The notes under the pieces are model-generated. The model did no database searches. It was given only the letters and a program-made list of their open reading frames with translations, and had not been told where the DNA came from. 64,000 nucleotides of DNA from Salinigranum rubrum (GTDB taxonomy: Archaea; Halobacteriota; Halobacteria; Halobacteriales; Haloferacaceae): contig NZ_CP026309.1 in NCBI RefSeq assembly GCF_002906575.1, positions 682,001 through 746,000 of the forward strand. The letters are read 5' to 3'. Below are positions 1-64,000 of the stretch, piece by piece. Every line of letters starts with the position of its first letter. Within the stretch, counting starts at the first letter, position 1. Position numbers and translations under genes: made by a program.

Positions 1-19
1 TAGTGTTTCCGCCGCGTCC

Positions 20-1390
20 TCAAGACTGCGTGAGCAGGGCGACGAGGTCTCGTGTCTCCATCTCGTCGAGGTTTCGCACGGCGTCGACGATGGCCTCCTG
101 TTCGTCGGGGGTGTAGACGCCGTCGGCGAGCATCGCGAACTTCTCGCCGAGTTGCTCCCAGGACATCGGGGTCGCCGGGTGGCCCTCGAAGTACGACTTC
201 TCGATCTCGTAAACCGACCCGTCGGTGAGCGTGATCCGGATGACGGCCGGCATCTCGCCGTTCTCGTACCGCTCCGTGAGGTCGGGGTCTTCGAAGATGT
301 GGATCCGACGGAGGAGGTCCTGAACGTCGTCGCGGTGGAGCCGGTCGAGTTCGTACTGGTCGTGGCCCAGTTCGCCGTCGAGCGCGAGCGCGGCCATCGT
401 GTACGGCAGGCTGTGGTCGGCCTGTTCGCGGTTCTGGACGTTGTGACGGTTGCCCGACTCGTTCTCCTTTCCGGTTCCGCCCATGATGATCTTCGCGCGC
501 TTGTACGTGTCCACCTCGATCCGCTCGATTTCGTGGGGGTCGATGGACTCACGCGCGAGGAGTTCCTCCAGTCCGTCGAGTTGCGTCTGGGCGACGGTCC
601 CCGCCATGTACTTCTTGGTCATGGTCTCGGTGACGGCCTCGCAGGGCGTGTACTCGACCTCGAAGGGGCCGGAGATGATCTGTTTCCAGCCCTTCTGACC
701 CTCGAACACGTCGATCGGTCCCTCCATCCCGTTGTTCGCCAGCATGACGGCGTAGACGGCGTTCCGCCCGGCGTTCGACGCCGACAGCCCCTTCCACATC
801 GTGAGGTCGCCCGTCCGCGTCACGCGGAGCGCGTTGTGCCCGACGCCGGCGATGCCGATGGCGTTCATCAGCGCGTCGCGGTCGAGGCCGAACAGCGACC
901 CCGCGCCCGCCGCGGAGGCGAACGTGACGTACGTCCCGTGGTCCCAGCCGCGGTCCATGAGCGGTGCGTTCTTCCCGAGTTGATAGTGAATCTCGTAGGC
1001 GAGGCCGATCGCTCTGATCAGCTCCTTCCCCGACGCGTCGGTGTACTCGGCGGCGGCGACCGCGGGCGCGACGTTGTTGCTCGGGTGGGGGACCTCGCCC
1101 GAGAGGAGGTACGCGTCCATGAAGTCGAGGTACCGGACCATCCCGCCGTTGAGCGCCGTCGCGAGCGGCGGGGAGGTCTTCATCTCCGACCCCCAGATGC
1201 TCGTCGTCCCGTCGTTGTCGAGTTCGGCGACCGTCTCGCGGAGGATCTCGACTGGTTCGGCTCCGATCGACCCGGTCGCGATGGCGATCGAGTCGAGGAG
1301 GCGCTTCTTCGTCTCGTCGACCACCTCTTCGGAGAGGTCGTCGAAGGTCGTTGCTACCACGAAGTCGGCCATCTCGGCGGCAGTCGTCAT
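20..1390 (-). CDS. MmgE/PrpD family protein (copy 1)
   Basis: Full-length member (456 aa) of the MmgE/PrpD family, which includes 2-methylcitrate dehydratase, cis-aconitate decarboxylase and iminodisuccinate epimerase. The N-terminal all-helical domain is recognisable by a HPSNNVAPAVAAAEY stretch near residue 103 and WDHGTYVTFASAAGAG soon after; the smaller C-terminal domain follows. I chose the start at MTTAAEMADF; an in-frame ATG lies 15 bp further upstream. It is divergent from an MFS transporter. Two further PrpD-family genes lie at 11110 and 15168; this one shares WKGLSASNAGRNAV-type sequence with the 15168 copy and is closer to it than to the 11110 copy. The family is certain; the substrate cannot be read from sequence. 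Confidence 0.88.
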   Translation of the reverse strand: MTTAAEMADFVVATTFDDLSEEVVDETKKRLLDSIAIATGSIGAEPVEILRETVAELDNDGTTSIWGSEMKTSPPLATALNGGMVRYLDFMDAYLLSGEVPHPSNNVAPAVAAAEYTDASGKELIRAIGLAYEIHYQLGKNAPLMDRGWDHGTYVTFASAAGAGSLFGLDRDALMNAIGIAGVGHNALRVTRTGDLTMWKGLSASNAGRNAVYAVMLANNGMEGPIDVFEGQKGWKQIISGPFEVEYTPCEAVTETMTKKYMAGTVAQTQLDGLEELLARESIDPHEIERIEVDTYKRAKIIMGGTGKENESGNRHNVQNREQADHSLPYTMAALALDGELGHDQYELDRLHRDDVQDLLRRIHIFEDPDLTERYENGEMPAVIRITLTDGSVYEIEKSYFEGHPATPMSWEQLGEKFAMLADGVYTPDEQEAIVDAVRNLDEMETRDLVALLTQS

Positions 1391-1722
1391 GAACAGTCTG
1401 ACCACTCACAGACTCCTGAAATACTTTCCGCTGTCCGACACCCTCTCAGCGACCGCCGACGACCCGAGACCGCCCGCTGGCTCCGTCGACTCCGGGTCGT
1501 CTCCGGAGATGTCGGGGCCACCTCCAGTCCGCCTTATCGCGATTCGTGGCGTCGATGTCGAGCGGTTTGACCCGACCGAACCGCTTATTGACGCTGAATT
1601 CGTCGGCCCGTCCAACGACCCGTGACCTCGCCACCCGTGACCCCCGCCCACCCGCCGCTGACTCACCGCAGCCTTCCAGCCGCGAGTCGGACGACCGACA
1701 CGCTCCACGCGCGAACACAGTG
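1391..1722. other. Divergent intergenic region, no gene seen
   Basis: 332 bp between the divergently transcribed PrpD gene and the MFS gene. Open frames here are GC-rich shadows without recognisable protein sequence. It should hold both promoters, but I see no convincing palindrome. Confidence 0.5.
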
Positions 1723-2979
1723 ATGTCTACCCCCGGAGACCGTCTCACCCCGACCCGCGCGTACGACCTGCTCAGGAGGTTCGACGCTCTGGTGTTCATG
1801 TCGCTGCTGTGGTTCATGGTCCAGTACCTCCGGTTCGTGTTTCCCCCGCTGTTCGAGACCATCCAGGACGCCTACGGTGTCTCGAACGCGGAGGTCGGCG
1901 TGTTGTACTCGGCGCTGCTGTTCGCCTACGCGATCATGCAGTTCCCGTCCGGCTACCTCTCGGACCGGTTCAGCGAGCGTCTGGTGATCACCGCCGGCGC
2001 ACTGGTCTTCGGCATCGGCTCGCTCGTCGTGTTCGTCTCCGTGCCGTTCTGGTCGCTGGTCGTCGGCGTCGTGCTGATCGGCTTCGGCACCGGGACGCAC
2101 AAGACCGTCGCGATCAACATGCTGTCCCGGCTGTACCCGTCGAAGACGGGACTCTCGGTCGGCGTGATGGACACGGTCGGCCAGGCTGGTGGTGCACTCG
2201 CGCCGGCGACGGTAATCCTCGTGTTCGCCGTCGCGGTGGACTGGCGAGCCATCTTTCTCGTCGGCTTCGTGATCTGTCTCGCGTTGGCGTACGGCTTCAA
2301 CCGCAGTGTCGGTCGTGACGCCGCCGAGACGACGGGGGCGGACTCCGACGACGAGGACGCGTCTCCGACCCGGTCGGGTCGTGCGTACCTCCGACTGTTT
2401 CGGTACTACCACTTCTCCGCGTTCGTCGGCGTCTCCTCGTCCTTCACGTTCTCGTGGGTCGGACTCACCTCCTTCTACCCGCTCTATCTAACCAACACCG
2501 CGTCGTTCTCTCCGGGCACCGCCGGCGCGCTCTACAGCCTCCTGTTCGTCCTCGCGATCAGCCAGCCGGTCGCAGGCAGCCTCAGCGACCGGTTCGACGC
2601 GACGAGCGTCATCCTCCTGACGTTCTGTCTCATCGTCGTCGGGTTGGGTGCCGTGCTGACCGCACGGACGCTGCTCGCGTTCGTCGTCACGACGGCCGTC
2701 CTCGGGCTCGGCTTCCACGGGTTCCGGCCGGTCCGCGGCGCGTACCTCATGCAGATCATCCCTGCCGAGGTCGGCGGGGGCGTGCTCGGGCTCGTCCGCA
2801 CCGTCATGATCGTCGTGAGCGCGACCGCGCCGACGATTCTCGGCTACACCGCCGACGTCTTCGGCCTCACGTACGCGTTCGGTATCCTCGTCGTCGTCGG
2901 GGCCGTCGGCCTCCTCCTCGTGCTGTCGCTCAAGGTGGTCCCGATGCCTCCTTCCGAAGCGCTCGTGAACACGGACTGA
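1723..2979 (+). CDS. MFS transporter (copy 1)
   Basis: Major facilitator superfamily protein of 418 aa with about 12 hydrophobic segments in two halves joined by an acidic central loop around residues 200-225. After the second helix there is the MFS loop motif as YLSDRFSERLV, and the second half has the equivalent SLSDRFDA. The frame is open further upstream, but that sequence is proline/arginine-rich and not membrane-like, so I start at MSTPGDRLTP. It sits among carboxylic-acid catabolic genes and probably imports an organic anion. It is only distantly similar to the MFS proteins at 4088 and 7993. Confidence 0.85.
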   Translation: MSTPGDRLTPTRAYDLLRRFDALVFMSLLWFMVQYLRFVFPPLFETIQDAYGVSNAEVGVLYSALLFAYAIMQFPSGYLSDRFSERLVITAGALVFGIGSLVVFVSVPFWSLVVGVVLIGFGTGTHKTVAINMLSRLYPSKTGLSVGVMDTVGQAGGALAPATVILVFAVAVDWRAIFLVGFVICLALAYGFNRSVGRDAAETTGADSDDEDASPTRSGRAYLRLFRYYHFSAFVGVSSSFTFSWVGLTSFYPLYLTNTASFSPGTAGALYSLLFVLAISQPVAGSLSDRFDATSVILLTFCLIVVGLGAVLTARTLLAFVVTTAVLGLGFHGFRPVRGAYLMQIIPAEVGGGVLGLVRTVMIVVSATAPTILGYTADVFGLTYAFGILVVVGAVGLLLVLSLKVVPMPPSEALVNTD

Positions 2980-3025
2980 CCGTCACGCTGGGCCGTGTCG
3001 ACCCGCGGCGCGTTCCGCGGCCGCG

Positions 3026-3913
3026 CTACTCCTCGGGGAGGTACTCCTCCTCCCATTCGAGCACCTGGGGGACGCCGGAGAAGTGGTCGTAACTCTCGAC
3101 GGGGACGCCCTCGAACGCCTCCTTCGTCTCGGTCCACGCGTCCATCCCCTCCGCTCGGAGCTGTCCGAACCGTTCGAAGAGCGCCGTGATCGTCGGGAGC
3201 GTCGAGAGCCGCGGGAAGATGACGACGTCGTAGCCGAGTTCGTCGGCGCGCTCGATGGAGACGACCGGCGACCCGCCGCTACAGTTGTACAGCAGGGGAG
3301 CGTCGACCTCTCTGGCGACCCGTTCGAGTTCGTCGACGTCCTTCGCGCCCTGCACGAAGGCGACGTCCGCGCCCGCCTCGCAGTAGGCGTTCACCCGGTC
3401 GATAGCGTCGTCGAGTGTCCCCTCGGGCGCGCCGCGCGCGTCGGTCCGCGCGATGAGCACCATCTCCGACCCGCACTCGTCGCGGATGTCGGCGGCGGCG
3501 CGGAACTTCCCGACAGCCTCCTCCTTCGAGACGACGCGCTTCCCCTCGACGAACCCACAGCGCTTCGGGAACACCTGGTCTTCGATGTGGATGGCTCCGA
3601 CGCCCGCCGCGGCGAACTCTCTGACCGTCCTGGTGACGTTGACCGCGTTGCCGAAGCCGTTGTCCGCGTCGGAGATGATCGGCACGTCGACCGCCTGCTG
3701 GATGTACTTCGCGTTCTCGACCATCTCGGTGAGGGTGAGCACCCCCACGTCCGGCTGTCCGACCTTCGCGAGCGAGGTGCCGTTGCCCGTCATGGCGACG
3801 AGGTCGAACCCCACCTCCTCGGCGACGCGAGCCGAGAGGGGGTCGTGAACGCCGGGCGAGACGACGATTCCGTCCGATTCGAGCAGCGCTCTGAGTCTGC
3901 GACCGTAGCTCAT
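3026..3913 (-). CDS. Isocitrate lyase/PEP mutase family protein (copy 1)
   Basis: TIM-barrel carbon-carbon lyase of the isocitrate lyase/PEP mutase superfamily (295 aa from MSYGRRLRAL). Visible features are the N-terminal GVHDPLSARVAEEVGFD, the metal-binding SDADNGFGN near residue 81, and the active-site loop EDQVFPKRCGF with Cys119. The Cys loop places it with the true lyases (methylisocitrate lyase, 2,3-dimethylmalate lyase) rather than with PEP mutase, but the residue after CG is Phe121 where isocitrate lyases have His. The likely reaction is retro-aldol cleavage of a 2-hydroxy dicarboxylate. Two paralogues lie at 19880 and 22785. A second upstream ATG (3931) is possible; the chosen start matches the N-terminus of the 22785 copy. 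Confidence 0.85.
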   Translation of the reverse strand: MSYGRRLRALLESDGIVVSPGVHDPLSARVAEEVGFDLVAMTGNGTSLAKVGQPDVGVLTLTEMVENAKYIQQAVDVPIISDADNGFGNAVNVTRTVREFAAAGVGAIHIEDQVFPKRCGFVEGKRVVSKEEAVGKFRAAADIRDECGSEMVLIARTDARGAPEGTLDDAIDRVNAYCEAGADVAFVQGAKDVDELERVAREVDAPLLYNCSGGSPVVSIERADELGYDVVIFPRLSTLPTITALFERFGQLRAEGMDAWTETKEAFEGVPVESYDHFSGVPQVLEWEEEYLPEE

Positions 3914-3934
3914 ACCCGAGTTCCGCGGCACGTC

Positions 3935-3945
3935 GCACTAAAGAT
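3935..3945 (-). promoter_or_regulatory. TATA-like element of the lyase gene at 3026
   Basis: On the minus strand this reads TATCTTTAGTG, ending about 22 bp before the start codon at 3913. That spacing suits an archaeal promoter giving a leaderless transcript. Confidence 0.4.
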
Positions 3946-4087
3946 ACCGGAGCCGGCGACGGACAGGCGGGCGGTGGACGCGCGGGCGCGAGCGCCGCGG
4001 CGTTCGGGCCTCCCGTTCGAACACACATCCGCCGCTTCCACAACGTACATATGAAAATTCCACGAACGGACGGACGGTAGGCCTACC

Positions 4088-5308
4088 GTGACTTCCCTCC
4101 GTACACAGGCGACCGACGACGTACGAGCCCTCCTCCACGAACTCTGGCGCGACGGGAAGGGGTGGGTCCTCCTCACCGTCAGTGCCGGCTGGTTCCTCTC
4201 CATCGGCGGTCGGTATCTGTACCCCTCGGTCCTGCCGTTCCTCCGGGAGACGTTCGGCTTCGACCTGACGACGGCCGGGCTCCTCCTGAGCGCGCTGTGG
4301 TTCGCCTACGCCATCGGTCAGTTCCCGGGTGGCCTCCTCGGCGACCGAATCGGTGAGGGGAACATCCTCGTCATCAGCACGGCGCTCTGTGCGGGCGCGA
4401 TGCTGGTCGTCTCCCTCTCGTTCAACGTGTGGATGCTCTTCCTCGCGACCCTCGTCTTCGGGTTCGGCACCGCGTTGTACGGTCCGCACCGGTTCACCAT
4501 CTTCACCGACATCTACACCGACCGGGCCGGGACGGCCGTCGGCGTGACGATGGCGTTCGGCAGCATCGGAAACACGGTGCTGCCCGCGGTCGCGGCGGCG
4601 GTCGCGGGCTACGCGACGTGGCGACTGGGATTCGGCTTCGTCGTCCCGCTGTTCGCCGTCATGGCCGTCGGCATCTGGCTGGTGGTCCCCGCCCGAACCT
4701 CCACCGCGCAGGAGGGGACGGAACTGCTCACGCGCGAGTCGCTCCGTCGCATCGTCGCGTCCGTCAGGGGCGGCGGCATCCCGCTCGTCGTCTTCGTCCA
4801 CATCGCGCTCGCGTTCGCCAGCCAGGGCTTCCTCGGTTTCTACCCGACCTACCTGATCGAAGCGAAGGGGTTCTCGCCCGAGTTGGCCGCCGTCGTCTTC
4901 GGACTCTACTTCGCCGCCGGGACCGTCGTCCAGCCGCTCACGGGGATGAGCAAGGACCGCTTCGGCGCGAAGTGGACGCTCACCGTCCTCGCTGGGGTGT
5001 TCTGTCTCGGGCTGGTCGCCGTCCAGTTCGGGAACAGCCTCCCGCACTTCCTCCTGTTGACGGTCCTGTTGAGTCACCGCAACGGCGTCGGCGTCGTCAC
5101 GAACACGTTCATCGCCGACAGCCTCCCTGCGGACATCAAAGGCTCCGGTCTCGGTCTCCTCCGGACGAGTTGGATCCTGTTCGGCGCGATGAGTCCACTC
5201 TTCGTCGGCTACCTCGGCGACCTGGGACAGCTCACGACCGCCTTCGCCGTGCTCGCGGTCGTCGCCGGCGCCGCGACGCTCCTGTCGTTTTTCATCCCGA
5301 ACGCCTGA
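4088..5308 (+). CDS. MFS transporter (copy 2)
   Basis: Major facilitator superfamily protein of 406 aa with about 12 membrane segments. SAGWFLSIGGRYLYPSVLP marks helix 1, GGLLGDRIGEG is the loop 2-3 motif, and SKDRFGAK is its second-half equivalent. It is clearly paralogous to the MFS at 7993: the same SAGWF entry, the same GDR(I/L)GEG loop, and near-identical length. The start is the first in-frame ATG and gives a short soluble N-terminus before helix 1. It lies divergent from the lyase gene at 3026 and upstream of an SDR gene on the other strand. An organic-acid uptake role is inferred from context only. Confidence 0.87.
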   Translation: MTSLRTQATDDVRALLHELWRDGKGWVLLTVSAGWFLSIGGRYLYPSVLPFLRETFGFDLTTAGLLLSALWFAYAIGQFPGGLLGDRIGEGNILVISTALCAGAMLVVSLSFNVWMLFLATLVFGFGTALYGPHRFTIFTDIYTDRAGTAVGVTMAFGSIGNTVLPAVAAAVAGYATWRLGFGFVVPLFAVMAVGIWLVVPARTSTAQEGTELLTRESLRRIVASVRGGGIPLVVFVHIALAFASQGFLGFYPTYLIEAKGFSPELAAVVFGLYFAAGTVVQPLTGMSKDRFGAKWTLTVLAGVFCLGLVAVQFGNSLPHFLLLTVLLSHRNGVGVVTNTFIADSLPADIKGSGLGLLRTSWILFGAMSPLFVGYLGDLGQLTTAFAVLAVVAGAATLLSFFIPNA

Positions 5309-5336
5309 GGCCGAGCACCCCGGACGGGTGTCGGCC

Positions 5337-6152
5337 TCAGAAGAGGCGCTTCGACCACCCGCCGTCGACGTTCAGGCTGTGCCCGGTCACGTAGCCCGCG
5401 ACCGGGGACGAGACGAACGCGACCGCCTTGCCGAACTCCGCGAGTTCGCCGTGGCGGCCGAGGGGGATGATGTCGGCGATGAATCGCTCGCGCGCCTCCT
5501 CGTAGTCGAGGCCGTGGTCCTCGGCGTACCGCCCGATGTGCGTCGTCCGCTGTTTCTCGGTTTCGGTGACCGGGCCGACCTTCTTCGGACAGACGCAGTT
5601 CACCCGAATCCCCGCGTCGGCGTACTCGTGTGCGAGCGACTTCGAGAGGCCGTAGATACCCGGACGAACGGTGTTCGCGAGCACGTGGTTCGCTTCCGGC
5701 TGCTGGGCGGACGTGGCGATGAGATTCGTGATGACGCCCTCGCTCGCCTTCAGCGCCGGCAACGCCGCGTCGACCGCGACGATGACGCTTCGCAAAACGA
5801 GTTCGTACACCTCGTCGAACTGCTCGACGGTCGCCTCGTCGAACCCTATCTTCGGCGGCCCGCCGCTGTTCGTCACGAGTATGTCCAGTCCGCCCAGGCG
5901 CTCGATCGCCTCCTCGATCCGTGCGGCGACCTCCTCCGGGTTCGAGAGGTCACAGGTGAGGGTGACGACCGCGTCGTCGTCGGCACCGGTCGCGTCGAGA
6001 ATCTCGTCCTTCGCGCGTGCGAGGTTCGATTCGCTCCGCGAACTGATAACGACGCGAGCGCCCTCGGCGACCAGCGCCTCCGCCGAGGCGAGGCCGATTC
6101 CCTGACTCGATGCGAGTACCACTGCTCGTTTGTCGGTGAGTTGCAGGTCCAT
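5337..6152 (-). CDS. Atypical SDR family oxidoreductase (copy 1)
   Basis: Short-chain dehydrogenase/reductase fold, 271 aa. The Rossmann start is SSQGIGLASAEALVAEGA and the NNAG-type motif appears as TNSGGPPK. The usual catalytic Tyr-x-x-x-Lys is absent: the aligned segment is LANTVRPGIYGLSK, putting Ala at Tyr and Arg at Lys. The C-terminus VTGHSLNVDGGWSKRLF is normal for the family. This resembles the BKR-like SDR subgroup that lacks the standard tetrad. The other two classical-length SDRs in the window (36381, 61440) share the substitution. The catalytic activity is therefore open. Confidence 0.82.
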   Translation of the reverse strand: MDLQLTDKRAVVLASSQGIGLASAEALVAEGARVVISSRSESNLARAKDEILDATGADDDAVVTLTCDLSNPEEVAARIEEAIERLGGLDILVTNSGGPPKIGFDEATVEQFDEVYELVLRSVIVAVDAALPALKASEGVITNLIATSAQQPEANHVLANTVRPGIYGLSKSLAHEYADAGIRVNCVCPKKVGPVTETEKQRTTHIGRYAEDHGLDYEEARERFIADIIPLGRHGELAEFGKAVAFVSSPVAGYVTGHSLNVDGGWSKRLF

Positions 6153-6179
6153 GGCTCCGTCCTATCGGGTCCCGGGCGG

Positions 6180-6189
6180 CGAGATTAAA
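6180..6189 (-). promoter_or_regulatory. TATA-like element of the SDR gene at 5337
   Basis: The minus strand reads GGTTTTAATC here, about 28 bp before the start codon at 6152, consistent with a leaderless archaeal promoter. Confidence 0.35.
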
Positions 6190-6230
6190 ACCGCGTATCG
6201 TGGTGAATCCGGCCGCGTTCACCACTCCAC

Positions 6231-7832
6231 TCACCGCTCGACGAGGCTCTCCTCCCATTCGAGGTAGCGGCGCATCTCCGCGCTGCCCTGTCCGTAGGGC
6301 TTCCGTTCGACCGCTCGGGGTGGCCGTACCATCCCCTCCTCGCCCTCGGCGACCGCCAACCCCGTCTCGCGCCACGACTCGACGCCGCCGCGCAGCGCCG
6401 CGACCTCAAGGTCCGGAAACGCGACCCCCACCGCGGCGGCCGCGTACGTCGAACACGTCCCGTCACGGCAGGTCAACACGAGCGGCTCGCTCGCGTCGAC
6501 CGTCCCCGCCGCGAGGTCGGCTTCGAGGTCGTATCGGGAGGTCCACCGCGCGCCGGGGACGTGTGCCTCGACGAACGCGTCCGGGTCGTCGACGTCGAGG
6601 ACGGTCGGTCCCCCGTCTTCGAGCCGTGTCGACAGCGCCCGCGCGTCGACGAAGTCGACGGTCGCTCGGACGCTGTCGGCGTCAGGCGGTTCGGGTTCGT
6701 CGACGCCCTCGGCGACGGGTCGGCCCTCGTCGGTCCACGCGGTGACGCCCCCGTCGAGCACCGAGACGTGCGGGAACCCCATCGACGCGAGCCAGTACGC
6801 CGTGATGCCCGCCCGGACGTGCGTCTCCGAGACGAGGACGATTTCGGCGGTTCGCACGGCCAGATGGGCCTCCGCCGTCTGGAGCAGTTGCCCGCCCGGG
6901 ACCCACGTCGCCCCCGGCACGTGCTCGCGTTCGTACTCGGCTTCGCGCCGGACGTCGACGAGGTACACCGACTGGTCGGCGGCGACCGACGCCCGCAACT
7001 CGTCCACTTCGGTCGGCGTCAGCCGTGGGACGTCGGCCTCGACCAGTAGCGACGCGACCCGCTCGCGCAGGCGGTCGACGCGCGTCGGGTCGGGCGCGAC
7101 GTCCGCCGGCCGTCCGCTTCCGTCCGCGAGGTCGCGCCCCGCCAACTGCCAGCCCATCGTTCCGTTCTCGAGTTCGTACACGTTCGGGACGCCGAGGGCG
7201 TCCAGCGTCGCCGTCCCGATGATGCTCCGCGTCCGACCCGCACAGTGGACGACGACCGGCGTCTCTTCGGTCTCCCGGAGCGCCTCCGCGTACAGCGCGA
7301 GGTCGACCCCCTCGACGTTGACCGACCCGGGCACCGTCCCCCAGCGGCGGTACTCCTCGGGGTTCCGCACGTCGACGACGAGCACGCTCTCCTCGGACTG
7401 CATCTCGGCCAGTTCTGACGGCGTGAGGCGGGGCAGGTCCCGGTCGGCGTCGACCTCCTCGCCGAACCGCTTGCTCGTGTAGTTGAGCGCCGTCGCGTGG
7501 ACGTGCCCGACCGACTCGACGAGTTCGAAGCCCGCCGCAGCCCAGGCGTCGACCCCGCCGTCGAGAAACGAGACGTCCTCGTACCCGAGGTCGGCGAGCC
7601 ACCGCGCGTCCCGCGCGGCGCGGTCGCCACACCGGTCACACAGGACGACCGGCGTGGCCGGGTTCGGAACGAGCGTCGGGAGTCGGCGTTCGAGGTCGTG
7701 TCTCGGGACGAACGTGGATTCGAGGACGTGCCCCTGCACGTAGTCGAGCGGGTCGCGCACGTCTATGACGGCGAGGGGGTCGCCGCTGTCGAGTGCTGTT
7801 CGGACCGCCTGCGGAGAGAGTGCGGACGTCAT
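6231..7832 (-). CDS. Four-domain rhodanese (sulfurtransferase-like) protein
   Basis: A 533-aa protein made of four consecutive rhodanese homology domains, roughly residues 1-110, 135-245, 270-375 and 390-495. The predicted active-site loops differ: Cys65 in LCDRCGDR, Cys197 in HCAGRTRS, Ser335 in VSETHVRA (no Cys), and Cys455 in TCRDGTCS. Rhodaneses transfer sulfane sulfur through a loop Cys, so three domains could be active and the third is probably structural or regulatory. A linker of about 25 residues with a KRFGEEVDADRDLP stretch separates domains 1 and 2. It is divergent from the MFS gene at 7993. A role in sulfur relay or thiosulfate handling is family knowledge; the substrate is unknown. 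Confidence 0.88.
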   Translation of the reverse strand: MTSALSPQAVRTALDSGDPLAVIDVRDPLDYVQGHVLESTFVPRHDLERRLPTLVPNPATPVVLCDRCGDRAARDARWLADLGYEDVSFLDGGVDAWAAAGFELVESVGHVHATALNYTSKRFGEEVDADRDLPRLTPSELAEMQSEESVLVVDVRNPEEYRRWGTVPGSVNVEGVDLALYAEALRETEETPVVVHCAGRTRSIIGTATLDALGVPNVYELENGTMGWQLAGRDLADGSGRPADVAPDPTRVDRLRERVASLLVEADVPRLTPTEVDELRASVAADQSVYLVDVRREAEYEREHVPGATWVPGGQLLQTAEAHLAVRTAEIVLVSETHVRAGITAYWLASMGFPHVSVLDGGVTAWTDEGRPVAEGVDEPEPPDADSVRATVDFVDARALSTRLEDGGPTVLDVDDPDAFVEAHVPGARWTSRYDLEADLAAGTVDASEPLVLTCRDGTCSTYAAAAVGVAFPDLEVAALRGGVESWRETGLAVAEGEEGMVRPPRAVERKPYGQGSAEMRRYLEWEESLVER

Positions 7833-7992
7833 GGCTGTGTCGGTGGTTCGCGTTCACTATGGACGCGGCGGCGCAAAAACCGAGGGGGTCGGCCCAACCC
7901 ACAGCGCCGGCCCACCGCCCATCGACCCCTCTCGGAAGACTTGGCCGGAGACGGAACACGGATTACTCGGGTTCGAGAACCCCCTGTCGACC

Positions 7993-9216
7993 GTGGTATC
8001 GAGGACCGCTCGGAAACTCACGACGCTCACGGCGGCGACCGCGTCCCTCTTCCGGGGCGACCGCGGCTGGATACTGGTCGCCGTGAGCGCGGGCTGGTTC
8101 ATGTCGTTCGGCGTCCGACTCGTCTACCCCGCGCTCGTCTCGTTCTTCCGGGACGGGTTCGGCCTCAGCCTCTCGGCGACCGGGTTGCTCCTGACGACCC
8201 TCTGGACGTCGTACGCCCTCGGCCACGTTCCCGGCGGTCTCATGGGCGACCGACTCGGCGAGGGCCGGGTTCTGACGCTCAGCACCGTCCTCGCCGGCGG
8301 CACGATGCTCGGAATCGCGCTGGCGACCGCTCCGGCGACGCTGTTCGTCGCGACGGCCGGCTTCGGCCTCGCGACGGCGCTCTACGGGCCGACGCGTTTC
8401 ACCGTCCTCACCGACGTGTACGGCGACCGCGCGGGGTCGGCCATCGGTCTCACGATGGCGGCGGGGAACGCGGGAAACGCCCTCCTCCCGGTCGTCGCCG
8501 TCCTGGTTGCGACGGCGACGTCCTGGCGCGTGACGTTCGGCGCGCTCGCGCCGCTGTTTCTCTGTGTCGCCCTCGGCGTCCACTGGCGCGTTCCGGCGCG
8601 GACCTCCGAGGCGACGGGTGCCGCGAACGGCCTCTCCCGCGCGACGCTCGACCGACTCGTCGCCGGCGTCACGCGCGGGTCGATTCTGACGGTCGTCGCC
8701 GTCCAGGTCTGTTTCTCCTTCACGTTTCAGGGGTTCGTCTCGTTCTACCCCCTCCTGCTCACGGACGTCAAGGGGCTCGCCCCGGAGACGGCGGCCTCGC
8801 TGTTCGGCCTGTTCTTCGTCGGGTCGTTCCTCGTCCAGCCCGTCGCGGGAGCCTGCATGGACCGCTACGGAACTCGACTGACGCTCGTCGCTGTCCTCCT
8901 ACCGGGACTGGCGGGACTGCTCGTGCTCCCCCTCGTCGAGGGGACGCTCCCGCTCGTCGCGCTCACGCTCGTACTCAGCACGGTCACGGGCTGTACCGTC
9001 CTCACCCAGACGTACATCGCCGACACGCTCCCCCCGGACGTTCAGGGGACGGGACTGGGTGTGCTGAAGGCGGGCTGGATGCTCCTCGGGGCGACGAGCC
9101 CCGTCCTCGTCGGCGTCCTCGGCGAGTACGGTTACCTCTCGGAGGCGTTCTCCCTGTTCGTCGTGACGGTGGGTGCCGCGTTCGCACTCGCGCTCGTCCG
9201 CCTCGACGCGGTGTGA
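7993..9216 (+). CDS. MFS transporter (copy 3)
   Basis: MFS protein with about 12 membrane segments and a GGLMGDRLGEG loop motif. The frame is open from 7765, but the region before residue 77 of that frame is non-membrane and overlaps the divergent rhodanese 5' end. Starting at the GTG (7993) gives MVSRTARKLTTLT and then GWILVAVSAGWF, which matches the start and length of the paralogue at 4088 (407 versus 406 aa). I therefore prefer the GTG. It ends about 100 bp before the LeuC-like gene and may supply the substrate of that pathway, which is inference from position. Confidence 0.83.
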   Translation: MVSRTARKLTTLTAATASLFRGDRGWILVAVSAGWFMSFGVRLVYPALVSFFRDGFGLSLSATGLLLTTLWTSYALGHVPGGLMGDRLGEGRVLTLSTVLAGGTMLGIALATAPATLFVATAGFGLATALYGPTRFTVLTDVYGDRAGSAIGLTMAAGNAGNALLPVVAVLVATATSWRVTFGALAPLFLCVALGVHWRVPARTSEATGAANGLSRATLDRLVAGVTRGSILTVVAVQVCFSFTFQGFVSFYPLLLTDVKGLAPETAASLFGLFFVGSFLVQPVAGACMDRYGTRLTLVAVLLPGLAGLLVLPLVEGTLPLVALTLVLSTVTGCTVLTQTYIADTLPPDVQGTGLGVLKAGWMLLGATSPVLVGVLGEYGYLSEAFSLFVVTVGAAFALALVRLDAV

Positions 9217-9290
9217 GCCGACTCGCGGTGTCGACACGCGGTGCGACGTCGCCCGCCGGAGCCACGTCCGGTCGCCACCGACGTGAACGC

Positions 9291-9296
9291 TTAACT
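9291..9296 (+). promoter_or_regulatory. Possible TATA-like element of the leuC-like gene
   Basis: CTTAACTG lies 23-28 bp before the ATG at 9319, the distance expected for a leaderless transcript. The match to a TATA box is weak. Confidence 0.3.
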
Positions 9297-9318
9297 GTCC
9301 GCGCGATGTGGCTCGGTC

Positions 9319-10575
9319 ATGGGTCAGACGATGGCAGAGGCACTTTTGGCCAACGCCTCCGGAACGGAACAGGTGTCGCCGGGCGACCACGTCGTCTGCG
9401 AAATCGACCTCGCGATGACGCAGGACATCCACACGCCGGGCGTCGTCCACCTCCTCGAAGAGATGGGCGTCTCGGAACTGCACGACGCATCGCGCCTCGT
9501 CGTGGTACTGGACCACGTCGGGCCGTCACACACCGTCGGTAACGCCGACGAGAAGGCGGGAATCAGGCAGTTCGTCCGCGACCACCCGGACGCGCACTTC
9601 TACGACGTCGGGACCGGCATCAGCCACGAGGTCCTCCCCGAGAAGGGCCACGTCCGCCCGGGCGAACTCATCGTCGGGACGGACTCGCACACGGTCAGTC
9701 ACGGGGCGTTCGGCGCGGCCAGCACGGGCATCGGCGACACGGACATGGCCTACGCGCTCGCGACCGGACAGGGCTGGTTCCGCGTCCCCGAGACGGTCGA
9801 GTTCTTCGTCGAGGGCTCTTTCCCCGAGTTCGTCTCCGCGAAGGACTTCCTCCTGCACATCGCCGGCGAGTTCGGGACCGACGTCGCCCGGTACCGGGCG
9901 ATCGAGTTCCGGGGACCGACGGTCGAGTCGCTGTCGCTCGACGACCGTATCACGCTGACGAACATGTCGATCGAACTCGGGGCGAAGTTCGGCTTCACCC
10001 CCGTCGACGACGTCGTCACCGACTACGTCGAGGCGCGCACCGACGAACCGTTCGAGGTAGTCAACGCCGACGACGACGCCGACTACGCCGAGCGCTACGA
10101 GGTAGACGTCTCGGACCTCGAACCGCAGGTCGCGGTCCCCCACGACGTCGGGGACGTTCATCCCGTCTCCGAGGTCGATCCGGTCGAGGTCGATCAGGTG
10201 TTCCTCGGGTCGTGTACGAACGGGAAGTTCGACGACCTCGCCGCCGCCGCGGCGATTCTCGACGGTCACGAGGTCGCGCCGATGACGCGGTTCATCGTGA
10301 CGCCGGCGTCGAGAGAGATATACGGTCGGGCCGAGCGCGCGGGACTGATTCGCGTCTTCAACGACGCCGGCGCGGTCGTCACGAACTCGACGTGCGGTGC
10401 CTGTCCCGGTCTCGGTCTGGGCGTGCTCGGCGAGGGCGAGGTCTGTCTGGCCGCACAGAACCGCAACTTCCGCGGTCGAATGGGACACAACGACTCGGAG
10501 ATCTACCTTTCGAGCCCCGAGACGGCCGCTGCGACGGCAATCACGGGTCGGATCACCGACCCGAGGGAGGTGTGA
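9319..10575 (+). CDS. Aconitase-family hydro-lyase, large subunit (LeuC/DmdA-like)
   Basis: Large subunit of a two-subunit aconitase-superfamily hydro-lyase (418 aa, the length of archaeal-type LeuC/HacA). The [4Fe-4S] cluster ligands are visible as Cys299 in GSCTNGK and Cys359/Cys362 in STCGACPG; DHVGPSHTVGNA and VGTDSHTVSHGAFG are substrate-domain motifs. It is followed after 2 bp by the matching small subunit. Family members include isopropylmalate isomerase, homoaconitase and 2,3-dimethylmalate dehydratase (DmdAB of nicotinate fermentation). No other leucine genes are here, whereas PrpF- and lyase-family genes are, so a catabolic dehydratase is more likely than leucine synthesis. The specificity assignment is inference. 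Confidence 0.87.
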   Translation: MGQTMAEALLANASGTEQVSPGDHVVCEIDLAMTQDIHTPGVVHLLEEMGVSELHDASRLVVVLDHVGPSHTVGNADEKAGIRQFVRDHPDAHFYDVGTGISHEVLPEKGHVRPGELIVGTDSHTVSHGAFGAASTGIGDTDMAYALATGQGWFRVPETVEFFVEGSFPEFVSAKDFLLHIAGEFGTDVARYRAIEFRGPTVESLSLDDRITLTNMSIELGAKFGFTPVDDVVTDYVEARTDEPFEVVNADDDADYAERYEVDVSDLEPQVAVPHDVGDVHPVSEVDPVEVDQVFLGSCTNGKFDDLAAAAAILDGHEVAPMTRFIVTPASREIYGRAERAGLIRVFNDAGAVVTNSTCGACPGLGLGVLGEGEVCLAAQNRNFRGRMGHNDSEIYLSSPETAAATAITGRITDPREV

Positions 10576-10577
10576 CG

Positions 10578-11081
10578 ATGGCGTTCGAGGGGACCGCCCA
10601 CACGTTCGGCGACGACGTCAACACCGACTACATCACGCCGAGCGACTACTTCGGCCTCCCCTACGAGGAGATCGCCACCCACCTCTTCGAGCCGATCGAC
10701 CCGGACTTCTCCGCGCGGTTCGAGCCCGGAGACGTCGTCGTCGCCGGCGAGAACTTCGGGTCGGGGTCGAGTCGGGAGACGGCCCCGAAGGCGCTGGCGG
10801 TCGCCGGCGTGAGCGTCGTCGTCGCGGAGTCGTTCGCGCGGCTCTTCTACCGCAACGGCATCGCAATCGGGCTTCCGGTCGTCACCTGTCCCGGCGTGAC
10901 GGACGCCGTCTCGCAGGGCGACACCGTCAGCGTCGATCTGGGGGGACAGACGCTCACGAACCTGACGACGGGCGAGACCCTGTCGACCGAACCGATGCCG
11001 GCGGAGATCCGATCCATCTTCGACGCCGGGGGGCTGCTCGCACACTACGAACAGCACCCCGACGGCCTCACGCTCGACTAG
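10578..11081 (+). CDS. Aconitase-family hydro-lyase, small subunit (LeuD/DmdB-like)
   Basis: Swivel-domain subunit of 167 aa, beginning 2 bp after the large-subunit stop and so presumably translated with it. It shows the domain-4 signature GENFGSGSSRETAPKAL near residue 58, and DDVNTDYITPSDYFGLP at the N-terminus, which corresponds to the substrate-specificity loop of LeuD/HacB. It closes over the iron-sulfur active site of the 9319 product. The YFGLP sequence in the specificity loop may help distinguish it from isopropylmalate isomerase, but I cannot assign the substrate from it. Confidence 0.87.
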   Translation: MAFEGTAHTFGDDVNTDYITPSDYFGLPYEEIATHLFEPIDPDFSARFEPGDVVVAGENFGSGSSRETAPKALAVAGVSVVVAESFARLFYRNGIAIGLPVVTCPGVTDAVSQGDTVSVDLGGQTLTNLTTGETLSTEPMPAEIRSIFDAGGLLAHYEQHPDGLTLD

Positions 11082-11109
11082 TCACTGCCCCCGGACCCCC
11101 CCACGCTTC

Positions 11110-12459
11110 TCACAACCCTCCGGCGAGCGTCTCGACGGTGTCGTACTCGTCGAGCGCGTACGCCCGCTCGAAGAGCGCGTCCCGCTCGCCCTCGGGCACC
11201 GCCTCCCGCGTGAGGTCGCGGAACTTTCGCGCGAGTTCGTCGGCCGAGAGCGGCGCTTCGGCGGCTCCCTTCGGGTACGCCACCTCCGATTCGAGCCGTC
11301 GACCGTCGGTCGTCTCGACGACGACCCGCGCGGGGCGCGTCTCGGGGTAGCGAGCGTCCATCTCGTCGGTCGCGCTCACCGTCGTCCGCGCGAGCAGCGC
11401 GGACACGTCCCTCCGCGCGGCGTGTTTCGGGTCGAACCGTTCGAGCGTGGCCTCGCCCGTCACGAGCGCGATTGCCACGCCGTACGGGAGGCTCATCTGC
11501 GCGTCGAGGAGGTTTTCGACCGCCGTGTTGTCGTGGAACGACGCGGTGCGGTACGTCTGGACCTCGATGCGCTCGACGTCGCCCGGTTCGAGGCCGTCGG
11601 CTCGGAGTTCTAACGTCGCCTGGATCGGGCCGTGGATGTGCCGACAGCAGGGGTACGGCTTGAGGTAGCTCTCGGTGACCGCGAACGGCTCCCCGAGGGA
11701 GTCGAACGGCGAGAGGTCGTACTCGTCGGCGAACGCCCTGGCGAAGCCGTCGTCGCCCTCGATGACGGTGTCCGGTCCGTCGAACCCCTCCGCGGCGAGT
11801 TCGGCGGCCAGCACGCCGGCCATCGCCGCCCGCCCCGGGTGGAAGCGCTTCGACATCGACCCCTTCTCCATGAACTCGAAGAGCCCGCCCGCCTGGGTTC
11901 CCGCCAGTCCCAGCGCGTGGGCGCTCTTCGTCTCGTCGAGTCCGAGGACGCGACTCGCCGCCGCACCGGCCCCGATACATCCCGTGGTTCCCGTCGCGTG
12001 GAAGCCGCGCTCGCGGTGGGAGGTCTGTACCGCCACCGCGGTCCGGACCATCGCCTCGTAGCCGGCGACGATGGCCGTCGTCACCTCCTCGCCCGACGCT
12101 CCGTGCTTCTCACCGAGCGCGAGCGCGGCGGGGATGACGGCACTCCCGGGGTGGGCGGACGCGCCGCGGTGGCCGTCGTCGACGTCGAGCGCGTGCGCCG
12201 TGGTTCCGTTCGCGAGCGCCGCGAGGTGCGCGAGCGACCGCCCCCCTCCGACGACGGTGGCCTCGTCGCCGCCGAGCGAGTCGACGTACCGAAGCATCGC
12301 TTCCCCCGCGTCGGTCGACAACCCGGCGTACGACGCTCCGAGCGTGTCGACGAACGCCTTCCTGGTCGCTTCGACCGTCGACTCGTCGAGGCTGTCGTAC
12401 GTGAGCGTCGCGCAGAACGCGGCGAGTCGGGTCGTCTCCGCAGAACGGTCTCCAGTCAT
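11110..12459 (-). CDS. MmgE/PrpD family protein (copy 2)
   Basis: A 449-aa MmgE/PrpD protein with the expected helical N-terminal domain (LDVDDGHRGASAHPGSAV near residue 94; SHRERGFHATGTTGCIGAG near residue 150) and C-terminal lid domain. It is the most diverged of the three PrpD copies and carries the SKRFHPGRAAMAGVLAA segment usual in the family, whereas the other two have WKGL(S/A) sequences there. It is the last gene of a minus-strand group with the DUF6282-like hydrolase (44 bp upstream), the uncharacterised 13343 protein and the UGSC-family gene. Dehydratase, epimerase or decarboxylase chemistry is possible for the family. Confidence 0.86.
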   Translation of the reverse strand: MTGDRSAETTRLAAFCATLTYDSLDESTVEATRKAFVDTLGASYAGLSTDAGEAMLRYVDSLGGDEATVVGGGRSLAHLAALANGTTAHALDVDDGHRGASAHPGSAVIPAALALGEKHGASGEEVTTAIVAGYEAMVRTAVAVQTSHRERGFHATGTTGCIGAGAAASRVLGLDETKSAHALGLAGTQAGGLFEFMEKGSMSKRFHPGRAAMAGVLAAELAAEGFDGPDTVIEGDDGFARAFADEYDLSPFDSLGEPFAVTESYLKPYPCCRHIHGPIQATLELRADGLEPGDVERIEVQTYRTASFHDNTAVENLLDAQMSLPYGVAIALVTGEATLERFDPKHAARRDVSALLARTTVSATDEMDARYPETRPARVVVETTDGRRLESEVAYPKGAAEAPLSADELARKFRDLTREAVPEGERDALFERAYALDEYDTVETLAGGL

Positions 12460-12481
12460 TGGTCGACAGACGCGTCACCGC

Positions 12482-12491
12482 CGAATAAAAT
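12482..12491 (-). promoter_or_regulatory. TATA-like element before PrpD copy 2
   Basis: The minus strand reads AGATTTTATT about 23-32 bp before the start codon at 12459. This suggests that the gene can be transcribed from its own promoter as well as from the upstream operon. Confidence 0.35.
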
Positions 12492-12503
12492 CTCGGTCTC
12501 GGC

Positions 12504-13346
12504 TCAGCGTGGCTCGCCGAGCAACTCGCGGGGGACGGTCTTCGCCATCGTCTCGACCGCCGACGCGGAGACACCGTGTGCTCTCAGCCCGTCGACGAAC
12601 GAGGCGTACGCGTCCGGCGGCGACTGGTTCGACGGCTGGCCGTGGTCGGTCGAGAGGACGCACCGGTCGACGCCGATGTCGGCGATACCCTCGGCCATCG
12701 CGGCGAGCGTCGTGTCCCCCTTGACGACCGGGAGGTAGCACTTCTCGACGTACGCGCCGCGTTCGGCCAGTCGGACCTGGTCGTCGAGGGAGAGGCCCAT
12801 GAACGCCGAGTCCGGGTGGGTGACGAGGTAGTCGACGCCGGTGCCTCGCTCCTCGATAGCGTCGAGGACGGCGTCGGTCTCCGGCGGGCTGACGTGGCCG
12901 TTGCCGAGCACGAGTCGCCGGTCGGCGTCGTCGAGGACGTCGAGGATTTCCAGGAGTTCCGGCTTGGGTGCGCCCTCCTCGTCGGTCACCGTCAGCGTCT
13001 GCCCCGAGAAGGGGTAGGGGCGGTCGGTCTCGAAGTGCGCGGCGCTGAACGTCGGGAGCCAGACGACGCTCGCGCCGGTCTCGACCGCCAGTTCCACCGC
13101 CGAGGGGTTGAGCCCGCCGACGAACGTGTTGAGCGTGAGCGAGGAGTACACGTCGACGCCGGGGACGGCCGCGCGCCCCAGTCGGACGACCTCGAAGGTG
13201 TTGCCGAAGTGGCTCTTCAGGACGATACCGCCGAGCGGCGACTGCTCGACCCGTTCGAGCAACGCCACGATGTCGTGCTTGCGCTCCCACAGCGACGGTG
13301 CGGCGTGGACGTGCACGTCGATGGCTCCCTCGGGAATCGAACTCAT
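12504..13346 (-). CDS. Amidohydrolase-like protein (DUF6282-type)
   Basis: A 280-aa TIM-barrel metal-dependent hydrolase resembling the DUF6282 group. The N-terminal metal motif is DVHVHAAPS; further candidate ligands are the His in LKSHFGN, GNGHVSPPE and VTHPDSAF, and the Asp/His in LSTDHGQPSN. The start ATG overlaps the stop of the upstream gene (13343) by 4 bp, so the two are translationally coupled. Its place in the UGSC operon suggests hydrolysis of an intermediate in that unknown pathway. The substrate is unknown. A longer in-frame start exists upstream but would lie entirely inside the neighbouring gene. Confidence 0.78.
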   Translation of the reverse strand: MSSIPEGAIDVHVHAAPSLWERKHDIVALLERVEQSPLGGIVLKSHFGNTFEVVRLGRAAVPGVDVYSSLTLNTFVGGLNPSAVELAVETGASVVWLPTFSAAHFETDRPYPFSGQTLTVTDEEGAPKPELLEILDVLDDADRRLVLGNGHVSPPETDAVLDAIEERGTGVDYLVTHPDSAFMGLSLDDQVRLAERGAYVEKCYLPVVKGDTTLAAMAEGIADIGVDRCVLSTDHGQPSNQSPPDAYASFVDGLRAHGVSASAVETMAKTVPRELLGEPR

Positions 13347-14404
13347 TCGACTGCCCCCTCCACGGCCTTCGTGACGGAGCGGGTCTCCCCGAACGAGTGC
13401 AACGCCATCGAGTGCTTGCCCGCGCCGCCGGCGACCAGAACGACGACGTCCTCGGGCCGCTCGACGAGCGGAATTCGCGCGTCCCCGTCCCGTTCGAGGT
13501 GGAACCGCCGGTGGAGCGTGTAGTTGTCGTAGATGCCCGCCGCGTGGAGGTCGTCGACCGCGTTCCGCGCCTGGTCGTACAGGTACCACTGGACGTCCTC
13601 GACCGTCCAGCCGTCCTCCGCGACGGTGGCGGCGTGTTCCGGCCCCAGGACGAGCGCGATTTCGCCCTTCGAGTGGTGGGTGTTGTTGTTGCCGACGGTG
13701 GCGAAGACGTCCGCGGCGACGCCGAGAATCCCCGCCGCGTCGCCGTGGACGTGGTCGTTTATCTCGTGCGGAGCCTCCACGCCCATCACGGTCACCGCGC
13801 TCTCCTCGGCGTCGAACCCCCGGCGGACGTGTAGTGGTTCCCACGGCGAGTTCCGCTCGTTCTCCGCGATGCAGAAGCTGTACTTGCCCGGGTGGCCGTG
13901 CGTCGCGCGGTCCATCTCGCCGGGCGTCCCGCCGCCCGCGTTGACCAGCAGGAGGCGAATCGCGCGGCCGATGGTCGCGTTCGCCCGCCAGCCCTGCCCG
14001 AACACGTTGTAGCCGTAGTTCAGGTGGAGTTCGTCGACGACCGGCCCGTTGACGACGAGCAGCGGCGCGACGGGGTGGGTGGTCGCGTTGACGCCGTAGA
14101 GATTGAACGGCTCCTCGGTGAGGGCCTCGACCGCCGTCTCGACGACGGGCATGTACGAGGGTTTACAGCCGGCCATCACCGCGTTGATGGCGACCGTCTC
14201 GACCGTCGCCTCGCCGTATCTCGGCGGGATGACGCCCAGCGCCTCGTCGGGGGTTCGGTGGCTCCCGTCGAGCATCCGTTCGACGCGTTCCGGCGTCGGC
14301 GGGACGACGGGGAGGCCGTCGGTGAATCCGTTGCGATACAGGTGTTCCGTGACGGACTCGACGTCGCCCTCGACGACGTCGAGCGTCTCTGCGGTGAACT
14401 CCAT
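13343..14404 (-). CDS. Uncharacterised protein, partner of the UGSC-family protein
   Basis: A 353-aa soluble protein whose function I do not recognise. Conserved-looking features are YRNGFTDGLPVVPPTPERV near the N-terminus, VMAGCKPSYMPVVETAV (with a Cys) near residue 80, ATTHPVAPLLVVNGPV near residue 112, and NAGGGTPGEMDRATHGHPGKYSFC near residue 155. It is separated by only 2 bp from the UGSC gene and overlaps the next gene by 4 bp, so it is almost certainly co-translated with both. Genes of this type tend to sit beside UGSC-family genes, which suggests a two-protein enzyme; that is recollection of context, not something the sequence proves. Confidence 0.7.
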   Translation of the reverse strand: MEFTAETLDVVEGDVESVTEHLYRNGFTDGLPVVPPTPERVERMLDGSHRTPDEALGVIPPRYGEATVETVAINAVMAGCKPSYMPVVETAVEALTEEPFNLYGVNATTHPVAPLLVVNGPVVDELHLNYGYNVFGQGWRANATIGRAIRLLLVNAGGGTPGEMDRATHGHPGKYSFCIAENERNSPWEPLHVRRGFDAEESAVTVMGVEAPHEINDHVHGDAAGILGVAADVFATVGNNNTHHSKGEIALVLGPEHAATVAEDGWTVEDVQWYLYDQARNAVDDLHAAGIYDNYTLHRRFHLERDGDARIPLVERPEDVVVLVAGGAGKHSMALHSFGETRSVTKAVEGAVE

Positions 14405-14406
14405 TC

Positions 14407-15039
14407 TCAGATCGGGCACCGCAGCCCCGACGCGTCGACCTCCTCGTCGGCGTCGAGGTATCGGTTCTCGTACTCGGCTTCGAGCGTTTCGTGGTCGCGG
14501 GTCAACACCGCGACGACCTCCGAGACGACCGCTCTCGCCCGCTCGCGCACCTCTTTTTCGGGAACGCCGCCCATCGGATGCGGGACCGTGACGAGCGGGA
14601 GACCCGGCAGGCCGAGCGCCCGGGCCTCGGCCTGCCCGAGGGTGACGAACTCGTCGCTGTTGACCGTCGCCGTCGGCGTCCCCCGGCGTTCGAGGTCGAC
14701 GCTGTCGTAGACGCACCACGAGGTGCACGACCCGCAGTCGCCGTAGGCGTTGACCACCGCGTCACAGCGGTCGTGCAACTGGGTCGCGAGCGAGTCGGCC
14801 GGGATGGGGCTCTTGTCCTTGCGCCGGGAGACGGTCGTCGCGACGCCGTACTCCGCGACGAGGAGTCGCCCGATCTCGTCGAGCAGCACGTCCGCGTTGG
14901 CTTTCGAGTTGTCGAGGAGGCCGACGGTCGTCCCCTCCAGTGTGTCGAGTCGGTCGGCGATCCGGTCGCGGGTGACGTTCACCCGTCCCCGGGGGTCCAG
15001 TACGACGGTCTCCGATGAGGCTGTCTCGTTCACGCCCAT
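14407..15039 (-). CDS. UGSC-family protein (cysteine form)
   Basis: A 210-aa protein with the motif GDCGSCTSWCVYDS at residues 100-113 (Cys102, Cys105, Cys109). It corresponds to the UGSC family, named because some bacterial members have selenocysteine in a U-G-S-C motif; here the position is Cys102. The function is unknown; the paired Cys/Sec suggests a thiol redox or cofactor-binding site. GLPLVTVPHPMGGVPEKEV follows near residue 158. It is the first gene of a tight minus-strand operon with 13343 and 12504. I chose MGVNETASSE rather than the ATG 27 bp upstream because the extra residues look unlike coding sequence. Confidence 0.75.
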   Translation of the reverse strand: MGVNETASSETVVLDPRGRVNVTRDRIADRLDTLEGTTVGLLDNSKANADVLLDEIGRLLVAEYGVATTVSRRKDKSPIPADSLATQLHDRCDAVVNAYGDCGSCTSWCVYDSVDLERRGTPTATVNSDEFVTLGQAEARALGLPGLPLVTVPHPMGGVPEKEVRERARAVVSEVVAVLTRDHETLEAEYENRYLDADEEVDASGLRCPI

Positions 15040-15121
15040 TGTCAGGGAGTCACGCGGCGACCACAAAAGTGTTCAGTCCGCCGCGGACCCGACTGTGAGT
15101 TGTCCCCGTCGACTCGACCGA

Positions 15122-15131
15122 ACCTATTAGG
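15122..15131 (+). promoter_or_regulatory. Possible TATA-like element before PrpD copy 3
   Basis: ACCTATTAGG lies 37-46 bp before the ATG at 15168, in the 128-bp divergent gap shared with the UGSC operon. It is somewhat farther than a leaderless spacing. Confidence 0.3.
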
Positions 15132-15167
15132 CGTGTGCCGTCGTCGTCCCGCCACGGATTCGACCAT

Positions 15168-16538
15168 ATGAGTTCACTCAGCCACGAACTGGCGGCGCAC
15201 GTCGACCGAGTCTCGTTCGACGACTTCGACGAGGCGGTACTCGACATCACCAGCGACCTGCTGCTCGACACGGTCGGCTGTAGCATCGGCGCGTTCACCA
15301 GCCCCCCGTCGAAGGCGCTCCGCGCGGAGTACGGCGACCACCGCGGGACGGCAGGCGCAACCGTCGTCGGCACGGACGTCGACGTCCCCGTCGAGACCGC
15401 GGGACTGATCAACGGGACGATGGCCCGGTATCTCGACTACAACGACTGCTACATGGCCACCGGCGGGGCGTGTCACCCGAGCGACCACATCATGCCGCTC
15501 CTGTCGGTCGCTCAGAGCGAGGGGGCGACCGGGCGTGACCTCGCCGAAGCCATCGTCGTCGCGTACGAGGTCGAGTGCTCGGGGCTCGACCAGGCGACCG
15601 TCCGCGAGCGTGGGTTCGACTACGCCGCGTGGGGACCCTATTCGAGCGCGGCCGCGGTCGGGAAACTGATGGGGCTGTCGCGCGACGAACTCGTCGACGC
15701 GTTCGGTATCGCGGGCGCGTCGAACGCCCCGCTGTACATCACCCGCCGTGGCGACGTCTCGATGTGGAAGGGGCTCGCCCACCCGTACGTCACGCACAAC
15801 GCCATCCAGGCCTGTCAGATGGCCCGGGCCGGCATCACCGGCCCGACCGAGGTGTTCGAGGGCGACTACGGCTTTCAGGCGGTCGTCTCCGACAACGACC
15901 TCGACTTCAGCGAACGGCCCACCGGCGACGAGTACCGCATCCTCGAAACCGGCATCAAGTACTTCGCCACCGGCTACTACATCCACTCGCCGCTGACGGG
16001 GGCGCTCGAACTCGTCGACGAGCACGACATCGCGCCCGACGACATCGACGCGATACACGTCGACATCTTCGAGACGGCGGCGAAGGCGCTCGCCACCCCG
16101 GAGAAGTGGGGGACGGACCAGACCCGCGAGACGGCGGACCACAGCATCCCCTACAGCGTTGCCGTCGGCATCGTCGACGGCGAGGTGACGCCTCGACAGT
16201 TCGAACCGGACCGCCTCCGCGGCCCCGACGTCCACGCGGTGATGGAGAAGATCACCGTCTCCGAAGACCCGGACCTGACCGAGTACCGCCGGGACCACCC
16301 CCGACACATCCCCTCGGTGACGACCATCACCGTCGACGGGACCGAGTACCGGTCGCGGGTCGACGCGCCGCTCGGTCACGCGGAGCGCCCCATGAGCGAC
16401 GAGCAACTCGACGGCAAGTTCCGGGCGCTCTGTGACGGTCTCCTCGCCGACGAACAGATGGAGCGCGTGATGGCGCTCTCCGCGGACCTCCCCGACCTCG
16501 ATACGGTCGACCCGCTCCTCGACGCGCTGGTCGTCTGA
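15168..16538 (+). CDS. MmgE/PrpD family protein (copy 3)
   Basis: A 456-aa MmgE/PrpD protein, the same length as copy 1 and similar along its whole course: LDYNDCYMATGGACHPSDHIMP near residue 92, YAAWGPYSSAAAVGKLMGL, ITRRGDVSMWKGLAHPYVTHNA, and EKWGTDQTRETADHSIPYSVA in the C-terminal half. The in-frame ATG 33 bp upstream is less likely, since the conserved family start is MSSLSHELAAHV. It is divergent from the UGSC operon and heads the plus-strand series of acyl-CoA genes. Whether it dehydrates, decarboxylates or epimerises a dicarboxylate cannot be decided here. Confidence 0.87.
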   Translation: MSSLSHELAAHVDRVSFDDFDEAVLDITSDLLLDTVGCSIGAFTSPPSKALRAEYGDHRGTAGATVVGTDVDVPVETAGLINGTMARYLDYNDCYMATGGACHPSDHIMPLLSVAQSEGATGRDLAEAIVVAYEVECSGLDQATVRERGFDYAAWGPYSSAAAVGKLMGLSRDELVDAFGIAGASNAPLYITRRGDVSMWKGLAHPYVTHNAIQACQMARAGITGPTEVFEGDYGFQAVVSDNDLDFSERPTGDEYRILETGIKYFATGYYIHSPLTGALELVDEHDIAPDDIDAIHVDIFETAAKALATPEKWGTDQTRETADHSIPYSVAVGIVDGEVTPRQFEPDRLRGPDVHAVMEKITVSEDPDLTEYRRDHPRHIPSVTTITVDGTEYRSRVDAPLGHAERPMSDEQLDGKFRALCDGLLADEQMERVMALSADLPDLDTVDPLLDALVV

Positions 16539-16589
16539 CGAGTCGTCCGTCGAGGACGACACCACTGCCCGCGGGACGAGGAGGGGGAG

Positions 16590-16596
16590 TTATATC
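16590..16596 (+). promoter_or_regulatory. TATA-like box of the acyl-CoA dehydrogenase gene
   Basis: TTATATC, 23-29 bp before the ATG at 16619. The spacing implies a leaderless transcript. Confidence 0.5.
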
Positions 16597-16618
16597 GGTT
16601 GCCCGCCGTGGGCAGGGT

Positions 16619-17749
16619 ATGCAGTTTCAGCTCACGGACGAACAGCGGATGATACAGCAACTGGCCGCGCAACTGGCCGACGAGGAGTTCGCCGACGACG
16701 CGTTCACCTGGGAGCACGAGTTCCCCGCGGCGAACAGAGACACCCTCGCCGAACAGGGCCTGCTCGGCATCGCGCTCCCCGAGGCGTACGGCGGCGGCGG
16801 CTACTCCGTGGTAGAGGTCCTCCTCGCCCAGGAGGCGGTCTGTCGGGTCTGCCCAGACACCGCGCACGTCCTCTCGCGGGCGTCGATGGGGCCGCCGCGG
16901 GTCATCGCCGCGCTCGGGAGCGACTACCTGAAGGAGCGGTACCTCCCGCGGGTCTGCAGCGGCGACCTGGTCATGTCCGTGGCCATCTCGGAGGCCGAAG
17001 CCGGGTCCGACGCCGGGGCGATGGAGACGAACGCGACCGTCGACGGCGACACGGTCGTCATCGACGGCTCGAAGCTGTGGATCACCAAGGCCGACGTCGC
17101 CGACGCGTTCCTCGTCTACGCGCGGTTCGACGACGGGAACGTCGGCGCGGTCCTCGTCGACAAGGACGCCCCGGGCTTCTCGCTCGGACGCGGCGACGAG
17201 AACATGGCCGGGCACACCCAGCACGAACTCCGCATGGAGGGCTGTGAGGTCCCCGAGGAGAACGTCCTCGTCTACGGCGGTGGCGAGTCGTTCAAGCAGT
17301 TGCTCGTCGAGTTCAACGTCGAACGGTGTCACAACGCGATGATGTCGGTCGGTTGCGGCCTGAACGCCTTCGACAAGGCGCTGGACCACGCCCGGAATAG
17401 AAAACAGTTCGACCAGCCCATCGCCGACTTCCAGGGCGTCGAGTGGAAGTTCGCGGACATGGCGATGAAGCTCGACGCGGCCCGACTGCTCATCTACCGG
17501 GCGGCCGCCAACGCCGTCGACAGCGCGCCCTCCCGGCTGGAGACGTCGATGGCGAAGGTGATGGGCAACGAGGCCGGAGGGTTCGCCGTCGACGAGGCGT
17601 TGCAGATTCACGGCGCGACCGGCTACTCGAAGTCGAGTCCGCTGGAGTACCTCTACCGGTGGGTGCGCGGCTGGCGCATCGCCGGCGGCACGGTCGAGGT
17701 CCAGCGGAACATGATCGCGCGCGACCTGAAGAAGCACGGGCTGGACTGA
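16619..17749 (+). CDS. Acyl-CoA dehydrogenase
   Basis: Flavin-dependent acyl-CoA dehydrogenase, 376 aa. Seen are VAISEAEAGSDAGAM (FAD/substrate loop, residues 121-135), LWITKADVADAFLVYA, ARNRKQFDQPIADFQGVEWKFADM, and the C-terminal GGTVEVQRNMIARDLKK. The usual C-terminal catalytic Glu (the EGT motif) is replaced by Gly. Glu235 in EFNVERCHNAMM lies where isovaleryl-CoA and long-chain acyl-CoA dehydrogenases place their base, so branched-acyl-CoA oxidation is plausible. It is followed by a CoA-transferase and a crotonase in the same direction, each with its own TATA-like box, which suggests activation, oxidation and hydration-type steps on one acyl group. Confidence 0.9.
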   Translation: MQFQLTDEQRMIQQLAAQLADEEFADDAFTWEHEFPAANRDTLAEQGLLGIALPEAYGGGGYSVVEVLLAQEAVCRVCPDTAHVLSRASMGPPRVIAALGSDYLKERYLPRVCSGDLVMSVAISEAEAGSDAGAMETNATVDGDTVVIDGSKLWITKADVADAFLVYARFDDGNVGAVLVDKDAPGFSLGRGDENMAGHTQHELRMEGCEVPEENVLVYGGGESFKQLLVEFNVERCHNAMMSVGCGLNAFDKALDHARNRKQFDQPIADFQGVEWKFADMAMKLDAARLLIYRAAANAVDSAPSRLETSMAKVMGNEAGGFAVDEALQIHGATGYSKSSPLEYLYRWVRGWRIAGGTVEVQRNMIARDLKKHGLD

Positions 17750-17769
17750 GGAGAAGCGACGGCGGCAGC

Positions 17770-17777
17770 TACTTATC
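17770..17777 (+). promoter_or_regulatory. TATA-like box of the CoA-transferase gene
   Basis: TACTTATC, 23-30 bp before the ATG at 17800. It falls in the 50-bp gap after the acyl-CoA dehydrogenase stop, so the two genes may be separate transcripts. Confidence 0.45.
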
Positions 17778-17799
17778 GCCCCTGTCTGTACGTATCGAC

Positions 17800-18981
17800 A
17801 TGTCACAGCCGCTGTCGGGTATCAGCGTTCTCGACCTCGGACAGATCTACCAGGGCGGGTACAGCGGGCTCTTGCTCTCGTATCTCGGTGCCGACGTCGT
17901 CAAGGTCGAACCGCCGTGGGGTGAGAACGTCCGGAGCCGGAGCGAGGACGGCAAACCGCCACAGGTGCAGTACCTCAACGCGAACAAGCGCGGCATCACG
18001 CTCGACCTCAAATCCGAACGGGGGAAACGAGCGTTGAAAGACCTCGTCGCGGAGTGTGACGTCCTCTTGGAGAACTTCGCGACCGGCAAGATGGCCGAAC
18101 TGGGCCTGGGATACGACGTCCTCCGGGAGGTGAACCCGGAACTGGTCTACGCCCACGGGTCGGGTTACGGAGACCACGGCCCATACGCCGAGTATCCCGC
18201 GATGGACCTGACGATTCAGGCGATGAGCGGCGTCATCCACACGACCGGCTATCCGGACCAGACGCCCGTCAAGGCCGGGCCGGCAATCTGTGACTTCATC
18301 GGCGCGGTCCACCTCGCGCTCGGCATCGTGAGCGCTCTCTTCCGACGCGAGCAAAGTGGGGAGGGCGACTACGTCGAGGTCGGGATGTACGACTGCATGT
18401 ACCCGACGCTCGCCTCGCCCGTCTCCTCGTGGGTCGCCCGCAAGGACACCCCGCCGCGGACCGGAAACAAACACTCCGGGCTCTCCATCGCGCCGTACAA
18501 CGTCTACGACGCCGACGACGGCTACGTCGCCATCATGTGCGTCTCCGAGCGCCACTGGGAGGCGCTGGCGACGCTCATGGACCGCACGGACCTCGTCGGC
18601 GTCGAGGGCTACGACTCGAAGGCCGCTCGCGCGGCGCGACTCGACGAGATAGACGCGCTCGTCGAGGCGTGGCTCGACGGCCAGGCCAAGGACGACGCCG
18701 TGGACGTCCTGCTCGACGCGGGCGTTCCCTGCGCGCCGGTGCAGACGGTCGAGGAGGTCATCGAGGACGCACACCTCCGCGAGCGGGGCATGGTGAACGA
18801 CCTCCCGAACCAGGGGGAGGGACGCGAGACGGTCCCCGTCCCGGGGATGCCGATCAAGTTCGCGGGCGTCGACGACCCCGAGGTGACGCAGGCACCCCTG
18901 CTGGGCGAGCACACCGAGGAGGTGCTCGCGGAGATTGCCGGCTACACCCCCGAGGAACTCGCTCAGCTTCGAGGCTCCTGA
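17800..18981 (+). CDS. CaiB/BaiF family (class III) CoA-transferase
   Basis: Class III CoA-transferase of 393 aa. It shows the N-terminal LSGISVLDLGQIYQGGYSG, the CoA-binding ADVVKVEPPWGE, and YPAMDLTIQAMSGVIHTTG with Asp136 at the position of the catalytic aspartate that forms the acyl-anhydride intermediate. It moves CoA from a donor such as succinyl-CoA onto an organic acid. Start: the frame is open further upstream, but that part is the out-of-frame shadow of the acyl-CoA dehydrogenase; MSQPLSGISV is the family start. In context it probably activates the acid oxidised by the 16619 product. Confidence 0.9.
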   Translation: MSQPLSGISVLDLGQIYQGGYSGLLLSYLGADVVKVEPPWGENVRSRSEDGKPPQVQYLNANKRGITLDLKSERGKRALKDLVAECDVLLENFATGKMAELGLGYDVLREVNPELVYAHGSGYGDHGPYAEYPAMDLTIQAMSGVIHTTGYPDQTPVKAGPAICDFIGAVHLALGIVSALFRREQSGEGDYVEVGMYDCMYPTLASPVSSWVARKDTPPRTGNKHSGLSIAPYNVYDADDGYVAIMCVSERHWEALATLMDRTDLVGVEGYDSKAARAARLDEIDALVEAWLDGQAKDDAVDVLLDAGVPCAPVQTVEEVIEDAHLRERGMVNDLPNQGEGRETVPVPGMPIKFAGVDDPEVTQAPLLGEHTEEVLAEIAGYTPEELAQLRGS

Positions 18982-19010
18982 CGACTTCTGACCGCTTCTG
19001 ACGACGAAGC

Positions 19011-19018
19011 TATTTATC
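19011..19018 (+). promoter_or_regulatory. TATA-like box of the crotonase gene
   Basis: TATTTATC, 22-29 bp before the ATG at 19040, the leaderless spacing also seen at 16619 and 17800. Confidence 0.5.
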
Positions 19019-19039
19019 GGTGTGCCAAGAGGGGAGACC

Positions 19040-19831
19040 ATGGCGTACGAGCATATCGAGTACACCGTCACGGCCGGGCGCGCAGAGGTCGTCCTCGACC
19101 GACCCGACGTGTACAACGCGTTCCACCCGGAGATGCTGGTCGAACTCAACGAGTGCCTCCTCGACGCCCTCGCGGACGACGACGTGTACGTCATCGTCCT
19201 CACGGGGCGGGGGAAGGGGTTCTGCAGCGGGGCGGACGTCTCGGGGATGGACGGCCGCGAGGACCGGAAGAACGCCTTCACCTACGGGGCGCACCTCTGG
19301 AAGGTCCAGCACGTCAACCGGCTCCTCTACTTCGGGTCGAAGCCGACCATCGCCGCGGTCAACGGTCCCGCGGTCGGGGCGGGCTGTGACTTCGCGCTCG
19401 CCTGTGACCTGCGGGTCGTGGCCGAGAGCGCGTTCTTCCGCACGCAGTTCGTCAACGTCGGGCTCGCCCCGGCCGACGGCGGCGGCTGGACGCTCCCGCG
19501 TCTGGTCGGCGAAGCCAAGGCCAAGGAGTACCTCCTGACGGGACGGGACATCGAACCGGCCGACGCCGCGGACATCGGACTCGTCGTCGACGTGGTCTCC
19601 GACGCGGACCTCATGGACGCGGCGCGCTCGCTGGCGAACGAAATCCGCGACAAGCCGGCGACAGCCGTCAAAAACACGAAGGCGCTCGTCGACGTCGGCC
19701 AGTCGTTCGCCGAGTACGCCCAGGAGGCCCACACGCGACAGTACGAGTGCGTGACTGACCCCGAACACCGCGAGGCGGTCCGGGCCTTCGGCGAGGGCCG
19801 AGCGCCGGAGTTCGACCGGCCGCGCGAGTGA
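19040..19831 (+). CDS. Crotonase (enoyl-CoA hydratase/isomerase) family protein
   Basis: Crotonase-fold protein of 263 aa with the oxyanion-hole segments GRGKGFCSGADVSGM (residues 57-70) and NGPAVGAGCDFALACD (108-123), and FVNVGLAPADGGGWTLPRLVG. The two glutamates of classical enoyl-CoA hydratase are both missing: Asp117 stands at the first (GCEFA-type position) and Val138 at the second (QPE becomes QFV). It is therefore probably an isomerase, lyase, hydrolase or other crotonase rather than a standard hydratase. I start at MAYEHIEYTV; an ATG-like codon 18 bp upstream is too close to the TATA-like box. Confidence 0.85.
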   Translation: MAYEHIEYTVTAGRAEVVLDRPDVYNAFHPEMLVELNECLLDALADDDVYVIVLTGRGKGFCSGADVSGMDGREDRKNAFTYGAHLWKVQHVNRLLYFGSKPTIAAVNGPAVGAGCDFALACDLRVVAESAFFRTQFVNVGLAPADGGGWTLPRLVGEAKAKEYLLTGRDIEPADAADIGLVVDVVSDADLMDAARSLANEIRDKPATAVKNTKALVDVGQSFAEYAQEAHTRQYECVTDPEHREAVRAFGEGRAPEFDRPRE

Positions 19832-19879
19832 GTTCCCGGGCTCTCCGACCCGCTCCCGAGAAGCTTCCCGGCCGTGTCC

Positions 19880-20767
19880 TCAGGCCGCGTCCGAGTCGTC
19901 GGTCGCGTACCGCTGTTCGCGCTCGGTCACGGCGTCGAGTCCGGTGAGTTCGTTTCTCTCGCTCCACGAGAGCAGTCGGTCCATCACTCCCTCCTGCGTT
20001 CCCGTCGTCAGAATCTCACGGTAGACGTCCTGCAGCGCCTTCGCGGCGGCCTTGAACCCGGTCGCCGGGTAGAGGACGACGTCGTACCCGAACGCCTCGA
20101 ACTCCTCGGCGGCGTACAGCGGCGTCTTCCCGCCCTCGGTCATGTTCGCGAGGAGCGGCACCTCGCCGCCGACCGTCTCCGCCACGCGCCGGAGTTCCGC
20201 CTCCGAGCGGAGCGCCTCGACGAACAGGACGTCCGCACCCGCGTCGGCGTACGCGTACCCCCGCTCGATGGCGGCGTCGAGACCGGCCGTCGCTCGGGCG
20301 TCGGTGCGGGCGATGACGACGAAGTCGTCGTCGGTTCGGGCGTCGGTCGCAGCGCGGAGTTTCTGCTCCATCTCCTCGACCGGAACGACGTCCGTCCCCT
20401 CGAAGTGGCCGCACCGCTTGGGGAACGTCTGGTCCTCGATGTGGACCCCGGCGACGCCCGCGCGCTCGTACGACTCGACCGTCCGGGCGACGTTGAGGGG
20501 GTTGCCGTACCCCGTGTCGGCGTCACAGAACACCGGGACGTCGACGGCTTCGACCATCGAGCGCGCCCGCTCGACCATCTCGGTCATCGTCGTCAGTCCG
20601 ACGTCCGGGCCGCCGTGGACGGACGTCGACACCGAGGAGCCGCTCATGTAGACGACTTCGCCGCCGGCCTGTTCGGCCACCGTCGCCGACAGGGCGTCGT
20701 AGCCACCCAGCGCGGGGAGGACCTCGGGTCTCTCGATCAACTGCCGGAATCGGGTCGTCGATTTCAT
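19880..20767 (-). CDS. Isocitrate lyase/PEP mutase family protein (copy 2)
   Basis: A 295-aa lyase of the isocitrate lyase/PEP mutase superfamily. The metal site is CDADTGYGNPLNVARTV (residues 81-97) and the active-site loop is EDQTFPKRCGHFEGTD with Cys119 and His121, the complete lyase loop as in methylisocitrate lyase. The closing segment NMTEGGKTP near residue 206 is also typical of methylisocitrate lyases. Of the three copies this is the best candidate for a working methylisocitrate or 2,3-dimethylmalate lyase, yielding pyruvate plus succinate or propionate respectively. It is divergent from the PrpF-family gene at 20943. Confidence 0.88.
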   Translation of the reverse strand: MKSTTRFRQLIERPEVLPALGGYDALSATVAEQAGGEVVYMSGSSVSTSVHGGPDVGLTTMTEMVERARSMVEAVDVPVFCDADTGYGNPLNVARTVESYERAGVAGVHIEDQTFPKRCGHFEGTDVVPVEEMEQKLRAATDARTDDDFVVIARTDARATAGLDAAIERGYAYADAGADVLFVEALRSEAELRRVAETVGGEVPLLANMTEGGKTPLYAAEEFEAFGYDVVLYPATGFKAAAKALQDVYREILTTGTQEGVMDRLLSWSERNELTGLDAVTEREQRYATDDSDAA

Positions 20768-20790
20768 GTCCGAGCGTTGGGCGTGGCTCG

Positions 20791-20799
20791 CGTATAAAC
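20791..20799 (-). promoter_or_regulatory. TATA-like box of lyase copy 2
   Basis: The minus strand reads GTTTATACG 24-32 bp before the start codon at 20767, giving a leaderless-type promoter. Confidence 0.45.
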
Positions 20800-20907
20800 G
20801 CGGCGGCGGTCACCTCCCCGGTGCCGCGTGAGGAGTGTTCGAAGTCATCGCCGCCGGCACCGGTGTCGGCATGTGTCCAGGCGGAGTCGATCTGAAACAA
20901 TCGCATA

Positions 20908-20915
20908 GATTTATC
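20908..20915 (+). promoter_or_regulatory. TATA-like box of the PrpF-family gene
   Basis: GATTTATC, 28-35 bp before the ATG at 20943. It follows an A/T-rich stretch. Confidence 0.4.
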
Positions 20916-20942
20916 TGGGTTGTTCGGGAACTGCCGGTCGAC

Positions 20943-22127
20943 ATGGAAACCCCTCGGGACAGCGAGCTTCAAGGCCGAGTCGACGGACTGTTGATGCGCG
21001 GCGGGACCAGCAAGGGACTGTTCGTCCGGAAGTCCGACCTGCCGCTCAGCCCCGACGACGAGTCGTTCGACGACCTGCTCTTCGAACTGTACGGCTCGCC
21101 CGACCCGCTGCAGGTCGACGGTATCGGCGGGTCGCACTCGCACACGAGCAAGATCATGATGGTCTCGCGGTCAGAGCGCGAGGACGCGGACATCGAGTAC
21201 ACGTTCGGCGGCGTCGGCATCGAGAACCCTGTCATCGAGTGGGGCGGCAACTGCGGGAACCTCACGGCGGCCGTCGGCGGCTTCGCCGTCCTCGAGAACC
21301 TCGTCGAGGCGACCGAACCGGTGACGACCGTTCGGCTGTACAACACGAACGCCGACGCGCTCGTCGAGCAGGAGGTCCCCGTTTCGAACGGCGAACCGGA
21401 CGTCTACGGCGACTACGCCATCGACGGCGTCCCCGGGACGGGCGCGCGGGTCGACTCGCACTTCATCGACCCGGCCGGCGGCGTCCTCGACGCGCTCTTG
21501 CCCACCGGCAACGCCGTCGACACCATCACCGTCGACGGCGACGACATCGACGTCTCCATCGTCGACGTGACGAACGTCGTCGCGTTCGTCCGCGCGGCGG
21601 ACATCGGTCTCGACGGGACCGAACTCCCGGCCGAACTGGAGAGCGACCCGGCGATCATGGACCGACTGGAACGCATCAGGGGGCAGGTGTGCGTCGAACT
21701 CGGCCTCGTCGACGCGCCCGAGGACGCGCTGTACGAGTACCCCATCTTCCCGCACATCGCGTTCGTCTCCGAACCGCAGTCGTACGAGTGCTCGGTCGAC
21801 AAGACGGTCGACGAGAGCGACATCGACATCACGGCGCGCGTCATCAGCATGCAGAGCCCCCACCACGCGTACGCCATGACGAGCGGACTCTGTCTCGGGG
21901 CGGCCGTGCGACTCCCCGGGACGATTCCCAACGAGTTCGTCCGCAACCCCGACGCAGAGTGGACGACGCTCGGCCACCCGAAGGGAACGATGTCCGTCGG
22001 CGCGACTGTGACGCTGGACGGCGACGACCCGACGGTCGAGCGCGTCTCCATCGGGCGGACGCTCCGTCCGATCATGTGGGGCTCCGTCTACTACCGGTAC
22101 ATCGACGCACTCGACGACCTTCGGTGA
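20943..22127 (+). CDS. PrpF family isomerase (methylaconitate / 3-methylitaconate isomerase-like)
   Basis: PrpF-family protein with the diaminopimelate-epimerase-like double-barrel fold, 394 aa. Visible are LLMRGGTSKGLFVRKSDLP near residue 16 (the family start), DGIGGSHSHTSKIMMVS near residue 59, GVGIENPVIEWGGNCGNLTAAVG near residue 90 with the conserved Cys, and LPTGNAVDTI. The family isomerises double bonds in substituted aconitates or itaconates: PrpF (2-methylaconitate), Mii (3-methylitaconate to dimethylmaleate) and 4-oxalomesaconate tautomerase. The upstream open frame is ignored because a TATA-like box lies in it. LeuCD-like and lyase genes nearby make a Mii-DmdAB-Dml relay conceivable. 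Confidence 0.87.
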   Translation: METPRDSELQGRVDGLLMRGGTSKGLFVRKSDLPLSPDDESFDDLLFELYGSPDPLQVDGIGGSHSHTSKIMMVSRSEREDADIEYTFGGVGIENPVIEWGGNCGNLTAAVGGFAVLENLVEATEPVTTVRLYNTNADALVEQEVPVSNGEPDVYGDYAIDGVPGTGARVDSHFIDPAGGVLDALLPTGNAVDTITVDGDDIDVSIVDVTNVVAFVRAADIGLDGTELPAELESDPAIMDRLERIRGQVCVELGLVDAPEDALYEYPIFPHIAFVSEPQSYECSVDKTVDESDIDITARVISMQSPHHAYAMTSGLCLGAAVRLPGTIPNEFVRNPDAEWTTLGHPKGTMSVGATVTLDGDDPTVERVSIGRTLRPIMWGSVYYRYIDALDDLR

Positions 22128-22784
22128 ACGTCTCGTCTCGGCGGAAACCGCCCGAGACGTTCTGACACCGTCGCCGTCGCGCACCCGAGAGCGGCGACTC
22201 TCTCACTCGGTTTGCGGGGAGATTGAGTACAGGTCGTGTTGTTTTCGGCATCGTGGACGCTCTCGCTCCCTCCGGCCGGAGTGACTTGTCATCGCCTGTG
22301 AGCCAACGAGAGACCGTTATGGGACTTCTGCTCCGCATCGGACCGTTCGTCGGGTCCGTCTTTTCTGTCTGTTAGCTGTCAGCTGGTTCCGTATATCGAA
22401 ACCCCATGCAGGCCCGGACATCGTGGACCTGTCCGGTCGAGAATCACCGATTCGAGGCGTCTGTTCCGTTTCCCACTCCCTTATCGATTCACGATACGTG
22501 AATACGAGATATTGTGTTAACAACTCACACGGAACACGAAGAATAATGTAGAACTAGGTCGTGTCCACGAACGAGCGAGCGAGTGACCGATTCGAGCCGC
22601 GATTTCGTCCGCTTGTCAACAGTGTTCTCGACGCAGACGTCTCGACATCGTGAATCGTTCACACGAGCCTGGCGACTCGTCGAACGGGTCGACCTCCAGG
22701 GTTCGAGGTCGTCTCCACGGCGGAGCGTCCCCGAGACGACGGCTCACCGGCAGTTATACGACCGTCGGTTGCGACGCGGGCACC
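22128..22784. other. Intergenic region, no gene recognised
   Basis: 657 bp between the PrpF-family gene and lyase copy 3. Small open frames occur on both strands but none resembles a protein I know. Base composition falls to more A/T-rich DNA around 22490-22560. A TATA-like box for the next gene lies at its end. Confidence 0.5.
22753..22759 (+). promoter_or_regulatory. TATA-like box of lyase copy 3
   Basis: GTTATAC, 26-32 bp before the ATG at 22785. Confidence 0.45.
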
Positions 22785-23714
22785 ATGCACTACGGGCGAG
22801 CACTCAGAGCGCGGTTGGCACGGGACGACATCCTGGTGACCCCCGACGTCCACGACCCGTTGAGCGCGAAAGTCGTCGCGTCGACCGGGCTGTACGAGGC
22901 CGTCAAACTCACCGGCTCTGGGAGTGCTGTCTCCCGCGCCGGCGTCCCCGACGCGGGCCTCATCACGATGACCGAGATGGTCGACCACGCGAAGCACACC
23001 CAGGAGGCGGTCGACATCCCCGTCATCGCCGACGCCGACAACGGCTACGGCAACGCGACGAACGTCGTGCGGACGGTCCGCGAGTACATCAAATCGGGCG
23101 TCGCCGGAATCCACATCGAGGACCAGACGTTCCCGAAGCGCAACGGCGACGTGAAAGGCGTCGAGGTGATTCCGCTCGAAGAGGCCGTCGGCAAGGTCGA
23201 AGCCGCCGTCGACGTCCGGGACGAACGGGACCCCGACTTCGTCGTCATCGCCCGCACCGACGTCCGGCGGACGGCGAACGGGACGATCGACGACGCCATC
23301 GAGCGGGCGAACGCCTTCGCCGACGTCGGCGCGGACGTGGTCTTCGTCAAGGTACCGGCGACCCGCGAGGAGGCCCGGCGCGTCGGCAGCGAGGTCGACG
23401 CCCGGTTGCTCTTTCCCTGTTCGGGGACCGCCCCTCGGCTCGAACCGCGGGAACTCGAAGCGATGGGGTGGGACGTCGTGCTCTACGGCCGGCTCGTGAT
23501 GACGGCGACCGTCCTCGCGATTCGCGAGACCGTCGCGCGATTCCACGACGAGGGCGTGGGCGTGTTGCTCGAAAACGAAGAGCGGTTCGCCGAGGAGTTC
23601 GACAGCGTCCACGAACTCGCCGGCATGCCCGAAATCGCCGCGCTCGAACGTCGCTACCTCCCCGAGGACGCACTCGACAAGTACGAGGGGGCGACCGGAC
23701 ACGACATCGGGTAA
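22785..23714 (+). CDS. Isocitrate lyase/PEP mutase family protein (copy 3, Cys-less loop)
   Basis: A 309-aa superfamily member most like copy 1 at 3026: both begin M(S/H)YGR-LRA-L, followed by VHDPLSAKV and DADNGYGNATNVVRTVREY. The active-site loop is EDQTFPKRNGDVKGVE: Asn120 replaces the catalytic Cys and Asp122 replaces His. Asn at this position is typical of PEP mutase, phosphonopyruvate hydrolase and oxaloacetate hydrolase-type members, so this copy probably does not catalyse the isocitrate-type cleavage of its relatives. The start follows the paralogue and the TATA-like box; the frame is open further upstream. Confidence 0.85.
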   Translation: MHYGRALRARLARDDILVTPDVHDPLSAKVVASTGLYEAVKLTGSGSAVSRAGVPDAGLITMTEMVDHAKHTQEAVDIPVIADADNGYGNATNVVRTVREYIKSGVAGIHIEDQTFPKRNGDVKGVEVIPLEEAVGKVEAAVDVRDERDPDFVVIARTDVRRTANGTIDDAIERANAFADVGADVVFVKVPATREEARRVGSEVDARLLFPCSGTAPRLEPRELEAMGWDVVLYGRLVMTATVLAIRETVARFHDEGVGVLLENEERFAEEFDSVHELAGMPEIAALERRYLPEDALDKYEGATGHDIG

Positions 23715-24250
23715 ACGGTGAGCGTCTGTCGGACGGCTACTCCAGACGACGAGCGGTTCCCCCGTTTCATCGACCGACATTCGCCCAATTCGACTGCAAT
23801 TACAAACATATATGTGTAATTATCAAATATTTTATCACACTAAAATATTTGGATCAGATCGATGCTCCTCCCTCTCTTGCTTCACTCGGAATTTTTCGAA
23901 CCGATACCTGGTTTATAAACCACCAAAACTATCTCTGATATCTTCCCTCATTCGACAAAATAAGCCTCTCAGTTCTCAGTTCTTGTCCCTATTCGTCGAG
24001 ACGACGTGATGTTGTGATCCTTCGAATATTCAATTACAACTATCTCTGACTTGCCGGAGCGCTGTCCTCCGTGCCTTCGGAGTCACAGTTCGAAAGCGTC
24101 TATGACGTCGACACTCGGCGCACGAGAGTCGAACGCACGACCGGAGCGTCGCTCATCGAACCGTTCGCGGTTTTCGTCTACCGTGATTTGACATCCCGGT
24201 GATGACCGTCACCCCCAGCGCTTTCAGGGCTGCTTTCGCCTACCTGTGCT
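23715..24250. other. A/T-rich gene-free region
   Basis: No convincing gene. From about 23800 to 24030 the DNA is much more A/T-rich than the coding regions and contains a perfect inverted repeat (23824-23851). Together with the dienelactone hydrolase fragment just downstream, this looks like old insertion or recombination scar DNA. Confidence 0.5.
23824..23851. repeat. Perfect 11-bp inverted repeat
   Basis: CAAATATTTTA (23824-23834) and its exact reverse complement TAAAATATTTG (23841-23851) are separated by a 6-base loop. It lies 110 bp after the lyase copy 3 stop. It could be a terminator hairpin, a protein-binding palindrome or a mobile-element end. Confidence 0.7.
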
Positions 24251-24374
24251 CTTGAGGAGCGCGAGTGTCTTCGATCACGCATCGCCTCGGGCTCGAAGCT
24301 CTGCCCGCTCCAGCGAACGCGTGGTTCGCGCCCCCGTAGACGTACACCTCGTGTTCGACGCCGAGCTCGTCGAA
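24251..24374 (-). pseudogene. Dienelactone hydrolase gene fragment
   Basis: This stretch aligns, with small deletions and roughly four-fifths identity by eye, to 35226-35359, the 3' part of the intact dienelactone hydrolase gene at 35199. The minus-strand reading gives FDELGVEHEVYVYGGANHAFA, against LDELGVEHEVYVYEGANHAFA in the intact protein, including the catalytic His. Reading frame is lost after that. Nothing of the N-terminal part or of the nucleophile motif is present. Both copies face the same way and bracket the region B gene cluster. Confidence 0.75.
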
Positions 24375-24624
24375 TCTACTTCGTAGACAACCACCCGTTC
24401 GTCGGCTCTCGACCGTCGAGAGAACGCTGTGAACCGACCAGACGTCTTCGCGGACAGCCGTGTCACAGCCTCCGAGTTCACGAGAGCCGACGACGCCCGA
24501 TGTTCGTCGACACGCTCCGGCGCTGTCGTCGGTCCTCTGACCGCTCGTCACAGACCCCACGCGAGGAACCGACTATCGTCTCTCCGATGGGTGCAGCGTG
24601 TCCGTGAGACTTTCTGGACGACCC

Positions 24625-25584
24625 TTACGCGATGAGCGACCGGAGATTCCCACCGAGTATCTTCTCTGACTCGTCTTCGGTCAGGTCCATCTCACGAATG
24701 CTCTCCGTGTCGCCTAGCCAAAGCCGACCGTGGTCCGGACCGTACGGATAGTCCGACCCGAAGAGAATGTGTTCGGCCCCGAAGAACTCGTACCCGCAGT
24801 GCAGGGCCGACACGGACCCGTTCAGTACCGTGTCGCCGTAGAAGCGTTTGAAGTACGATTCGACCGGCTCTGAAAGCTCCGCCCAGTCGGTGTGTGGATA
24901 GAACTCTCGCGCCTCGTAGAACGTCTCGATCCGGGCGGAGAAGTGAGGGACCATCGCACACATGTGATGGGCGATGAGGTTGAGGTCGGGGTGTCGGTCC
25001 ATCACGCCACTGAACACCAGCCGAGAGAGCGCGACGCTCGTGTCCAGCAACCACCCGAACACCTTGGCGTAGAACGTCGAATCGCCGGTCACGCCGTAGT
25101 CGGCTAGTTGTGGATGCATCCAGAGCGGGACTCCCCTGGACTCGACCGCGTCGTAGAACGGTTCGAACTCGTCGGAGTCGAGCGGTGCGCCATCGACGTT
25201 CGAGAAGATCTGAATTCCCGCCATGTCGAGGCCGTCGATACACCGCTCGAACTCGTCCAGATATTCACCCGACAGGAACGGAAGCGTCCCGACCGGAATG
25301 AATCGGTCTGGGTGCTCGTCGGCGATTCGGCGGATCTCCTCGTTCGCGTGCCTGACTACTGGGAGCGCCGCTTCGGGGTCCGCTCCGAGCCACGAGGGCG
25401 GCGACGCGAGCGTCAGTACCTGCTTGTCGATCCCGAATTCGTCCATATCCGCCAGCCGCTGGTCGACGTCGTAGAAGTAGGGTTCGTCGTGGGCCGCGAT
25501 CGCCTCCGTCGGGTGAATTTCTTTCAATTTTTCGTACACTGACTGCGGCATAATGTGACCAAAACAGTCGATAATCTCTGTCAT
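24625..25584 (-). CDS. Amidohydrolase family protein (ACMSD-like)
   Basis: A 319-aa amidohydrolase-2 (PF04909-type) protein related to the ACMSD, gamma-resorcylate and 5-carboxyvanillate decarboxylases, which decarboxylate ring-derived acids with a metal ion. Motifs are DCFGHIMP (residues 6-13), LWMHPQ near residue 155, LIAHHMCAMVPHF near residue 205 and ILFGSDYPYGPDHGR near residue 276 with the metal Asp. The canonical first metal motif is D-x-H-x-H; here Phe8 replaces the first His while His10 remains, so metal binding may be altered. It is the downstream end of region B, with its own promoter. Confidence 0.83.
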   Translation of the reverse strand: MTEIIDCFGHIMPQSVYEKLKEIHPTEAIAAHDEPYFYDVDQRLADMDEFGIDKQVLTLASPPSWLGADPEAALPVVRHANEEIRRIADEHPDRFIPVGTLPFLSGEYLDEFERCIDGLDMAGIQIFSNVDGAPLDSDEFEPFYDAVESRGVPLWMHPQLADYGVTGDSTFYAKVFGWLLDTSVALSRLVFSGVMDRHPDLNLIAHHMCAMVPHFSARIETFYEAREFYPHTDWAELSEPVESYFKRFYGDTVLNGSVSALHCGYEFFGAEHILFGSDYPYGPDHGRLWLGDTESIREMDLTEDESEKILGGNLRSLIA

Positions 25585-25605
25585 GCCACAGAATCTGCGG
25601 TACTT

Positions 25606-25613
25606 GATAAATA
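25606..25613 (-). promoter_or_regulatory. TATA-like box of the ACMSD-like gene
   Basis: The minus strand reads TATTTATC 22-29 bp before the start at 25584, the same box and spacing as at 19040. Confidence 0.5.
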
Positions 25614-25691
25614 GCTTTGGAACACGTCAGAATTACGATTTCGTGTCACCCGGGACGGGTATTCGAAGCGCCGCACGCGGCGATTCGGGCG

Positions 25692-26666
25692 TCAGTAACA
25701 GTTCGGCGCGAAGAGGTCGTCGACCGAGACTGTCTCCGAGGTGAACCCCTGCTCGTAGGCGAAGGTAGCCATCGTCTCGAGAGTGTTCTCGTTCTCCGCG
25801 ACGCCGTACGGCCAGAAGTCTTCACCCATCCGTGCCTCGGCGTCCTCCAGCGCGTGGTAGACCCAGGGAATCGAGAGTCGGCGCTGGCTCGTTTCCCGCA
25901 GTTCCTCGAACACCACGTCCTTCGCGCGGTCGAAGAGGGCCGTCAGTTCACTGGCGATCCAGGGGTTCTCGGCGAGGACGTCGTCACGGACGACGATGGT
26001 GTGCATAATCGGGAAGTGACCCGTCCGGTCGTAGTACTCCGCCTCGACGTCTCGATAGTCCGGGAAGAGGCGACGTACGTGTTCACCGTCGTACGACTCC
26101 GGGACCTTCGGGGATACGAGCGCGTCCAGGTGGCCCTCGGCGAGCAAGCTCGAGAGCGTCTGTCCGTCCGGTATCTGGTCGACGGTGACCCCCTCGGGGT
26201 AGTCGAAGGCGAGCGGGTCGTCCGCTGCGGTTCCCTGCGGACTCGCCTGATACCACGTCACGTCACCGGGATGAACGTCGTACTCGTGCTGCAGAATCCC
26301 GCGTGCCCAGAGCGCTGCCGTCATCGTGTAACTCGGAACCCCGACGGCGGCACCGTGGAGGTCTGCCGGTTCCGTGATGTCGCTGTCGGCGTTGACGAAG
26401 ATGAACCCGTGTCGAAAGACGCGCGATGGGAAGACGGGAATCGCCGTGAACTGCGGGGCGTCTCGGTCACACGCCATCAGGTACGACGACATGGACATCT
26501 CCGAACACTCGAACTCCTGGTGGCGAATCATCCGCTTGAAGATCGAAACGACGTCGTTCGGTGCGATGAAGTTCAGATCGATCCCGTCGGGTTCGACCAG
26601 TCCCTCGTACACGGGCCAGGTCAGCAGGTTCAGGTCACAGGCGAAGGAGAGTCGTTCTCGAGTCAT
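25692..26666 (-). CDS. 4,5-dihydroxyphthalate decarboxylase-like / periplasmic-binding-fold protein
   Basis: A 324-aa protein with the NMT1/periplasmic-binding fold but no signal peptide or lipobox, so probably cytoplasmic. It resembles proteins annotated as 4,5-dihydroxyphthalate decarboxylase (Pht5-type): ECSEMSMSSYLMACDRD near residue 53, IPVFPSRVFRHGFIFVN near 75, and IPWVYHALEDAEARMGEDFWPYGVAEN near 270. The family is usually linked to decarboxylation of an aromatic dicarboxylate in ring-degradation operons. It is divergent from the aspartate dehydrogenase gene and upstream of the ACMSD-like gene. The catalytic role is by family only. Confidence 0.75.
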   Translation of the reverse strand: MTRERLSFACDLNLLTWPVYEGLVEPDGIDLNFIAPNDVVSIFKRMIRHQEFECSEMSMSSYLMACDRDAPQFTAIPVFPSRVFRHGFIFVNADSDITEPADLHGAAVGVPSYTMTAALWARGILQHEYDVHPGDVTWYQASPQGTAADDPLAFDYPEGVTVDQIPDGQTLSSLLAEGHLDALVSPKVPESYDGEHVRRLFPDYRDVEAEYYDRTGHFPIMHTIVVRDDVLAENPWIASELTALFDRAKDVVFEELRETSQRRLSIPWVYHALEDAEARMGEDFWPYGVAENENTLETMATFAYEQGFTSETVSVDDLFAPNCY

Positions 26667-26773
26667 CGCTGTCTGTCTTCGAGCGGAACTGAAAACTGTT
26701 CGTGTTGACCGAGGTCGCGTCGAGGAGATGAAATAGCAAGCGATTTCACCGAATACTGTTCATTCACTCGATA

Positions 26774-27603
26774 ATGGGTCTCGTCGTTGGAATCCTCGGG
26801 TGTGGGACGATCGGGCGTGAAGTGCTGGCTGCGGTCGCGGACGGGTCGATACCGGATTCGACGCTCGGGGGGTGTACGACCGCAACCCCGACCGAGTCGA
26901 CGACGCGCTCCGGTCGACTGACGGCGTCGACGAGACTGCCCGCTACGACGACCCGCTGGCCCTGGCCGACACGTGTGACGTCGTGGTCGAGTGTGCGGGC
27001 CACAGCGCAGTGGAGCGGTACGCCGTCCCGCTCCTCGAGACCGGGACGGACCTGCTGGCCCTGAGCGTCGGTGCACTGGCCGACGCCGACCTCCACGAGG
27101 CCATCGTTCGGACGGCCGTCGCGTCGGGTGCGCGATTCGAGGTCCCCTCGGGTGCGCTCGCCGGGGTCGACGCCATCAAGGGCGCCGCCGTTCACGGCCA
27201 ACTCGACGAGGTCGTCTTCGTCACTATCAAACCTCCCGCCGGTCTCGCCGGCGCACCCTACATCGAGGAACACGACGTCGACCTGGCGGCTATCGAGGAG
27301 AAGCGACTCGTCTTCGAGGGGTCCGCTCGAGAGGCCGCTCCCGCGTTTCCGGCGAACATCAACGTGGCGATGGCGCTGAGCCTCGCGGGGCTCGGTGCGG
27401 ACGACACCGTCGTGAAGATCTTCGCAGACCCCGACGAAACGGACAACGTCCACCGTATCGAAGCGCGCGGCGGAGCAGGGTCGATGGCGTTCGCGTTTCA
27501 CACGCACCCACACCCTGCCAACCCGAGGACGAGCTACATCGCGGCCCTCTCTACGATCGCATCGCTCCGGCGCCGCACCGCCCCGCTCGTCGTCGGCACC
27601 TGA
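26774..27603 (+). pseudogene. nadX: L-aspartate dehydrogenase, frameshifted
   Basis: Aspartate dehydrogenase (DUF108 family) split over two frames. The N-terminal Rossmann part MGLVVGILGCGTIGREVLAAV reads from 26774; the rest, VYDRNPDRVDDALRS through VVECAGHSAVERYA, SVGALADADLHE and EVPSGALAGVDAIKGAAVHG to the stop at 27603, reads in another frame. The break is at a run of six G (26867-26872); a seventh G restores one frame of 276 aa, the usual length. The family oxidises L-aspartate to iminoaspartate with NAD(P), or runs in reverse. It is either a sequencing error or a recent inactivation, since no other defect is visible. It is divergent from the Pht5-like gene. Confidence 0.82.
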
Positions 27604-27633
27604 ACGAGCCGACGACCCCGACTGCCACCGGCC

Positions 27634-28776
27634 TCAGTGAACGACGGCAGACCGTTTCGCCGGTGGGGTGTTTCGACTCCGGTCGACGAGCACCTCCCCG
27701 TCGACGAGCACCTTGTCGACGGCGGCGTACTCGCCGTGCTCGAGCGCTCCCATCGCGTCCGACGCCTGACTCCCCATCGGCGCGCCGAGGAGACAGAGGT
27801 CCGCGGGTCGCCCCGTTTCGACGAGTCCGGTGTCGAGGCGGTGATGCCGTGCGACGTTCCCCGTGGCGAGCGCCACGATTTCCGGCGCCGAAACGGTGGT
27901 CAACCCCGCGAGAATCGACATCTCGAGCAGCATCCCGCACGGGATCACCCCCGTCCCCGTCGGCGTGTCAGTCCCGATCTGGAGTCGGGACAGTTCGCCG
28001 CGGTCGCGAGTCCGCCGCAGGACATCGACGGCGACCGCTTGATTCCCACCGATGATCAACTCCAGTACCATCTCGGTCTCCTCGACGAGTTGGTCGATGC
28101 CGTCGTCGGGGAGCGGCGTGGGGCCGCCGTTGAAGTGGGCGGCGATGTCCGGTTCGATCTGCTCGAACATCGCTGCGGTGATGTTCTTCGTCCCCGGGAG
28201 GCTGCTGCCCCCACAGTGCATCATCGAGACGAGGCCGCGGTCGCGCCCCCACTGGACGAGCCTCCTGGCGCGGTCGACGTCCTCGAGGGCAAACAGGATC
28301 TTCATCCGCTCGATGCTCGCCAGATGTGCGTCTTCGATATCCGCTTCCGTCATGTCGTCGCTCAGCAGCAGCGTTCCGGCGTTGACCTTCACTCCGCCGG
28401 GGCGGTGTCTGTCGTACGACCCTTTCGCGAGGACGGCAAGCGCCTTGAGGCCCGCAGCGTCAGTCGGTCGACCCGGCACGTGACACTCGCCCGCCGAGAC
28501 CATCGACGTCACCCCACCGTGGAGGTAGTTCTCACACCACCCGAGGGCGTTCTGTCTTGGCGTGAACCCACCGAGCAGCGGATGCGTGTGTGCGTCGACG
28601 AACCCCGGTGTCAACGTCAGTCCGTTCGCGTCGATGACCGTCTCGGCGGTCGTCGTCGTCGACTCTATCTCCACGATGCGGCCGTCTTCGATGTATACCG
28701 ATTCGGCGCTCGAAACCGGTGATTCGAGGTCTCCCGTCACGATGCTTCCGAGGTTGTCGATGCGTGTACTCGCCAT
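27634..28776 (-). CDS. Enamidase-like amidohydrolase
   Basis: A 380-aa zinc amidohydrolase whose whole course recalls enamidase (Ena) of Eubacterium barkeri nicotinate fermentation, which hydrolyses and deaminates 1,4,5,6-tetrahydro-6-oxonicotinate to 2-formylglutarate. Points of likeness are IDNLGSIVTGDLESPV at the start, LHGGVTSMVSAGECHVPGRP, RPGGVKVNAGTLLL, MMHCGGSSLPGTKNI, HFNGGPTPLP, GTDTPTGTGVIPCGML and the ending SRNTPPAKRSAVVH. Metal ligands His63 and His65 lie in DAHTH. A second start 15 bp upstream is possible. The aspartate dehydrogenase gene is convergent 30 bp away. I am fairly sure of the relationship and less sure of the exact substrate. Confidence 0.78.
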   Translation of the reverse strand: MASTRIDNLGSIVTGDLESPVSSAESVYIEDGRIVEIESTTTTAETVIDANGLTLTPGFVDAHTHPLLGGFTPRQNALGWCENYLHGGVTSMVSAGECHVPGRPTDAAGLKALAVLAKGSYDRHRPGGVKVNAGTLLLSDDMTEADIEDAHLASIERMKILFALEDVDRARRLVQWGRDRGLVSMMHCGGSSLPGTKNITAAMFEQIEPDIAAHFNGGPTPLPDDGIDQLVEETEMVLELIIGGNQAVAVDVLRRTRDRGELSRLQIGTDTPTGTGVIPCGMLLEMSILAGLTTVSAPEIVALATGNVARHHRLDTGLVETGRPADLCLLGAPMGSQASDAMGALEHGEYAAVDKVLVDGEVLVDRSRNTPPAKRSAVVH

Positions 28777-29177
28777 CTGAACGGCTCTCAATCTGTCCGG
28801 CTAGTGTAAATTTCTGCCGTGACAGAAACCAAACCCGGATAAAATACGGCCTACTGTTCGAAATCATTGTGGAATAAGGGCGTCTCAGTGTTTGTCTCAC
28901 TTGTTCTCTCCTCGGTCCGAGACGGGTCGTCTCTCCCCGTCACAGGTACTCCCCGTAGGAACAGCTCGGCGGCTATCCGTCCGGACGATTGGCCGACAGA
29001 GTAAATGAACGAGCGTTATCTAAGACACCATGTAGATACTCAATCGAACTCATATACGAGTATTAGTTTATCGAATTTAACTTTTTGACGCATCAAACAA
29101 CTGAGTAAAAAATGAACAATAAAACAATTATACGAACAGAAACGGTTATGTGTGGACGTAATACATCAACTCGTTGT
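28777..29177. other. Promoter region between the enamidase-like gene and the ABC operon
   Basis: 401 bp, divergent, A/T-rich from about 29030 to 29130, with ATATACGAGTATTAGTTTATC-like sequence near 29053-29074 that could hold the ABC operon promoter. No gene or strong palindrome was found. Confidence 0.45.
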
Positions 29178-30380
29178 ATGTCATCGATACACAGGCGGAA
29201 GTTCTTGAAATCCGCTAGTTTGACGTCTATCGGCATCGCCGGGCTCGCTGGATGCGCTGGTACTAGCGGGAGTAACGACAGTAGTGAAGGCAGCGGTGGG
29301 AGCAGTGGTGGAAGCAGTAGCACCGACAGCAGCACCGACAGTAGTGGCGGGACGACCGAACCGACGACGAGTAGCGACAGTGGAGTTTCCGGGGAGTCCA
29401 TCTCCATCCTGACGACGTACTACCCGGACGCGTCGTACTCCGGCGTCGTCAGGGCGAAGTACCAGAACTACTTCGAAGCCGTCGGCTTCTCCGACGTCAC
29501 CCTCGACTACTCGCTCGAACTGAACCCGCTTCAGGTCGTGACGAGTGACGACTACGACTTTGTCATCGCGTCGCACCTCGATTCGATCGCTGGCAGAGCA
29601 CAGGGCGTTCCGGTTCAGTCGATCGTGACGACTCAGGGCAGCACCGTCCAAGCGTACACCTACGACGCGGACGAACACAGCTTCGAGAGCCCCGCAGATT
29701 TCGTGGGGAGCACGCTCGGACTGCAGAACGACCCGGACATCACGACGTTCAACAACGAGATCCTCTCGAGCGAACTGTCCGACGCCGAACGCGACCAGAT
29801 AAACGAGACGTTCGTCGGATACGACGTGCGCAATCTGCTCACCGGGAAGGTCGACGCGATGACGAAGTTCCCGACCAACGCGGACGGGATCATCCTCGAG
29901 CTCAAAGAGGAGGCGAACTTCGGGTACATCCCCATGAAGGACTACCTCGAAGTTCCCGGCAACGCCGCGATTACGACCACCAGCATGATCGAGAACAAGC
30001 CCGAGGTCGTTCGAGAGTTCGTCCGGGCTCACGCGAAGGGGCTGGCCGACTCGATCGACCCTGACATGCGAGACTCCGTCGCCGCGGACTGTGTCCAGAG
30101 TACCGAGGACGCTGGCATCAGCGAGCAGATATTCGGCACGGACGTGGATGCGGTCGATATCCAGTCCCGCGCGGTCGAGATGTTCCGCGAGTACCGCCAC
30201 ATCGACGAGTGGGACACGAACGGTGTCGGCTGGAACCCCACTGACCGCGTCGCGCTGGCCCAGCAGCTGTTCGCCGATGCGGGCCAACTCGACGACACCT
30301 CCGACCCGGAGACGATCGTCAACAACAGGTTCATCGAAGAAGTCACTGACGACCAAGGACAGCTCATCTGGGAGGAGTAA
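29178..30380 (+). CDS. ABC transporter substrate-binding lipoprotein (NitT/TauT/NMT1 type)
   Basis: Secreted substrate-binding protein, about 400 aa. The N-terminus MSSIHRRKFLKSASL has a twin-arginine motif followed by the lipobox LAGC, so it is exported folded and lipid-anchored. A Ser/Gly/Asp/Thr linker of about 50 residues follows, then the binding domain. Three upstream in-frame ATGs would add residues in front of the Tat motif, so I start at 29178. The mature domain (SILTTYYPDASYSGVVRAKYQN onward) is of the NMT1/SsuA class, which takes up nitrogen- or sulfur-bearing small organics. Permease and ATPase genes follow immediately. Confidence 0.87.
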   Translation: MSSIHRRKFLKSASLTSIGIAGLAGCAGTSGSNDSSEGSGGSSGGSSSTDSSTDSSGGTTEPTTSSDSGVSGESISILTTYYPDASYSGVVRAKYQNYFEAVGFSDVTLDYSLELNPLQVVTSDDYDFVIASHLDSIAGRAQGVPVQSIVTTQGSTVQAYTYDADEHSFESPADFVGSTLGLQNDPDITTFNNEILSSELSDAERDQINETFVGYDVRNLLTGKVDAMTKFPTNADGIILELKEEANFGYIPMKDYLEVPGNAAITTTSMIENKPEVVREFVRAHAKGLADSIDPDMRDSVAADCVQSTEDAGISEQIFGTDVDAVDIQSRAVEMFREYRHIDEWDTNGVGWNPTDRVALAQQLFADAGQLDDTSDPETIVNNRFIEEVTDDQGQLIWEE

Positions 30381-30385
30381 CGGCG

Positions 30386-31210
30386 GTGACTGTCGCAGAA
30401 CCACAGGACACGCAGTCGAAGTTGCGGAAGACGATTCCGGGCTCGGTCGGACGGAAGCAGATCGTCTACCCGGCTCTGTTCTTCGTCGGCGTGATCGTGG
30501 CGTGGACCGGCGTCGTGCGCCTGCTCCAATTGCCGACCTACCTGTTACCGACCCCGTACGAGATCGTCGTGAGTTTCCAGGGGCAGCTGGGTCCGATGTG
30601 GCCGCACATCCGAATTACGTTCTTCGAGGCGTTCTTCGGATGGGTCGTCGGCAACCTCATCGGCATCACGCTCGGGCTCTTGATGTCCGAGTCGCGGGTG
30701 CTCCGGACGGCGCTGTATCCGTACCTCATCGGCTTCCGCTCGGTGCCGGTGATCGTCCTCGCGCCCTTGCTCATCCTCTGGTTGGGCCTGAACATCACGC
30801 CGATCCTCGCGACGGCGACGATCACCGTCTTCTTCCCCATGCTGGTCAACGCCATCGCCGGCTTCAACTCTACCGACCACCTGTCGGAAGAACTGATGCG
30901 GTCGCTGGACGCGTCGCGCTGGCAAGTATTCCGAAAGGTCAAGCTGTATAACGCCGCACCGTACATCTTCTCGGCGATGAAGATCGGTGTTGCACTGAGC
31001 CTCATCGGAGCCATCGTCGGCGAGTGGCTCGTCGCCGACGAGGGCATCGGTTTCCTCATCGTCATCGCGAACAACCAGGTCAACACCCTCTTGATGTTCC
31101 GTGGAATCATCGTCATCAGCCTGATGGGGTCGATCTGGTTCGCTATCCTCGCGATTGCGGAACGCTATGTCATCTACTGGCAGGACCATGGACACCAGGG
31201 TGGTCTCTGA
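30386..31210 (+). CDS. ABC transporter permease (NitT/TauT type)
   Basis: Inner-membrane permease of 274 aa with about six hydrophobic segments. The coupling loop EELMRSLDASRWQVFRKVKLYNAAPYIFSAMKIGVALSLIGAIVGEW near residue 165 contains the EAA-type motif of SsuC/TauC permeases. The start is GTG, 3 bp after the substrate-binding protein stop; the stop is 1 bp before the ATPase start. The gene order SBP-permease-ATPase is intact. It probably imports the N-heterocyclic or amino compound consumed by the amidohydrolases on both sides. Confidence 0.88.
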   Translation: MTVAEPQDTQSKLRKTIPGSVGRKQIVYPALFFVGVIVAWTGVVRLLQLPTYLLPTPYEIVVSFQGQLGPMWPHIRITFFEAFFGWVVGNLIGITLGLLMSESRVLRTALYPYLIGFRSVPVIVLAPLLILWLGLNITPILATATITVFFPMLVNAIAGFNSTDHLSEELMRSLDASRWQVFRKVKLYNAAPYIFSAMKIGVALSLIGAIVGEWLVADEGIGFLIVIANNQVNTLLMFRGIIVISLMGSIWFAILAIAERYVIYWQDHGHQGGL

Positions 31211-31211
31211 A

Positions 31212-32036
31212 ATGCCGAGCATGAACACTCGCTCTCAGACTCCACCGGTCGAGAGAGACGTTCACATCGAGATTAGCGGCGTCAACAAAGTGTACAACCC
31301 GAACTCGGACGAACCGGTTCAGGCGCTCAAAGACATCGACTTCTCGATCGAACGCGGCGAGTTCGTCTCGATCATCGGGCCGAGCGGTTGTGGCAAGACG
31401 ACGCTGCTGAAGTGTGTCGGCGATCTCGTCTCGCAGACGAGCGGCCAGATTCTCATCGACGGCGTTCCGTCGACCGAGGCTCGGAAAGCCCGACGGCTCG
31501 CCTTCTTCTTTCAGGAGGACGTGTTGCTCCCGTGGCGAACGGTCATGCAGAACGTTCTGCTCCCGTTAGAAATCAAAGGAAAAGACACGAGCGACCCGGA
31601 CATCCGCCGAGAGGCCGAAAAGACGATCGCACACGTCGGTCTCGAAGGCTTCGAGCGGGCGCTTCCGAACGAACTCAGCGGAGGGATGCGCCAGCGTGTC
31701 GCGCTGGCGCGCGGATTTGTCTTCGATCCCGAAATCTACCTGATGGACGAGCCGTTCGCCGCGCTCGACGAACTGACTCGCCGGAAGATGAACAAGTTCC
31801 TCCTGGACATCCACGAGGACGTCCAGAAGACGACGCTGTTCGTCACGCACCACATCGGCGAGGCGGTCTGGCTCTCGGACAAGATTCTCGTCCTTTCGGC
31901 GAGGCCGGGAGAGGTAGACCACGTCGTGGATATCGACATCGGACGTCCCCGCGACGCCACAACGCGGACCACCGACGCGTTCCACGAGTACGAGGACATG
32001 CTGACCGAGATCCTGATGCAGGACGAGGAGTTCTGA
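31212..32036 (+). CDS. ABC transporter ATP-binding protein (NitT/TauT type)
   Basis: ATPase of 274 aa, SsuB/TauB class. Walker A is GPSGCGKTT, the Q-loop lies in FFFQEDVLLPW, the signature is LSGGMRQRVALARG, Walker B is IYLMDEPFAALD and the switch His is in VTHHIGEAV. The frame is open into the permease gene, but MPSMNTRSQ, one base after the permease stop, gives the normal short N-terminus. It completes the importer started at 29178. Confidence 0.9.
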   Translation: MPSMNTRSQTPPVERDVHIEISGVNKVYNPNSDEPVQALKDIDFSIERGEFVSIIGPSGCGKTTLLKCVGDLVSQTSGQILIDGVPSTEARKARRLAFFFQEDVLLPWRTVMQNVLLPLEIKGKDTSDPDIRREAEKTIAHVGLEGFERALPNELSGGMRQRVALARGFVFDPEIYLMDEPFAALDELTRRKMNKFLLDIHEDVQKTTLFVTHHIGEAVWLSDKILVLSARPGEVDHVVDIDIGRPRDATTRTTDAFHEYEDMLTEILMQDEEF

Positions 32037-32119
32037 GGGGATCGCCTTGTTTCGACCGCCACTCGTTTGGTGTTCCTCCCGTCGTGTGCACGACCACGGG
32101 AACCGAGAAGCCCACGAGG

Positions 32120-33382
32120 TCAGTCGTCCGTCGTCGACGCGCCCGTGTAGAGCGTCGAGGACGACGTGTTCTCCGCGACGAGCCGCCCCTCGTGAACCAC
32201 CTGCTGTGGTGGTGACCCGGTTCGGAGGACGTCCGTCGGCGTCGTGGTCGACGACTCGAAGACGTTGAACGTGGCGAGCGACCCCTCCGAGAGGCCGTAG
32301 TCGAGGTCCATCACCGCTGCGGCACTGTCGGTCACCGCACTCCACGCGACCGCTCTCTCGGCCGGGGTCTGGAGGTGAGCCGCGTGTGCGGTGACGAGTG
32401 CCGTCTCGATCATACTCGCGCGACCGTAGGGGTAGAAGCCGTCTCGGATGCAGTCCTGTCCGGCGGCGACCGTCAGCCCCGCTTCCAGTAGTTGATCGAC
32501 GCGCGTCAGTCCGCGCCGCCTCGGATGTTGGTCGTGACGCCCCTGTAGGAGGAGATTCGTCGGAGGATTGGTGACCATCCGGAGGTCAGCCTCGACGAGC
32601 AGGTCGATGACCCGCTGTGCGTGCGTCTCGTCGTACGCAGCCAACGCACAGGTGTGTCCGGCGGTCACGCTCGTTTCGAGTTCCGTCTCGATGACTCGTG
32701 ACGCGAGCACCTCGAGCGACCGTGCGGTCGGGTCGTCCGTCTCGTCGACGTGCATATCGACCGGCACGTCGTAGCGTCGTGCGAGGTCGAGACAGTGGTC
32801 GATGTGCGACCGCGTATCGCCGTCGGTCCGCTCGTTGTCCGGCATCCCGCCGACGGCGTCCGCACCGTGGTCGAGCGCCTCGTCGAGGAGGTCCGCAGCG
32901 CCGGGGTCTCGGACGATTCCCTCTTGGGGGAACGCGACGACCTGTACATCCGCGATCGCCGCACACGCCTCACGAGCTTCGAGGACGCCTTTCAGCGGTG
33001 TCAAGCCGCCGATCGTGTCCACGTCGACGTGTGTCCGAATACGGGTGCAGCCGTTTCTGACGTGCATCTCGATCGCCCGAGTCGCTCGCTCGCGAACGCC
33101 CTGTACCGTGTACGCACGCTTGCGACCGTGGATGTTCTCGATCGCCTCTTCTAACGTCCCGGACTCGTTGACCGGGAGGGAGTCGGCGATCAGCGCCTTA
33201 TCGAGATGGACGTGGCAGTCGACGAACCCGCCAGCGACGAGTCCACCCTCCGCGTCGACGACTCGGTCGCCGTCGGCCAACCCTGCATCGATCCGTTCGA
33301 TGCGTTCCCCGACGATTCCGATGTCGACTGGCTCTTCGACGCCCGGGAGCCGAGCGGTCCGAACAAGTAGGTCGTACTCCAT
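32120..33382 (-). CDS. Cytosine deaminase-like amidohydrolase
   Basis: A 420-aa metal-dependent hydrolase of the CodA/cytosine deaminase group. Metal and catalytic motifs are GGFVDCHVHLDKAL near residue 52, RIRTHVDVDTIGGL near 113, PVDMHVDETDDP near 207, TAGHTCALAAYDE near 240 and VAAGQDCIRDGFYPYG near 305. The VHLDK and HVDE motifs are typical of enzymes that deaminate or hydrolyse cytosine, isoguanine or related N-heterocycles. It is convergent with the ABC transporter operon and divergent from the AtzA-type hydrolase at 33546. The substrate is not assigned. Confidence 0.85.
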   Translation of the reverse strand: MEYDLLVRTARLPGVEEPVDIGIVGERIERIDAGLADGDRVVDAEGGLVAGGFVDCHVHLDKALIADSLPVNESGTLEEAIENIHGRKRAYTVQGVRERATRAIEMHVRNGCTRIRTHVDVDTIGGLTPLKGVLEAREACAAIADVQVVAFPQEGIVRDPGAADLLDEALDHGADAVGGMPDNERTDGDTRSHIDHCLDLARRYDVPVDMHVDETDDPTARSLEVLASRVIETELETSVTAGHTCALAAYDETHAQRVIDLLVEADLRMVTNPPTNLLLQGRHDQHPRRRGLTRVDQLLEAGLTVAAGQDCIRDGFYPYGRASMIETALVTAHAAHLQTPAERAVAWSAVTDSAAAVMDLDYGLSEGSLATFNVFESSTTTPTDVLRTGSPPQQVVHEGRLVAENTSSSTLYTGASTTDD

Positions 33383-33545
33383 ACCACCTGTACTGAACTC
33401 TCCGAGTTAACTATGACCGTGCTTTCGACGCTTTCAGTTGGAATCATCGACTACATCTGTGGAATTTCTCCTCGTCTGTGGCGAAAATGCGCGACAAAGA
33501 AAACTGTAAATACACCTACGACAGCGGGTAACACGGTAGACGCCG

Positions 33546-34991
33546 ATGGTAGACATACTCGTCGAGAACGCGACCGTACTCACGATGAACGACGACCGCG
33601 ATGTCATCGACGCCGGTGCCGTCGCGATCGACGAGGGCGAGATCGTAGACGTAGGTTCGACGTCGGACTTGGCCGACCGCCACGATGCCGCACGGGTCCT
33701 CGACGCCAGTGGGTGTGCGGTACTCCCTGGTTTCATCTCCTCGCACGTCCACGTCTCTGACATCCTCTTGCGTGGGCTCGAGAAAGACCGGTCCCTCCTG
33801 GACTGGCTGTACAACGTCAAGAAGCCAGGTGTCCACGCCATGACTCCAGACGAGAACGCCGTCGCCGCGGCCCTGTACTGTCTGGAAGCGATCCAGTCCG
33901 GCATCACGACGTTCGTGGAGAACGGCACTGGTGCTGGGAACGGTTACTCTCTGGCAGCGATCGAGGCGAAACTGCACGTGTACGACTGTGCAGGGATCCG
34001 AAACGTCTACTGCCACGGGTTCAGCGACCGTGAGTCGAGCCCGGCGGTCGAGGCGTTCATCGAACGACTCGTCGACAAAGAGCCCACTGTCGACCACTAC
34101 TTCCCCGAGACCGAAGACACCGACGCCGCACTCGACGAGACCGAGTCCTACATCGAGCGGTATCACGGGAGCGCAGACGGCCGCCAGTCGGTCTGGCCCT
34201 GTCCCGGTGTCGCCTGGGGTGTCACGCCCGCTGGCCTCCGCGGTGCGTACGAACTCGCCGAGCGCCACGACGTGATGACGACGACCCACGCGTCTGAGAC
34301 GGTCCACGAGGAGATGGGTCACCTCTCGACGATCGAGTACCTCAACAGTGCCGACTACCTCGGTGAACGCACGCTGCTGGGCCACTGTGTCCACGTCGAC
34401 GACCGTGACATCCGGTTGCTTTCGACTACCGATACGCGTGTCGCCCACAACCCGGTCACGAACCTCGCGCTCGGCTCGGGGATCGCTCCGGTTCCGGATC
34501 TGCTCGGTGCGGGCGTGACTGTCGGCCTCGGCACGGACAACACGAGCGGGAGCGACACGGTCAATATGCTCAACGATCTGCGGTTTGCGGCACTGATTCA
34601 CAAGGGGGCTCGTCGTGACCCCGGTGCCATCACGGCGAAGAAAGTGCTCGAGATGGCGACCATTGACGCTGCCCGAGCGATTGGTCGTGAAGCCGATCTC
34701 GGTTCGCTCGAACCGGGCAAACGAGCCGACCTGCTCGTTCTCGATCTCGACTATCCCCATCTCGTCCCACACGCTGACGTCGCTGCTGCCGTCGTCTACC
34801 AGGCACAGGGATTCGAGGTCGAGACGGTCATCTGCGACGGTGCGGTCGTCATGGAGTCGCGGAACGTCCACGGCGTCCAAGAGCTCTACCCGACGCTGCA
34901 CGAGACTGCGGTCGCCTCGGCGACCGACGTGCTTGACCGAGCAGGTCTCTCGGGCATCGAGACGAACTGGGAGTCGGTCTCGTCGACGTGA
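33546..34991 (+). CDS. Amidohydrolase, AtzA/TrzA/guanine deaminase-like
   Basis: A 481-aa metal-dependent amidohydrolase of the group containing triazine hydrolases, hydroxydechloroatrazine ethylaminohydrolase and S-adenosylhomocysteine/methylthioadenosine deaminases. Metal motifs are LPGFISSHVHVSDILLRG near residue 58, TTTHASETVHEEMGHL near residue 240, LLGHCVHVDDRD near residue 277 and TVGLGTDNTSGSD near residue 323 (catalytic Asp). The C-terminal GREADLGSLEPGKRADLLVLDLDYPHLVPH is the usual composite beta-domain. In context it probably removes an amino or substituted amino group from a heterocycle brought in by the 29178 importer. Confidence 0.86.
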   Translation: MVDILVENATVLTMNDDRDVIDAGAVAIDEGEIVDVGSTSDLADRHDAARVLDASGCAVLPGFISSHVHVSDILLRGLEKDRSLLDWLYNVKKPGVHAMTPDENAVAAALYCLEAIQSGITTFVENGTGAGNGYSLAAIEAKLHVYDCAGIRNVYCHGFSDRESSPAVEAFIERLVDKEPTVDHYFPETEDTDAALDETESYIERYHGSADGRQSVWPCPGVAWGVTPAGLRGAYELAERHDVMTTTHASETVHEEMGHLSTIEYLNSADYLGERTLLGHCVHVDDRDIRLLSTTDTRVAHNPVTNLALGSGIAPVPDLLGAGVTVGLGTDNTSGSDTVNMLNDLRFAALIHKGARRDPGAITAKKVLEMATIDAARAIGREADLGSLEPGKRADLLVLDLDYPHLVPHADVAAAVVYQAQGFEVETVICDGAVVMESRNVHGVQELYPTLHETAVASATDVLDRAGLSGIETNWESVSST

Positions 34992-35198
34992 CTCCGGTCA
35001 GGCTCTGTCAGTCCAGTTACTGTCGTGTTCTGACGGCCGCCTGTCCGGTTCGAGGCCGACAGCGCACTCTCGGCCGATTCGTCGCAAGGGGTTCGTGGTG
35101 GCTCGGTGTCATGCTGCCGTCTCCCTCGACACTGCGAGCCGGTTGTTGACCGACGCACCGCGAGGACTCCGTACTCAGACGATAGACCGACCCGAGTT

Positions 35199-36164
35199 TC
35201 AGCTACCCTCTGCTCGAAGCGTCTCGTCGAGGAAGTCCAGCGTCTTCGACCACGCGTCTCTCGTCGCCTCGGGTTCGAAGCTTTGGCCGCTCGGGTTCGC
35301 GAAGGCGTGGTTCGCGCCCTCGTAGACGTACACCTCGTGTTCGACGCCGAGTTCGTCGAGCGTCTCGTTGAACGCGCGCACGTCCTCGACGGGGACGACC
35401 TGGTCCTCGGAGCCGAAGATGCCCAGCACGGGCCCGTCGATGCGCTGGAGCGTCTCCTCGTCGGTGGCGAGCGTCCCGTAGTAGATGACGGTCGCGTTCA
35501 GGTCGGCCTCGCTGAGGCTCAGCTGGAGACTCTGCCCGCCGCCGAAGCACCACCCGAGGCTGGCGACCTGGTTCGTCGTCGAGGGGAGTTCTCTGAGCCC
35601 GGAGACGGCCGCGCTCATCTTCGCCACGGCCTCGTCGGGGTTCTCTCTGACCTGTCCCGACAACTGACCCGCCCGCGAGGAGTTCGTCGCCACCTCGCCG
35701 CCGTAGAGGTCGACCGCGAACACGACGTAGCCGTGGCCCGCGAGGATGTCGGCCATGTGCTTGATGTTCTCGTTGAGCCCCCACCACTCGTGGATCATCA
35801 CCACGGCGGGGTAGGTGCCGTTGTCGGCCGGCCGCGCGAGGTAGCCCGGCGTGCCGCCGATGGTCGTCTCCTCGGCCGTGATGGCCGAGAGGTTCTCGGC
35901 GCTGAAGATAGCGGCGTTCTGTCCCGACACGGCGACCGTACAGGTGCCGTTCTTGTTTATCTCGCCCGGCTGACAGCCCATGTGCGGCGTCCCCGTGACC
36001 GACGCGTCCGCCTCCGTCGCGGCCATCGGTGTCGCGGTGGCCGTCGACGCCGGCGTGTCCGTCGGGGCTGTCGTCGACGGCGCGTCGGTCGTCTGTCCGC
36101 CCATCCCGGAGCAGCCGCTCAGGAGGACTACTGCGACAACGAGTACCGTGAGTGTCGTTCGCAT
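35199..36164 (-). CDS. Dienelactone hydrolase family lipoprotein
   Basis: A 321-aa alpha/beta hydrolase of the dienelactone hydrolase family. The N-terminus TTLTVLVVAVVLLSGCSGMG is a Sec-type lipoprotein signal with lipobox Cys18, followed by a Thr/Ala-rich linker and a MGCQPGEINKNGTC segment. The catalytic triad is visible as Cys206 in SLGWCFGGG, Asp254 in IFGSEDQVV and His286 in YEGANHAFANP. It is probably surface-anchored and hydrolyses an ester or lactone. The 3' third is duplicated as a broken fragment at 24251-24374. Confidence 0.88.
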   Translation of the reverse strand: MRTTLTVLVVAVVLLSGCSGMGGQTTDAPSTTAPTDTPASTATATPMAATEADASVTGTPHMGCQPGEINKNGTCTVAVSGQNAAIFSAENLSAITAEETTIGGTPGYLARPADNGTYPAVVMIHEWWGLNENIKHMADILAGHGYVVFAVDLYGGEVATNSSRAGQLSGQVRENPDEAVAKMSAAVSGLRELPSTTNQVASLGWCFGGGQSLQLSLSEADLNATVIYYGTLATDEETLQRIDGPVLGIFGSEDQVVPVEDVRAFNETLDELGVEHEVYVYEGANHAFANPSGQSFEPEATRDAWSKTLDFLDETLRAEGS

Positions 36165-36380
36165 TTCATGTCCCGTTGGAGTGTCCAGTCATAACCGTTC
36201 CGGCCGGTCGTGGTCGCTCCGAAGTCGAGCGTTCCGGAGCCGACGATCACCCGGGAACTGCCTACTGGGTGACGCCGGCCTCGCCGCCGAGTTTCCGCTC
36301 GATAGATATGTCGACGACCACCCCGACTCCGTCGGCGCTCCCGGTGAGGACTCAGTTCGACGGGGAGCGTGTGCCGGTCG

Positions 36381-37085
36381 TTACACCGAGGCTGTGAGCC
36401 CGCCGTCGACGCGGATGTTCTGCCCGCTGATGTAGCTCGACTGGGGCGAGAGCAGGTACGCGACCGCATCCGCGATCTCGTCGGTCCGCGCCGGTCGCTT
36501 CATCGGGATCCGTTCCCTCGTCTCCTCGTCCACCTCGTAGCTGTCGACGAACCCCGGTTGAACCGTGTTCATCCGGATACCGTCTGCCGCGTACCGATCG
36601 GCGTAGAGCTTCGTGAAACTCCCCAGGCCCGCGCGCAACACCGACGACACCGGGAAGTCGCTCGACGGCTCGAACGCGGAGAACGTCGAGATGTTCACGA
36701 ACGCCCCACCGCCCTGTGCGTCCATCACGGGGGTGACGAGTCGGGCCATCCGAACCGTGTTCAACAGCACGAGGTCCATCCCCTCGTACCACTCCTCGTC
36801 GGAGATTTCGAGGAGGTCGCCGGAGGCCGGATGGCCCGTGTTGTTCACCACCGCGTCGATCCGCCCGTAGCGTTCGGCCGTCGTCTCGACGAGCGCCGCC
36901 AGGTCGTCGGGGTTCGTCACGGAGCCCTCGAACCCGTCGCCGCCGAGTTCCTGTGCGACCTCGACCGCGCTCCCCGACCGCGAGAGGAGTACCGGCCTGT
37001 ACCCCTCCTCGTTCAGTCGTCGTGCGCACGCTTCGCCGATTCCGCTTCCCGCCGCCGTCACGATCGCGACTTTCGTCTCGGCCAT
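36381..37085 (-). CDS. Atypical SDR family oxidoreductase (copy 2)
   Basis: A 234-aa short-chain dehydrogenase fold protein. The nucleotide-binding turn is TAAGSGIGEACARRL, the NNTG motif is VNNTGHPASGD, and the C-terminus YISGQNIRVDGGLTASV is typical. The YxxxK catalytic pair is replaced: the aligned segment is FPVSSVLRAGLGSFTK, with Ser at Tyr and Arg at Lys, as in the other two SDRs of the window. I start at MAETKVAIV; an ATG 42 bp upstream adds residues without family likeness. It is not obviously in an operon. Confidence 0.82.
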   Translation of the reverse strand: MAETKVAIVTAAGSGIGEACARRLNEEGYRPVLLSRSGSAVEVAQELGGDGFEGSVTNPDDLAALVETTAERYGRIDAVVNNTGHPASGDLLEISDEEWYEGMDLVLLNTVRMARLVTPVMDAQGGGAFVNISTFSAFEPSSDFPVSSVLRAGLGSFTKLYADRYAADGIRMNTVQPGFVDSYEVDEETRERIPMKRPARTDEIADAVAYLLSPQSSYISGQNIRVDGGLTASV

Positions 37086-37964
37086 ACGCTCCGTATCCGT
37101 GCGGGGTGGATAAGTACGGTACTCCACTATCGAAGGCGCCTGGTCCCATCAAGGGGTCTTCCGCCTCGGTGTCACGGACGAACGCTGTGGGTTCTCGGAG
37201 GGGTGTCCGCAGCCGAGCCGTCGACCCCGATGCCCTCCGGGCGGGCAGAAAGCGCCCTCCCGTTTTCGAGGCACGCTCTCGCCGCGGATAGATTGTGACC
37301 GCACAGCTCGGTTGACCGGGTGCGTGCTCTCCCCCCCGCCACGCGCCTCGGTCGTCTCGCGACAGTACGTGCCTCACTCCCCGACTCTCCTTCGACTCCC
37401 CGATTCTGCCACCCCGTCTCGTAGGTCGTATCTCGTCGGAGGACCGAACGTCTCGCTCGGGAGATGAACTCTCGATCTGGGCTCCAAACAAGAGTACTTA
37501 GATATATTTAGAGAGAATACGGAACGGTGGTGGCCCGAGGGGTGTCTCCGTTCACGCTCACCGCATACGGTGAACATAGTAGATAGATCAGTTTCAACGA
37601 CAGAAACGGCCACAAATTGTCCTCTTCAAAGAGTAAGAGGACAAAACGTGTCGTGTTATTCTTGATCGTCACCGACAGTGTTCTTATGAACGTTCGGGAC
37701 CCGAACCCGAACGGTCGCACGTGGTGTACTTATCTAACTAATTCCATCTTCATACTGATTTCAGCGACGGAGAACGCTCCGAGTTAAGAGACGGATTCGA
37801 GCCGCTTCTTCGTCGCCAGGTCACGGGCGTCGACGGCGAACGAATCAACCGCCGCGAGGGTTTCCGACCGAGCGTCGAACCGTATCACTCACGTCAGAGC
37901 GGGATGGTCGTGATGTCGTTCTTGCCGTGGCCCGTGGCCCCTGAACCGCGTGCTCGGGCGTTTC
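37086..37964. other. Long intergenic region, no gene recognised
   Basis: 879 bp. The part from about 37490 to 37780 is A/T-rich and stop-dense. A short hairpin, TCACCG/CGGTGA with a 4-base loop, lies at 37558-37573. Small open frames on both strands have no recognisable products. This is the largest coding gap in region C. Confidence 0.5.
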
Positions 37965-39191
37965 CTACGGATCGCTCCGCTGGTCGGTCGCGAACACGTT
38001 CATCGCATAGGTCGTCCGCAGGACGTCGACTGCCCGTCCGGGTTCGAAGAACAGCCCACCTTCGGACTTGAGGAACTCACACACGACCTCGGACGCGTGG
38101 GTGGGACCCGCGACGAGACCCGAGTCGGTCTCGGTGACCCACTCCATCAGCCGTCTGTCGCTCAGACTGTCTCCCATCGCCAACACGAACGGATCGTCGA
38201 CGCCGAGCGTCGACAGCGCCCGTTGCGCCCCGACCGCCTTGCTCAGTTCCGGACTGCCCACCTCCGCTGCGCTTCCGTGGTAGTAGAGGACGTCTATCCG
38301 CTCGAACTGCCGATGAACGTCGTCGTCGAGCGACTCGGCATCGAGTTCGGGTAGCGCGTCGACTCGGTCGACGACGTCCCGTATCTCCGGGTCGCGGTCC
38401 GCATAGTACGCTCTGGCGTACTGCGCTCCGTCGGGACCAGCGACCGCTTCGCCGACCCGGTCGAGCACGGCGACGGTTGCGTGGTCGATCACCGATACCG
38501 CCTCTTCGCTCCCCGTTTCGGCGTTCGGCTTCAGCGTGACGTTGAACTCGTTTCCCTGGAGGTACGCCCCCTCCCGGACGGCGCGCGGCGCGTCGGTACT
38601 CATCGCTGTCCGAACCGTCTCGAAGACCGTTCTGGTCTCCTCGTCGAGGTTTCGGTACAGCTCTTGTTTCGTCTCCACCCCGTGTTTCGGCGTGAAGACG
38701 CCGATTCCCGCCTCGTATACGACACTCACCGCGCCCGAGTGAAAGCGGTCGCTCCCGAGGCCCTGGACGAGCAACCCCTTGACGTTCTCCATCGTCTGTC
38801 CGGTGCAGATGACCACCGGAACGTCCGCGTCGACGAACTGTCCGAGCAGTGCTATCACCGCTACTGGCACCCTATCGTCGGTCGTGCCGACCGAACGGAG
38901 CGTCTCGTCCAGGTCGAGAACGAGCGCGTTCACCGCTCGTCCGTGCGTCTCGGCGAGTTCTGTAGCGTGTCGCGCCTGTTCATGTGACGCGTACGCCGCG
39001 ACTTCCGCGAGCCGCGGACCGAACTCGTCCTCGACTCGTTCGCGCTGTTCGGCGAGTCGTGCTTCGAGGTCGGTGTCGGGCTGCAACGCCGGATCGGAGA
39101 GTCCCATCGCGATGCAATCGACGGCAGTCTGCCGTCGTCGGAGGCAGTCAGTGTCGACGGTGGCGTAGAGACGGTTCAGTGGCCAAGCCAT
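37965..39191 (-). CDS. HAD superfamily hydrolase
   Basis: A 408-aa protein with an N-terminal helical region of about 85 residues and a haloacid dehalogenase-type phosphatase domain. Motif I is VLDLDETLRSVG near residue 91, motif II is VVICTGQTMEN, and motif IV is VLAMGDSLSDRRLMEW near residue 345. The GDSLSD motif and large cap suggest a class IIB sugar-phosphate or phosphomannomutase-like phosphatase. It stands alone between two large gaps. The N-terminal region (LEARLAEQRERVEDEFGPRL) looks helical, possibly coiled coil. The substrate is not assigned. Confidence 0.75.
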   Translation of the reverse strand: MAWPLNRLYATVDTDCLRRRQTAVDCIAMGLSDPALQPDTDLEARLAEQRERVEDEFGPRLAEVAAYASHEQARHATELAETHGRAVNALVLDLDETLRSVGTTDDRVPVAVIALLGQFVDADVPVVICTGQTMENVKGLLVQGLGSDRFHSGAVSVVYEAGIGVFTPKHGVETKQELYRNLDEETRTVFETVRTAMSTDAPRAVREGAYLQGNEFNVTLKPNAETGSEEAVSVIDHATVAVLDRVGEAVAGPDGAQYARAYYADRDPEIRDVVDRVDALPELDAESLDDDVHRQFERIDVLYYHGSAAEVGSPELSKAVGAQRALSTLGVDDPFVLAMGDSLSDRRLMEWVTETDSGLVAGPTHASEVVCEFLKSEGGLFFEPGRAVDVLRTTYAMNVFATDQRSDP

Positions 39192-39631
39192 CGGTTACGA
39201 GTGGACCGATCGATGACTTATAACTAGGGGCACCGGCTGCGAGCGACTGCCTCCGACGAGACGAACTGAGCGGTCGAGGATGGGGCAGAACGGGCGACTC
39301 GGCTTGCCTCTCCAATGGACCAACGCTTCCCAGGGGCGTACGGTGACGGCTGATACCGACGTGCCTCTCACCGCTACTTCGACTCGCACGTTCGCTAATC
39401 GAGAACCGCACGAGGCGTATCGCCTCCGTTCTGCTGTTCGTCCGGATTCCACCTTTTCCGGTTGCAGTCGTGCATTTTGCGCGTCCTCTCCGAGAGACGT
39501 TACAGCCGTAAGTTCGTAATGGAACTGCCGGGATTCGAGGATAACACGTTACAAAAATATCGATGTAATATTTTGGGACGAGGTGCTTCGTCACAGCCGG
39601 GCAGATACTTCAGGAACGTCCGTGTTAGTTC

Positions 39632-39648
39632 GTTCTCTATTTGCGAAC
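39632..39648. promoter_or_regulatory. Candidate IclR operator, site 1 (GTTC-N9-GAAC)
   Basis: GTTCTCTATTTGCGAAC. Over a 22-base span (39628-39649) it matches the reverse complement of 40571-40592 at 21 positions. Two such long matches flanking one regulator gene are unlikely by chance. It is 120 bp beyond the IclR stop. Confidence 0.6.
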
Positions 39649-39734
39649 ACATCCCGTCTCCGGGCTTCGTGACGTCGCGGATCGTGCAGGTATTTCATGA
39701 TTGTTCGACAAATATGGGGCCGAGAACGGGTTCT

Positions 39735-39751
39735 GTTCGGAGTGAGCGAAC
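39735..39751. promoter_or_regulatory. Candidate IclR operator, site 2 (GTTCG-N7-CGAAC)
   Basis: GTTCGGAGTGAGCGAAC, a 17-bp palindrome with 5-bp arms, 17 bp past the IclR stop codon. It has the same length and outer bases as the sites at 39632 and 40572, but a different centre. It could instead be a weak terminator hairpin. Confidence 0.4.
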
Positions 39752-39767
39752 GGTGGGAGTCACCCCC

Positions 39768-40541
39768 TCAGTCCGTCACGGACGCTTGCAGCTGGTTCTC
39801 GATTCGGTTTTTCGCGCTGATGACCAGTCCGGGGTTGTTCTGTCGGAGCTGTTTCCCCGAGAGCGTGTCCGTCGTCCCGGTGATGAAGATCGCCCCGAGT
39901 ACCTCGCCTTCTCCCCCGTTGATCGCAGCTCCGATGCCGCGTACGTCGTCGTCGTACTCCCGATTCTCGTAGGCGAGCCCGTGACTTCTGACGTCCTGTA
40001 GCTCCTCGCGCAACGTCTCTTCGTCGGTGATCGTGCTGCTCGTGAACTGCTCGCGGTCGCCCGTCTCGAAGAATCGGTCGAGTGCAGTCTGTGAGAGTGC
40101 GGCGAGAATGGCCTTCCCCGGCCCGGTTGCGTGGAGCGGGACCCGATCTCCCTCGGTGAGCCGCGGCTCGGTATCGTCACGCCCGACACGACTGTAGACG
40201 CACATCCCCTCGTTCCGCTCGTGAACGATGATCCCCGCATCCAGTCCGGACATCGTCGCCATCTGGTCGATCTCCGTGCGCGCAACGACGTAGAGCGGGG
40301 ATCGGTTGCGGACCCGTGCTCCGACCTGAAAGAACTGGAGGCTCAACCGGGACCCGTCCTCGTCTCGAACCACGTAACCGAGCTGTTCAAGCGTGGTGAG
40401 GTGACTGTGAACGGCGCTCTTCGAGAGGTTGAGACGGTCCGCGAGTTCTGAGACTCCCGCCGTCTCCAACCTGATGAGCGCGTCGACGACCCGGAACGTC
40501 GTTGCAGTCGCCTTCACCGGGGGGGCTGCATCGGGTGTCAT
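39768..40541 (-). CDS. IclR family transcriptional regulator (copy 1)
   Basis: A 257-aa IclR-type regulator. The N-terminal winged helix-turn-helix covers about residues 15-75 (VSELADRLNLSKSAVHSHLTTLEQLGYVV); the C-terminal effector domain follows with LHATGPGKAILAAL and GIGAAINGGEGEVLGAIFITG. The effector is presumably a sugar acid or intermediate of the adjacent genes. Upstream lies a 17-bp palindrome (40572-40588), 31 bp before the start, suggesting autoregulation. A start 24 bp upstream is also possible. It is transcribed in the same direction as the enolase and kinase genes further upstream. Confidence 0.88.
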   Translation of the reverse strand: MTPDAAPPVKATATTFRVVDALIRLETAGVSELADRLNLSKSAVHSHLTTLEQLGYVVRDEDGSRLSLQFFQVGARVRNRSPLYVVARTEIDQMATMSGLDAGIIVHERNEGMCVYSRVGRDDTEPRLTEGDRVPLHATGPGKAILAALSQTALDRFFETGDREQFTSSTITDEETLREELQDVRSHGLAYENREYDDDVRGIGAAINGGEGEVLGAIFITGTTDTLSGKQLRQNNPGLVISAKNRIENQLQASVTD

Positions 40542-40571
40542 ACGCACACATTCGTCCCCAGTCATATACCT

Positions 40572-40588
40572 GTTCGGAAATAGAGAAC
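40572..40588. promoter_or_regulatory. Candidate IclR operator, site 3 (GTTC-N9-GAAC)
   Basis: GTTCGGAAATAGAGAAC, 31-47 bp upstream of the IclR start codon and so overlapping its promoter. It is the inverted counterpart of the site at 39632. Confidence 0.6.
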
Positions 40589-40747
40589 GAACTCGTCCCG
40601 TGTGAGCGCTGGCAGCACCCGAGTCCCGCTCTCAGCAGCACAGGGCGACTGGCTCCGACGTGCCACCGGCTCTCTCGTGTGTTGGTAGCGTCTTGATGGG
40701 GTGTCCCGTACAGTTCTCCGATGGCGAACGCGACCGCCGTCCCTGCG

Positions 40748-41898
40748 TCACCACTCCGCGATACTGCCGTCGTCTTGGTACCAGAGGGGGTTCTCCCAGT
40801 CGAGTTCCGGCGCTTCACGCTGGCGGACGACCGATTCGTCGATGTCGACGCCGAGTCCGGGGCCGTCCGGGGCGTTGATGTACCCATCCTCGAATCCGAA
40901 CGCGTCGGGGTCTCTCAGGTACGTCAGCATGATGTTGTTCTCGGGGCTGTGGACGTCGAGGTCCTGGCCCTGAACGATCGCGTTCGGCGTCGTGATGTCG
41001 AGCTGCACACAGGCCGCGAGCGCGATTGGTCCGAGTGGACAGTGAAACGCCGCCGAGATGTCCTTCGTCTCAGCGGCGCTGGCGATCCGTCGAGTCTCCG
41101 AAATGCCCCCCGCATGGGACGGATTCGGCTGGATGACGTCGACGAGCCCGTCCTCGAACACGTCCTCGAAGTCCCACCGCGAGTAGAGCCGCTCGCCGGA
41201 CGCGAGCGGCGTCTGTGAGTGCTGTTTGATGTCCCTGAACGCGTCCCACTGCTCCGCGAGCACTGGTTCTTCGATGAACATCGGGCCGAACTCGTCGAGT
41301 TCAGCTGCCAGCCGCGGTGCCATCGCCTTGGTCACGCGACCCCGGAAATCGACGACGAGATCGACGTCTTCGCCGACTGTCTCGCGAAACGCGGCGACCT
41401 GTTCGCGGGCCTCACGGACGACGGACGGGTGGTCGATTCGGCGAACCGACGAGACCGCCGAGAGCTTGAGCGCCCGGTACCCGTGGTCGACCGCGCGCTC
41501 TGCGGCCGCCGCGAGTTCGGCGGGCGTTTCCCCCTCGATCCACTGATACGCGAGGACCCGGTCACGGGCACGCCCCCCGAGCAGTTCGTACACCGGTGCG
41601 TCGTAGTGTTTCCCCTTGATGTCCCACAGCGCCTGGTCGATTCCGCTCATCGCGCTCATCAGTACCGGCCCCCGCGAAAGTACCTCCCTCGGTACAGCGC
41701 CTGCCAATGTCGCTCGATGTCCCGTGGGTCCCTCCCGATGAGGTAGTTGTCCAGCATCGCCTTCGCCGCTCCGATGGTCGCCTTCGCGTGATTCTCCACG
41801 GCCGGCTCACCCCACCCTACGAGTCCCGTATCGGTCACGAGTTTCAGGAACACCCAGCGGGGCGGGACGACGAACAGGTCGTAATCCGTGATTTGCAT
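40748..41898 (-). pseudogene. Enolase-superfamily dehydratase (galactonate dehydratase-like), frameshifted
   Basis: Mandelate racemase/enolase-superfamily protein resembling D-galactonate dehydratase (DgoD) throughout. The N-terminal part MQITDYDLFVVPPRWVFLKL to YRGRYFRGG ends in a frameshift at five C (41669-41673, plus strand); the rest, GPVLMSAMSGIDQALWDIKGKHYDAPVYELLGG onward, reads in another frame to 40748. One added base restores 383 aa, the DgoD length. Metal and catalytic motifs VDFRGRVTKAM, FIEEPVLAEQ, ASGERLYSRWDF and FHCPLGPIALAA are all intact. It would dehydrate a sugar acid to a 2-keto-3-deoxy acid. Decay is limited to the single indel, so sequencing error is quite possible. 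Confidence 0.83.
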
Positions 41899-42014
41899 GG
41901 ATACCTCTGTGACCCGGCGGCTGATGTAAGTATGGGCTGTGTGACGACGCTCGACGTCACCGACGTACGAGCGGAGAACTTGAGACTGGTAGAGTAGGTG
42001 CGCTCTGGGTTCGT

Positions 42015-43532
42015 TCACGCCGTCGCGTGCATGTTCGAGAGGGCCTGCTCCCTGCGGTCCCACAACTCGAACATGGTCTGCGACATCTGATGATACACGT
42101 CGTACCACTTGTCGTACTGCGCCGCGTTGGCCTCGTTCGGCCGGTAGCTCCGCTGAATCGACGTCGTTCGATCGGCGGCGTCGGCGATGTCGTCGTATCG
42201 GTCGAGGGCGATCCCCGTGAGGAGCGCGACGCCTTTCGCCCCGAATTCGCTCCCCCGCGGGACGGCAATCGGCGTCTGGAGGCAGTCGCTGAACATCTGA
42301 CACCAGAGTTCGGATCGCGCGCCCCCGCCGCTCATGTAGATCCGTTCGGACTCGACCGGAATGTGCTCGAAGCAGTCGCGCATCGCGAGTGCGACCCCTT
42401 CGTAGACGGCACGGACGAGGTGTGCCTGGGTGTGTTCGGGATTCAGCCCCGTGAACTGTGCCCGGGCGGTCGTCTTGAGGAACGGCGCGCGCTCGCCCGA
42501 CGAACTCAGGTAGGGGTGGTACATCACGCCGTCCGAGCCGATTCCGATGTCTTCGATCTGCTGTTCGATGGCGCCGTAGTCGTCGGTGCCCGCCACCTCT
42601 TCGAGGATCCAGTCGAGGTTCGGCGTGCCCGCCATCGAGGCCATCGAGCGGGTGTAAAAGCCCTCGACCCCGGTCGGGAACGTGAACCCGACGCCGTGGG
42701 GTGCGGTCTGTGGTCCGTCGAGGAGTGTCTGATTGAGCGAGGTGGTGCCGACGACGGACGAGCTATCCCCCACGTGAGCGGCTCCGCTTCCGAACGCGGA
42801 GGCCACGACGTCGAGCATCCCCGACGTGACGGGCGTCCCCGTCGGAAGCCCCGTCTCCTCGGCCGCCTGCTCCGTTACGCGGCCGATTATCTCCGTCCCG
42901 GGGACCAGGCGGGGGAACCGCTCTTCGATGCCCGGGAAGCCGACGAGTTCCCCGACCTCCGACGAGTACTCGACCGACTCGACGTCGAGCATCGGGAGCG
43001 CCGCGTCCGTCGGATCGATCGTCAGTTCATCGGTCAGCTGGTACTTGATCCAGTCCTTGCAGTGGAGGAGCGTCTCGGTCTCCTCGACGGTCTCCGGTTC
43101 GTGTTTCTGTAACCACCGGAAGATGGCGAGATTCGCTCCGGGGAACAGCCCGTTGCCACAGATGTCGTACACGTCGGAGCTCACGCCCGAGTTCTCCCAC
43201 TCTTGAACGATCGACGACGCCCGTCCGTCGGACCACAGAATCGCGTTCCGAACCGGTTCGTTGTCCGCGTCGAGCATCCAGCAGCCGTCCCCCTGTGCGG
43301 TCACGCCGACGCCGATGATCTCGTCGTCGGCCCGGAGGTCGTCGACGACGTCTCGAATCGTCGCGGCGGTCCGGCGCCAGGTGTCGTTCATGTCCTGCTC
43401 GACCCAGCCCGGTTCGGGGTTCATCAGGTCGTTCTTCCGCGCGCTCCGGACGGCTTCGGTCCCGTCAATCGAGAGCGCGACCGTCTTGATGTTGCTCGTG
43501 CCGGCGTCTATGCCGATGAGGATCTCTCCCAT
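42015..43532 (-). CDS. FGGY-family carbohydrate kinase
   Basis: A 505-aa sugar kinase of the FGGY family, closest in feel to xylulokinase/gluconokinase. It shows the N-terminal phosphate-binding ILIGIDAGTSNIKTVALSIDG, EPGWVEQDMNDTW near residue 45, the catalytic-Asp region near SGMLDVVASAFGSGAAH, and the C-terminal adenosine motif IYMSGGGARSELWCQMFSDCL near residue 400. It phosphorylates a sugar or sugar acid using ATP. It sits between the enolase-type dehydratase and a divergent ABC sugar importer, so it probably acts on the imported sugar or on a derivative. The exact substrate is not assigned. Confidence 0.88.
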   Translation of the reverse strand: MGEILIGIDAGTSNIKTVALSIDGTEAVRSARKNDLMNPEPGWVEQDMNDTWRRTAATIRDVVDDLRADDEIIGVGVTAQGDGCWMLDADNEPVRNAILWSDGRASSIVQEWENSGVSSDVYDICGNGLFPGANLAIFRWLQKHEPETVEETETLLHCKDWIKYQLTDELTIDPTDAALPMLDVESVEYSSEVGELVGFPGIEERFPRLVPGTEIIGRVTEQAAEETGLPTGTPVTSGMLDVVASAFGSGAAHVGDSSSVVGTTSLNQTLLDGPQTAPHGVGFTFPTGVEGFYTRSMASMAGTPNLDWILEEVAGTDDYGAIEQQIEDIGIGSDGVMYHPYLSSSGERAPFLKTTARAQFTGLNPEHTQAHLVRAVYEGVALAMRDCFEHIPVESERIYMSGGGARSELWCQMFSDCLQTPIAVPRGSEFGAKGVALLTGIALDRYDDIADAADRTTSIQRSYRPNEANAAQYDKWYDVYHQMSQTMFELWDRREQALSNMHATA

Positions 43533-43783
43533 GCGTCCTCAATGTTCGATAATGCACTATAAACGTTGTCATGACATCTCTTCGCATGCATACACAGTAT
43601 TGGACGCTCGGAGACGTCCGTCCCCTTTTCCAGTAATTATATATACTATCATTACAGACGTTTCGATGTCTCGTGGTGGAGTACCATGGGTCACACCACC
43701 CGCCAGGGGTGCTCCCTGGGCGAGTGGCGACGCTCGCCGGTGGTCACTGACGGCCCGTGGGACCTCCCCCGTGGCGGATACAT

Positions 43784-45328
43784 ATGGCAGGAAAGAAACC
43801 TACCCGAACGCGCCGCCGGTTCCTCCAAGCAGTGGGAGCGGCGTCGGCGATCGGACTGGCAGGCTGTACTGGCGGCGGTGGAGACAGCGGCAACCTCAAC
43901 GTCGACGAGGGTTCCGGTTCCGGTTCCAGTGGCGGGAGTAGCGGCGGTTCGTCCGAAACGACTTCCGCCAGCACCACCACCAGCGACCTCCCGACGATGG
44001 AGCAGGGCGTCGAACAATGGGGACAGCGTCTCAACAGCTACGCACAGGAGGCCGGCATCGACTGGCGACAGTTCGAGGGCACCGAACTCCTCATGGGGAT
44101 GAACGAGCATCCGTTCACCCAGACGATGAAGCCCTTGCTCCCGTACTTCGAGGAACTGACCGGTATCTCGGTGACGTTCAACACGTTCCCCGAGGACCAA
44201 CTCTGGCAGAAACTCACCCTCGATTTCAACTCACAGAACGGCAAGTACGACGGGATGTTCCTCGGACTGTGGCCGAGCGCCCGGTACCACAACGCGAACT
44301 GGGTGAAAGACCTCAACCAGTACATCGAGGACTCCTCGTTGACCGACCAGGAGTGGCTCCACATGGAGGACTTCCCACAGAGCGCCATCGACGCACTGAC
44401 CTACGGCGACGGTGCCCTCGTGGCGCTTCCGTTCGGCATCGAGGCCTACGGCTGTGTCGCCATCGACCAGCCGACGTTCGAGACGCTCGGCCTCTCGGAG
44501 CCGACGACGTTTCCCGAACTTCGCGACGCGGCGAAGGCGATCCACGAGTCCGACGAGGTCGACCGCGCGGGTATCTGCTCGCGGGCGAGTTCGACCCCGC
44601 TGTCGACGGCGAACTGGGCGACCACGTTCAAGTCCTACGGTGCCGACTGGATCGACCGCGAGGCGAAGGAGGCCACGCTCAACTCCGACGCCGGCATCGC
44701 CTCGCTCGAGATGTTCGCCGATATGATGGGCAACTACGGCCCAGGAGACATCGGCACGTACGACTGGTACAAATCCAATCAGGCGTTCGGAAACGGACAG
44801 GTCGGTATCGCGTACCACACGCCCGCTGCGGCCGGTGTGTTCACCACCGAACAGTACGACCGCACGAAGTTCCTCCCGCCGCTCGAAGGTCCCGACGGTG
44901 ACGTCGTGGCCTCGACGTGGGAGTGGGCGCTCGGCATCAGCCAGTTCTCGGAGAACCCCAAAGCGACGTGGTTGTTCCTCCAATGGGCGCTGTCGCGTCC
45001 CGCGAACCTCATGCAGTCGAGCCGCCAGTGGCAGGGCCACGCCCCGTACGGCCACGCGCGGAGCGGGTGGATCTTCGATCAGGACGCTTACCAGCAGACC
45101 GGCCAGAGCGAGTCGTGGATCAACGCGCACAACACGGGGATGGAGGCCGTCCCATCCAGTCCGCCACCGGTGCCGCTGGACACGCCACAGAACATGGACA
45201 TGATGAGCGAGGCGGCCATCGCGATGAACGCCGCCGTCACCGGGACGAAGTCCGCGGAGAAGGCGTTGAACGACGCCGCCCCGAAAATCACCGAGTTCGC
45301 GAAACAGATCCCGGACGCGTATCTGTGA
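43784..45328 (+). CDS. ABC sugar transporter, substrate-binding Tat lipoprotein
   Basis: Extracellular solute-binding protein family 1, 514 aa. The start MAGKKPTRTRRRFLQAVGAAS carries a twin-arginine motif, then lipobox LAGC and a Gly/Ser/Thr linker of about 45 residues. The domain GTELLMGMNEHPFTQTMKPLLPYFEELTGISVTFN is typical of MalE/UgpB-type binding proteins. An in-frame ATG 27 bp upstream is less likely because it pushes the Tat motif inward. Two permease genes follow and the ATPase lies at 48298. It is divergent from the FGGY kinase gene. Confidence 0.88.
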   Translation: MAGKKPTRTRRRFLQAVGAASAIGLAGCTGGGGDSGNLNVDEGSGSGSSGGSSGGSSETTSASTTTSDLPTMEQGVEQWGQRLNSYAQEAGIDWRQFEGTELLMGMNEHPFTQTMKPLLPYFEELTGISVTFNTFPEDQLWQKLTLDFNSQNGKYDGMFLGLWPSARYHNANWVKDLNQYIEDSSLTDQEWLHMEDFPQSAIDALTYGDGALVALPFGIEAYGCVAIDQPTFETLGLSEPTTFPELRDAAKAIHESDEVDRAGICSRASSTPLSTANWATTFKSYGADWIDREAKEATLNSDAGIASLEMFADMMGNYGPGDIGTYDWYKSNQAFGNGQVGIAYHTPAAAGVFTTEQYDRTKFLPPLEGPDGDVVASTWEWALGISQFSENPKATWLFLQWALSRPANLMQSSRQWQGHAPYGHARSGWIFDQDAYQQTGQSESWINAHNTGMEAVPSSPPPVPLDTPQNMDMMSEAAIAMNAAVTGTKSAEKALNDAAPKITEFAKQIPDAYL

Positions 45329-45350
45329 CGATAAATAACAGTGAGATGCT

Positions 45351-46270
45351 ATGATTGGGTTCAGCGCGGTGGTGAACAAGACCAGACAGGGGCCGCTCCT
45401 GAACAGCCTCGACATCGACGACTCGACGCTCCGATGGCTGTTCCTCCTGCCCTCGGTGGCGATACTCGCGTTCCTGTCCATCTATCCGTTCCTCCAGGGC
45501 ATCTGGATGAGTCTCCACCAGTGGTCGCTCGCCGGCCAGGGGACGCAGTTCGTCGGCCTGACGAACTACGCCACGCTCCTCGGCGAGAGCCGGTTCCACG
45601 GCGCGCTCGTGAACACCGCCGTCTTCACCGGCGTCTCGGTGACGGTCGAACTGATCCTCGGCGTCGGTCTCGCCATCTACCTCCGGTCGCTCTCACGGCG
45701 ATGGCGGCCCGTCTTCCGGACGATCTTCATCGTCCCGATGATCGTGACGCCCATCGCGACCGGCCTGATGTGGCGGCTGATGCTCAACGGACAGATCGGC
45801 GTCATGAACTACCTGCTGTACCTCGCCGGCCTCCCCATCCCCGAGTGGACATCGAGCCCGTTCATGGCGATGTTCACCATCATCATGATCGACGTCTGGC
45901 AGTGGACGCCGCTCGTGATCATGATCGCCTTCGCTGGCTTGCTGTCGATTCCGGACACGCTGTACGAGGCGGCCCGCGTCGACGGTGCCCCGCGGTGGGC
46001 CATCTTTCGGCACATCACGCTGCCGGGCATCAAGTACATGATCGCCATCGCGGCCGTCTTCCGGCTGATGCGGAGCTTCCGGAGTTTCGACATCATCTGG
46101 CTCGTCACGCAAGGTGGTCCGGGAACCTCGACGGAGGTCCTCAACATCTACCTCTACCGCGTCGCGTTCGTCAACCTCCAGGGGGGAAAGCCGCCGCGCT
46201 CGGCCTCGTCCTCCTGGTCATCACCATCGCGACCACGATGGGCATCCTGAAATCGATCGGTGAAGCATAA
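45351..46270 (+). pseudogene. ABC sugar transporter permease 1 (MalF type), frameshifted
   Basis: Inner-membrane permease with about six membrane segments. FLLPSVAILAFLSIYPFLQGIWMSL is the first and EAARVDGAPRWAIFRHITLPGIKYM is the EAA coupling loop. The last helix is out of frame: after VAFVNLQGG the continuing sequence KAAALGLVLLVITIATTMGILKSIGEA lies in another frame beyond six G at 46181-46186. One extra G gives 306 aa ending at the TAA 2 bp before permease 2. As read, the product ends early with a non-membrane tail. Importer function depends on whether this indel is real. Confidence 0.83.
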
Positions 46271-46272
46271 TC

Positions 46273-47124
46273 ATGAGTACGCAGACACAGACCCCGAACC
46301 CAGCCCTGCTCGGCAAGAAAGCCGTCAAGTACGGCTTCGGTATCGTCGTGAGCATCTGGATGCTCTTTCCCATCTTCTGGATGGCGACGACCGGGTTCAA
46401 GCGGAACGAGTCGATCATGAACCTCCCGCCGGACTGGCTGTTGTTCGACGTCACGCTGGTTCACTACCGGGACCTGTTCACGGAGTTCGGCTTCCACCAG
46501 TTCCTGTTCAACAGCTTCCTCGTCGCGACGGGGGCAGTGCTCATCAGCGTCGTCATCGGCGTCCCGGCGGCGTACAGCCTCTCGCGGATGGACGTCCCGC
46601 GGGAACAGGACATCAGCTTCTGGATCCTCTCGACGCGGATGATCCCGCCGCTCGCGGTGTTAGTCCCGCTGTTCATCTTCTTCACGACGGTGGGGCTGAC
46701 CGACAGTCTCCTCGGACTCATGATCACGCACTTTCTGATCACGCTCCCGATGATCATCTGGATCGTGAAGGGGTTCATCGACGAACTCCCCCAGTCGCTC
46801 GAGGAGTCGGCGATGGTCGACGGCTGTAACCGCATCCAGGCGTTCCGCGAGGTGGTGGTGCCGCTCGTGATGCCGGGCATCGCGGCCGCGGCGTTCATCG
46901 GGTTCATCTTCTCGTGGAACAACTTCCTGCTCGCGCTGGTGCTGACCGGCGGTGGCACCCGGACCGCGCCGCTGGTCATCCAGTCGTCGATGGGGTACCT
47001 CTCCATCGACTGGGGGATGCTCGGGGCCGCGGGGACGCTAACCATCCTCCCGCCGGTCGTCCTCAGTCTGCTCATCAAGGACCACCTCGTCGAAGGCATG
47101 ACCATGGGGGCGGTCAAGGAGTAG
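46273..47124 (+). CDS. ABC sugar transporter permease 2 (MalG type)
   Basis: A 283-aa permease with six predicted membrane segments. GFGIVVSIWMLFPIFWMATTGF is the first and EESAMVDGCNRIQAFREVVVPLVMPGIAAAAFIGF is the EAA loop that contacts the ATPase. It starts 2 bp after permease 1 and ends 100 bp before the 2-hydroxyacid dehydrogenase. It forms the membrane channel with the 45351 product. Confidence 0.9.
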   Translation: MSTQTQTPNPALLGKKAVKYGFGIVVSIWMLFPIFWMATTGFKRNESIMNLPPDWLLFDVTLVHYRDLFTEFGFHQFLFNSFLVATGAVLISVVIGVPAAYSLSRMDVPREQDISFWILSTRMIPPLAVLVPLFIFFTTVGLTDSLLGLMITHFLITLPMIIWIVKGFIDELPQSLEESAMVDGCNRIQAFREVVVPLVMPGIAAAAFIGFIFSWNNFLLALVLTGGGTRTAPLVIQSSMGYLSIDWGMLGAAGTLTILPPVVLSLLIKDHLVEGMTMGAVKE

Positions 47125-47224
47125 ATCAGCCGTGCGTGTGGGAGGCAACTGCTCCCTACCACAACATTGACACCGACCGACACCAGACACGCAGACGGAG
47201 ACCACAATCGAACGAACACACAGT

Positions 47225-48298
47225 ATGAAGACGCTCATCACGGCAAACATCGACGACGGACAGTTGCATCGACTCACGAACGACCTCGGACTCGACATCG
47301 ACTATCACCCGATCGCCGAACGCGACGGACGGTACTCCACTGAGCGGATGAAAGAACTCCTCGACGGGGTCGAGATACTCGTCGTCGGGTTCGAGGGGGT
47401 GTCCGCCGAGGTGATGGACGCCGCCTCTGACCTCCGGCTCATCGCGTGTCCGCGCGGCGGGCCCGACGCCAACGTCGACATCGCCGCGGCGACGGAGCGC
47501 GACATCCCCGTCCTGTACGCTCCGGGTCGAAACGCGGTCAGCGTCGCCGACTTCACGCTCGGCCTCATCCTCGGGGTCGCGCGACACATCCCTGCTGGTC
47601 ATCACAAGCTCCACGTCGGTGAGTACACCGGCAGGCCGAAAGCAGACTCGGCGGGCGGCGGCGAGCGCGAGGACGTCACCTGGGGTATCGCGAAAGGTTC
47701 GCCCTACGTCGAGCTGAAGGGTCCCGAACTCGAGGGCGAAACGGTCGGCGTCGTCGGACTCGGTGCCATCGGCCAGCTCGTCGCCGAACGCGCGGCCGGA
47801 TTCGGCGTCGACCTCGTCGGGTTCGACCCGTTCGTCGACGCGGAGCAGATGGCAGAGTACGGCGTCGAGAAGGTCGACCTCGAGACGCTCTGTGAGCGCT
47901 CGCGGTTCGTGACGGTCCACTGCCCGGTGACCGACGCGACGCGGGGGCTCATCGGCGAGGACGAGTTCAGCCTGATGTCGGAGTCGACGTACTTCGTCAA
48001 TACGGCCCGTGGAGCCATCATCGACCAGGACGCGCTCCTCGCGGCGCTGCAGGCGGGCGAACTGGCCGGGGCGGCGCTCGACGTCTACGACGAAGAGCCG
48101 CTCCCCGAGGACCACGCGCTCCTCGACCTCGACAACGTCGTGACGACGCCACACCTCGCCGGTGCGGCGACGGGTGTCGTCTCCCGCCACTCGAAGATGG
48201 TGACCGACGACATCGCCGCCTTCCTCGACGACCGCGAGCCGACGCACGTCGCGAACGAGTCCGTCCTCCAGACGGCCCAACAGGTGGGTGGCGACTGA
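47225..48298 (+). CDS. D-isomer 2-hydroxyacid dehydrogenase family protein
   Basis: A 357-aa NAD(P)-dependent dehydrogenase of the phosphoglycerate dehydrogenase/2-hydroxyacid family. The Rossmann motif is VGVVGLGAIGQLVAERAAGFG near residue 173. The catalytic Arg is in NTARGAIIDQDAL, Glu in YDEEPLPEDHALLDL and His in VTTPHLAGAATG. An insertion of about 20 residues (EYTGRPKADSAGGGEREDVTWG) sits before the cofactor domain. Its stop overlaps the ATPase start by one base (TGATG), so it is translationally coupled to the transporter. It probably reduces or oxidises a 2-keto/2-hydroxy acid from the imported sugar. Confidence 0.87.
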   Translation: MKTLITANIDDGQLHRLTNDLGLDIDYHPIAERDGRYSTERMKELLDGVEILVVGFEGVSAEVMDAASDLRLIACPRGGPDANVDIAAATERDIPVLYAPGRNAVSVADFTLGLILGVARHIPAGHHKLHVGEYTGRPKADSAGGGEREDVTWGIAKGSPYVELKGPELEGETVGVVGLGAIGQLVAERAAGFGVDLVGFDPFVDAEQMAEYGVEKVDLETLCERSRFVTVHCPVTDATRGLIGEDEFSLMSESTYFVNTARGAIIDQDALLAALQAGELAGAALDVYDEEPLPEDHALLDLDNVVTTPHLAGAATGVVSRHSKMVTDDIAAFLDDREPTHVANESVLQTAQQVGGD

Positions 48299-49476
48299 TG
48301 GGGCGCGTCTCGTTCGACGACGTGAAGAAGGTGTACGGGTCGTCCGAAGGGGACATCGTTGCCGTGGAGGACCTCTCGCTCGACGTCAGTGACGGCGAGT
48401 TCCTCGTCCTCGTCGGCCCGTCCGGTTGTGGCAAATCCACGACGCTCCGGATGGTCGCCGGGCTCGAAGACATCACCGACGGGCGCATCTCCATCGGTGA
48501 CCACGTGGTGAACGGCACCGAACCGCGCGAGCGCGACATCGCGATGGTGTTCCAGAACTACGCGCTCTACCCCCACATGACGGTCAGAGAGAACATCGGG
48601 TTCGGGCTGAAGTACTCTAGCGACCTCTCGAAAGAAGAGATCGACGACCGGGTCGAGAACGTCGCCGAGATGATGGATATCCCTGACCTCCTCGCCGACA
48701 AGCCGTCACAGCTCTCGGGTGGGCAGCGCCAGCGTGTCGCGCTCGGCCGCGCCATCGTCCGCGAGCCACAGGTGTTCCTGTTCGACGAACCGCTGTCGAA
48801 CCTCGACGCCAAACTCCGGACACACATGCGAACGGAGATCACGCGCCTCCAGCGGGAACTCGACGTCACCTCCATCTACGTCACCCACGACCAGGCGGAG
48901 GCGATGACGATGGCCGACGTCGTCGCGGTGATGAACGACGGCATCCTCCAGCAGGCCGCGCCGCCGAACGAGGTGTACAACCACCCAGCGAACCAGTTCG
49001 TCGCCGGCTTCATCGGGTCGCCGTCGATGAACTTCCTGGAGATGCGCCTCGACCAGCACGGGGGCCGGCACGCCCTCGTCGGCCGCGAGAACGAGTCCGT
49101 CTCGTACGGTCTCGACGACACGGTCGTCGAACGCACTGGAATCGAAGTCGGTGATCACCTGACGCTCGGCGTCCGTCCGGAGGATCTCGACGTCGCGCGT
49201 GACCCGAGTCAGTACGACGCGGACCGACTGCTCACCGCGACGGTCGACGTGGTCGAGCCCATGGGGAGCGACAACTTCCTGACACTCCTCCCGCAGCAGG
49301 GGGAGTCGTGGGTCGCTCGCGTCGACTCGTCGTACGCTCCCGAGGAAGGCGGCGAGGTGGTGATGACGTTCGATCCGGGCGTCCTCCACCTGTTCGCCCG
49401 CGACGGGACCACGCTGAAGTCACAGGGAACCGGCAACGACGCGTACCACGCGGAGGAGTACGTGATTGCGCCGTGA
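48298..49476 (+). CDS. ABC sugar transporter ATP-binding protein (MalK/UgpC type)
   Basis: A 392-aa ATPase with nucleotide-binding domain and C-terminal TOBE regulatory domain. Walker A is GPSGCGKST, the Q-loop lies in VFQNYALYPHMTV, the signature is LSGGQRQRVALGRA, Walker B is VFLFDEPLSNLDAKLR and the switch His is in VTHDQAEAMTMAD. The TOBE part includes NQFVAGFIGSPSMNFLEM and LTLGVRPEDLDVARD. It powers the importer of 43784, 45351 and 46273, although the dehydrogenase gene is inserted between it and the permeases. Confidence 0.91.
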   Translation: MGRVSFDDVKKVYGSSEGDIVAVEDLSLDVSDGEFLVLVGPSGCGKSTTLRMVAGLEDITDGRISIGDHVVNGTEPRERDIAMVFQNYALYPHMTVRENIGFGLKYSSDLSKEEIDDRVENVAEMMDIPDLLADKPSQLSGGQRQRVALGRAIVREPQVFLFDEPLSNLDAKLRTHMRTEITRLQRELDVTSIYVTHDQAEAMTMADVVAVMNDGILQQAAPPNEVYNHPANQFVAGFIGSPSMNFLEMRLDQHGGRHALVGRENESVSYGLDDTVVERTGIEVGDHLTLGVRPEDLDVARDPSQYDADRLLTATVDVVEPMGSDNFLTLLPQQGESWVARVDSSYAPEEGGEVVMTFDPGVLHLFARDGTTLKSQGTGNDAYHAEEYVIAP

Positions 49477-49770
49477 CCGCGCCGCATCACGGACTCGGTG
49501 GGGCGATCCGGGCCGACGGCTCGCCTTCGGAACCACGGCCGTCGTCCTGCGACCCGGCCACGGGCAAAAGCGTCGAGACCCTGCCCCGTGAACGAGCTGA
49601 CCGCAGACGTACCGAGTGCGACCGACGAGTCGTCCCGACACTGATGACCGACGGCATCGCCTTCGGCACGAAGCCGAGGGCCCGACGCGAGCGCATGCGA
49701 GACGAAACGATACCGATCCGACCGACACGAACCGACTGACGGACATACGACGAACCACGAACCCACGACC

Positions 49771-51102
49771 ATGAGTCAAGAACTCTCAGACGACGGACAG
49801 CGACGAACCGTAGCCGAATACGGCCGACAGATGCTCGAACAGGGCCTCACCAAGGGGACCGGCGGCAACATCAGCGCGAGCCACGACGGTCGCGTCGCGA
49901 TCAGCCCCACGGGCGTCCCCTACGACGAAATCGAGGCCGACGACGTTCCGGTCCTCGACGAGAAGGGGAACAAACTCGATGGAGACACCGACCCCTCCAG
50001 CGAGTTCCGCATGCACACGGCCATCCACCGCGAGCGCGACGACGTCGGTGGCGTCGTCCACACCCACTCGCCGTACGCGAGCACGTTCGCCAGCCTGGGC
50101 GAACCGATCCCCGCCTCGCACTACCTCATCGCGTTCGCCGGCGATCAAGTTCCCGTCGCCGGCTATGCGACGTACGGCACGGCCGACCTCGCGGACCTCG
50201 CGCTCGACGCGCTCGGCGACGAGTACAACGCCTGCTTGCTGGACAACCACGGTGTTCTCGCCGTGGGTCCGACGGTCGAAGCCGCGTTCGAGGTTGCGCT
50301 GATGGTCGAGTACTGCGCACGCATCCACTACCAGGCGATCAGCCTCGGCGACCCGGCGATTCTCCCTGACGACGAGGTCGACCGGCTCCGCACGCTCTTC
50401 GAGGACTACGGGCAGGCCGCTGACGACGATAGCGAACGGGTCGCTCCGGACCCCGACCCGGACCACCTGCCAAACGAGCGGCAGGCCGTCGCCGACCTCG
50501 GTCGGCAGATGCTCGCCGACGGCCTGACGAAGGGGACGGGCGGGAACGTCAGCGCCCGGAGCGGCGATCACGTCGCCGTCAACCCCTCGGGGGTCCCGTA
50601 CCGGGACGTCACCGCCGAAACCGTCCCGATCGTGACCGTCGACGGCGAGCAGGTGGCCGGACCGCAGAACGCGTCGAGCGAGACGCCGATGCACACGGCT
50701 ATCTACCGGGAGCGCGACGACGTCGGTGGCGTCGTCCACACCCACTCGCCGTACGCGAGCACGTTCGCCAGTCTCGACGAGCCGATCCCCGCCTCGCACT
50801 ACCTCATCGCGTTCATCGGCGATCAAGTTCCCGTCGCGGGCTACGAGCCGCCGGGGTCCGAGGCGCTCGGCCGGGAGGCGGTCGACGCGCTCGGTGACGA
50901 GTACAACGCCTGTCTCCTGAAGAACCACGGCGTCATCGCGGTCGGCGAGAGTGTCGAGGCCGCGTACGAGGTCGCGCTGATGGTCGAGTACTGCGCGCGC
51001 ATCCACTATCAGGCGGCGAGCGTCGGCGACCCGAAACTCCTCCCGGACGCGGAGATCGACAACCTCCTCGAACGGTTCGCCAACTACGGTCAGGACCACT
51101 GA
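49771..51102 (+). CDS. Tandem-duplicated class II aldolase/adducin domain protein
   Basis: A 443-aa protein made of two class II aldolase domains, about residues 8-215 and 235-440, each the length of an ordinary L-fuculose-phosphate aldolase or ribulose-phosphate 4-epimerase. Each has the phosphate loop LTKGTGGN(I/V)SA, the zinc motif HTHS (His97/His99; His323/His325) and the third His in NHGV (His160; His386). The repeats are offset by 226 residues, and RERDDVGGVVHTHSPYASTFASL is identical in both. The linker DDDSERVAPDPDPDHLPNE is acidic. It likely cleaves or epimerises a sugar phosphate made by the FGGY kinase. Confidence 0.88.
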   Translation: MSQELSDDGQRRTVAEYGRQMLEQGLTKGTGGNISASHDGRVAISPTGVPYDEIEADDVPVLDEKGNKLDGDTDPSSEFRMHTAIHRERDDVGGVVHTHSPYASTFASLGEPIPASHYLIAFAGDQVPVAGYATYGTADLADLALDALGDEYNACLLDNHGVLAVGPTVEAAFEVALMVEYCARIHYQAISLGDPAILPDDEVDRLRTLFEDYGQAADDDSERVAPDPDPDHLPNERQAVADLGRQMLADGLTKGTGGNVSARSGDHVAVNPSGVPYRDVTAETVPIVTVDGEQVAGPQNASSETPMHTAIYRERDDVGGVVHTHSPYASTFASLDEPIPASHYLIAFIGDQVPVAGYEPPGSEALGREAVDALGDEYNACLLKNHGVIAVGESVEAAYEVALMVEYCARIHYQAASVGDPKLLPDAEIDNLLERFANYGQDH

Positions 51103-51764
51103 TCGAGCCGCTCCCCAACCATCCTCGAGTGTGGTCTAGTCGCCACTCACGGTTCGAACGCTCCAGAACTGAACGCGTGGAACGCTTCGTGATTCACTCC
51201 GAGATAGTGCTAGATCAATCGTTTGTTCAGTTGTTCCCGAATCGGACCTCGTTTCACAGGTGGTGAACGCCTGAACCGAACGTGCGTGTCCTACACTATG
51301 TCCCACACGAACTCCGATGACCTGTGAATCGGGCGAGAGTTCTTCGTGGATAACGAATAGAAGATAGAAGTAATTATACTCAAAATACTAACGAAGCACC
51401 GTAGATTAGTGTAGATGCATCTTATATACAATATATCAACGACAATGTAAAAATAATTAAAATATAGCCATGGAAATAGAATTTAGAGACGATAAACCTA
51501 AACATATATCAGTACCGGCTCTGCATCTATTACAATCATTTCTATTTATTCATTCGAAGACCATATCAGCCACCGGAGACTCACAGCCACCGACCTCTGC
51601 GGCGTGTACGTCCGTGTCGTCGCCTGAACGAGCCGTCGTGACGCGCCTCGTCCGCGGTGTGAGTCACACCATACGGAGAAGGTGAGTTTGGGTCGGCAGT
51701 CCCGATCAGAGAAACATCCGAGGTCGTATTTCTGGTCGGAGTGGCGCCGCCGACCGCCCTGACA
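51103..51764. other. A/T-rich intergenic region, no gene recognised
   Basis: 662 bp separating the sugar locus from the nucleoside locus. From about 51340 to 51560 it is strongly A/T-rich with many stops. An AGATGCATCT palindrome lies at 51413-51422. A short open frame at 51470-51685 has no recognisable product and mixed composition. Confidence 0.5.
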
Positions 51765-52706
51765 CTACTCTTCTGCGAAGGCCCGAAGGCTCTCGAGGAC
51801 TGTCCGCTGGTACACGTCCCCGTCGACGCCCAGTGCGACTTCGCAGTTGGGCGCCTTCTCGTAGACACCGTGTTCGTCGTAGATGGTCGCCCCGTTGGAC
51901 GGGCCGCCAGTGGTGTCGATTTCGACGTACGCCTCCTCGAAATCCAGGGCACCGTTGACGATGTCGGCGAGCACGACGGCGTCGCTCGCCAGTCCACCGT
52001 CGTGGCCGAACTTCGAGCGCACCTCCTCGATACTGAACTCCAAAATCGCGGCCATCGTCGGGAGCGGCGCTGGTTCCTCGGCCAGCGCCCGTATCTCCTC
52101 GGTCGTGACGTAGACGTGCTCGGTCACGTCGAGGCCGACGACCTTCGGTCGGGCGTCCTGGACGACGCGGGCCGCTGCCGCCGCGTCGACGTAGAAGTTG
52201 AACGACGCCTGTGGTGTCACGTTCCCCGTCGTCTTTAGCGCGCCGCCCATCTGGTAGATGTCGGCAACCATGTCTGGGAGGGCGGGTTCTACGGCGAGTG
52301 CGAGTGCGATGTTCGTCTGGGGACCGAGCGCCGCGATGGTCAGGTCGTCGCCGTGCTCGCGGGCCTGCTCGAGGATGAACTCGACGGCGTGTGCTTCGGT
52401 CGGTTCGGTCGTCGGATCGGAGAGGTCCTCGCGCACCACTTCGGGAAGCCCGTTCGGTCCGTGGACGTGTTCGGCCGTCTCCAGTTCGTCCGAGAACGGG
52501 CGGTGAGCACCCTCGGCGACGGGCACGTCGGTCCTGTCGACCAGTTCGAGGAGAGAGAGGGTGTTCCGTGTCGCGTTCGCCACCGTTGTGTTTCCGGCCA
52601 CGGTGGTGACGCCGACGACGTCGATGTCGTCCGCGGCCAGGGCGATGAACAGTGCGATTGCGTCGTCGTTTCCGGGGTCTACGTCCAGTAGGAGTTTCGT
52701 GCTCAT
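51765..52706 (-). CDS. Inosine-uridine type nucleoside hydrolase (copy 1)
   Basis: A 313-aa nucleoside N-ribohydrolase. The calcium site is LLLDVDPGNDDAIAL (residues 5-19); TVAGNTTVANATRNTLSLLE and AALGPQTNIALALAVEP are family motifs. The C-terminal SDAVVLADI segment carries Ser where inosine-uridine hydrolases often have a catalytic His (HDA/HDP). It splits a nucleoside into base and free ribose. A close paralogue at 56607 shares most of the sequence but differs in a central block of the C-terminal half. It is the last gene of the minus-strand ECF group, 84 bp after the ECF ATPase. Confidence 0.9.
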   Translation of the reverse strand: MSTKLLLDVDPGNDDAIALFIALAADDIDVVGVTTVAGNTTVANATRNTLSLLELVDRTDVPVAEGAHRPFSDELETAEHVHGPNGLPEVVREDLSDPTTEPTEAHAVEFILEQAREHGDDLTIAALGPQTNIALALAVEPALPDMVADIYQMGGALKTTGNVTPQASFNFYVDAAAAARVVQDARPKVVGLDVTEHVYVTTEEIRALAEEPAPLPTMAAILEFSIEEVRSKFGHDGGLASDAVVLADIVNGALDFEEAYVEIDTTGGPSNGATIYDEHGVYEKAPNCEVALGVDGDVYQRTVLESLRAFAEE

Positions 52707-52790
52707 GCTGATAGGTTCGTGATGGGTTCGGTTGCGCTCGCGACGCGAGGTCGGGTCGTCCCGTGCCTCCCGCGTGGTCCAGCGTCTGTG

Positions 52791-54554
52791 CTACGTCGAG
52801 GCATCGATCGCTCCTCCGCTGACCGCCTCGAACAGTTCCGCCAGCGAGAGGGTCGGCCCGACGCCGAGTTCCAGACCGAGTCGCGTGATGGTCGGCGGAT
52901 GGACGTTCGATTCGGCGAGTGTGTCGGGGTCACCCAGCACATGGCGTGGGTCGCCGTCCGCGATGACCTGCCCCTCCGCGAGGAGGACCGTCCGGTCGGC
53001 GTGTTCGCGGACGAAGTCCATGTCGTGTGTGACGACGATGACGAGCTTTCCTCGGTCGACGAGCGTCTCGACGGCCTCGCCGAGCTGCTCGTAGCCAGGA
53101 GCGTCCTGTCCGCTCGTCGGTTCGTCCACGATGACCGTGTCAGTATCCATCGCGACGACGGACGCCACCGCGACACGCTTCCGCCACGGTTCGCCGAAGT
53201 CGTACGGGTTCTCGTCTCGACGCTCGGTGAGTCCGAGCAGATCTAGCGCCGTCTCGGTTCTGTCCGCCACCTCTTCGCTGTCGTAGTCGAGGTTTTTCGG
53301 CCCGTACTGCACCTCCTCCTCGACTGTGCTGTGGAAGAGCTGGTCGTCGGGGTTCTGAAAGCTCAGCCCGACGTCGTGTGCGAGTTCCGCAGTCGTGTGT
53401 TCTCTCGTGTCCGCTCCACGGACGTAGACGGTGCCCTCCGTCGGGTCGAGGAGTCCGTTCAGGTGCTTCACGAGCGTGGATTTCCCCGCGCCGTTCTGAC
53501 CGATGAGACAGACACATCCCGCCTCAAGTGAGAACGAGACGCCACGGAGTGCCTCGACGCCGCTCGGATACCGATGATGGACGCCGTCGAGAACGACCTC
53601 TCGATCCGTCTCCGATGAATCGACGGTCCCGTCGGCTCTGTCGGTCTCGCTGGACGATGTCTCGAACTCGCCCGCTGCGTCGCCATCGGCCCGTGGCGTC
53701 TCGGTGACACGTCGGAGCTCCGCGAGACAACCGGATTCGGTCACTGGTACCGGTTCGTCGCTCGAGACGAGCCCCGCCTCCCGCAGCCGTCGTCCGACCG
53801 TGACCGGTGTGGGGACGAACAGCGGCAAGTCCTCGTTCGTGGCGTCGACCAGCACGTCGGCCGGCGGTCCGTCGAACCGTATTCGACCATCGTCCATGAC
53901 CACGAGCCGGTCGAGGTGGGGAACCAGCCGATCCAGTTCGTGGCTGACCATCACGACGGTGTATCCCCGGTCGTTCATCTCCGCGACCACCTCGAACACC
54001 TCCTCTGTCCCCTCCGGGTCGAGCTGGGCCGTCGGCTGCTGGAGCACCAGGACGTCCGGCTCCATCGCGAGTACCGACGCGATAGCGACGCGCTGGCACT
54101 GCCCCCCGGAGAGCTGCATCGGGTCACGGTCTACGAGGTCCTCGACGCCGATCGCGGCGAGGCTCTCTTTCGCCCGCTCGCGCATCTCCTCGCGGGTGAG
54201 CCCGTGCGTCTCTAGCCCGAACGCCACCTCCTCAAGGACTGTCGAGGACGCCCCCGTGAGCTGGTCGTACGGGTTCTCGAAGACGTATCCGATCTTCTTC
54301 GAGAGCTCACCGACAGTCGATTCGGCGGTCGACGTCCCTTCGACGGTGACGTCTCCGGAGAGCTCTCCGTGGTAGAAGTGCGGTATCTGTCCCGAGACGA
54401 GGCGGCTGAGGGTCGCCTTTCCCGCCTCGCTCTGTCCCGTGACGCCGACGAACTGCCCCTCCTCGATGGAGAGGTCGACGTCTGTCACCGCGTACTCGTC
54501 CTCCGGCTGTGTCCCGTACTGGAACGTCACGTCGGTGAGTTCGATGAGACTCAT
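52791..54554 (-). CDS. ECF transporter, fused double ATPase (EcfA1-EcfA2)
   Basis: A 587-aa protein with two ABC ATPase modules (about 1-235 and 318-540) joined by an acidic linker. Module 1 has Walker A GQSEAGKAT (canonical first Ser replaced by Ala), Glu93 at the Q-loop, intact signature LSGGQ (148-152), and Gln172-Gln173 in place of the Walker B Asp-Glu. Module 2 has intact Walker A GQNGAGKST, Gln400 and Asp477-Glu478, but a degenerate signature FGEPW. Pairing within the fused dimer thus leaves one consensus site (module 2 Walker with module 1 signature) and one degenerate site. Its 5' end overlaps the EcfT stop by 4 bp. It powers vitamin/nucleoside-type uptake. Confidence 0.88.
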   Translation of the reverse strand: MSLIELTDVTFQYGTQPEDEYAVTDVDLSIEEGQFVGVTGQSEAGKATLSRLVSGQIPHFYHGELSGDVTVEGTSTAESTVGELSKKIGYVFENPYDQLTGASSTVLEEVAFGLETHGLTREEMRERAKESLAAIGVEDLVDRDPMQLSGGQCQRVAIASVLAMEPDVLVLQQPTAQLDPEGTEEVFEVVAEMNDRGYTVVMVSHELDRLVPHLDRLVVMDDGRIRFDGPPADVLVDATNEDLPLFVPTPVTVGRRLREAGLVSSDEPVPVTESGCLAELRRVTETPRADGDAAGEFETSSSETDRADGTVDSSETDREVVLDGVHHRYPSGVEALRGVSFSLEAGCVCLIGQNGAGKSTLVKHLNGLLDPTEGTVYVRGADTREHTTAELAHDVGLSFQNPDDQLFHSTVEEEVQYGPKNLDYDSEEVADRTETALDLLGLTERRDENPYDFGEPWRKRVAVASVVAMDTDTVIVDEPTSGQDAPGYEQLGEAVETLVDRGKLVIVVTHDMDFVREHADRTVLLAEGQVIADGDPRHVLGDPDTLAESNVHPPTITRLGLELGVGPTLSLAELFEAVSGGAIDAST

Positions 54555-55330
54555 GCGATCACTCTCCACGCGATCGCCCCGAGGACGGCGACGCCGCTGA
54601 GATAGCGGAGCACGCGTTCGCCGGTCGGGTCCGGGACGTCGTACAGGTACGTCCGTTCACCGGTCGCCTGGAACCCCCTGGCGTTCAACGCCAGCGCTCG
54701 CGTGTTCGCGACGATGAGGGTACTGATGAGAAGCGGCGCGAGGAGCGCAACGATGGACGAGAGCCGCGTTCGGACGTCTGCCTCCGTGTCCAGTCCGCGC
54801 GCCTGTTGTGCCTCGGTGATGGCTGTCGCTCGATTCCGAATCTCGGGGATTATCTGGAGGGACGCGATGAACACGTACGCGAGTTTGCTCGGGACGCCCT
54901 TCTCCATGAGGGCGACACGCAGTCGCTGCGGTTGCGCCGTCGTGGCGAACAGCAGGAACGCCAGGATGAGGACGCTGATACGCAGAAATATCAGCCGTGC
55001 CTGTTCGAACCCCGACTGCCACACCGTCACCGGCCCAACCGTGAGCAGTGGCGTCGGATCGGTCGGTGTGAGCAGGATTCCCTGAATGAGTAACAGGAAG
55101 AACGCGAACGGGACCGCGACCGCTACGTACAGTTTGAGGACGAGTCGGTGCACCCGCGCCACGAAGAGCAGAGCGAGCATGACGAGTGCCAGCGCCAGGG
55201 GGACTCGGTAGTCGTTGAGGATGAATACGACCAGCGAAAGAGCGGTCGCGAGGACGACCTCCGTGACCGGGTTCATCTTGTGGAGGATGCTCTCACCGGG
55301 CTGGTAGATGGTCATGTCCTGATCAGCCAT
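54551..55330 (-). CDS. ecfT: ECF transporter T component (EcfT)
   Basis: A 259-aa membrane protein of the EcfT/CbiQ family with about five hydrophobic segments. The coupling-helix sequences are ALMEKGVPSKLAYVFIASLQIIPEIRNRATAITEAQQARGLD (with the Ala-Arg-Gly signature) and, nearer the C-terminus, ALNARGFQATGERTYLY (second Ala-Arg-Gly). These helices bind the two ATPase modules. It overlaps the ATPase gene by 4 bp, and the substrate-binding S component is the next gene upstream. Confidence 0.9.
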   Translation of the reverse strand: MADQDMTIYQPGESILHKMNPVTEVVLATALSLVVFILNDYRVPLALALVMLALLFVARVHRLVLKLYVAVAVPFAFFLLLIQGILLTPTDPTPLLTVGPVTVWQSGFEQARLIFLRISVLILAFLLFATTAQPQRLRVALMEKGVPSKLAYVFIASLQIIPEIRNRATAITEAQQARGLDTEADVRTRLSSIVALLAPLLISTLIVANTRALALNARGFQATGERTYLYDVPDPTGERVLRYLSGVAVLGAIAWRVIA

Positions 55331-55398
55331 TTGATATCACGCTTGGATACTGACGACAGTGGTTCGTTCGACTCCTGTTCATCTCCTCTGGTCGGTCC

Positions 55399-56028
55399 TT
55401 ACGAGAATATGTCCTGTCCCTGCGGCGGGAGATACCGGCTCGGAACGGACTTCGCGATGAAGAACGCTACGAAGGCCGATCCACCCTTGTCGACGAGTTC
55501 GACGAGGATCTGTGCAGTGGCCGCGCTCTCGACGAGACTCCGGCCCGATGCGACGAGCGTTGCCGTCACCAGGCTGGTTCCGGAACTCGTCACCCCCCCG
55601 AAGACGAGCACCACGATGGGCGTCGCGATGATCGTCGCGACGAGCGTGAGGACGATCGCCGGAACGACCACCTTCTTCACGTTATCGAACCACCCGCTTC
55701 GGGCGAGGAATCCGGTCACGAGACCGATCGCCACCGGAACGGGCATGAACGCGAGCTGAACAGGGTTCCCCAGCATCGCCTGGACGATGTTGGCCAGCCC
55801 GCCGGTCAGTGCTGCCGCCCACGGCCCCGCGAGGATACCCAGCAGCATGGTGCCGATGTTGTCGAGGAATAGGGGAAGCTTCAGCGTGCTCGCGATGAAC
55901 CCCCCGATCGCGTTGATCCCGATCCCCAGGGGTATCAACACCCACGTCGTGGTCGTGAAGTCCGTCTCGATACTCTCTCGCAGCTGGTCGATGCGACTCT
56001 CACCGCTAGCAGTACCTGTGCTTGACAT
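55399..56028 (-). CDS. ECF transporter S component (substrate unknown, possibly nucleoside)
   Basis: A 209-aa integral membrane protein with about six hydrophobic segments, e.g. WVLIPLGIGINAIGGFIASTL, IGTMLLGILAGPWAAALTGGLANIVQ, VVVPAIVLTLVATIIATPIVVLVFGG. The LDNIGTMLLGILAGPWAAALTGG segment is typical of S components (EcfS). It is the substrate-binding subunit that docks onto EcfT. It lies in the same transcript direction between a UspA gene and EcfT, with nucleoside hydrolases on both sides, so a nucleoside is a reasonable guess for the substrate. Confidence 0.85.
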   Translation of the reverse strand: MSSTGTASGESRIDQLRESIETDFTTTTWVLIPLGIGINAIGGFIASTLKLPLFLDNIGTMLLGILAGPWAAALTGGLANIVQAMLGNPVQLAFMPVPVAIGLVTGFLARSGWFDNVKKVVVPAIVLTLVATIIATPIVVLVFGGVTSSGTSLVTATLVASGRSLVESAATAQILVELVDKGGSAFVAFFIAKSVPSRYLPPQGQDIFS

Positions 56029-56151
56029 TGTATGTCATTGCATAGTCCCTCACATCCAGTATTAAACTTTTGGATTCGGCGGAATATTTACCACACGGTC
56101 CCCGGAAGCCGGGGCATGGTTTGCTTCCGGCGAGTTCGGTGACACCGGGGT

Positions 56152-56604
56152 TCACACGGTCCGGACCGTGACGAACCCATCGAAGTTCAGAATGATCGAC
56201 TGGGTGGTGTCTCCGAACAGGGCCTTCCCAGCCGGTGATCGGCTCCGGTTCAGGACGTAGACGTGGTCACAGCCGTGGTTCTTCGCGACGTCGATGGTCT
56301 TCTCGGACGGTCGCATGTTCTCGACTCGCTCACCGACGGCGGTGTACGTCACGCCCCGGGGAGCGAGGACCACGTCTCCGAGGTGCTCGGCGAAGTGGCG
56401 AGGGGTCTCGGTGGAGTCGCCGATATCGGCGCGCTCGAACCCCTCCCACTGTCGCATCGCTTCGACCGAGGCGTACTCGGTGTCCTCCTGAGCGAGCGCG
56501 AGGACGACCACGTCGACGCCGGTGGCCGCAGCGACGGTTCCTACTTCCTCGAGGAGGTGCACGTCGGCTTCCGTCGGGGCAACGACAGCGAGTATTCCGT
56601 CCAT
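56152..56604 (-). CDS. UspA-like universal stress family protein
   Basis: A 150-aa single-domain universal stress/alpha-hydrolase-like protein. It begins MDGILAVVAPTEADVHLLEE and ends SRSPAGKALFGDTTQSIILNFDGFVTVRTV, where the ATP-binding G-2x-G-9x-G(S/T) motif of UspA proteins appears in altered form (SPAGKALFGDTTQSII). It begins 2 bp after the stop of the nucleoside hydrolase 2 gene, so it is probably co-transcribed. UspA proteins often accompany transport genes in haloarchaea; the role is otherwise unknown. The upstream open extension of the frame is the shadow of the neighbouring gene. Confidence 0.78.
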   Translation of the reverse strand: MDGILAVVAPTEADVHLLEEVGTVAAATGVDVVVLALAQEDTEYASVEAMRQWEGFERADIGDSTETPRHFAEHLGDVVLAPRGVTYTAVGERVENMRPSEKTIDVAKNHGCDHVYVLNRSRSPAGKALFGDTTQSIILNFDGFVTVRTV

Positions 56605-56606
56605 GG

Positions 56607-57551
56607 TCAGGGAGGCCCCGCCAGCCCTTCCAGATTCGAGAGGATGACCTCGCGACACCGTTCGATATCGACGTCGAGCGCGACCGTACAGTTCGGCGCT
56701 TCCTCGTAGACGCCGTGTTCGTCGTAGATGGTCGCCCCGTTCGATGGGCCGCCGGTCGTGTCGATTTCGACGTACGCGTCCTCGTACGTCAACGGATCCC
56801 CGAGGACGCCAGCGAGCACGACCGCATCGCTCGTGATCGACCCGTCTTCGGCGACCACGCCATCCGGGCCCTGTGCCTTGTACGCCAGGATATCGGCGAT
56901 GACGTCGCCGTAGGCACCCCGTCCGCGGAATCGTTCTTGCGCTGCCGGCGGGAGGTACGCCGGTTCGGTCACGTCGAGACCGACGACGGTCGGCCACGCG
57001 TCCTGAACGACCCGGGCGGCCGCCGCCGCATCGACGTAGAAGTTGAACGACGCCTGCGGCGTCACGTTCCCCGTCGTCTTCAGCGCGCCACCCATCTGGT
57101 AGATGTCGGCGACCCTGTCGGGGAGCGTCGGGTCACGGGCGACTGCCAGTGCGATGTTCGTCTGGGGACCGACGGCCGCGATGGTCAGGTCGTCGCCGTG
57201 CTCGCGGGCCTGCTCGAGGATGAACTCGACGGCGTGTGCTTCGATCGGTTCGGTCGTCGGGTCCGGAAGCGCCTCGCGGACGGTCTCCGGCATTCCACCC
57301 GGGCCGTGGACGTACTCGGCCATCACGAGTTCGTCGGCGAATGGCCGGCCGGCACCCTGCGCGACGGGCACGTCCGCTCGGTCGACGAACTCGAGCAGTG
57401 CAAGCGCGTTCGTGGTGGTGTTCTCGACGGTGGTGTTGCCCATCACCGTCGTGAGTCCCACGACCTCGACGTCGTCGTTCCCGAGTGCCATCAGAATCGC
57501 GAGCGCGTCGTCGATCCCGGGGTCGACGTCGAGCAGCAACTTCTCGACCAT
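56607..57551 (-). CDS. Inosine-uridine type nucleoside hydrolase (copy 2)
   Basis: A 314-aa nucleoside hydrolase paralogous to 51765. It has LLLDVDPGIDDALAI at the N-terminus, TVMGNTTVENTTTNALALLE, and AVGPQTNIALAVARDP. Long blocks are nearly identical to copy 1 at DNA level (around residues 120-205 and 260-290), but residues of roughly 205-250 are unrelated in sequence (YLPPAAQERFRGRGAYGDV here). The start ATG overlaps the stop of the upstream sugar dehydrogenase gene by one base. I start at MVEKLLLDVD; an ATG 27 bp upstream lies inside the previous gene. Confidence 0.9.
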   Translation of the reverse strand: MVEKLLLDVDPGIDDALAILMALGNDDVEVVGLTTVMGNTTVENTTTNALALLEFVDRADVPVAQGAGRPFADELVMAEYVHGPGGMPETVREALPDPTTEPIEAHAVEFILEQAREHGDDLTIAAVGPQTNIALAVARDPTLPDRVADIYQMGGALKTTGNVTPQASFNFYVDAAAAARVVQDAWPTVVGLDVTEPAYLPPAAQERFRGRGAYGDVIADILAYKAQGPDGVVAEDGSITSDAVVLAGVLGDPLTYEDAYVEIDTTGGPSNGATIYDEHGVYEEAPNCTVALDVDIERCREVILSNLEGLAGPP

Positions 57552-58384
57552 CAGTTCCCCTCCGGTGGGGCATCCCACTCCTCGCCGTTGTCCTGCGGGT
57601 CGTATCCGAGAACGTCACGTGCGTGCTCGATGCTGAACCACCGACGGTCGTTGTCGCTGACGCCGTTGAATACGTCGAACTCCACGTCGTCGTCTTGGAG
57701 ACAGCAGTGGACCTCCTGTGCTAGGTCGCGCCGCGATTGCCACATTGCTTTCATCCGCGCGACCTGTCGCTCGTACTCGGGGCTACCTCGCTCCCACTCG
57801 CCGTCGTCGACACCGTGTTCGGCGTCGCCGTACGGGTGGTCGTACTCGGCGTGTCGGACGCTGCAGATGCGAAGCGCGTAGAACTGGGTGGGGTACTCGT
57901 AGTTCTCTGTGTAGTACCTCCCGAGGTCCTCTCCGTACGATTTCGACGCCCCGTAGTGGGAGTCGGGACGCCGTGGCGACTCCTCGTCGACCAGTAACTC
58001 GAAGTCCGGTTCGTAAATCTCCGGGGCGAACTCCACCTCGTACATCCCGACGACGTGGTTGGTCGACCCGAAGACGAACGTCTCGACACCCGCGTCAGCC
58101 ACCGCTTTGAGCGTGTTGTACGTCCCGATGACGTTGTTCTCCAGCACCTGTTCGAACGTGCCGTCGGTCTCCGGGTAGCCCGCGAGGTGGATCACCGCGT
58201 CCGTGTCGTCGAAGGCCGGCCGCATCTCCTCGTAGTTCGATACGTCGGCGACGAACGTGTCGTACTCCTCGCGGTCGGACCGGTTCAGGTAGGTGAACTC
58301 GTACTCGTCGCGGTCGGCGAGGTGGTCGATTATCGCCGTTCCGACCCGGCCGAATGCTCCCGTCAGTAGGACGTTCTGGGTCAT
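57551..58384 (-). CDS. NAD-dependent extended SDR (uronate/aldose 1-dehydrogenase, Azf-like)
   Basis: A 277-aa extended short-chain dehydrogenase. The NAD site is LLTGAFGRVGTAIIDHL, and the catalytic YGASKSYGED with Tyr-x-x-x-Lys is intact, near residue 144. LRICSVRHAEYDHPYGDAEHG and DNDRRWFSIEHARDVLGYDPQD are characteristic of the uronate dehydrogenase group, which in haloarchaea also includes the NAD glucose-6-phosphate dehydrogenase Azf and an L-arabinose dehydrogenase. It oxidises C1 of an aldose to a lactone. Translational coupling to nucleoside hydrolase 2 points to ribose as substrate, which is inference. Confidence 0.85.
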   Translation of the reverse strand: MTQNVLLTGAFGRVGTAIIDHLADRDEYEFTYLNRSDREEYDTFVADVSNYEEMRPAFDDTDAVIHLAGYPETDGTFEQVLENNVIGTYNTLKAVADAGVETFVFGSTNHVVGMYEVEFAPEIYEPDFELLVDEESPRRPDSHYGASKSYGEDLGRYYTENYEYPTQFYALRICSVRHAEYDHPYGDAEHGVDDGEWERGSPEYERQVARMKAMWQSRRDLAQEVHCCLQDDDVEFDVFNGVSDNDRRWFSIEHARDVLGYDPQDNGEEWDAPPEGN

Positions 58385-58604
58385 ATCCTGTATCCGCTAC
58401 GTTTCGCCGCGCTCGTAAAAGTGTTCAGGTCGGCCCTCCGGCGACGTTCAGAGACGTGACGGCGAATCCGGAAACGCCCCCAGGCGAGACTGAACGGGGA
58501 CTTTCGAGCGCATCTCGACGGTGACTCTGCTCGGTTCGCTCTCGTCTGAACGGCCCGTTCCATCCAGCGTAACAGTATTGTAACCGGATACTCGATGTGA
58601 ACCC

Positions 58605-59330
58605 ATGTCGCCATCAGTTCCACCGTCTCTGGAGTACTTCGGCCTCTCGTCGTTCGCCTTGACAGCGGATGAGACGCGACTCCTCGTCGACCCGTGGGTG
58701 AGCGACCCCGACTGGACCGACGCGACGGTTTCGGACCTCGAAGACGTGGACGCAATCTTCGTCACCCACGGTGCGTACGACCACTTAGGAGACACCGCAC
58801 GAATCGCCGACGCCTCCGGTGCGACGGTGTACACCGAACCGGCCGTCGCGGACCATCTCGTGGTCGAGGGGCTTCCCGAATCGCAGGTCGACCGAGTCAT
58901 CTGGGGCAACACGGTCACTGTCGCAGGGATTCAGGTCCGAGTCATCGAAACCCGCCACCTCTCGTACTTCGAGTCGGACGGCCAACGGGTGTCCGGAATG
59001 CCGCTCGGATTCCACTTCGAGTTCGCCGACGCGAGTCTGTACTACGTCGGCGACACCTCGCTGTTCAGTGACCTCGAACTGTTCGTCGAGGTGAACACGC
59101 CGGATGTCGTCCTCCTCCCGGTCGGGAGTGCGCCTGGTGACCGTGCACCACTTCCGCCACGCGATGCCGCGATCGCGGCTTCCTGGCTCTCAGTCGACAC
59201 CGTGATTCCGGTCCATTACGTCCCGGGAAGCGAGGAAGTCGACCAGTTCAGACGCGAACTCGACCGTCGGAGGACAGGTGACAGTCCGGAGGTCGTCGCG
59301 TTGTCGGCCGACGAGCGCTACGAACTGTAG
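58605..59330 (+). CDS. Metallo-beta-lactamase-fold hydrolase (UlaG/UPF0173-like)
   Basis: A 241-aa metallo-beta-lactamase-fold protein like UPF0173 and the UlaG lactonases. It starts PSLEYFGLSSFAL, has the metal loop FVTHGAYDHLGD (His55, Ala57, Asp59, His60), LYYVGDTSLFSD and a late His in VIPVHYVPGS. The canonical loop is H-x-H-x-D-H; here Ala57 replaces the second His, so one zinc site is probably weakened. It is divergent from the sugar dehydrogenase gene. A lactonase acting on the product of that dehydrogenase would fit, since UlaG-type members hydrolyse sugar lactones; that is a hypothesis. Confidence 0.82.
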   Translation: MSPSVPPSLEYFGLSSFALTADETRLLVDPWVSDPDWTDATVSDLEDVDAIFVTHGAYDHLGDTARIADASGATVYTEPAVADHLVVEGLPESQVDRVIWGNTVTVAGIQVRVIETRHLSYFESDGQRVSGMPLGFHFEFADASLYYVGDTSLFSDLELFVEVNTPDVVLLPVGSAPGDRAPLPPRDAAIAASWLSVDTVIPVHYVPGSEEVDQFRRELDRRRTGDSPEVVALSADERYEL

Positions 59331-59411
59331 TCGTCGCCGCCCTCGAACCCGAGCGGATGGAGAGCCGAACCGTTCTTCCCATGCGTCGAGGTGAGACGTG
59401 ACCGCTGCGCT

Positions 59412-60515
59412 TCAGATTCGGAACGCTTCGAGAGCGTCCCTATCCAGTTCGACACCGTGACCGGGGCGCTGAGGGAGTTGAATCATCCCGTCCTCGGGCT
59501 CGATCGGGTGTTCGAGGACGTCGTCGAACGCTTTCACGTCCGAGTCACGGTAGAAGTACTCGATCCAGAGACCGTTCTCGATCGCCGCGAGCAACTGGAT
59601 GTGGAGGTCCCAGTTGTAGTGGGGTGCGACCGGGATGTCGTGGCTCGCTGCCGTGTTGGCGACGCGCATCCACTCGGTCACCCCGCCGACCACAGTCACG
59701 TCCGGCTGGATGACCTCGACGGCGTCCTCGCGGATGAGGTCTCTGAAGCCGTAGCGGTTGAACTCCAGTTCGCCCCCCGCGACCGCGTAGTCGAGCGCCT
59801 CGTTCACCTCACGGTAGAGGTCGAGGCTGTCGGGCATCACCGGTTCCTCGATGAAGTACGGGTCGTACTCCGCGAACTTTCGGCAGGCACGGACGGCTTC
59901 CTGCTTGTTCTTCCACTTGCCGTTGGCGTCCATCAGGAGCGTCCGGTTCGGGCCGATGGCTTCACGGGCGACGCGAACCCGTTCGACCTCCTCCTCGACG
60001 GGTTTCCGCCCGACCTTCATCTTCACGACGTCGTGGCCGCGCTCGACGTACCGCTCCATCTCCTCTCGGAGTCCCTCGAGACCCTTCCCTTCGCGATAGT
60101 AGCCGCCGCTGGCGTACGCCGGAACCTCGTCGGCGTGTCCACCCAGGAGTTTGTACAGCGGCATCCCAGCCGCCTTCGCCTTGATGTCCCACAGGGCGGT
60201 GTCGATACACGAGATCGCGCGGACCATCACGCCCTTCCGACCGATCTGGACGGTCCCGTCGAACATCTCCCGCCAGAGGCGAGACGTATCTCGGGGGTCC
60301 TCCCCTTCGACCATCGGTGCGAGGACGCTCTCGACGGCCTGTGCGACGACATCCGCGCCCCCGTAGCCGAGCGTGTAGCCCAGTCCCTCGGTGCCGTCCT
60401 CGGTCCGGACGTACACGATGGCGTGGTCACGCTCCTCGACGACGCGGGTCGCGAAGGCGACGGGTTCTTTCAGCGGAATCGATACTGCGAAGCTCTCTAC
60501 TTCTGTAATTCTCAT
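59412..60515 (-). CDS. Enolase-superfamily sugar-acid dehydratase (mandelate racemase/MLE family)
   Basis: A 367-aa enolase-superfamily enzyme. It has the base motif KMKVGRKP (K-x-K, near residue 156), metal ligands in LLMDANGKW, FIEEPVMPDS and AGGELEFNRYGF, and the His in APHYNWDLHIQLLAAIENG near residue 303. The K-x-K plus late His arrangement is that of the mandelate-racemase subgroup, which includes many aldonate dehydratases. In this cluster it probably dehydrates a pentonate to a 2-keto-3-deoxypentonate. It is transcribed in the same direction as the FAH-family and SDR genes upstream, 82 bp after the former. Confidence 0.88.
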   Translation of the reverse strand: MRITEVESFAVSIPLKEPVAFATRVVEERDHAIVYVRTEDGTEGLGYTLGYGGADVVAQAVESVLAPMVEGEDPRDTSRLWREMFDGTVQIGRKGVMVRAISCIDTALWDIKAKAAGMPLYKLLGGHADEVPAYASGGYYREGKGLEGLREEMERYVERGHDVVKMKVGRKPVEEEVERVRVAREAIGPNRTLLMDANGKWKNKQEAVRACRKFAEYDPYFIEEPVMPDSLDLYREVNEALDYAVAGGELEFNRYGFRDLIREDAVEVIQPDVTVVGGVTEWMRVANTAASHDIPVAPHYNWDLHIQLLAAIENGLWIEYFYRDSDVKAFDDVLEHPIEPEDGMIQLPQRPGHGVELDRDALEAFRI

Positions 60516-60597
60516 TGGTATGCGTGTCTCTATCCGAGTCCGTTTGTAAAACGTTTCCGACCGGGGAACAGGTCGCTCATGGTCCGTGTCGTCCCCG

Positions 60598-61422
60598 TCA
60601 TCTCACCACGTCCGCCTGGGCGGTGCCGACCCCTTCGACCTCTGCCCTGACGTCGTCGCCGGGACGAATCTGCTTTGCACCGGGCGTTCCGGTCGAGATC
60701 ACGTCGCCGGGTTCCAGCGTCATGACCGTCGAGTGGAACCTGACCAGTTCCCGAGGGGACGTCATCATGTTTCGAATGCGGTTCTCTGCGGCCGCCTCGT
60801 GGTTGACGACCGTACTCACCGAGAGCTCTTCGAGTGGGCCAACGTCGTCGGTCGTCGTCATCCACGGACCGAACACGAGGAACGAATCGAAACTCTTCGC
60901 CCGGGTGAGAAACCGCGGGTTCCGTTCGAGGATGTCCTCCGCAGTCATATCGATGACTGGAACGTACCCGGCGACGACGTCGTCGACCTCGTCGACGTCG
61001 TCGAGGTCGGAGCACGTCTGACCGACGACGACCGCGAGCTCCGCCTCCGCAGTCACACGGTCGGAGACCTCTTCGGGCGGGAGTCGGATGGGTCCACCGG
61101 GTCCGGTGACGGTCGTCGCCGGCTTCATGAAACTGGCCGGTTCCGTCGGCCGCTCCTCTCGCAGGTCCGACGCGTGGTCGGCGTAGTTCAGCCCGATCCC
61201 CCAGAGTTTCCCCGGGGTATCGAGTGGGGCGGCGAACGAGAGCTGCTCCGACGGAATGGGTTTGGCGGGGACCTCTCCGAGTGTGGGGAGGTTCCCCTCA
61301 GCAGCCAATGGGAGCGCGTCCATGACTGTCGTGAGGGAGGGAACGGCTGCTGAGAGCGGGACGAACCCGCTCTCGTCACCGAGCATCGCTCGACCGTCGA
61401 TAGTGCGTGCGAGTCGTGGCAT
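60598..61422 (-). CDS. Fumarylacetoacetate hydrolase family protein
   Basis: A 274-aa FAH-fold protein. Key segments are KLWGIGLNYADHASDLRE near residue 75, the metal-binding TAEAELAVVVGQTCSD near residue 125, ILERNPRFLTRAKSFDSFLVFGPWM, and the closing VISTGTPGAKQIRPGDDVRAEVEGVGT. The family includes 2-keto-3-deoxy-pentonate dehydratases of the archaeal oxidative pentose pathways as well as C-C hydrolases. Placed between an aldonate dehydratase and an SDR, the second-dehydratase role (to 2-oxoglutarate semialdehyde) is likely, though not proven. Confidence 0.88.
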   Translation of the reverse strand: MPRLARTIDGRAMLGDESGFVPLSAAVPSLTTVMDALPLAAEGNLPTLGEVPAKPIPSEQLSFAAPLDTPGKLWGIGLNYADHASDLREERPTEPASFMKPATTVTGPGGPIRLPPEEVSDRVTAEAELAVVVGQTCSDLDDVDEVDDVVAGYVPVIDMTAEDILERNPRFLTRAKSFDSFLVFGPWMTTTDDVGPLEELSVSTVVNHEAAAENRIRNMMTSPRELVRFHSTVMTLEPGDVISTGTPGAKQIRPGDDVRAEVEGVGTAQADVVR

Positions 61423-61439
61423 TGTCTTAGGTTGTCTGG

Positions 61440-62228
61440 TTACAGGTTCGATGCGCCCTGTCCCCCGTCGACCGGGATGGCGACGCCGTTGATGAAGCTC
61501 GACCGTTCCGAGGAGAGGTAGGCGACGACGTCGCCCAACTCTTCGGGGTCGCCGATGCGTCCGAGGGGATTGATCTCACCTTTCGCATCGAGTCCCTCCT
61601 CGTAGCTGTCGTACTCGCCGCGGTCGACGGCCGCCTGGATGAGTTCTCGCTGTCGGTCTGTCTCGTGAGGCGCGGGAAGGACGGCGTTCGCCCTGACTTC
61701 CGGTGCGAGTTCCTTCGAGAGCGTCTTCTCCAGTCCGATGACGCTCATTCGGACCGAGTTCGACAGCACAAGCGAGGGAATCGCCTCTTTGACGCTCCGA
61801 GACGTGATGGTGACGATGGTCCCGCCGCCGTCGCGGAGATGGGGGGTCGCTTCGTGCGCGAGTCTGACCGCGCTCATCACGAGGAGATCGAACGCGTCGT
61901 ACCAGTCCGAGTCGTCCATCTCCACGAACGCGCCGCTCGGTGGGCCCCCCGCGTTCGTCACGAGGTGATCGATCCCACTGTACCGCTCTACTGTCCGGTT
62001 GACGAGTCGTTCGATCTCCCCAGCATCGGTCAGGTCTGCCTGTACTCCGAGCACGTCACCCTCTGAGACACGCTGGACGTCTGCCACTGCTGATTCGAGC
62101 TGGTCCTCGTCTCGGCCGTTGATGACGACGTCGCACCCTTCGCGTGCGAGTGCTTTCGCCGATGCTTTGCCGAGACCACTGCTCGACGCGGCAACGAGCG
62201 CTGTATCACCAGCTATTCCATAATCCAT
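61440..62228 (-). CDS. Atypical SDR family oxidoreductase (copy 3)
   Basis: A 262-aa SDR-fold protein. It has the nucleotide site SSSGLGKASAKALAREG, TNAGGPPSGAF, and the C-terminus FINGVAIPVDGGQGASNL. The catalytic YxxxK is replaced: the aligned segment VLSNSVRMSVIGLEKTLSKE has Ser at Tyr and Arg at Lys. It is strongly similar to the 5337 protein in organisation (GGPPxxxF; REL/YEEARER-type region; GHxEL/GDPEELG). It is the first gene of the minus-strand SDR-FAH-enolase set. A 17-bp IclR-type palindrome lies 64 bp before its start. Confidence 0.84.
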   Translation of the reverse strand: MDYGIAGDTALVAASSSGLGKASAKALAREGCDVVINGRDEDQLESAVADVQRVSEGDVLGVQADLTDAGEIERLVNRTVERYSGIDHLVTNAGGPPSGAFVEMDDSDWYDAFDLLVMSAVRLAHEATPHLRDGGGTIVTITSRSVKEAIPSLVLSNSVRMSVIGLEKTLSKELAPEVRANAVLPAPHETDRQRELIQAAVDRGEYDSYEEGLDAKGEINPLGRIGDPEELGDVVAYLSSERSSFINGVAIPVDGGQGASNL

Positions 62229-62291
62229 GTTCGCCAGAGGATACAGTGCAATCTCATGTAAAACCTTTCGCCGAACGCCGGGGTTCCAGGC

Positions 62292-62308
62292 GTTTAGTAC
62301 CGCTAAAC
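62292..62308. promoter_or_regulatory. Candidate IclR operator 1 (GTTTAG-N5-CTAAAC)
   Basis: GTTTAGTACCGCTAAAC, a perfect 6+6 palindrome with a 5-base spacer, 64 bp upstream of the SDR start at 62228. It probably controls the SDR-FAH-enolase operon. Confidence 0.7.
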
Positions 62309-62425
62309 CGAGATCGAAGCGCGGGATCTACTCACGCTCACCGACTATTCGGTGTGTGATTGCTCGCACCAGTCCCACCGCGACAGACGGATTCCTCGGA
62401 GGGCTCTCTTGGAGAACTGATAATT

Positions 62426-62442
62426 GTTTAGTACCGCTAAAC
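62426..62442. promoter_or_regulatory. Candidate IclR operator 2 (GTTTAG-N5-CTAAAC)
   Basis: All 17 bases are identical to the site at 62292, including the spacer TACCG. It lies 34 bp before the IclR start codon at 62476, overlapping its likely promoter, and is consistent with autoregulation. Confidence 0.72.
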
Positions 62443-62475
62443 AGATTTTTGTATCTGGAACGTCGATGCGTGAGC

Positions 62476-63237
62476 ATGGGACACGCCCGGAACCCGGTGA
62501 TGGCCGTGGAAACGACCGCGACCATCCTCAAGAAGTTGGTCGAGCTGGATGGGGCAGGGGTGACTGAGCTGTCGAAGCATCTCGACGTCACGAAGGGAAC
62601 GGTCCACAACCACCTCACGACGCTCGAAGAGAACAAACTGGTCGTCAGAGAGGATGGCGAGTTCCGACTGGGCCTTCGCTTCTTCGAGTACGGCGAACAC
62701 GTCAAGAGCCAACACAAGATCTACGAGGTCGGTGTCTCGGAGGTCGACAAGCTCGCCGAGGAGACCGGTGAGCTGGGTAACATCCTCGTCGAGGAACACG
62801 GTCTGGGGACGTATCTGTACCGTTCAGAAGGGGAAAACGCCCTGTCGCTCGATACGGATATCGGGTCGCGAGTCTACCTCCATCAGACCGGCCTCGGGAA
62901 GGCGATTCTCGCCCACCTGCCGGACGAACGTGTCGAGGAGATCATCCAGGAACACGGCCTCGAACCGAGTACCGAGCAGACGATCACGACTCGCGAGGCC
63001 CTCCTCGAAGAGCTATCGGATATCCGTGACCGTGGCTACGCGATCGATATGGAAGAGCGGGCCGAAGGGATTCGCTGCGTGGCGGCTCCAGTCATCACCA
63101 ACGACGGGGTCGTCCGCGGGGCCGTGAGCGTCGCCGGTCCCGCGAGTCGGATGCGTGGTGAGTATCTGGAGACGACGGTTTCCGACCTGGTCGAACGGGC
63201 CGCGAACGTCATCAGTATCAACCTCTCCTACAAGTAG
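62476..63237 (+). CDS. IclR family transcriptional regulator (copy 2)
   Basis: A 253-aa IclR-type regulator. The N-terminal winged helix-turn-helix is at about residues 10-70 (VTELSKHLDVTKGTVHNHLTTLEENKLVV); the effector domain contains LHQTGLGKAILAHLPDE and GIRCVAAPVITNDGVVRGAVSVAG. The frame is open 83 codons upstream, but an operator palindrome lies in that part; MGHARNPVMAVETTATI is the expected start. Three copies of a 17-bp palindrome surround it. It probably senses an intermediate of the pentonate pathway. Confidence 0.9.
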   Translation: MGHARNPVMAVETTATILKKLVELDGAGVTELSKHLDVTKGTVHNHLTTLEENKLVVREDGEFRLGLRFFEYGEHVKSQHKIYEVGVSEVDKLAEETGELGNILVEEHGLGTYLYRSEGENALSLDTDIGSRVYLHQTGLGKAILAHLPDERVEEIIQEHGLEPSTEQTITTREALLEELSDIRDRGYAIDMEERAEGIRCVAAPVITNDGVVRGAVSVAGPASRMRGEYLETTVSDLVERAANVISINLSYK

Positions 63238-63779
63238 TGAGCGTTTAGCAGTACTAAACGATTGGCGCGCGCCGATGCCGATGGGTGATCGACGACGGAC
63301 ATTACACTAATACAGTTGTAATTCGTGCTAGCGCGTTCGGGCTCTCGGCGTTCGAGTATCGCACGCGCGTCTACGACCAGCGCGTGAGCGTCGGAGTCCG
63401 CAACGTCCTCACCGCCGGAGCCTCTGAGCTACCGCCTCCGACCCGTCGACGACGAATGGGACCACTGCCCACACGCCGCGAGATTCCACGAGCAGTGCAC
63501 CGCCCGTCAACACTCGGACCGTTTTCGAGATATATATTATTGTATAACACGAATCACGAGACACTCGTCTCAGCTGTTCCACGCTGTACCTCGAGCGAAC
63601 TTGAGATGAATATCGGACGAATCGGTAGACCACGTGCGATAAAGTTCGTCGATAGTCATCTCTCGTTATGTAGGTAGTACAACCTGTTTAAAGAATAATG
63701 TCTATAGCTTCCGGCCGTGACACAAACCGGGCCTTGTGTCTCCACCAAGGATATGCCCTCAGCCGACGACACACTGAAC
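63238..63779. other. Intergenic region after the IclR gene
   Basis: 542 bp with no recognisable gene. It begins with operator 3 and is A/T-rich near 63530-63560 and 63680-63710. GTTTAAAG near 63687 may be part of a promoter for the lipoprotein gene. An open frame from 63285 to 63677 is arginine-rich and unlike haloarchaeal proteins. Confidence 0.45.
63243..63259. promoter_or_regulatory. Candidate IclR operator 3 (GTTTAG-N5-CTAAAC)
   Basis: GTTTAGCAGTACTAAAC has the same 6-base arms as the sites at 62292 and 62426, with a different spacer. It lies 5 bp after the IclR stop codon. Confidence 0.62.
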
Positions 63780-64000
63780 ATGTCCCTGACACGACGAACG
63801 GTTCTCGGCCTCGGTTCCCTCGCACTCGCCGGCGCGCTCGCCGGCTGTACCGGAAGCGCGCCGCGCGCGGACGGCGGCGACGACAGTGGCAGCGGTGGGA
63901 GCAGCGGCGGCGATGGCGGCGACAACGGTGACGGCGGCCTCCCCGGCTCCGACTCCGGCACCGGTACGGACAGTTCCGGCGCGGGCGGCACGCGTCCCGA
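63780..64000 (+). CDS. Tat lipoprotein, probable ABC substrate-binding protein (partial)
   Basis: The 5' end of a gene running off the window. The start MSLTRRTVLGLGSLALAGAL has a twin-arginine motif and then lipobox LAGC (Cys22), followed by a long Asp/Gly/Ser/Thr linker. This is the architecture of the binding proteins at 29178 and 43784. The binding domain is beyond position 64000, so the class cannot be told. An in-frame ATG at 63753 is an alternative start. Confidence 0.72.
   Translation, partial: MSLTRRTVLGLGSLALAGALAGCTGSAPRADGGDDSGSGGSSGGDGGDNGDGGLPGSDSGTGTDSSGAGGTRP

Follow-up and report, generated by a model that had tools for sequence, protein, structure and literature searches.

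A 2008 selenoproteome survey describes the family as probably thioredoxin-like and of uncharacterised function, and it also reports a fusion of UGSC to a second protein called 'Unknown_1' (PMC2398784). A 2026 review places UGSC among the thioredoxin-like families of uncharacterised function. Within the superfamily of the GrdB and PrdB selenoproteins, a GrdB-like fluoroacetate (far) operon (NF053623 FarE; PMC10838667) sets a precedent for substrate breadth. No statement of a link between UGSC and GrdB or PrdB was found in the literature consulted. The link, which is the main clue to UGSC, was also left out of the initial annotation of the locus described here.

The window analysed is a stretch of 64,000 nucleotides of haloarchaeal DNA (65% GC) from Salinigranum rubrum. 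Three of its genes, all on the minus strand, are separated first by a 2-bp gap and then by a 4-bp overlap, ATGA, in which the stop of the partner gene overlaps the ATG of the DUF6282 gene; this packing, and the PrpD gene that follows it, had been noted in the initial annotation and are confirmed by the coordinates. The features are as follows.

14407..15039, minus strand: UGSC-family protein with CGSC (Cys form), proposed to be the subunit with the catalytic thiol; 210 aa, ATG start; PF24696 and NF041046; profile homology to GrdB/PrdB
14734..14736, minus strand: Cys102 codon; nearly every bacterial relative has Sec (TGA) here; invariant in the alignment, aligned with the GrdB Sec by hhalign
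14725..14727, minus strand: Cys105 codon; within the UxxC/CxxC pair the thiol proposed to resolve; more than 90% conserved, in line with the Cys of the GrdB UxxC
13343..14404, minus strand: partner subunit, uncharacterised, 353 aa; co-occurs with UGSC, adjacent or fused
14165..14167, minus strand: codon of partner Cys80, motif VMAGCxP; invariant in 62 sequences
12504..13346, minus strand: DUF6282 protein, putative distant amidohydrolase-like metal hydrolase, lineage-specific third gene; PF19799 at 2e-56; motifs HVH, THPD and STDHG
11110..12459, minus strand: MmgE/PrpD gene; PF03972 at 3.4e-65; 44-bp gap after DUF6282; co-directional locally, conservation with the unit absent

Another MmgE/PrpD gene (15168-16538) begins divergently, upstream of UGSC. 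The spacing and order of the locus are far beyond chance, since UGSC and its partner adjoin each other in three phyla and the order UGSC, partner, DUF6282 recurs in five other haloarchaeal genomes.

The 210-aa protein is a full member of the UGSC family in its Cys form, matching PF24696 at 7.7e-60 (202 bits against a cut-off of 25) and NF041046 at 8.5e-44 (149 bits against a cut-off of 125), while direct sequence comparison of UGSC with solved structures gave no meaningful match. Its motif reads GDCGSCTSWC, CGSC being residues 102-105, and the placing of Cys102 at the selenocysteine position was borne out by the single in-frame TGA found at this position in nearly all bacterial copies. A tRNA-Sec above the cut-off was present in 8/8 bacterial genomes tested and in 0/7 haloarchaeal genomes. 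There are 7-8 UGSC copies per genome in Chloroflexota and up to 30 in one betaproteobacterial bin. The haloarchaeal forms appear in a quick tree at two places among the Sec-encoding bacterial forms, support for more than one entry not being decisive. At one locus (L135:4994-11860) the genes run selA, selB, a TrxR-like gene, tRNA-Sec and a UGSC-partner fusion, and on another contig (G298:C185) tRNA-Sec accompanies a UGSC fusion, so that the selenocysteine machinery may itself travel together with UGSC. Several public bins titled 'Bordetella parapertussis' (L006, L011, L012, L013, L017, L019, L028) encode UGSC selenoproteins; they group with environmental betaproteobacterial bins, and their species titles look wrong.

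Among 292 Halobacteria genomes, 16 encode UGSC and precisely these 16 encode the partner, with no genome holding either alone. When one genome per species was scanned, 33 UGSC loci came to light in haloarchaea, betaproteobacteria and Chloroflexota, in a survey biased to genomes findable by a peptide-pattern search, and the partner adjoins UGSC in 32 of them, the remaining locus ending at a contig edge. With paralogues added, a same-strand partner lies within 400 nt of UGSC in 114/118 copies, in either order, and about 20 copies are natural fusions of the two in one frame with one TGA; the 'Unknown_1' of the 2008 survey may be this partner. AlphaFold2 models the window partner at pLDDT 93.3 and pTM 0.92 and a natural fusion at pLDDT 94.4 and pTM 0.93, values that for the fusion predict a single defined packing of its two domains. 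The distances of the two subunits correlate in a mirror-tree comparison at r 0.91 over all loci and at 0.84, 0.92 and 0.36 inside single genomes, where for the last value 34 of 2000 shuffles were equally high; because of this weakness in one of three genomes, the mirror-tree counts as supporting evidence only.

A two-subunit enzyme made up of UGSC and the 353-aa protein is strongly supported, their physical association being a prediction from genomes, fusions and model. The initial annotation had proposed a two-subunit enzyme plus downstream hydrolase, and the first half of this stands on co-occurrence, adjacency, fusions and duplication as a unit, but the hydrolase is limited to the haloarchaeal branch of the window. 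Likewise, the survey of the neighbours of UGSC homologues that it had suggested (neighbour genes called by a simple codon-composition script, cluster families named partly by eye) returned the partner as a near-universal neighbour, but neither DUF6282 nor PrpD as generally linked. In six loci (L054-L056, L060, L063 and L065), two differing partner paralogues flank one UGSC, an arrangement that suggests a three-part or alternative-partner complex.

The partner itself stands apart from described families. The window protein matched no family in Pfam or NCBIfam, 61 relatives gave no significant match to Pfam, and sequence and fold searches of the partner against solved structures had no significant match either. 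Kinship to GrdE or PrdA is ruled out by an hhalign value of 0.2% against a GrdE-type alignment and by the Pfam families matched by the 62 partners, among which no GrdE/PrdA type occurs, so that the way in which glycine reductase activates its substrate does not carry over. Class I fumarase was considered and set aside, the best fold match (7xky, E 0.014, TM 0.26) being too weak. The partner has the invariant Cys80 in VMAGCxP, together with the motifs DGLP, NGP and RAN.

The UGSC protein of the window on its own reaches the GrdB model TIGR01917 with E 0.03 and 13.2 bits, below the threshold (cut-off 602), whereas 38 of 68 UGSC members match this model, the best at 1.5e-6; 17 match GrdF, 16 TIGR01918, 15 the PrdB model TIGR04483 (best 5e-5) and 9 GrdH. 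Members scanned singly score about 13-22 bits against the GrdB cut-off of 602, and the matched model positions, consistently about 316-412 in the C-terminal part, hold the UxxC region. Sec-encoding GrdB- and PrdB-like genes for comparison were drawn from the Chloroflexota order; as loci L158-L164 of the GrdB family showed no clear GrdB-type CxxCxxC ORF, L167-L174 were used for the profiles. Aligned with hhalign against these GrdB/PrdB-like proteins, UGSC gave 95.0% and 95.7% (E 4e-8 and 9e-9), with Cys102 and Cys105 on the Sec and Cys of GrdB and the CGSC and UGSC/UxxC motifs in line. Conversely, the GrdB model run over 59 genomes of the Chloroflexota order retrieves UGSC loci: all 7 of the 7 weak matches checked had the partner near. 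UGSC scores below the curated GrdB/PrdB family cut-off, and its 210 aa fall short of the full GrdB architecture of about 430 aa with an N-terminal domain. On the profile evidence, then, UGSC is remotely homologous to the GrdB/PrdB selenoprotein catalytic domain, the UxxC pairs of both falling into line.

This bears on the thioredoxin-like label that the family has carried. If the fold remark of 2008 is followed, UGSC would be a thioredoxin-fold thiol-disulfide oxidoreductase or electron carrier that keeps Cys80 of the partner reduced, and both the UxxC motif and the invariance of Cys80 are in keeping with this. However, the UGSC domain of the fusion model resembles flavodoxin-like folds in Foldseek (azoreductase 3u7i at E 5e-4, WrbA, MsuE), beside other alpha/beta folds and with modest TM scores, and no thioredoxin is among the best 50 matches, which leaves the thioredoxin fold unsupported for UGSC. 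The homology, too, is to GrdB and not to thioredoxin, and a general carrier would hardly be expected as up to 30 divergent paralogues in a genome, every one paired with a partner of its own; we consider a carrier role quite improbable.

The third gene is optional. DUF6282 matches PF19799 with 191 bits against a cut-off of 26.8 and Amidohydro_1 (PF01979) at E 0.0027 with 17.4 bits, below the cut-off of 25, the HxH/H/D metal-ligand motifs being seen by eye; no relative was found among solved structures. It is present in 12 of the 292 Halobacteria genomes, 6 of the 16 with UGSC and 6 of the 276 without (hypergeometric P 7.5e-6, kinship ignored), and this distribution rules it out as an obligatory third member. 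Only in the branch of the window (L002-L005, L053 and copy L052) does it come straight after the pair, and the bacterial UGSC loci surveyed showed none, so that DUF6282 is a lineage-specific addition to the pair. At some betaproteobacterial loci an Amidohydro_2 gene lies close by in its place, which means that a hydrolase-type helper recurs while its family differs.

The initial annotation had also read the surrounding PrpD and CoA genes as clues to the substrate class, and these two fare differently. Within 7 kb of the bacterial UGSC copies there are 7 PrpD-bearing loci against 7.3 expected from PrpD density, one betaproteobacterial bin alone carrying 99 PrpD genes, and only one other haloarchaeal UGSC locus has PrpD nearby; PrpD is thus at background frequency and falls away as a clue. 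In the genome of the window, 7 of the 10 MmgE/PrpD genes lie in one 28-kb island (C1:670032-697899) that covers the window start and contributes the genes at 23-1405, 11110-12459 and 15168-16538. A dedicated methylcitrate-like operon of UGSC, partner, DUF6282 and PrpD might be read from the four co-directional genes and from the PrpD, PrpF, aconitase-type and ICL/PEP-mutase genes around them, but this clustering in the 670-698 kb island makes proximity to UGSC uninformative, PrpD is absent beside the three genes in the other genomes of the branch with inspectable flanks, and near bacterial copies it is background. We regard such an operon as highly improbable.

The CoA genes are the better clue, as class III CoA-transferases recur in haloarchaea. 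The neighbours in the window (CoA-transferase, acyl-CoA dehydrogenase, enoyl-CoA hydratase, aconitase-type hydratase and PEP-mutase/ICL-type lyases) fit a catabolic island for branched di- or tricarboxylates. They include aconitase-type large and small subunits, LeuC/LeuD-like, at 9319-11081 and PEP-mutase/ICL-type lyases at 3029-3931 and 19883-20767, which together may resemble a set of dimethylmaleate hydratase and dimethylmalate lyase. The island also holds, between MFS and SDR genes, a 533-aa protein with about four rhodanese domains (6231-7832). Other loci of the branch have CoA-transferases, enoyl-CoA hydratases and PEP-mutase/ICL-type lyases, with TctA in one (L003), and genes for TctC-type receptors, a cluster named by eye, lie near 70 of 125 UGSC copies, in bacteria. 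Together with the LeuC/LeuD pairs, these neighbours support a small carboxylate as substrate, and it is from them that carboxylate binding by the pair is inferred.

A possible electron donor was sought by running a TrxR model over the genomes. Of the ten UGSC loci in one haloarchaeal branch (L058-L067), 8 have a TrxR-like gene with CxxC no more than 3.5 kb away, at about four such genes per genome; the chance of this is about 5e-16 if the loci are independent, kinship being ignored. Genes for GMC oxidoreductase, aldehyde dehydrogenase and AMP-ligase are also recurrent in this branch. At L067, a thioredoxin-domain gene is directly upstream of UGSC and an aconitase-type LeuC/LeuD pair, comparable to that in the window, directly downstream. 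Near the UGSC locus of the window the model found no TrxR-like gene. This last result, like the catabolic neighbours, would suit redox-neutral chemistry (that of a lyase, hydratase or transferase) catalysed mainly by the partner, with Cys102 or Sec serving as nucleophile or base, and the partner's best fold matches, non-significant though they are, are class I fumarases (7xky, as above). We nevertheless think this unlikely: the CxxC/UxxC pair is homologous to that of reductases, selenocysteine is normally reserved for redox or nucleophilic chemistry, and the TrxR-like gene stands by most loci of one branch.

The pairing, the GrdB/PrdB homology and the TrxR and carboxylate context lead us to propose that the pair is a reductase of two subunits, probably fed by thioredoxin. 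It would act through a thiol, or in bacteria a selenol, in the manner of GrdB/PrdB but with a pyruvoyl-free partner, and cleave a bond in a small carboxylate; we put the chances of this proposal as evenly balanced. The partner, with Cys80 and its DGLP, NGP and RAN motifs, would bind and activate a small carboxylic acid; Cys102, or Sec in bacteria, would then attack and reductively cleave a bond, by analogy with GrdB, PrdB and the far operon probably that from carbon to N, O, S or halogen beside the carboxylate. As the common UxxC pair suggests, Cys105 would resolve the intermediate by forming a Cys-Cys or Sec-Cys bond. Electrons would probably be supplied by thioredoxin, with thioredoxin reductase re-reducing the pair as the genomes of one haloarchaeal branch indicate; in Salinigranum rubrum the housekeeping thioredoxin system would have to serve. 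DUF6282 may act as a lineage-specific hydrolase on a pathway intermediate.

UGSC, so far an orphan, thus takes its place in a defined enzyme of two subunits for which nucleophile, resolving thiol and electron donor are predicted. The relationship to GrdB/PrdB makes the reaction of the pair testable, and the haloarchaeal Cys forms are practical test objects because they can be produced without selenium machinery; Natrialba asiatica is one haloarchaeon with the pair that can be cultivated. If the pair is indeed a reductase, a chemistry of strict anaerobes would extend to bacteria with tens of paralogues, which possibly use it to break hard-to-degrade dissolved carboxylates.

Compared with GrdB, GrdF and GrdH (TIGR01917, TIGR01918, PF07355), UGSC has a homologous C-terminal catalytic domain with the Sec or Cys of UxxC aligned; bacterial UGSC reads UGSCT where a GrdB-like protein (L168) reads UGSCTRGG, and an xPHPxG-type C-terminal motif is common to both. 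It is without the N-terminal half of about 200 aa, it has a different partner where GrdB has the pyruvoyl subunit GrdE, no GrdA or GrdC of glycine reductase was recognised at the UGSC loci inspected and its distribution, unlike that of GrdB, takes in haloarchaea and betaproteobacteria. D-proline reductase PrdB (TIGR04483) is closer in build, a single catalytic domain of similar size with UxxC, but works with the pyruvoyl protein PrdA and the electron carrier PrdC, neither of which was recognised at UGSC loci. In the far operon, the GrdB-like protein is suggested to serve carbon-halogen cleavage of a small carboxylate (PMC10838667), and its partner is GrdE-like, whereas the UGSC partner is not. 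We tentatively suggest, at somewhat less than an even chance, that UGSC and its partner form a third branch of the GrdB/PrdB superfamily, pyruvoyl-free, with an undescribed partner fold and fed by thioredoxin rather than GrdA or PrdC, whose dozens of copies per bacterial genome would reductively open different small carboxylates and which haloarchaea would have acquired with a change from Sec to Cys.
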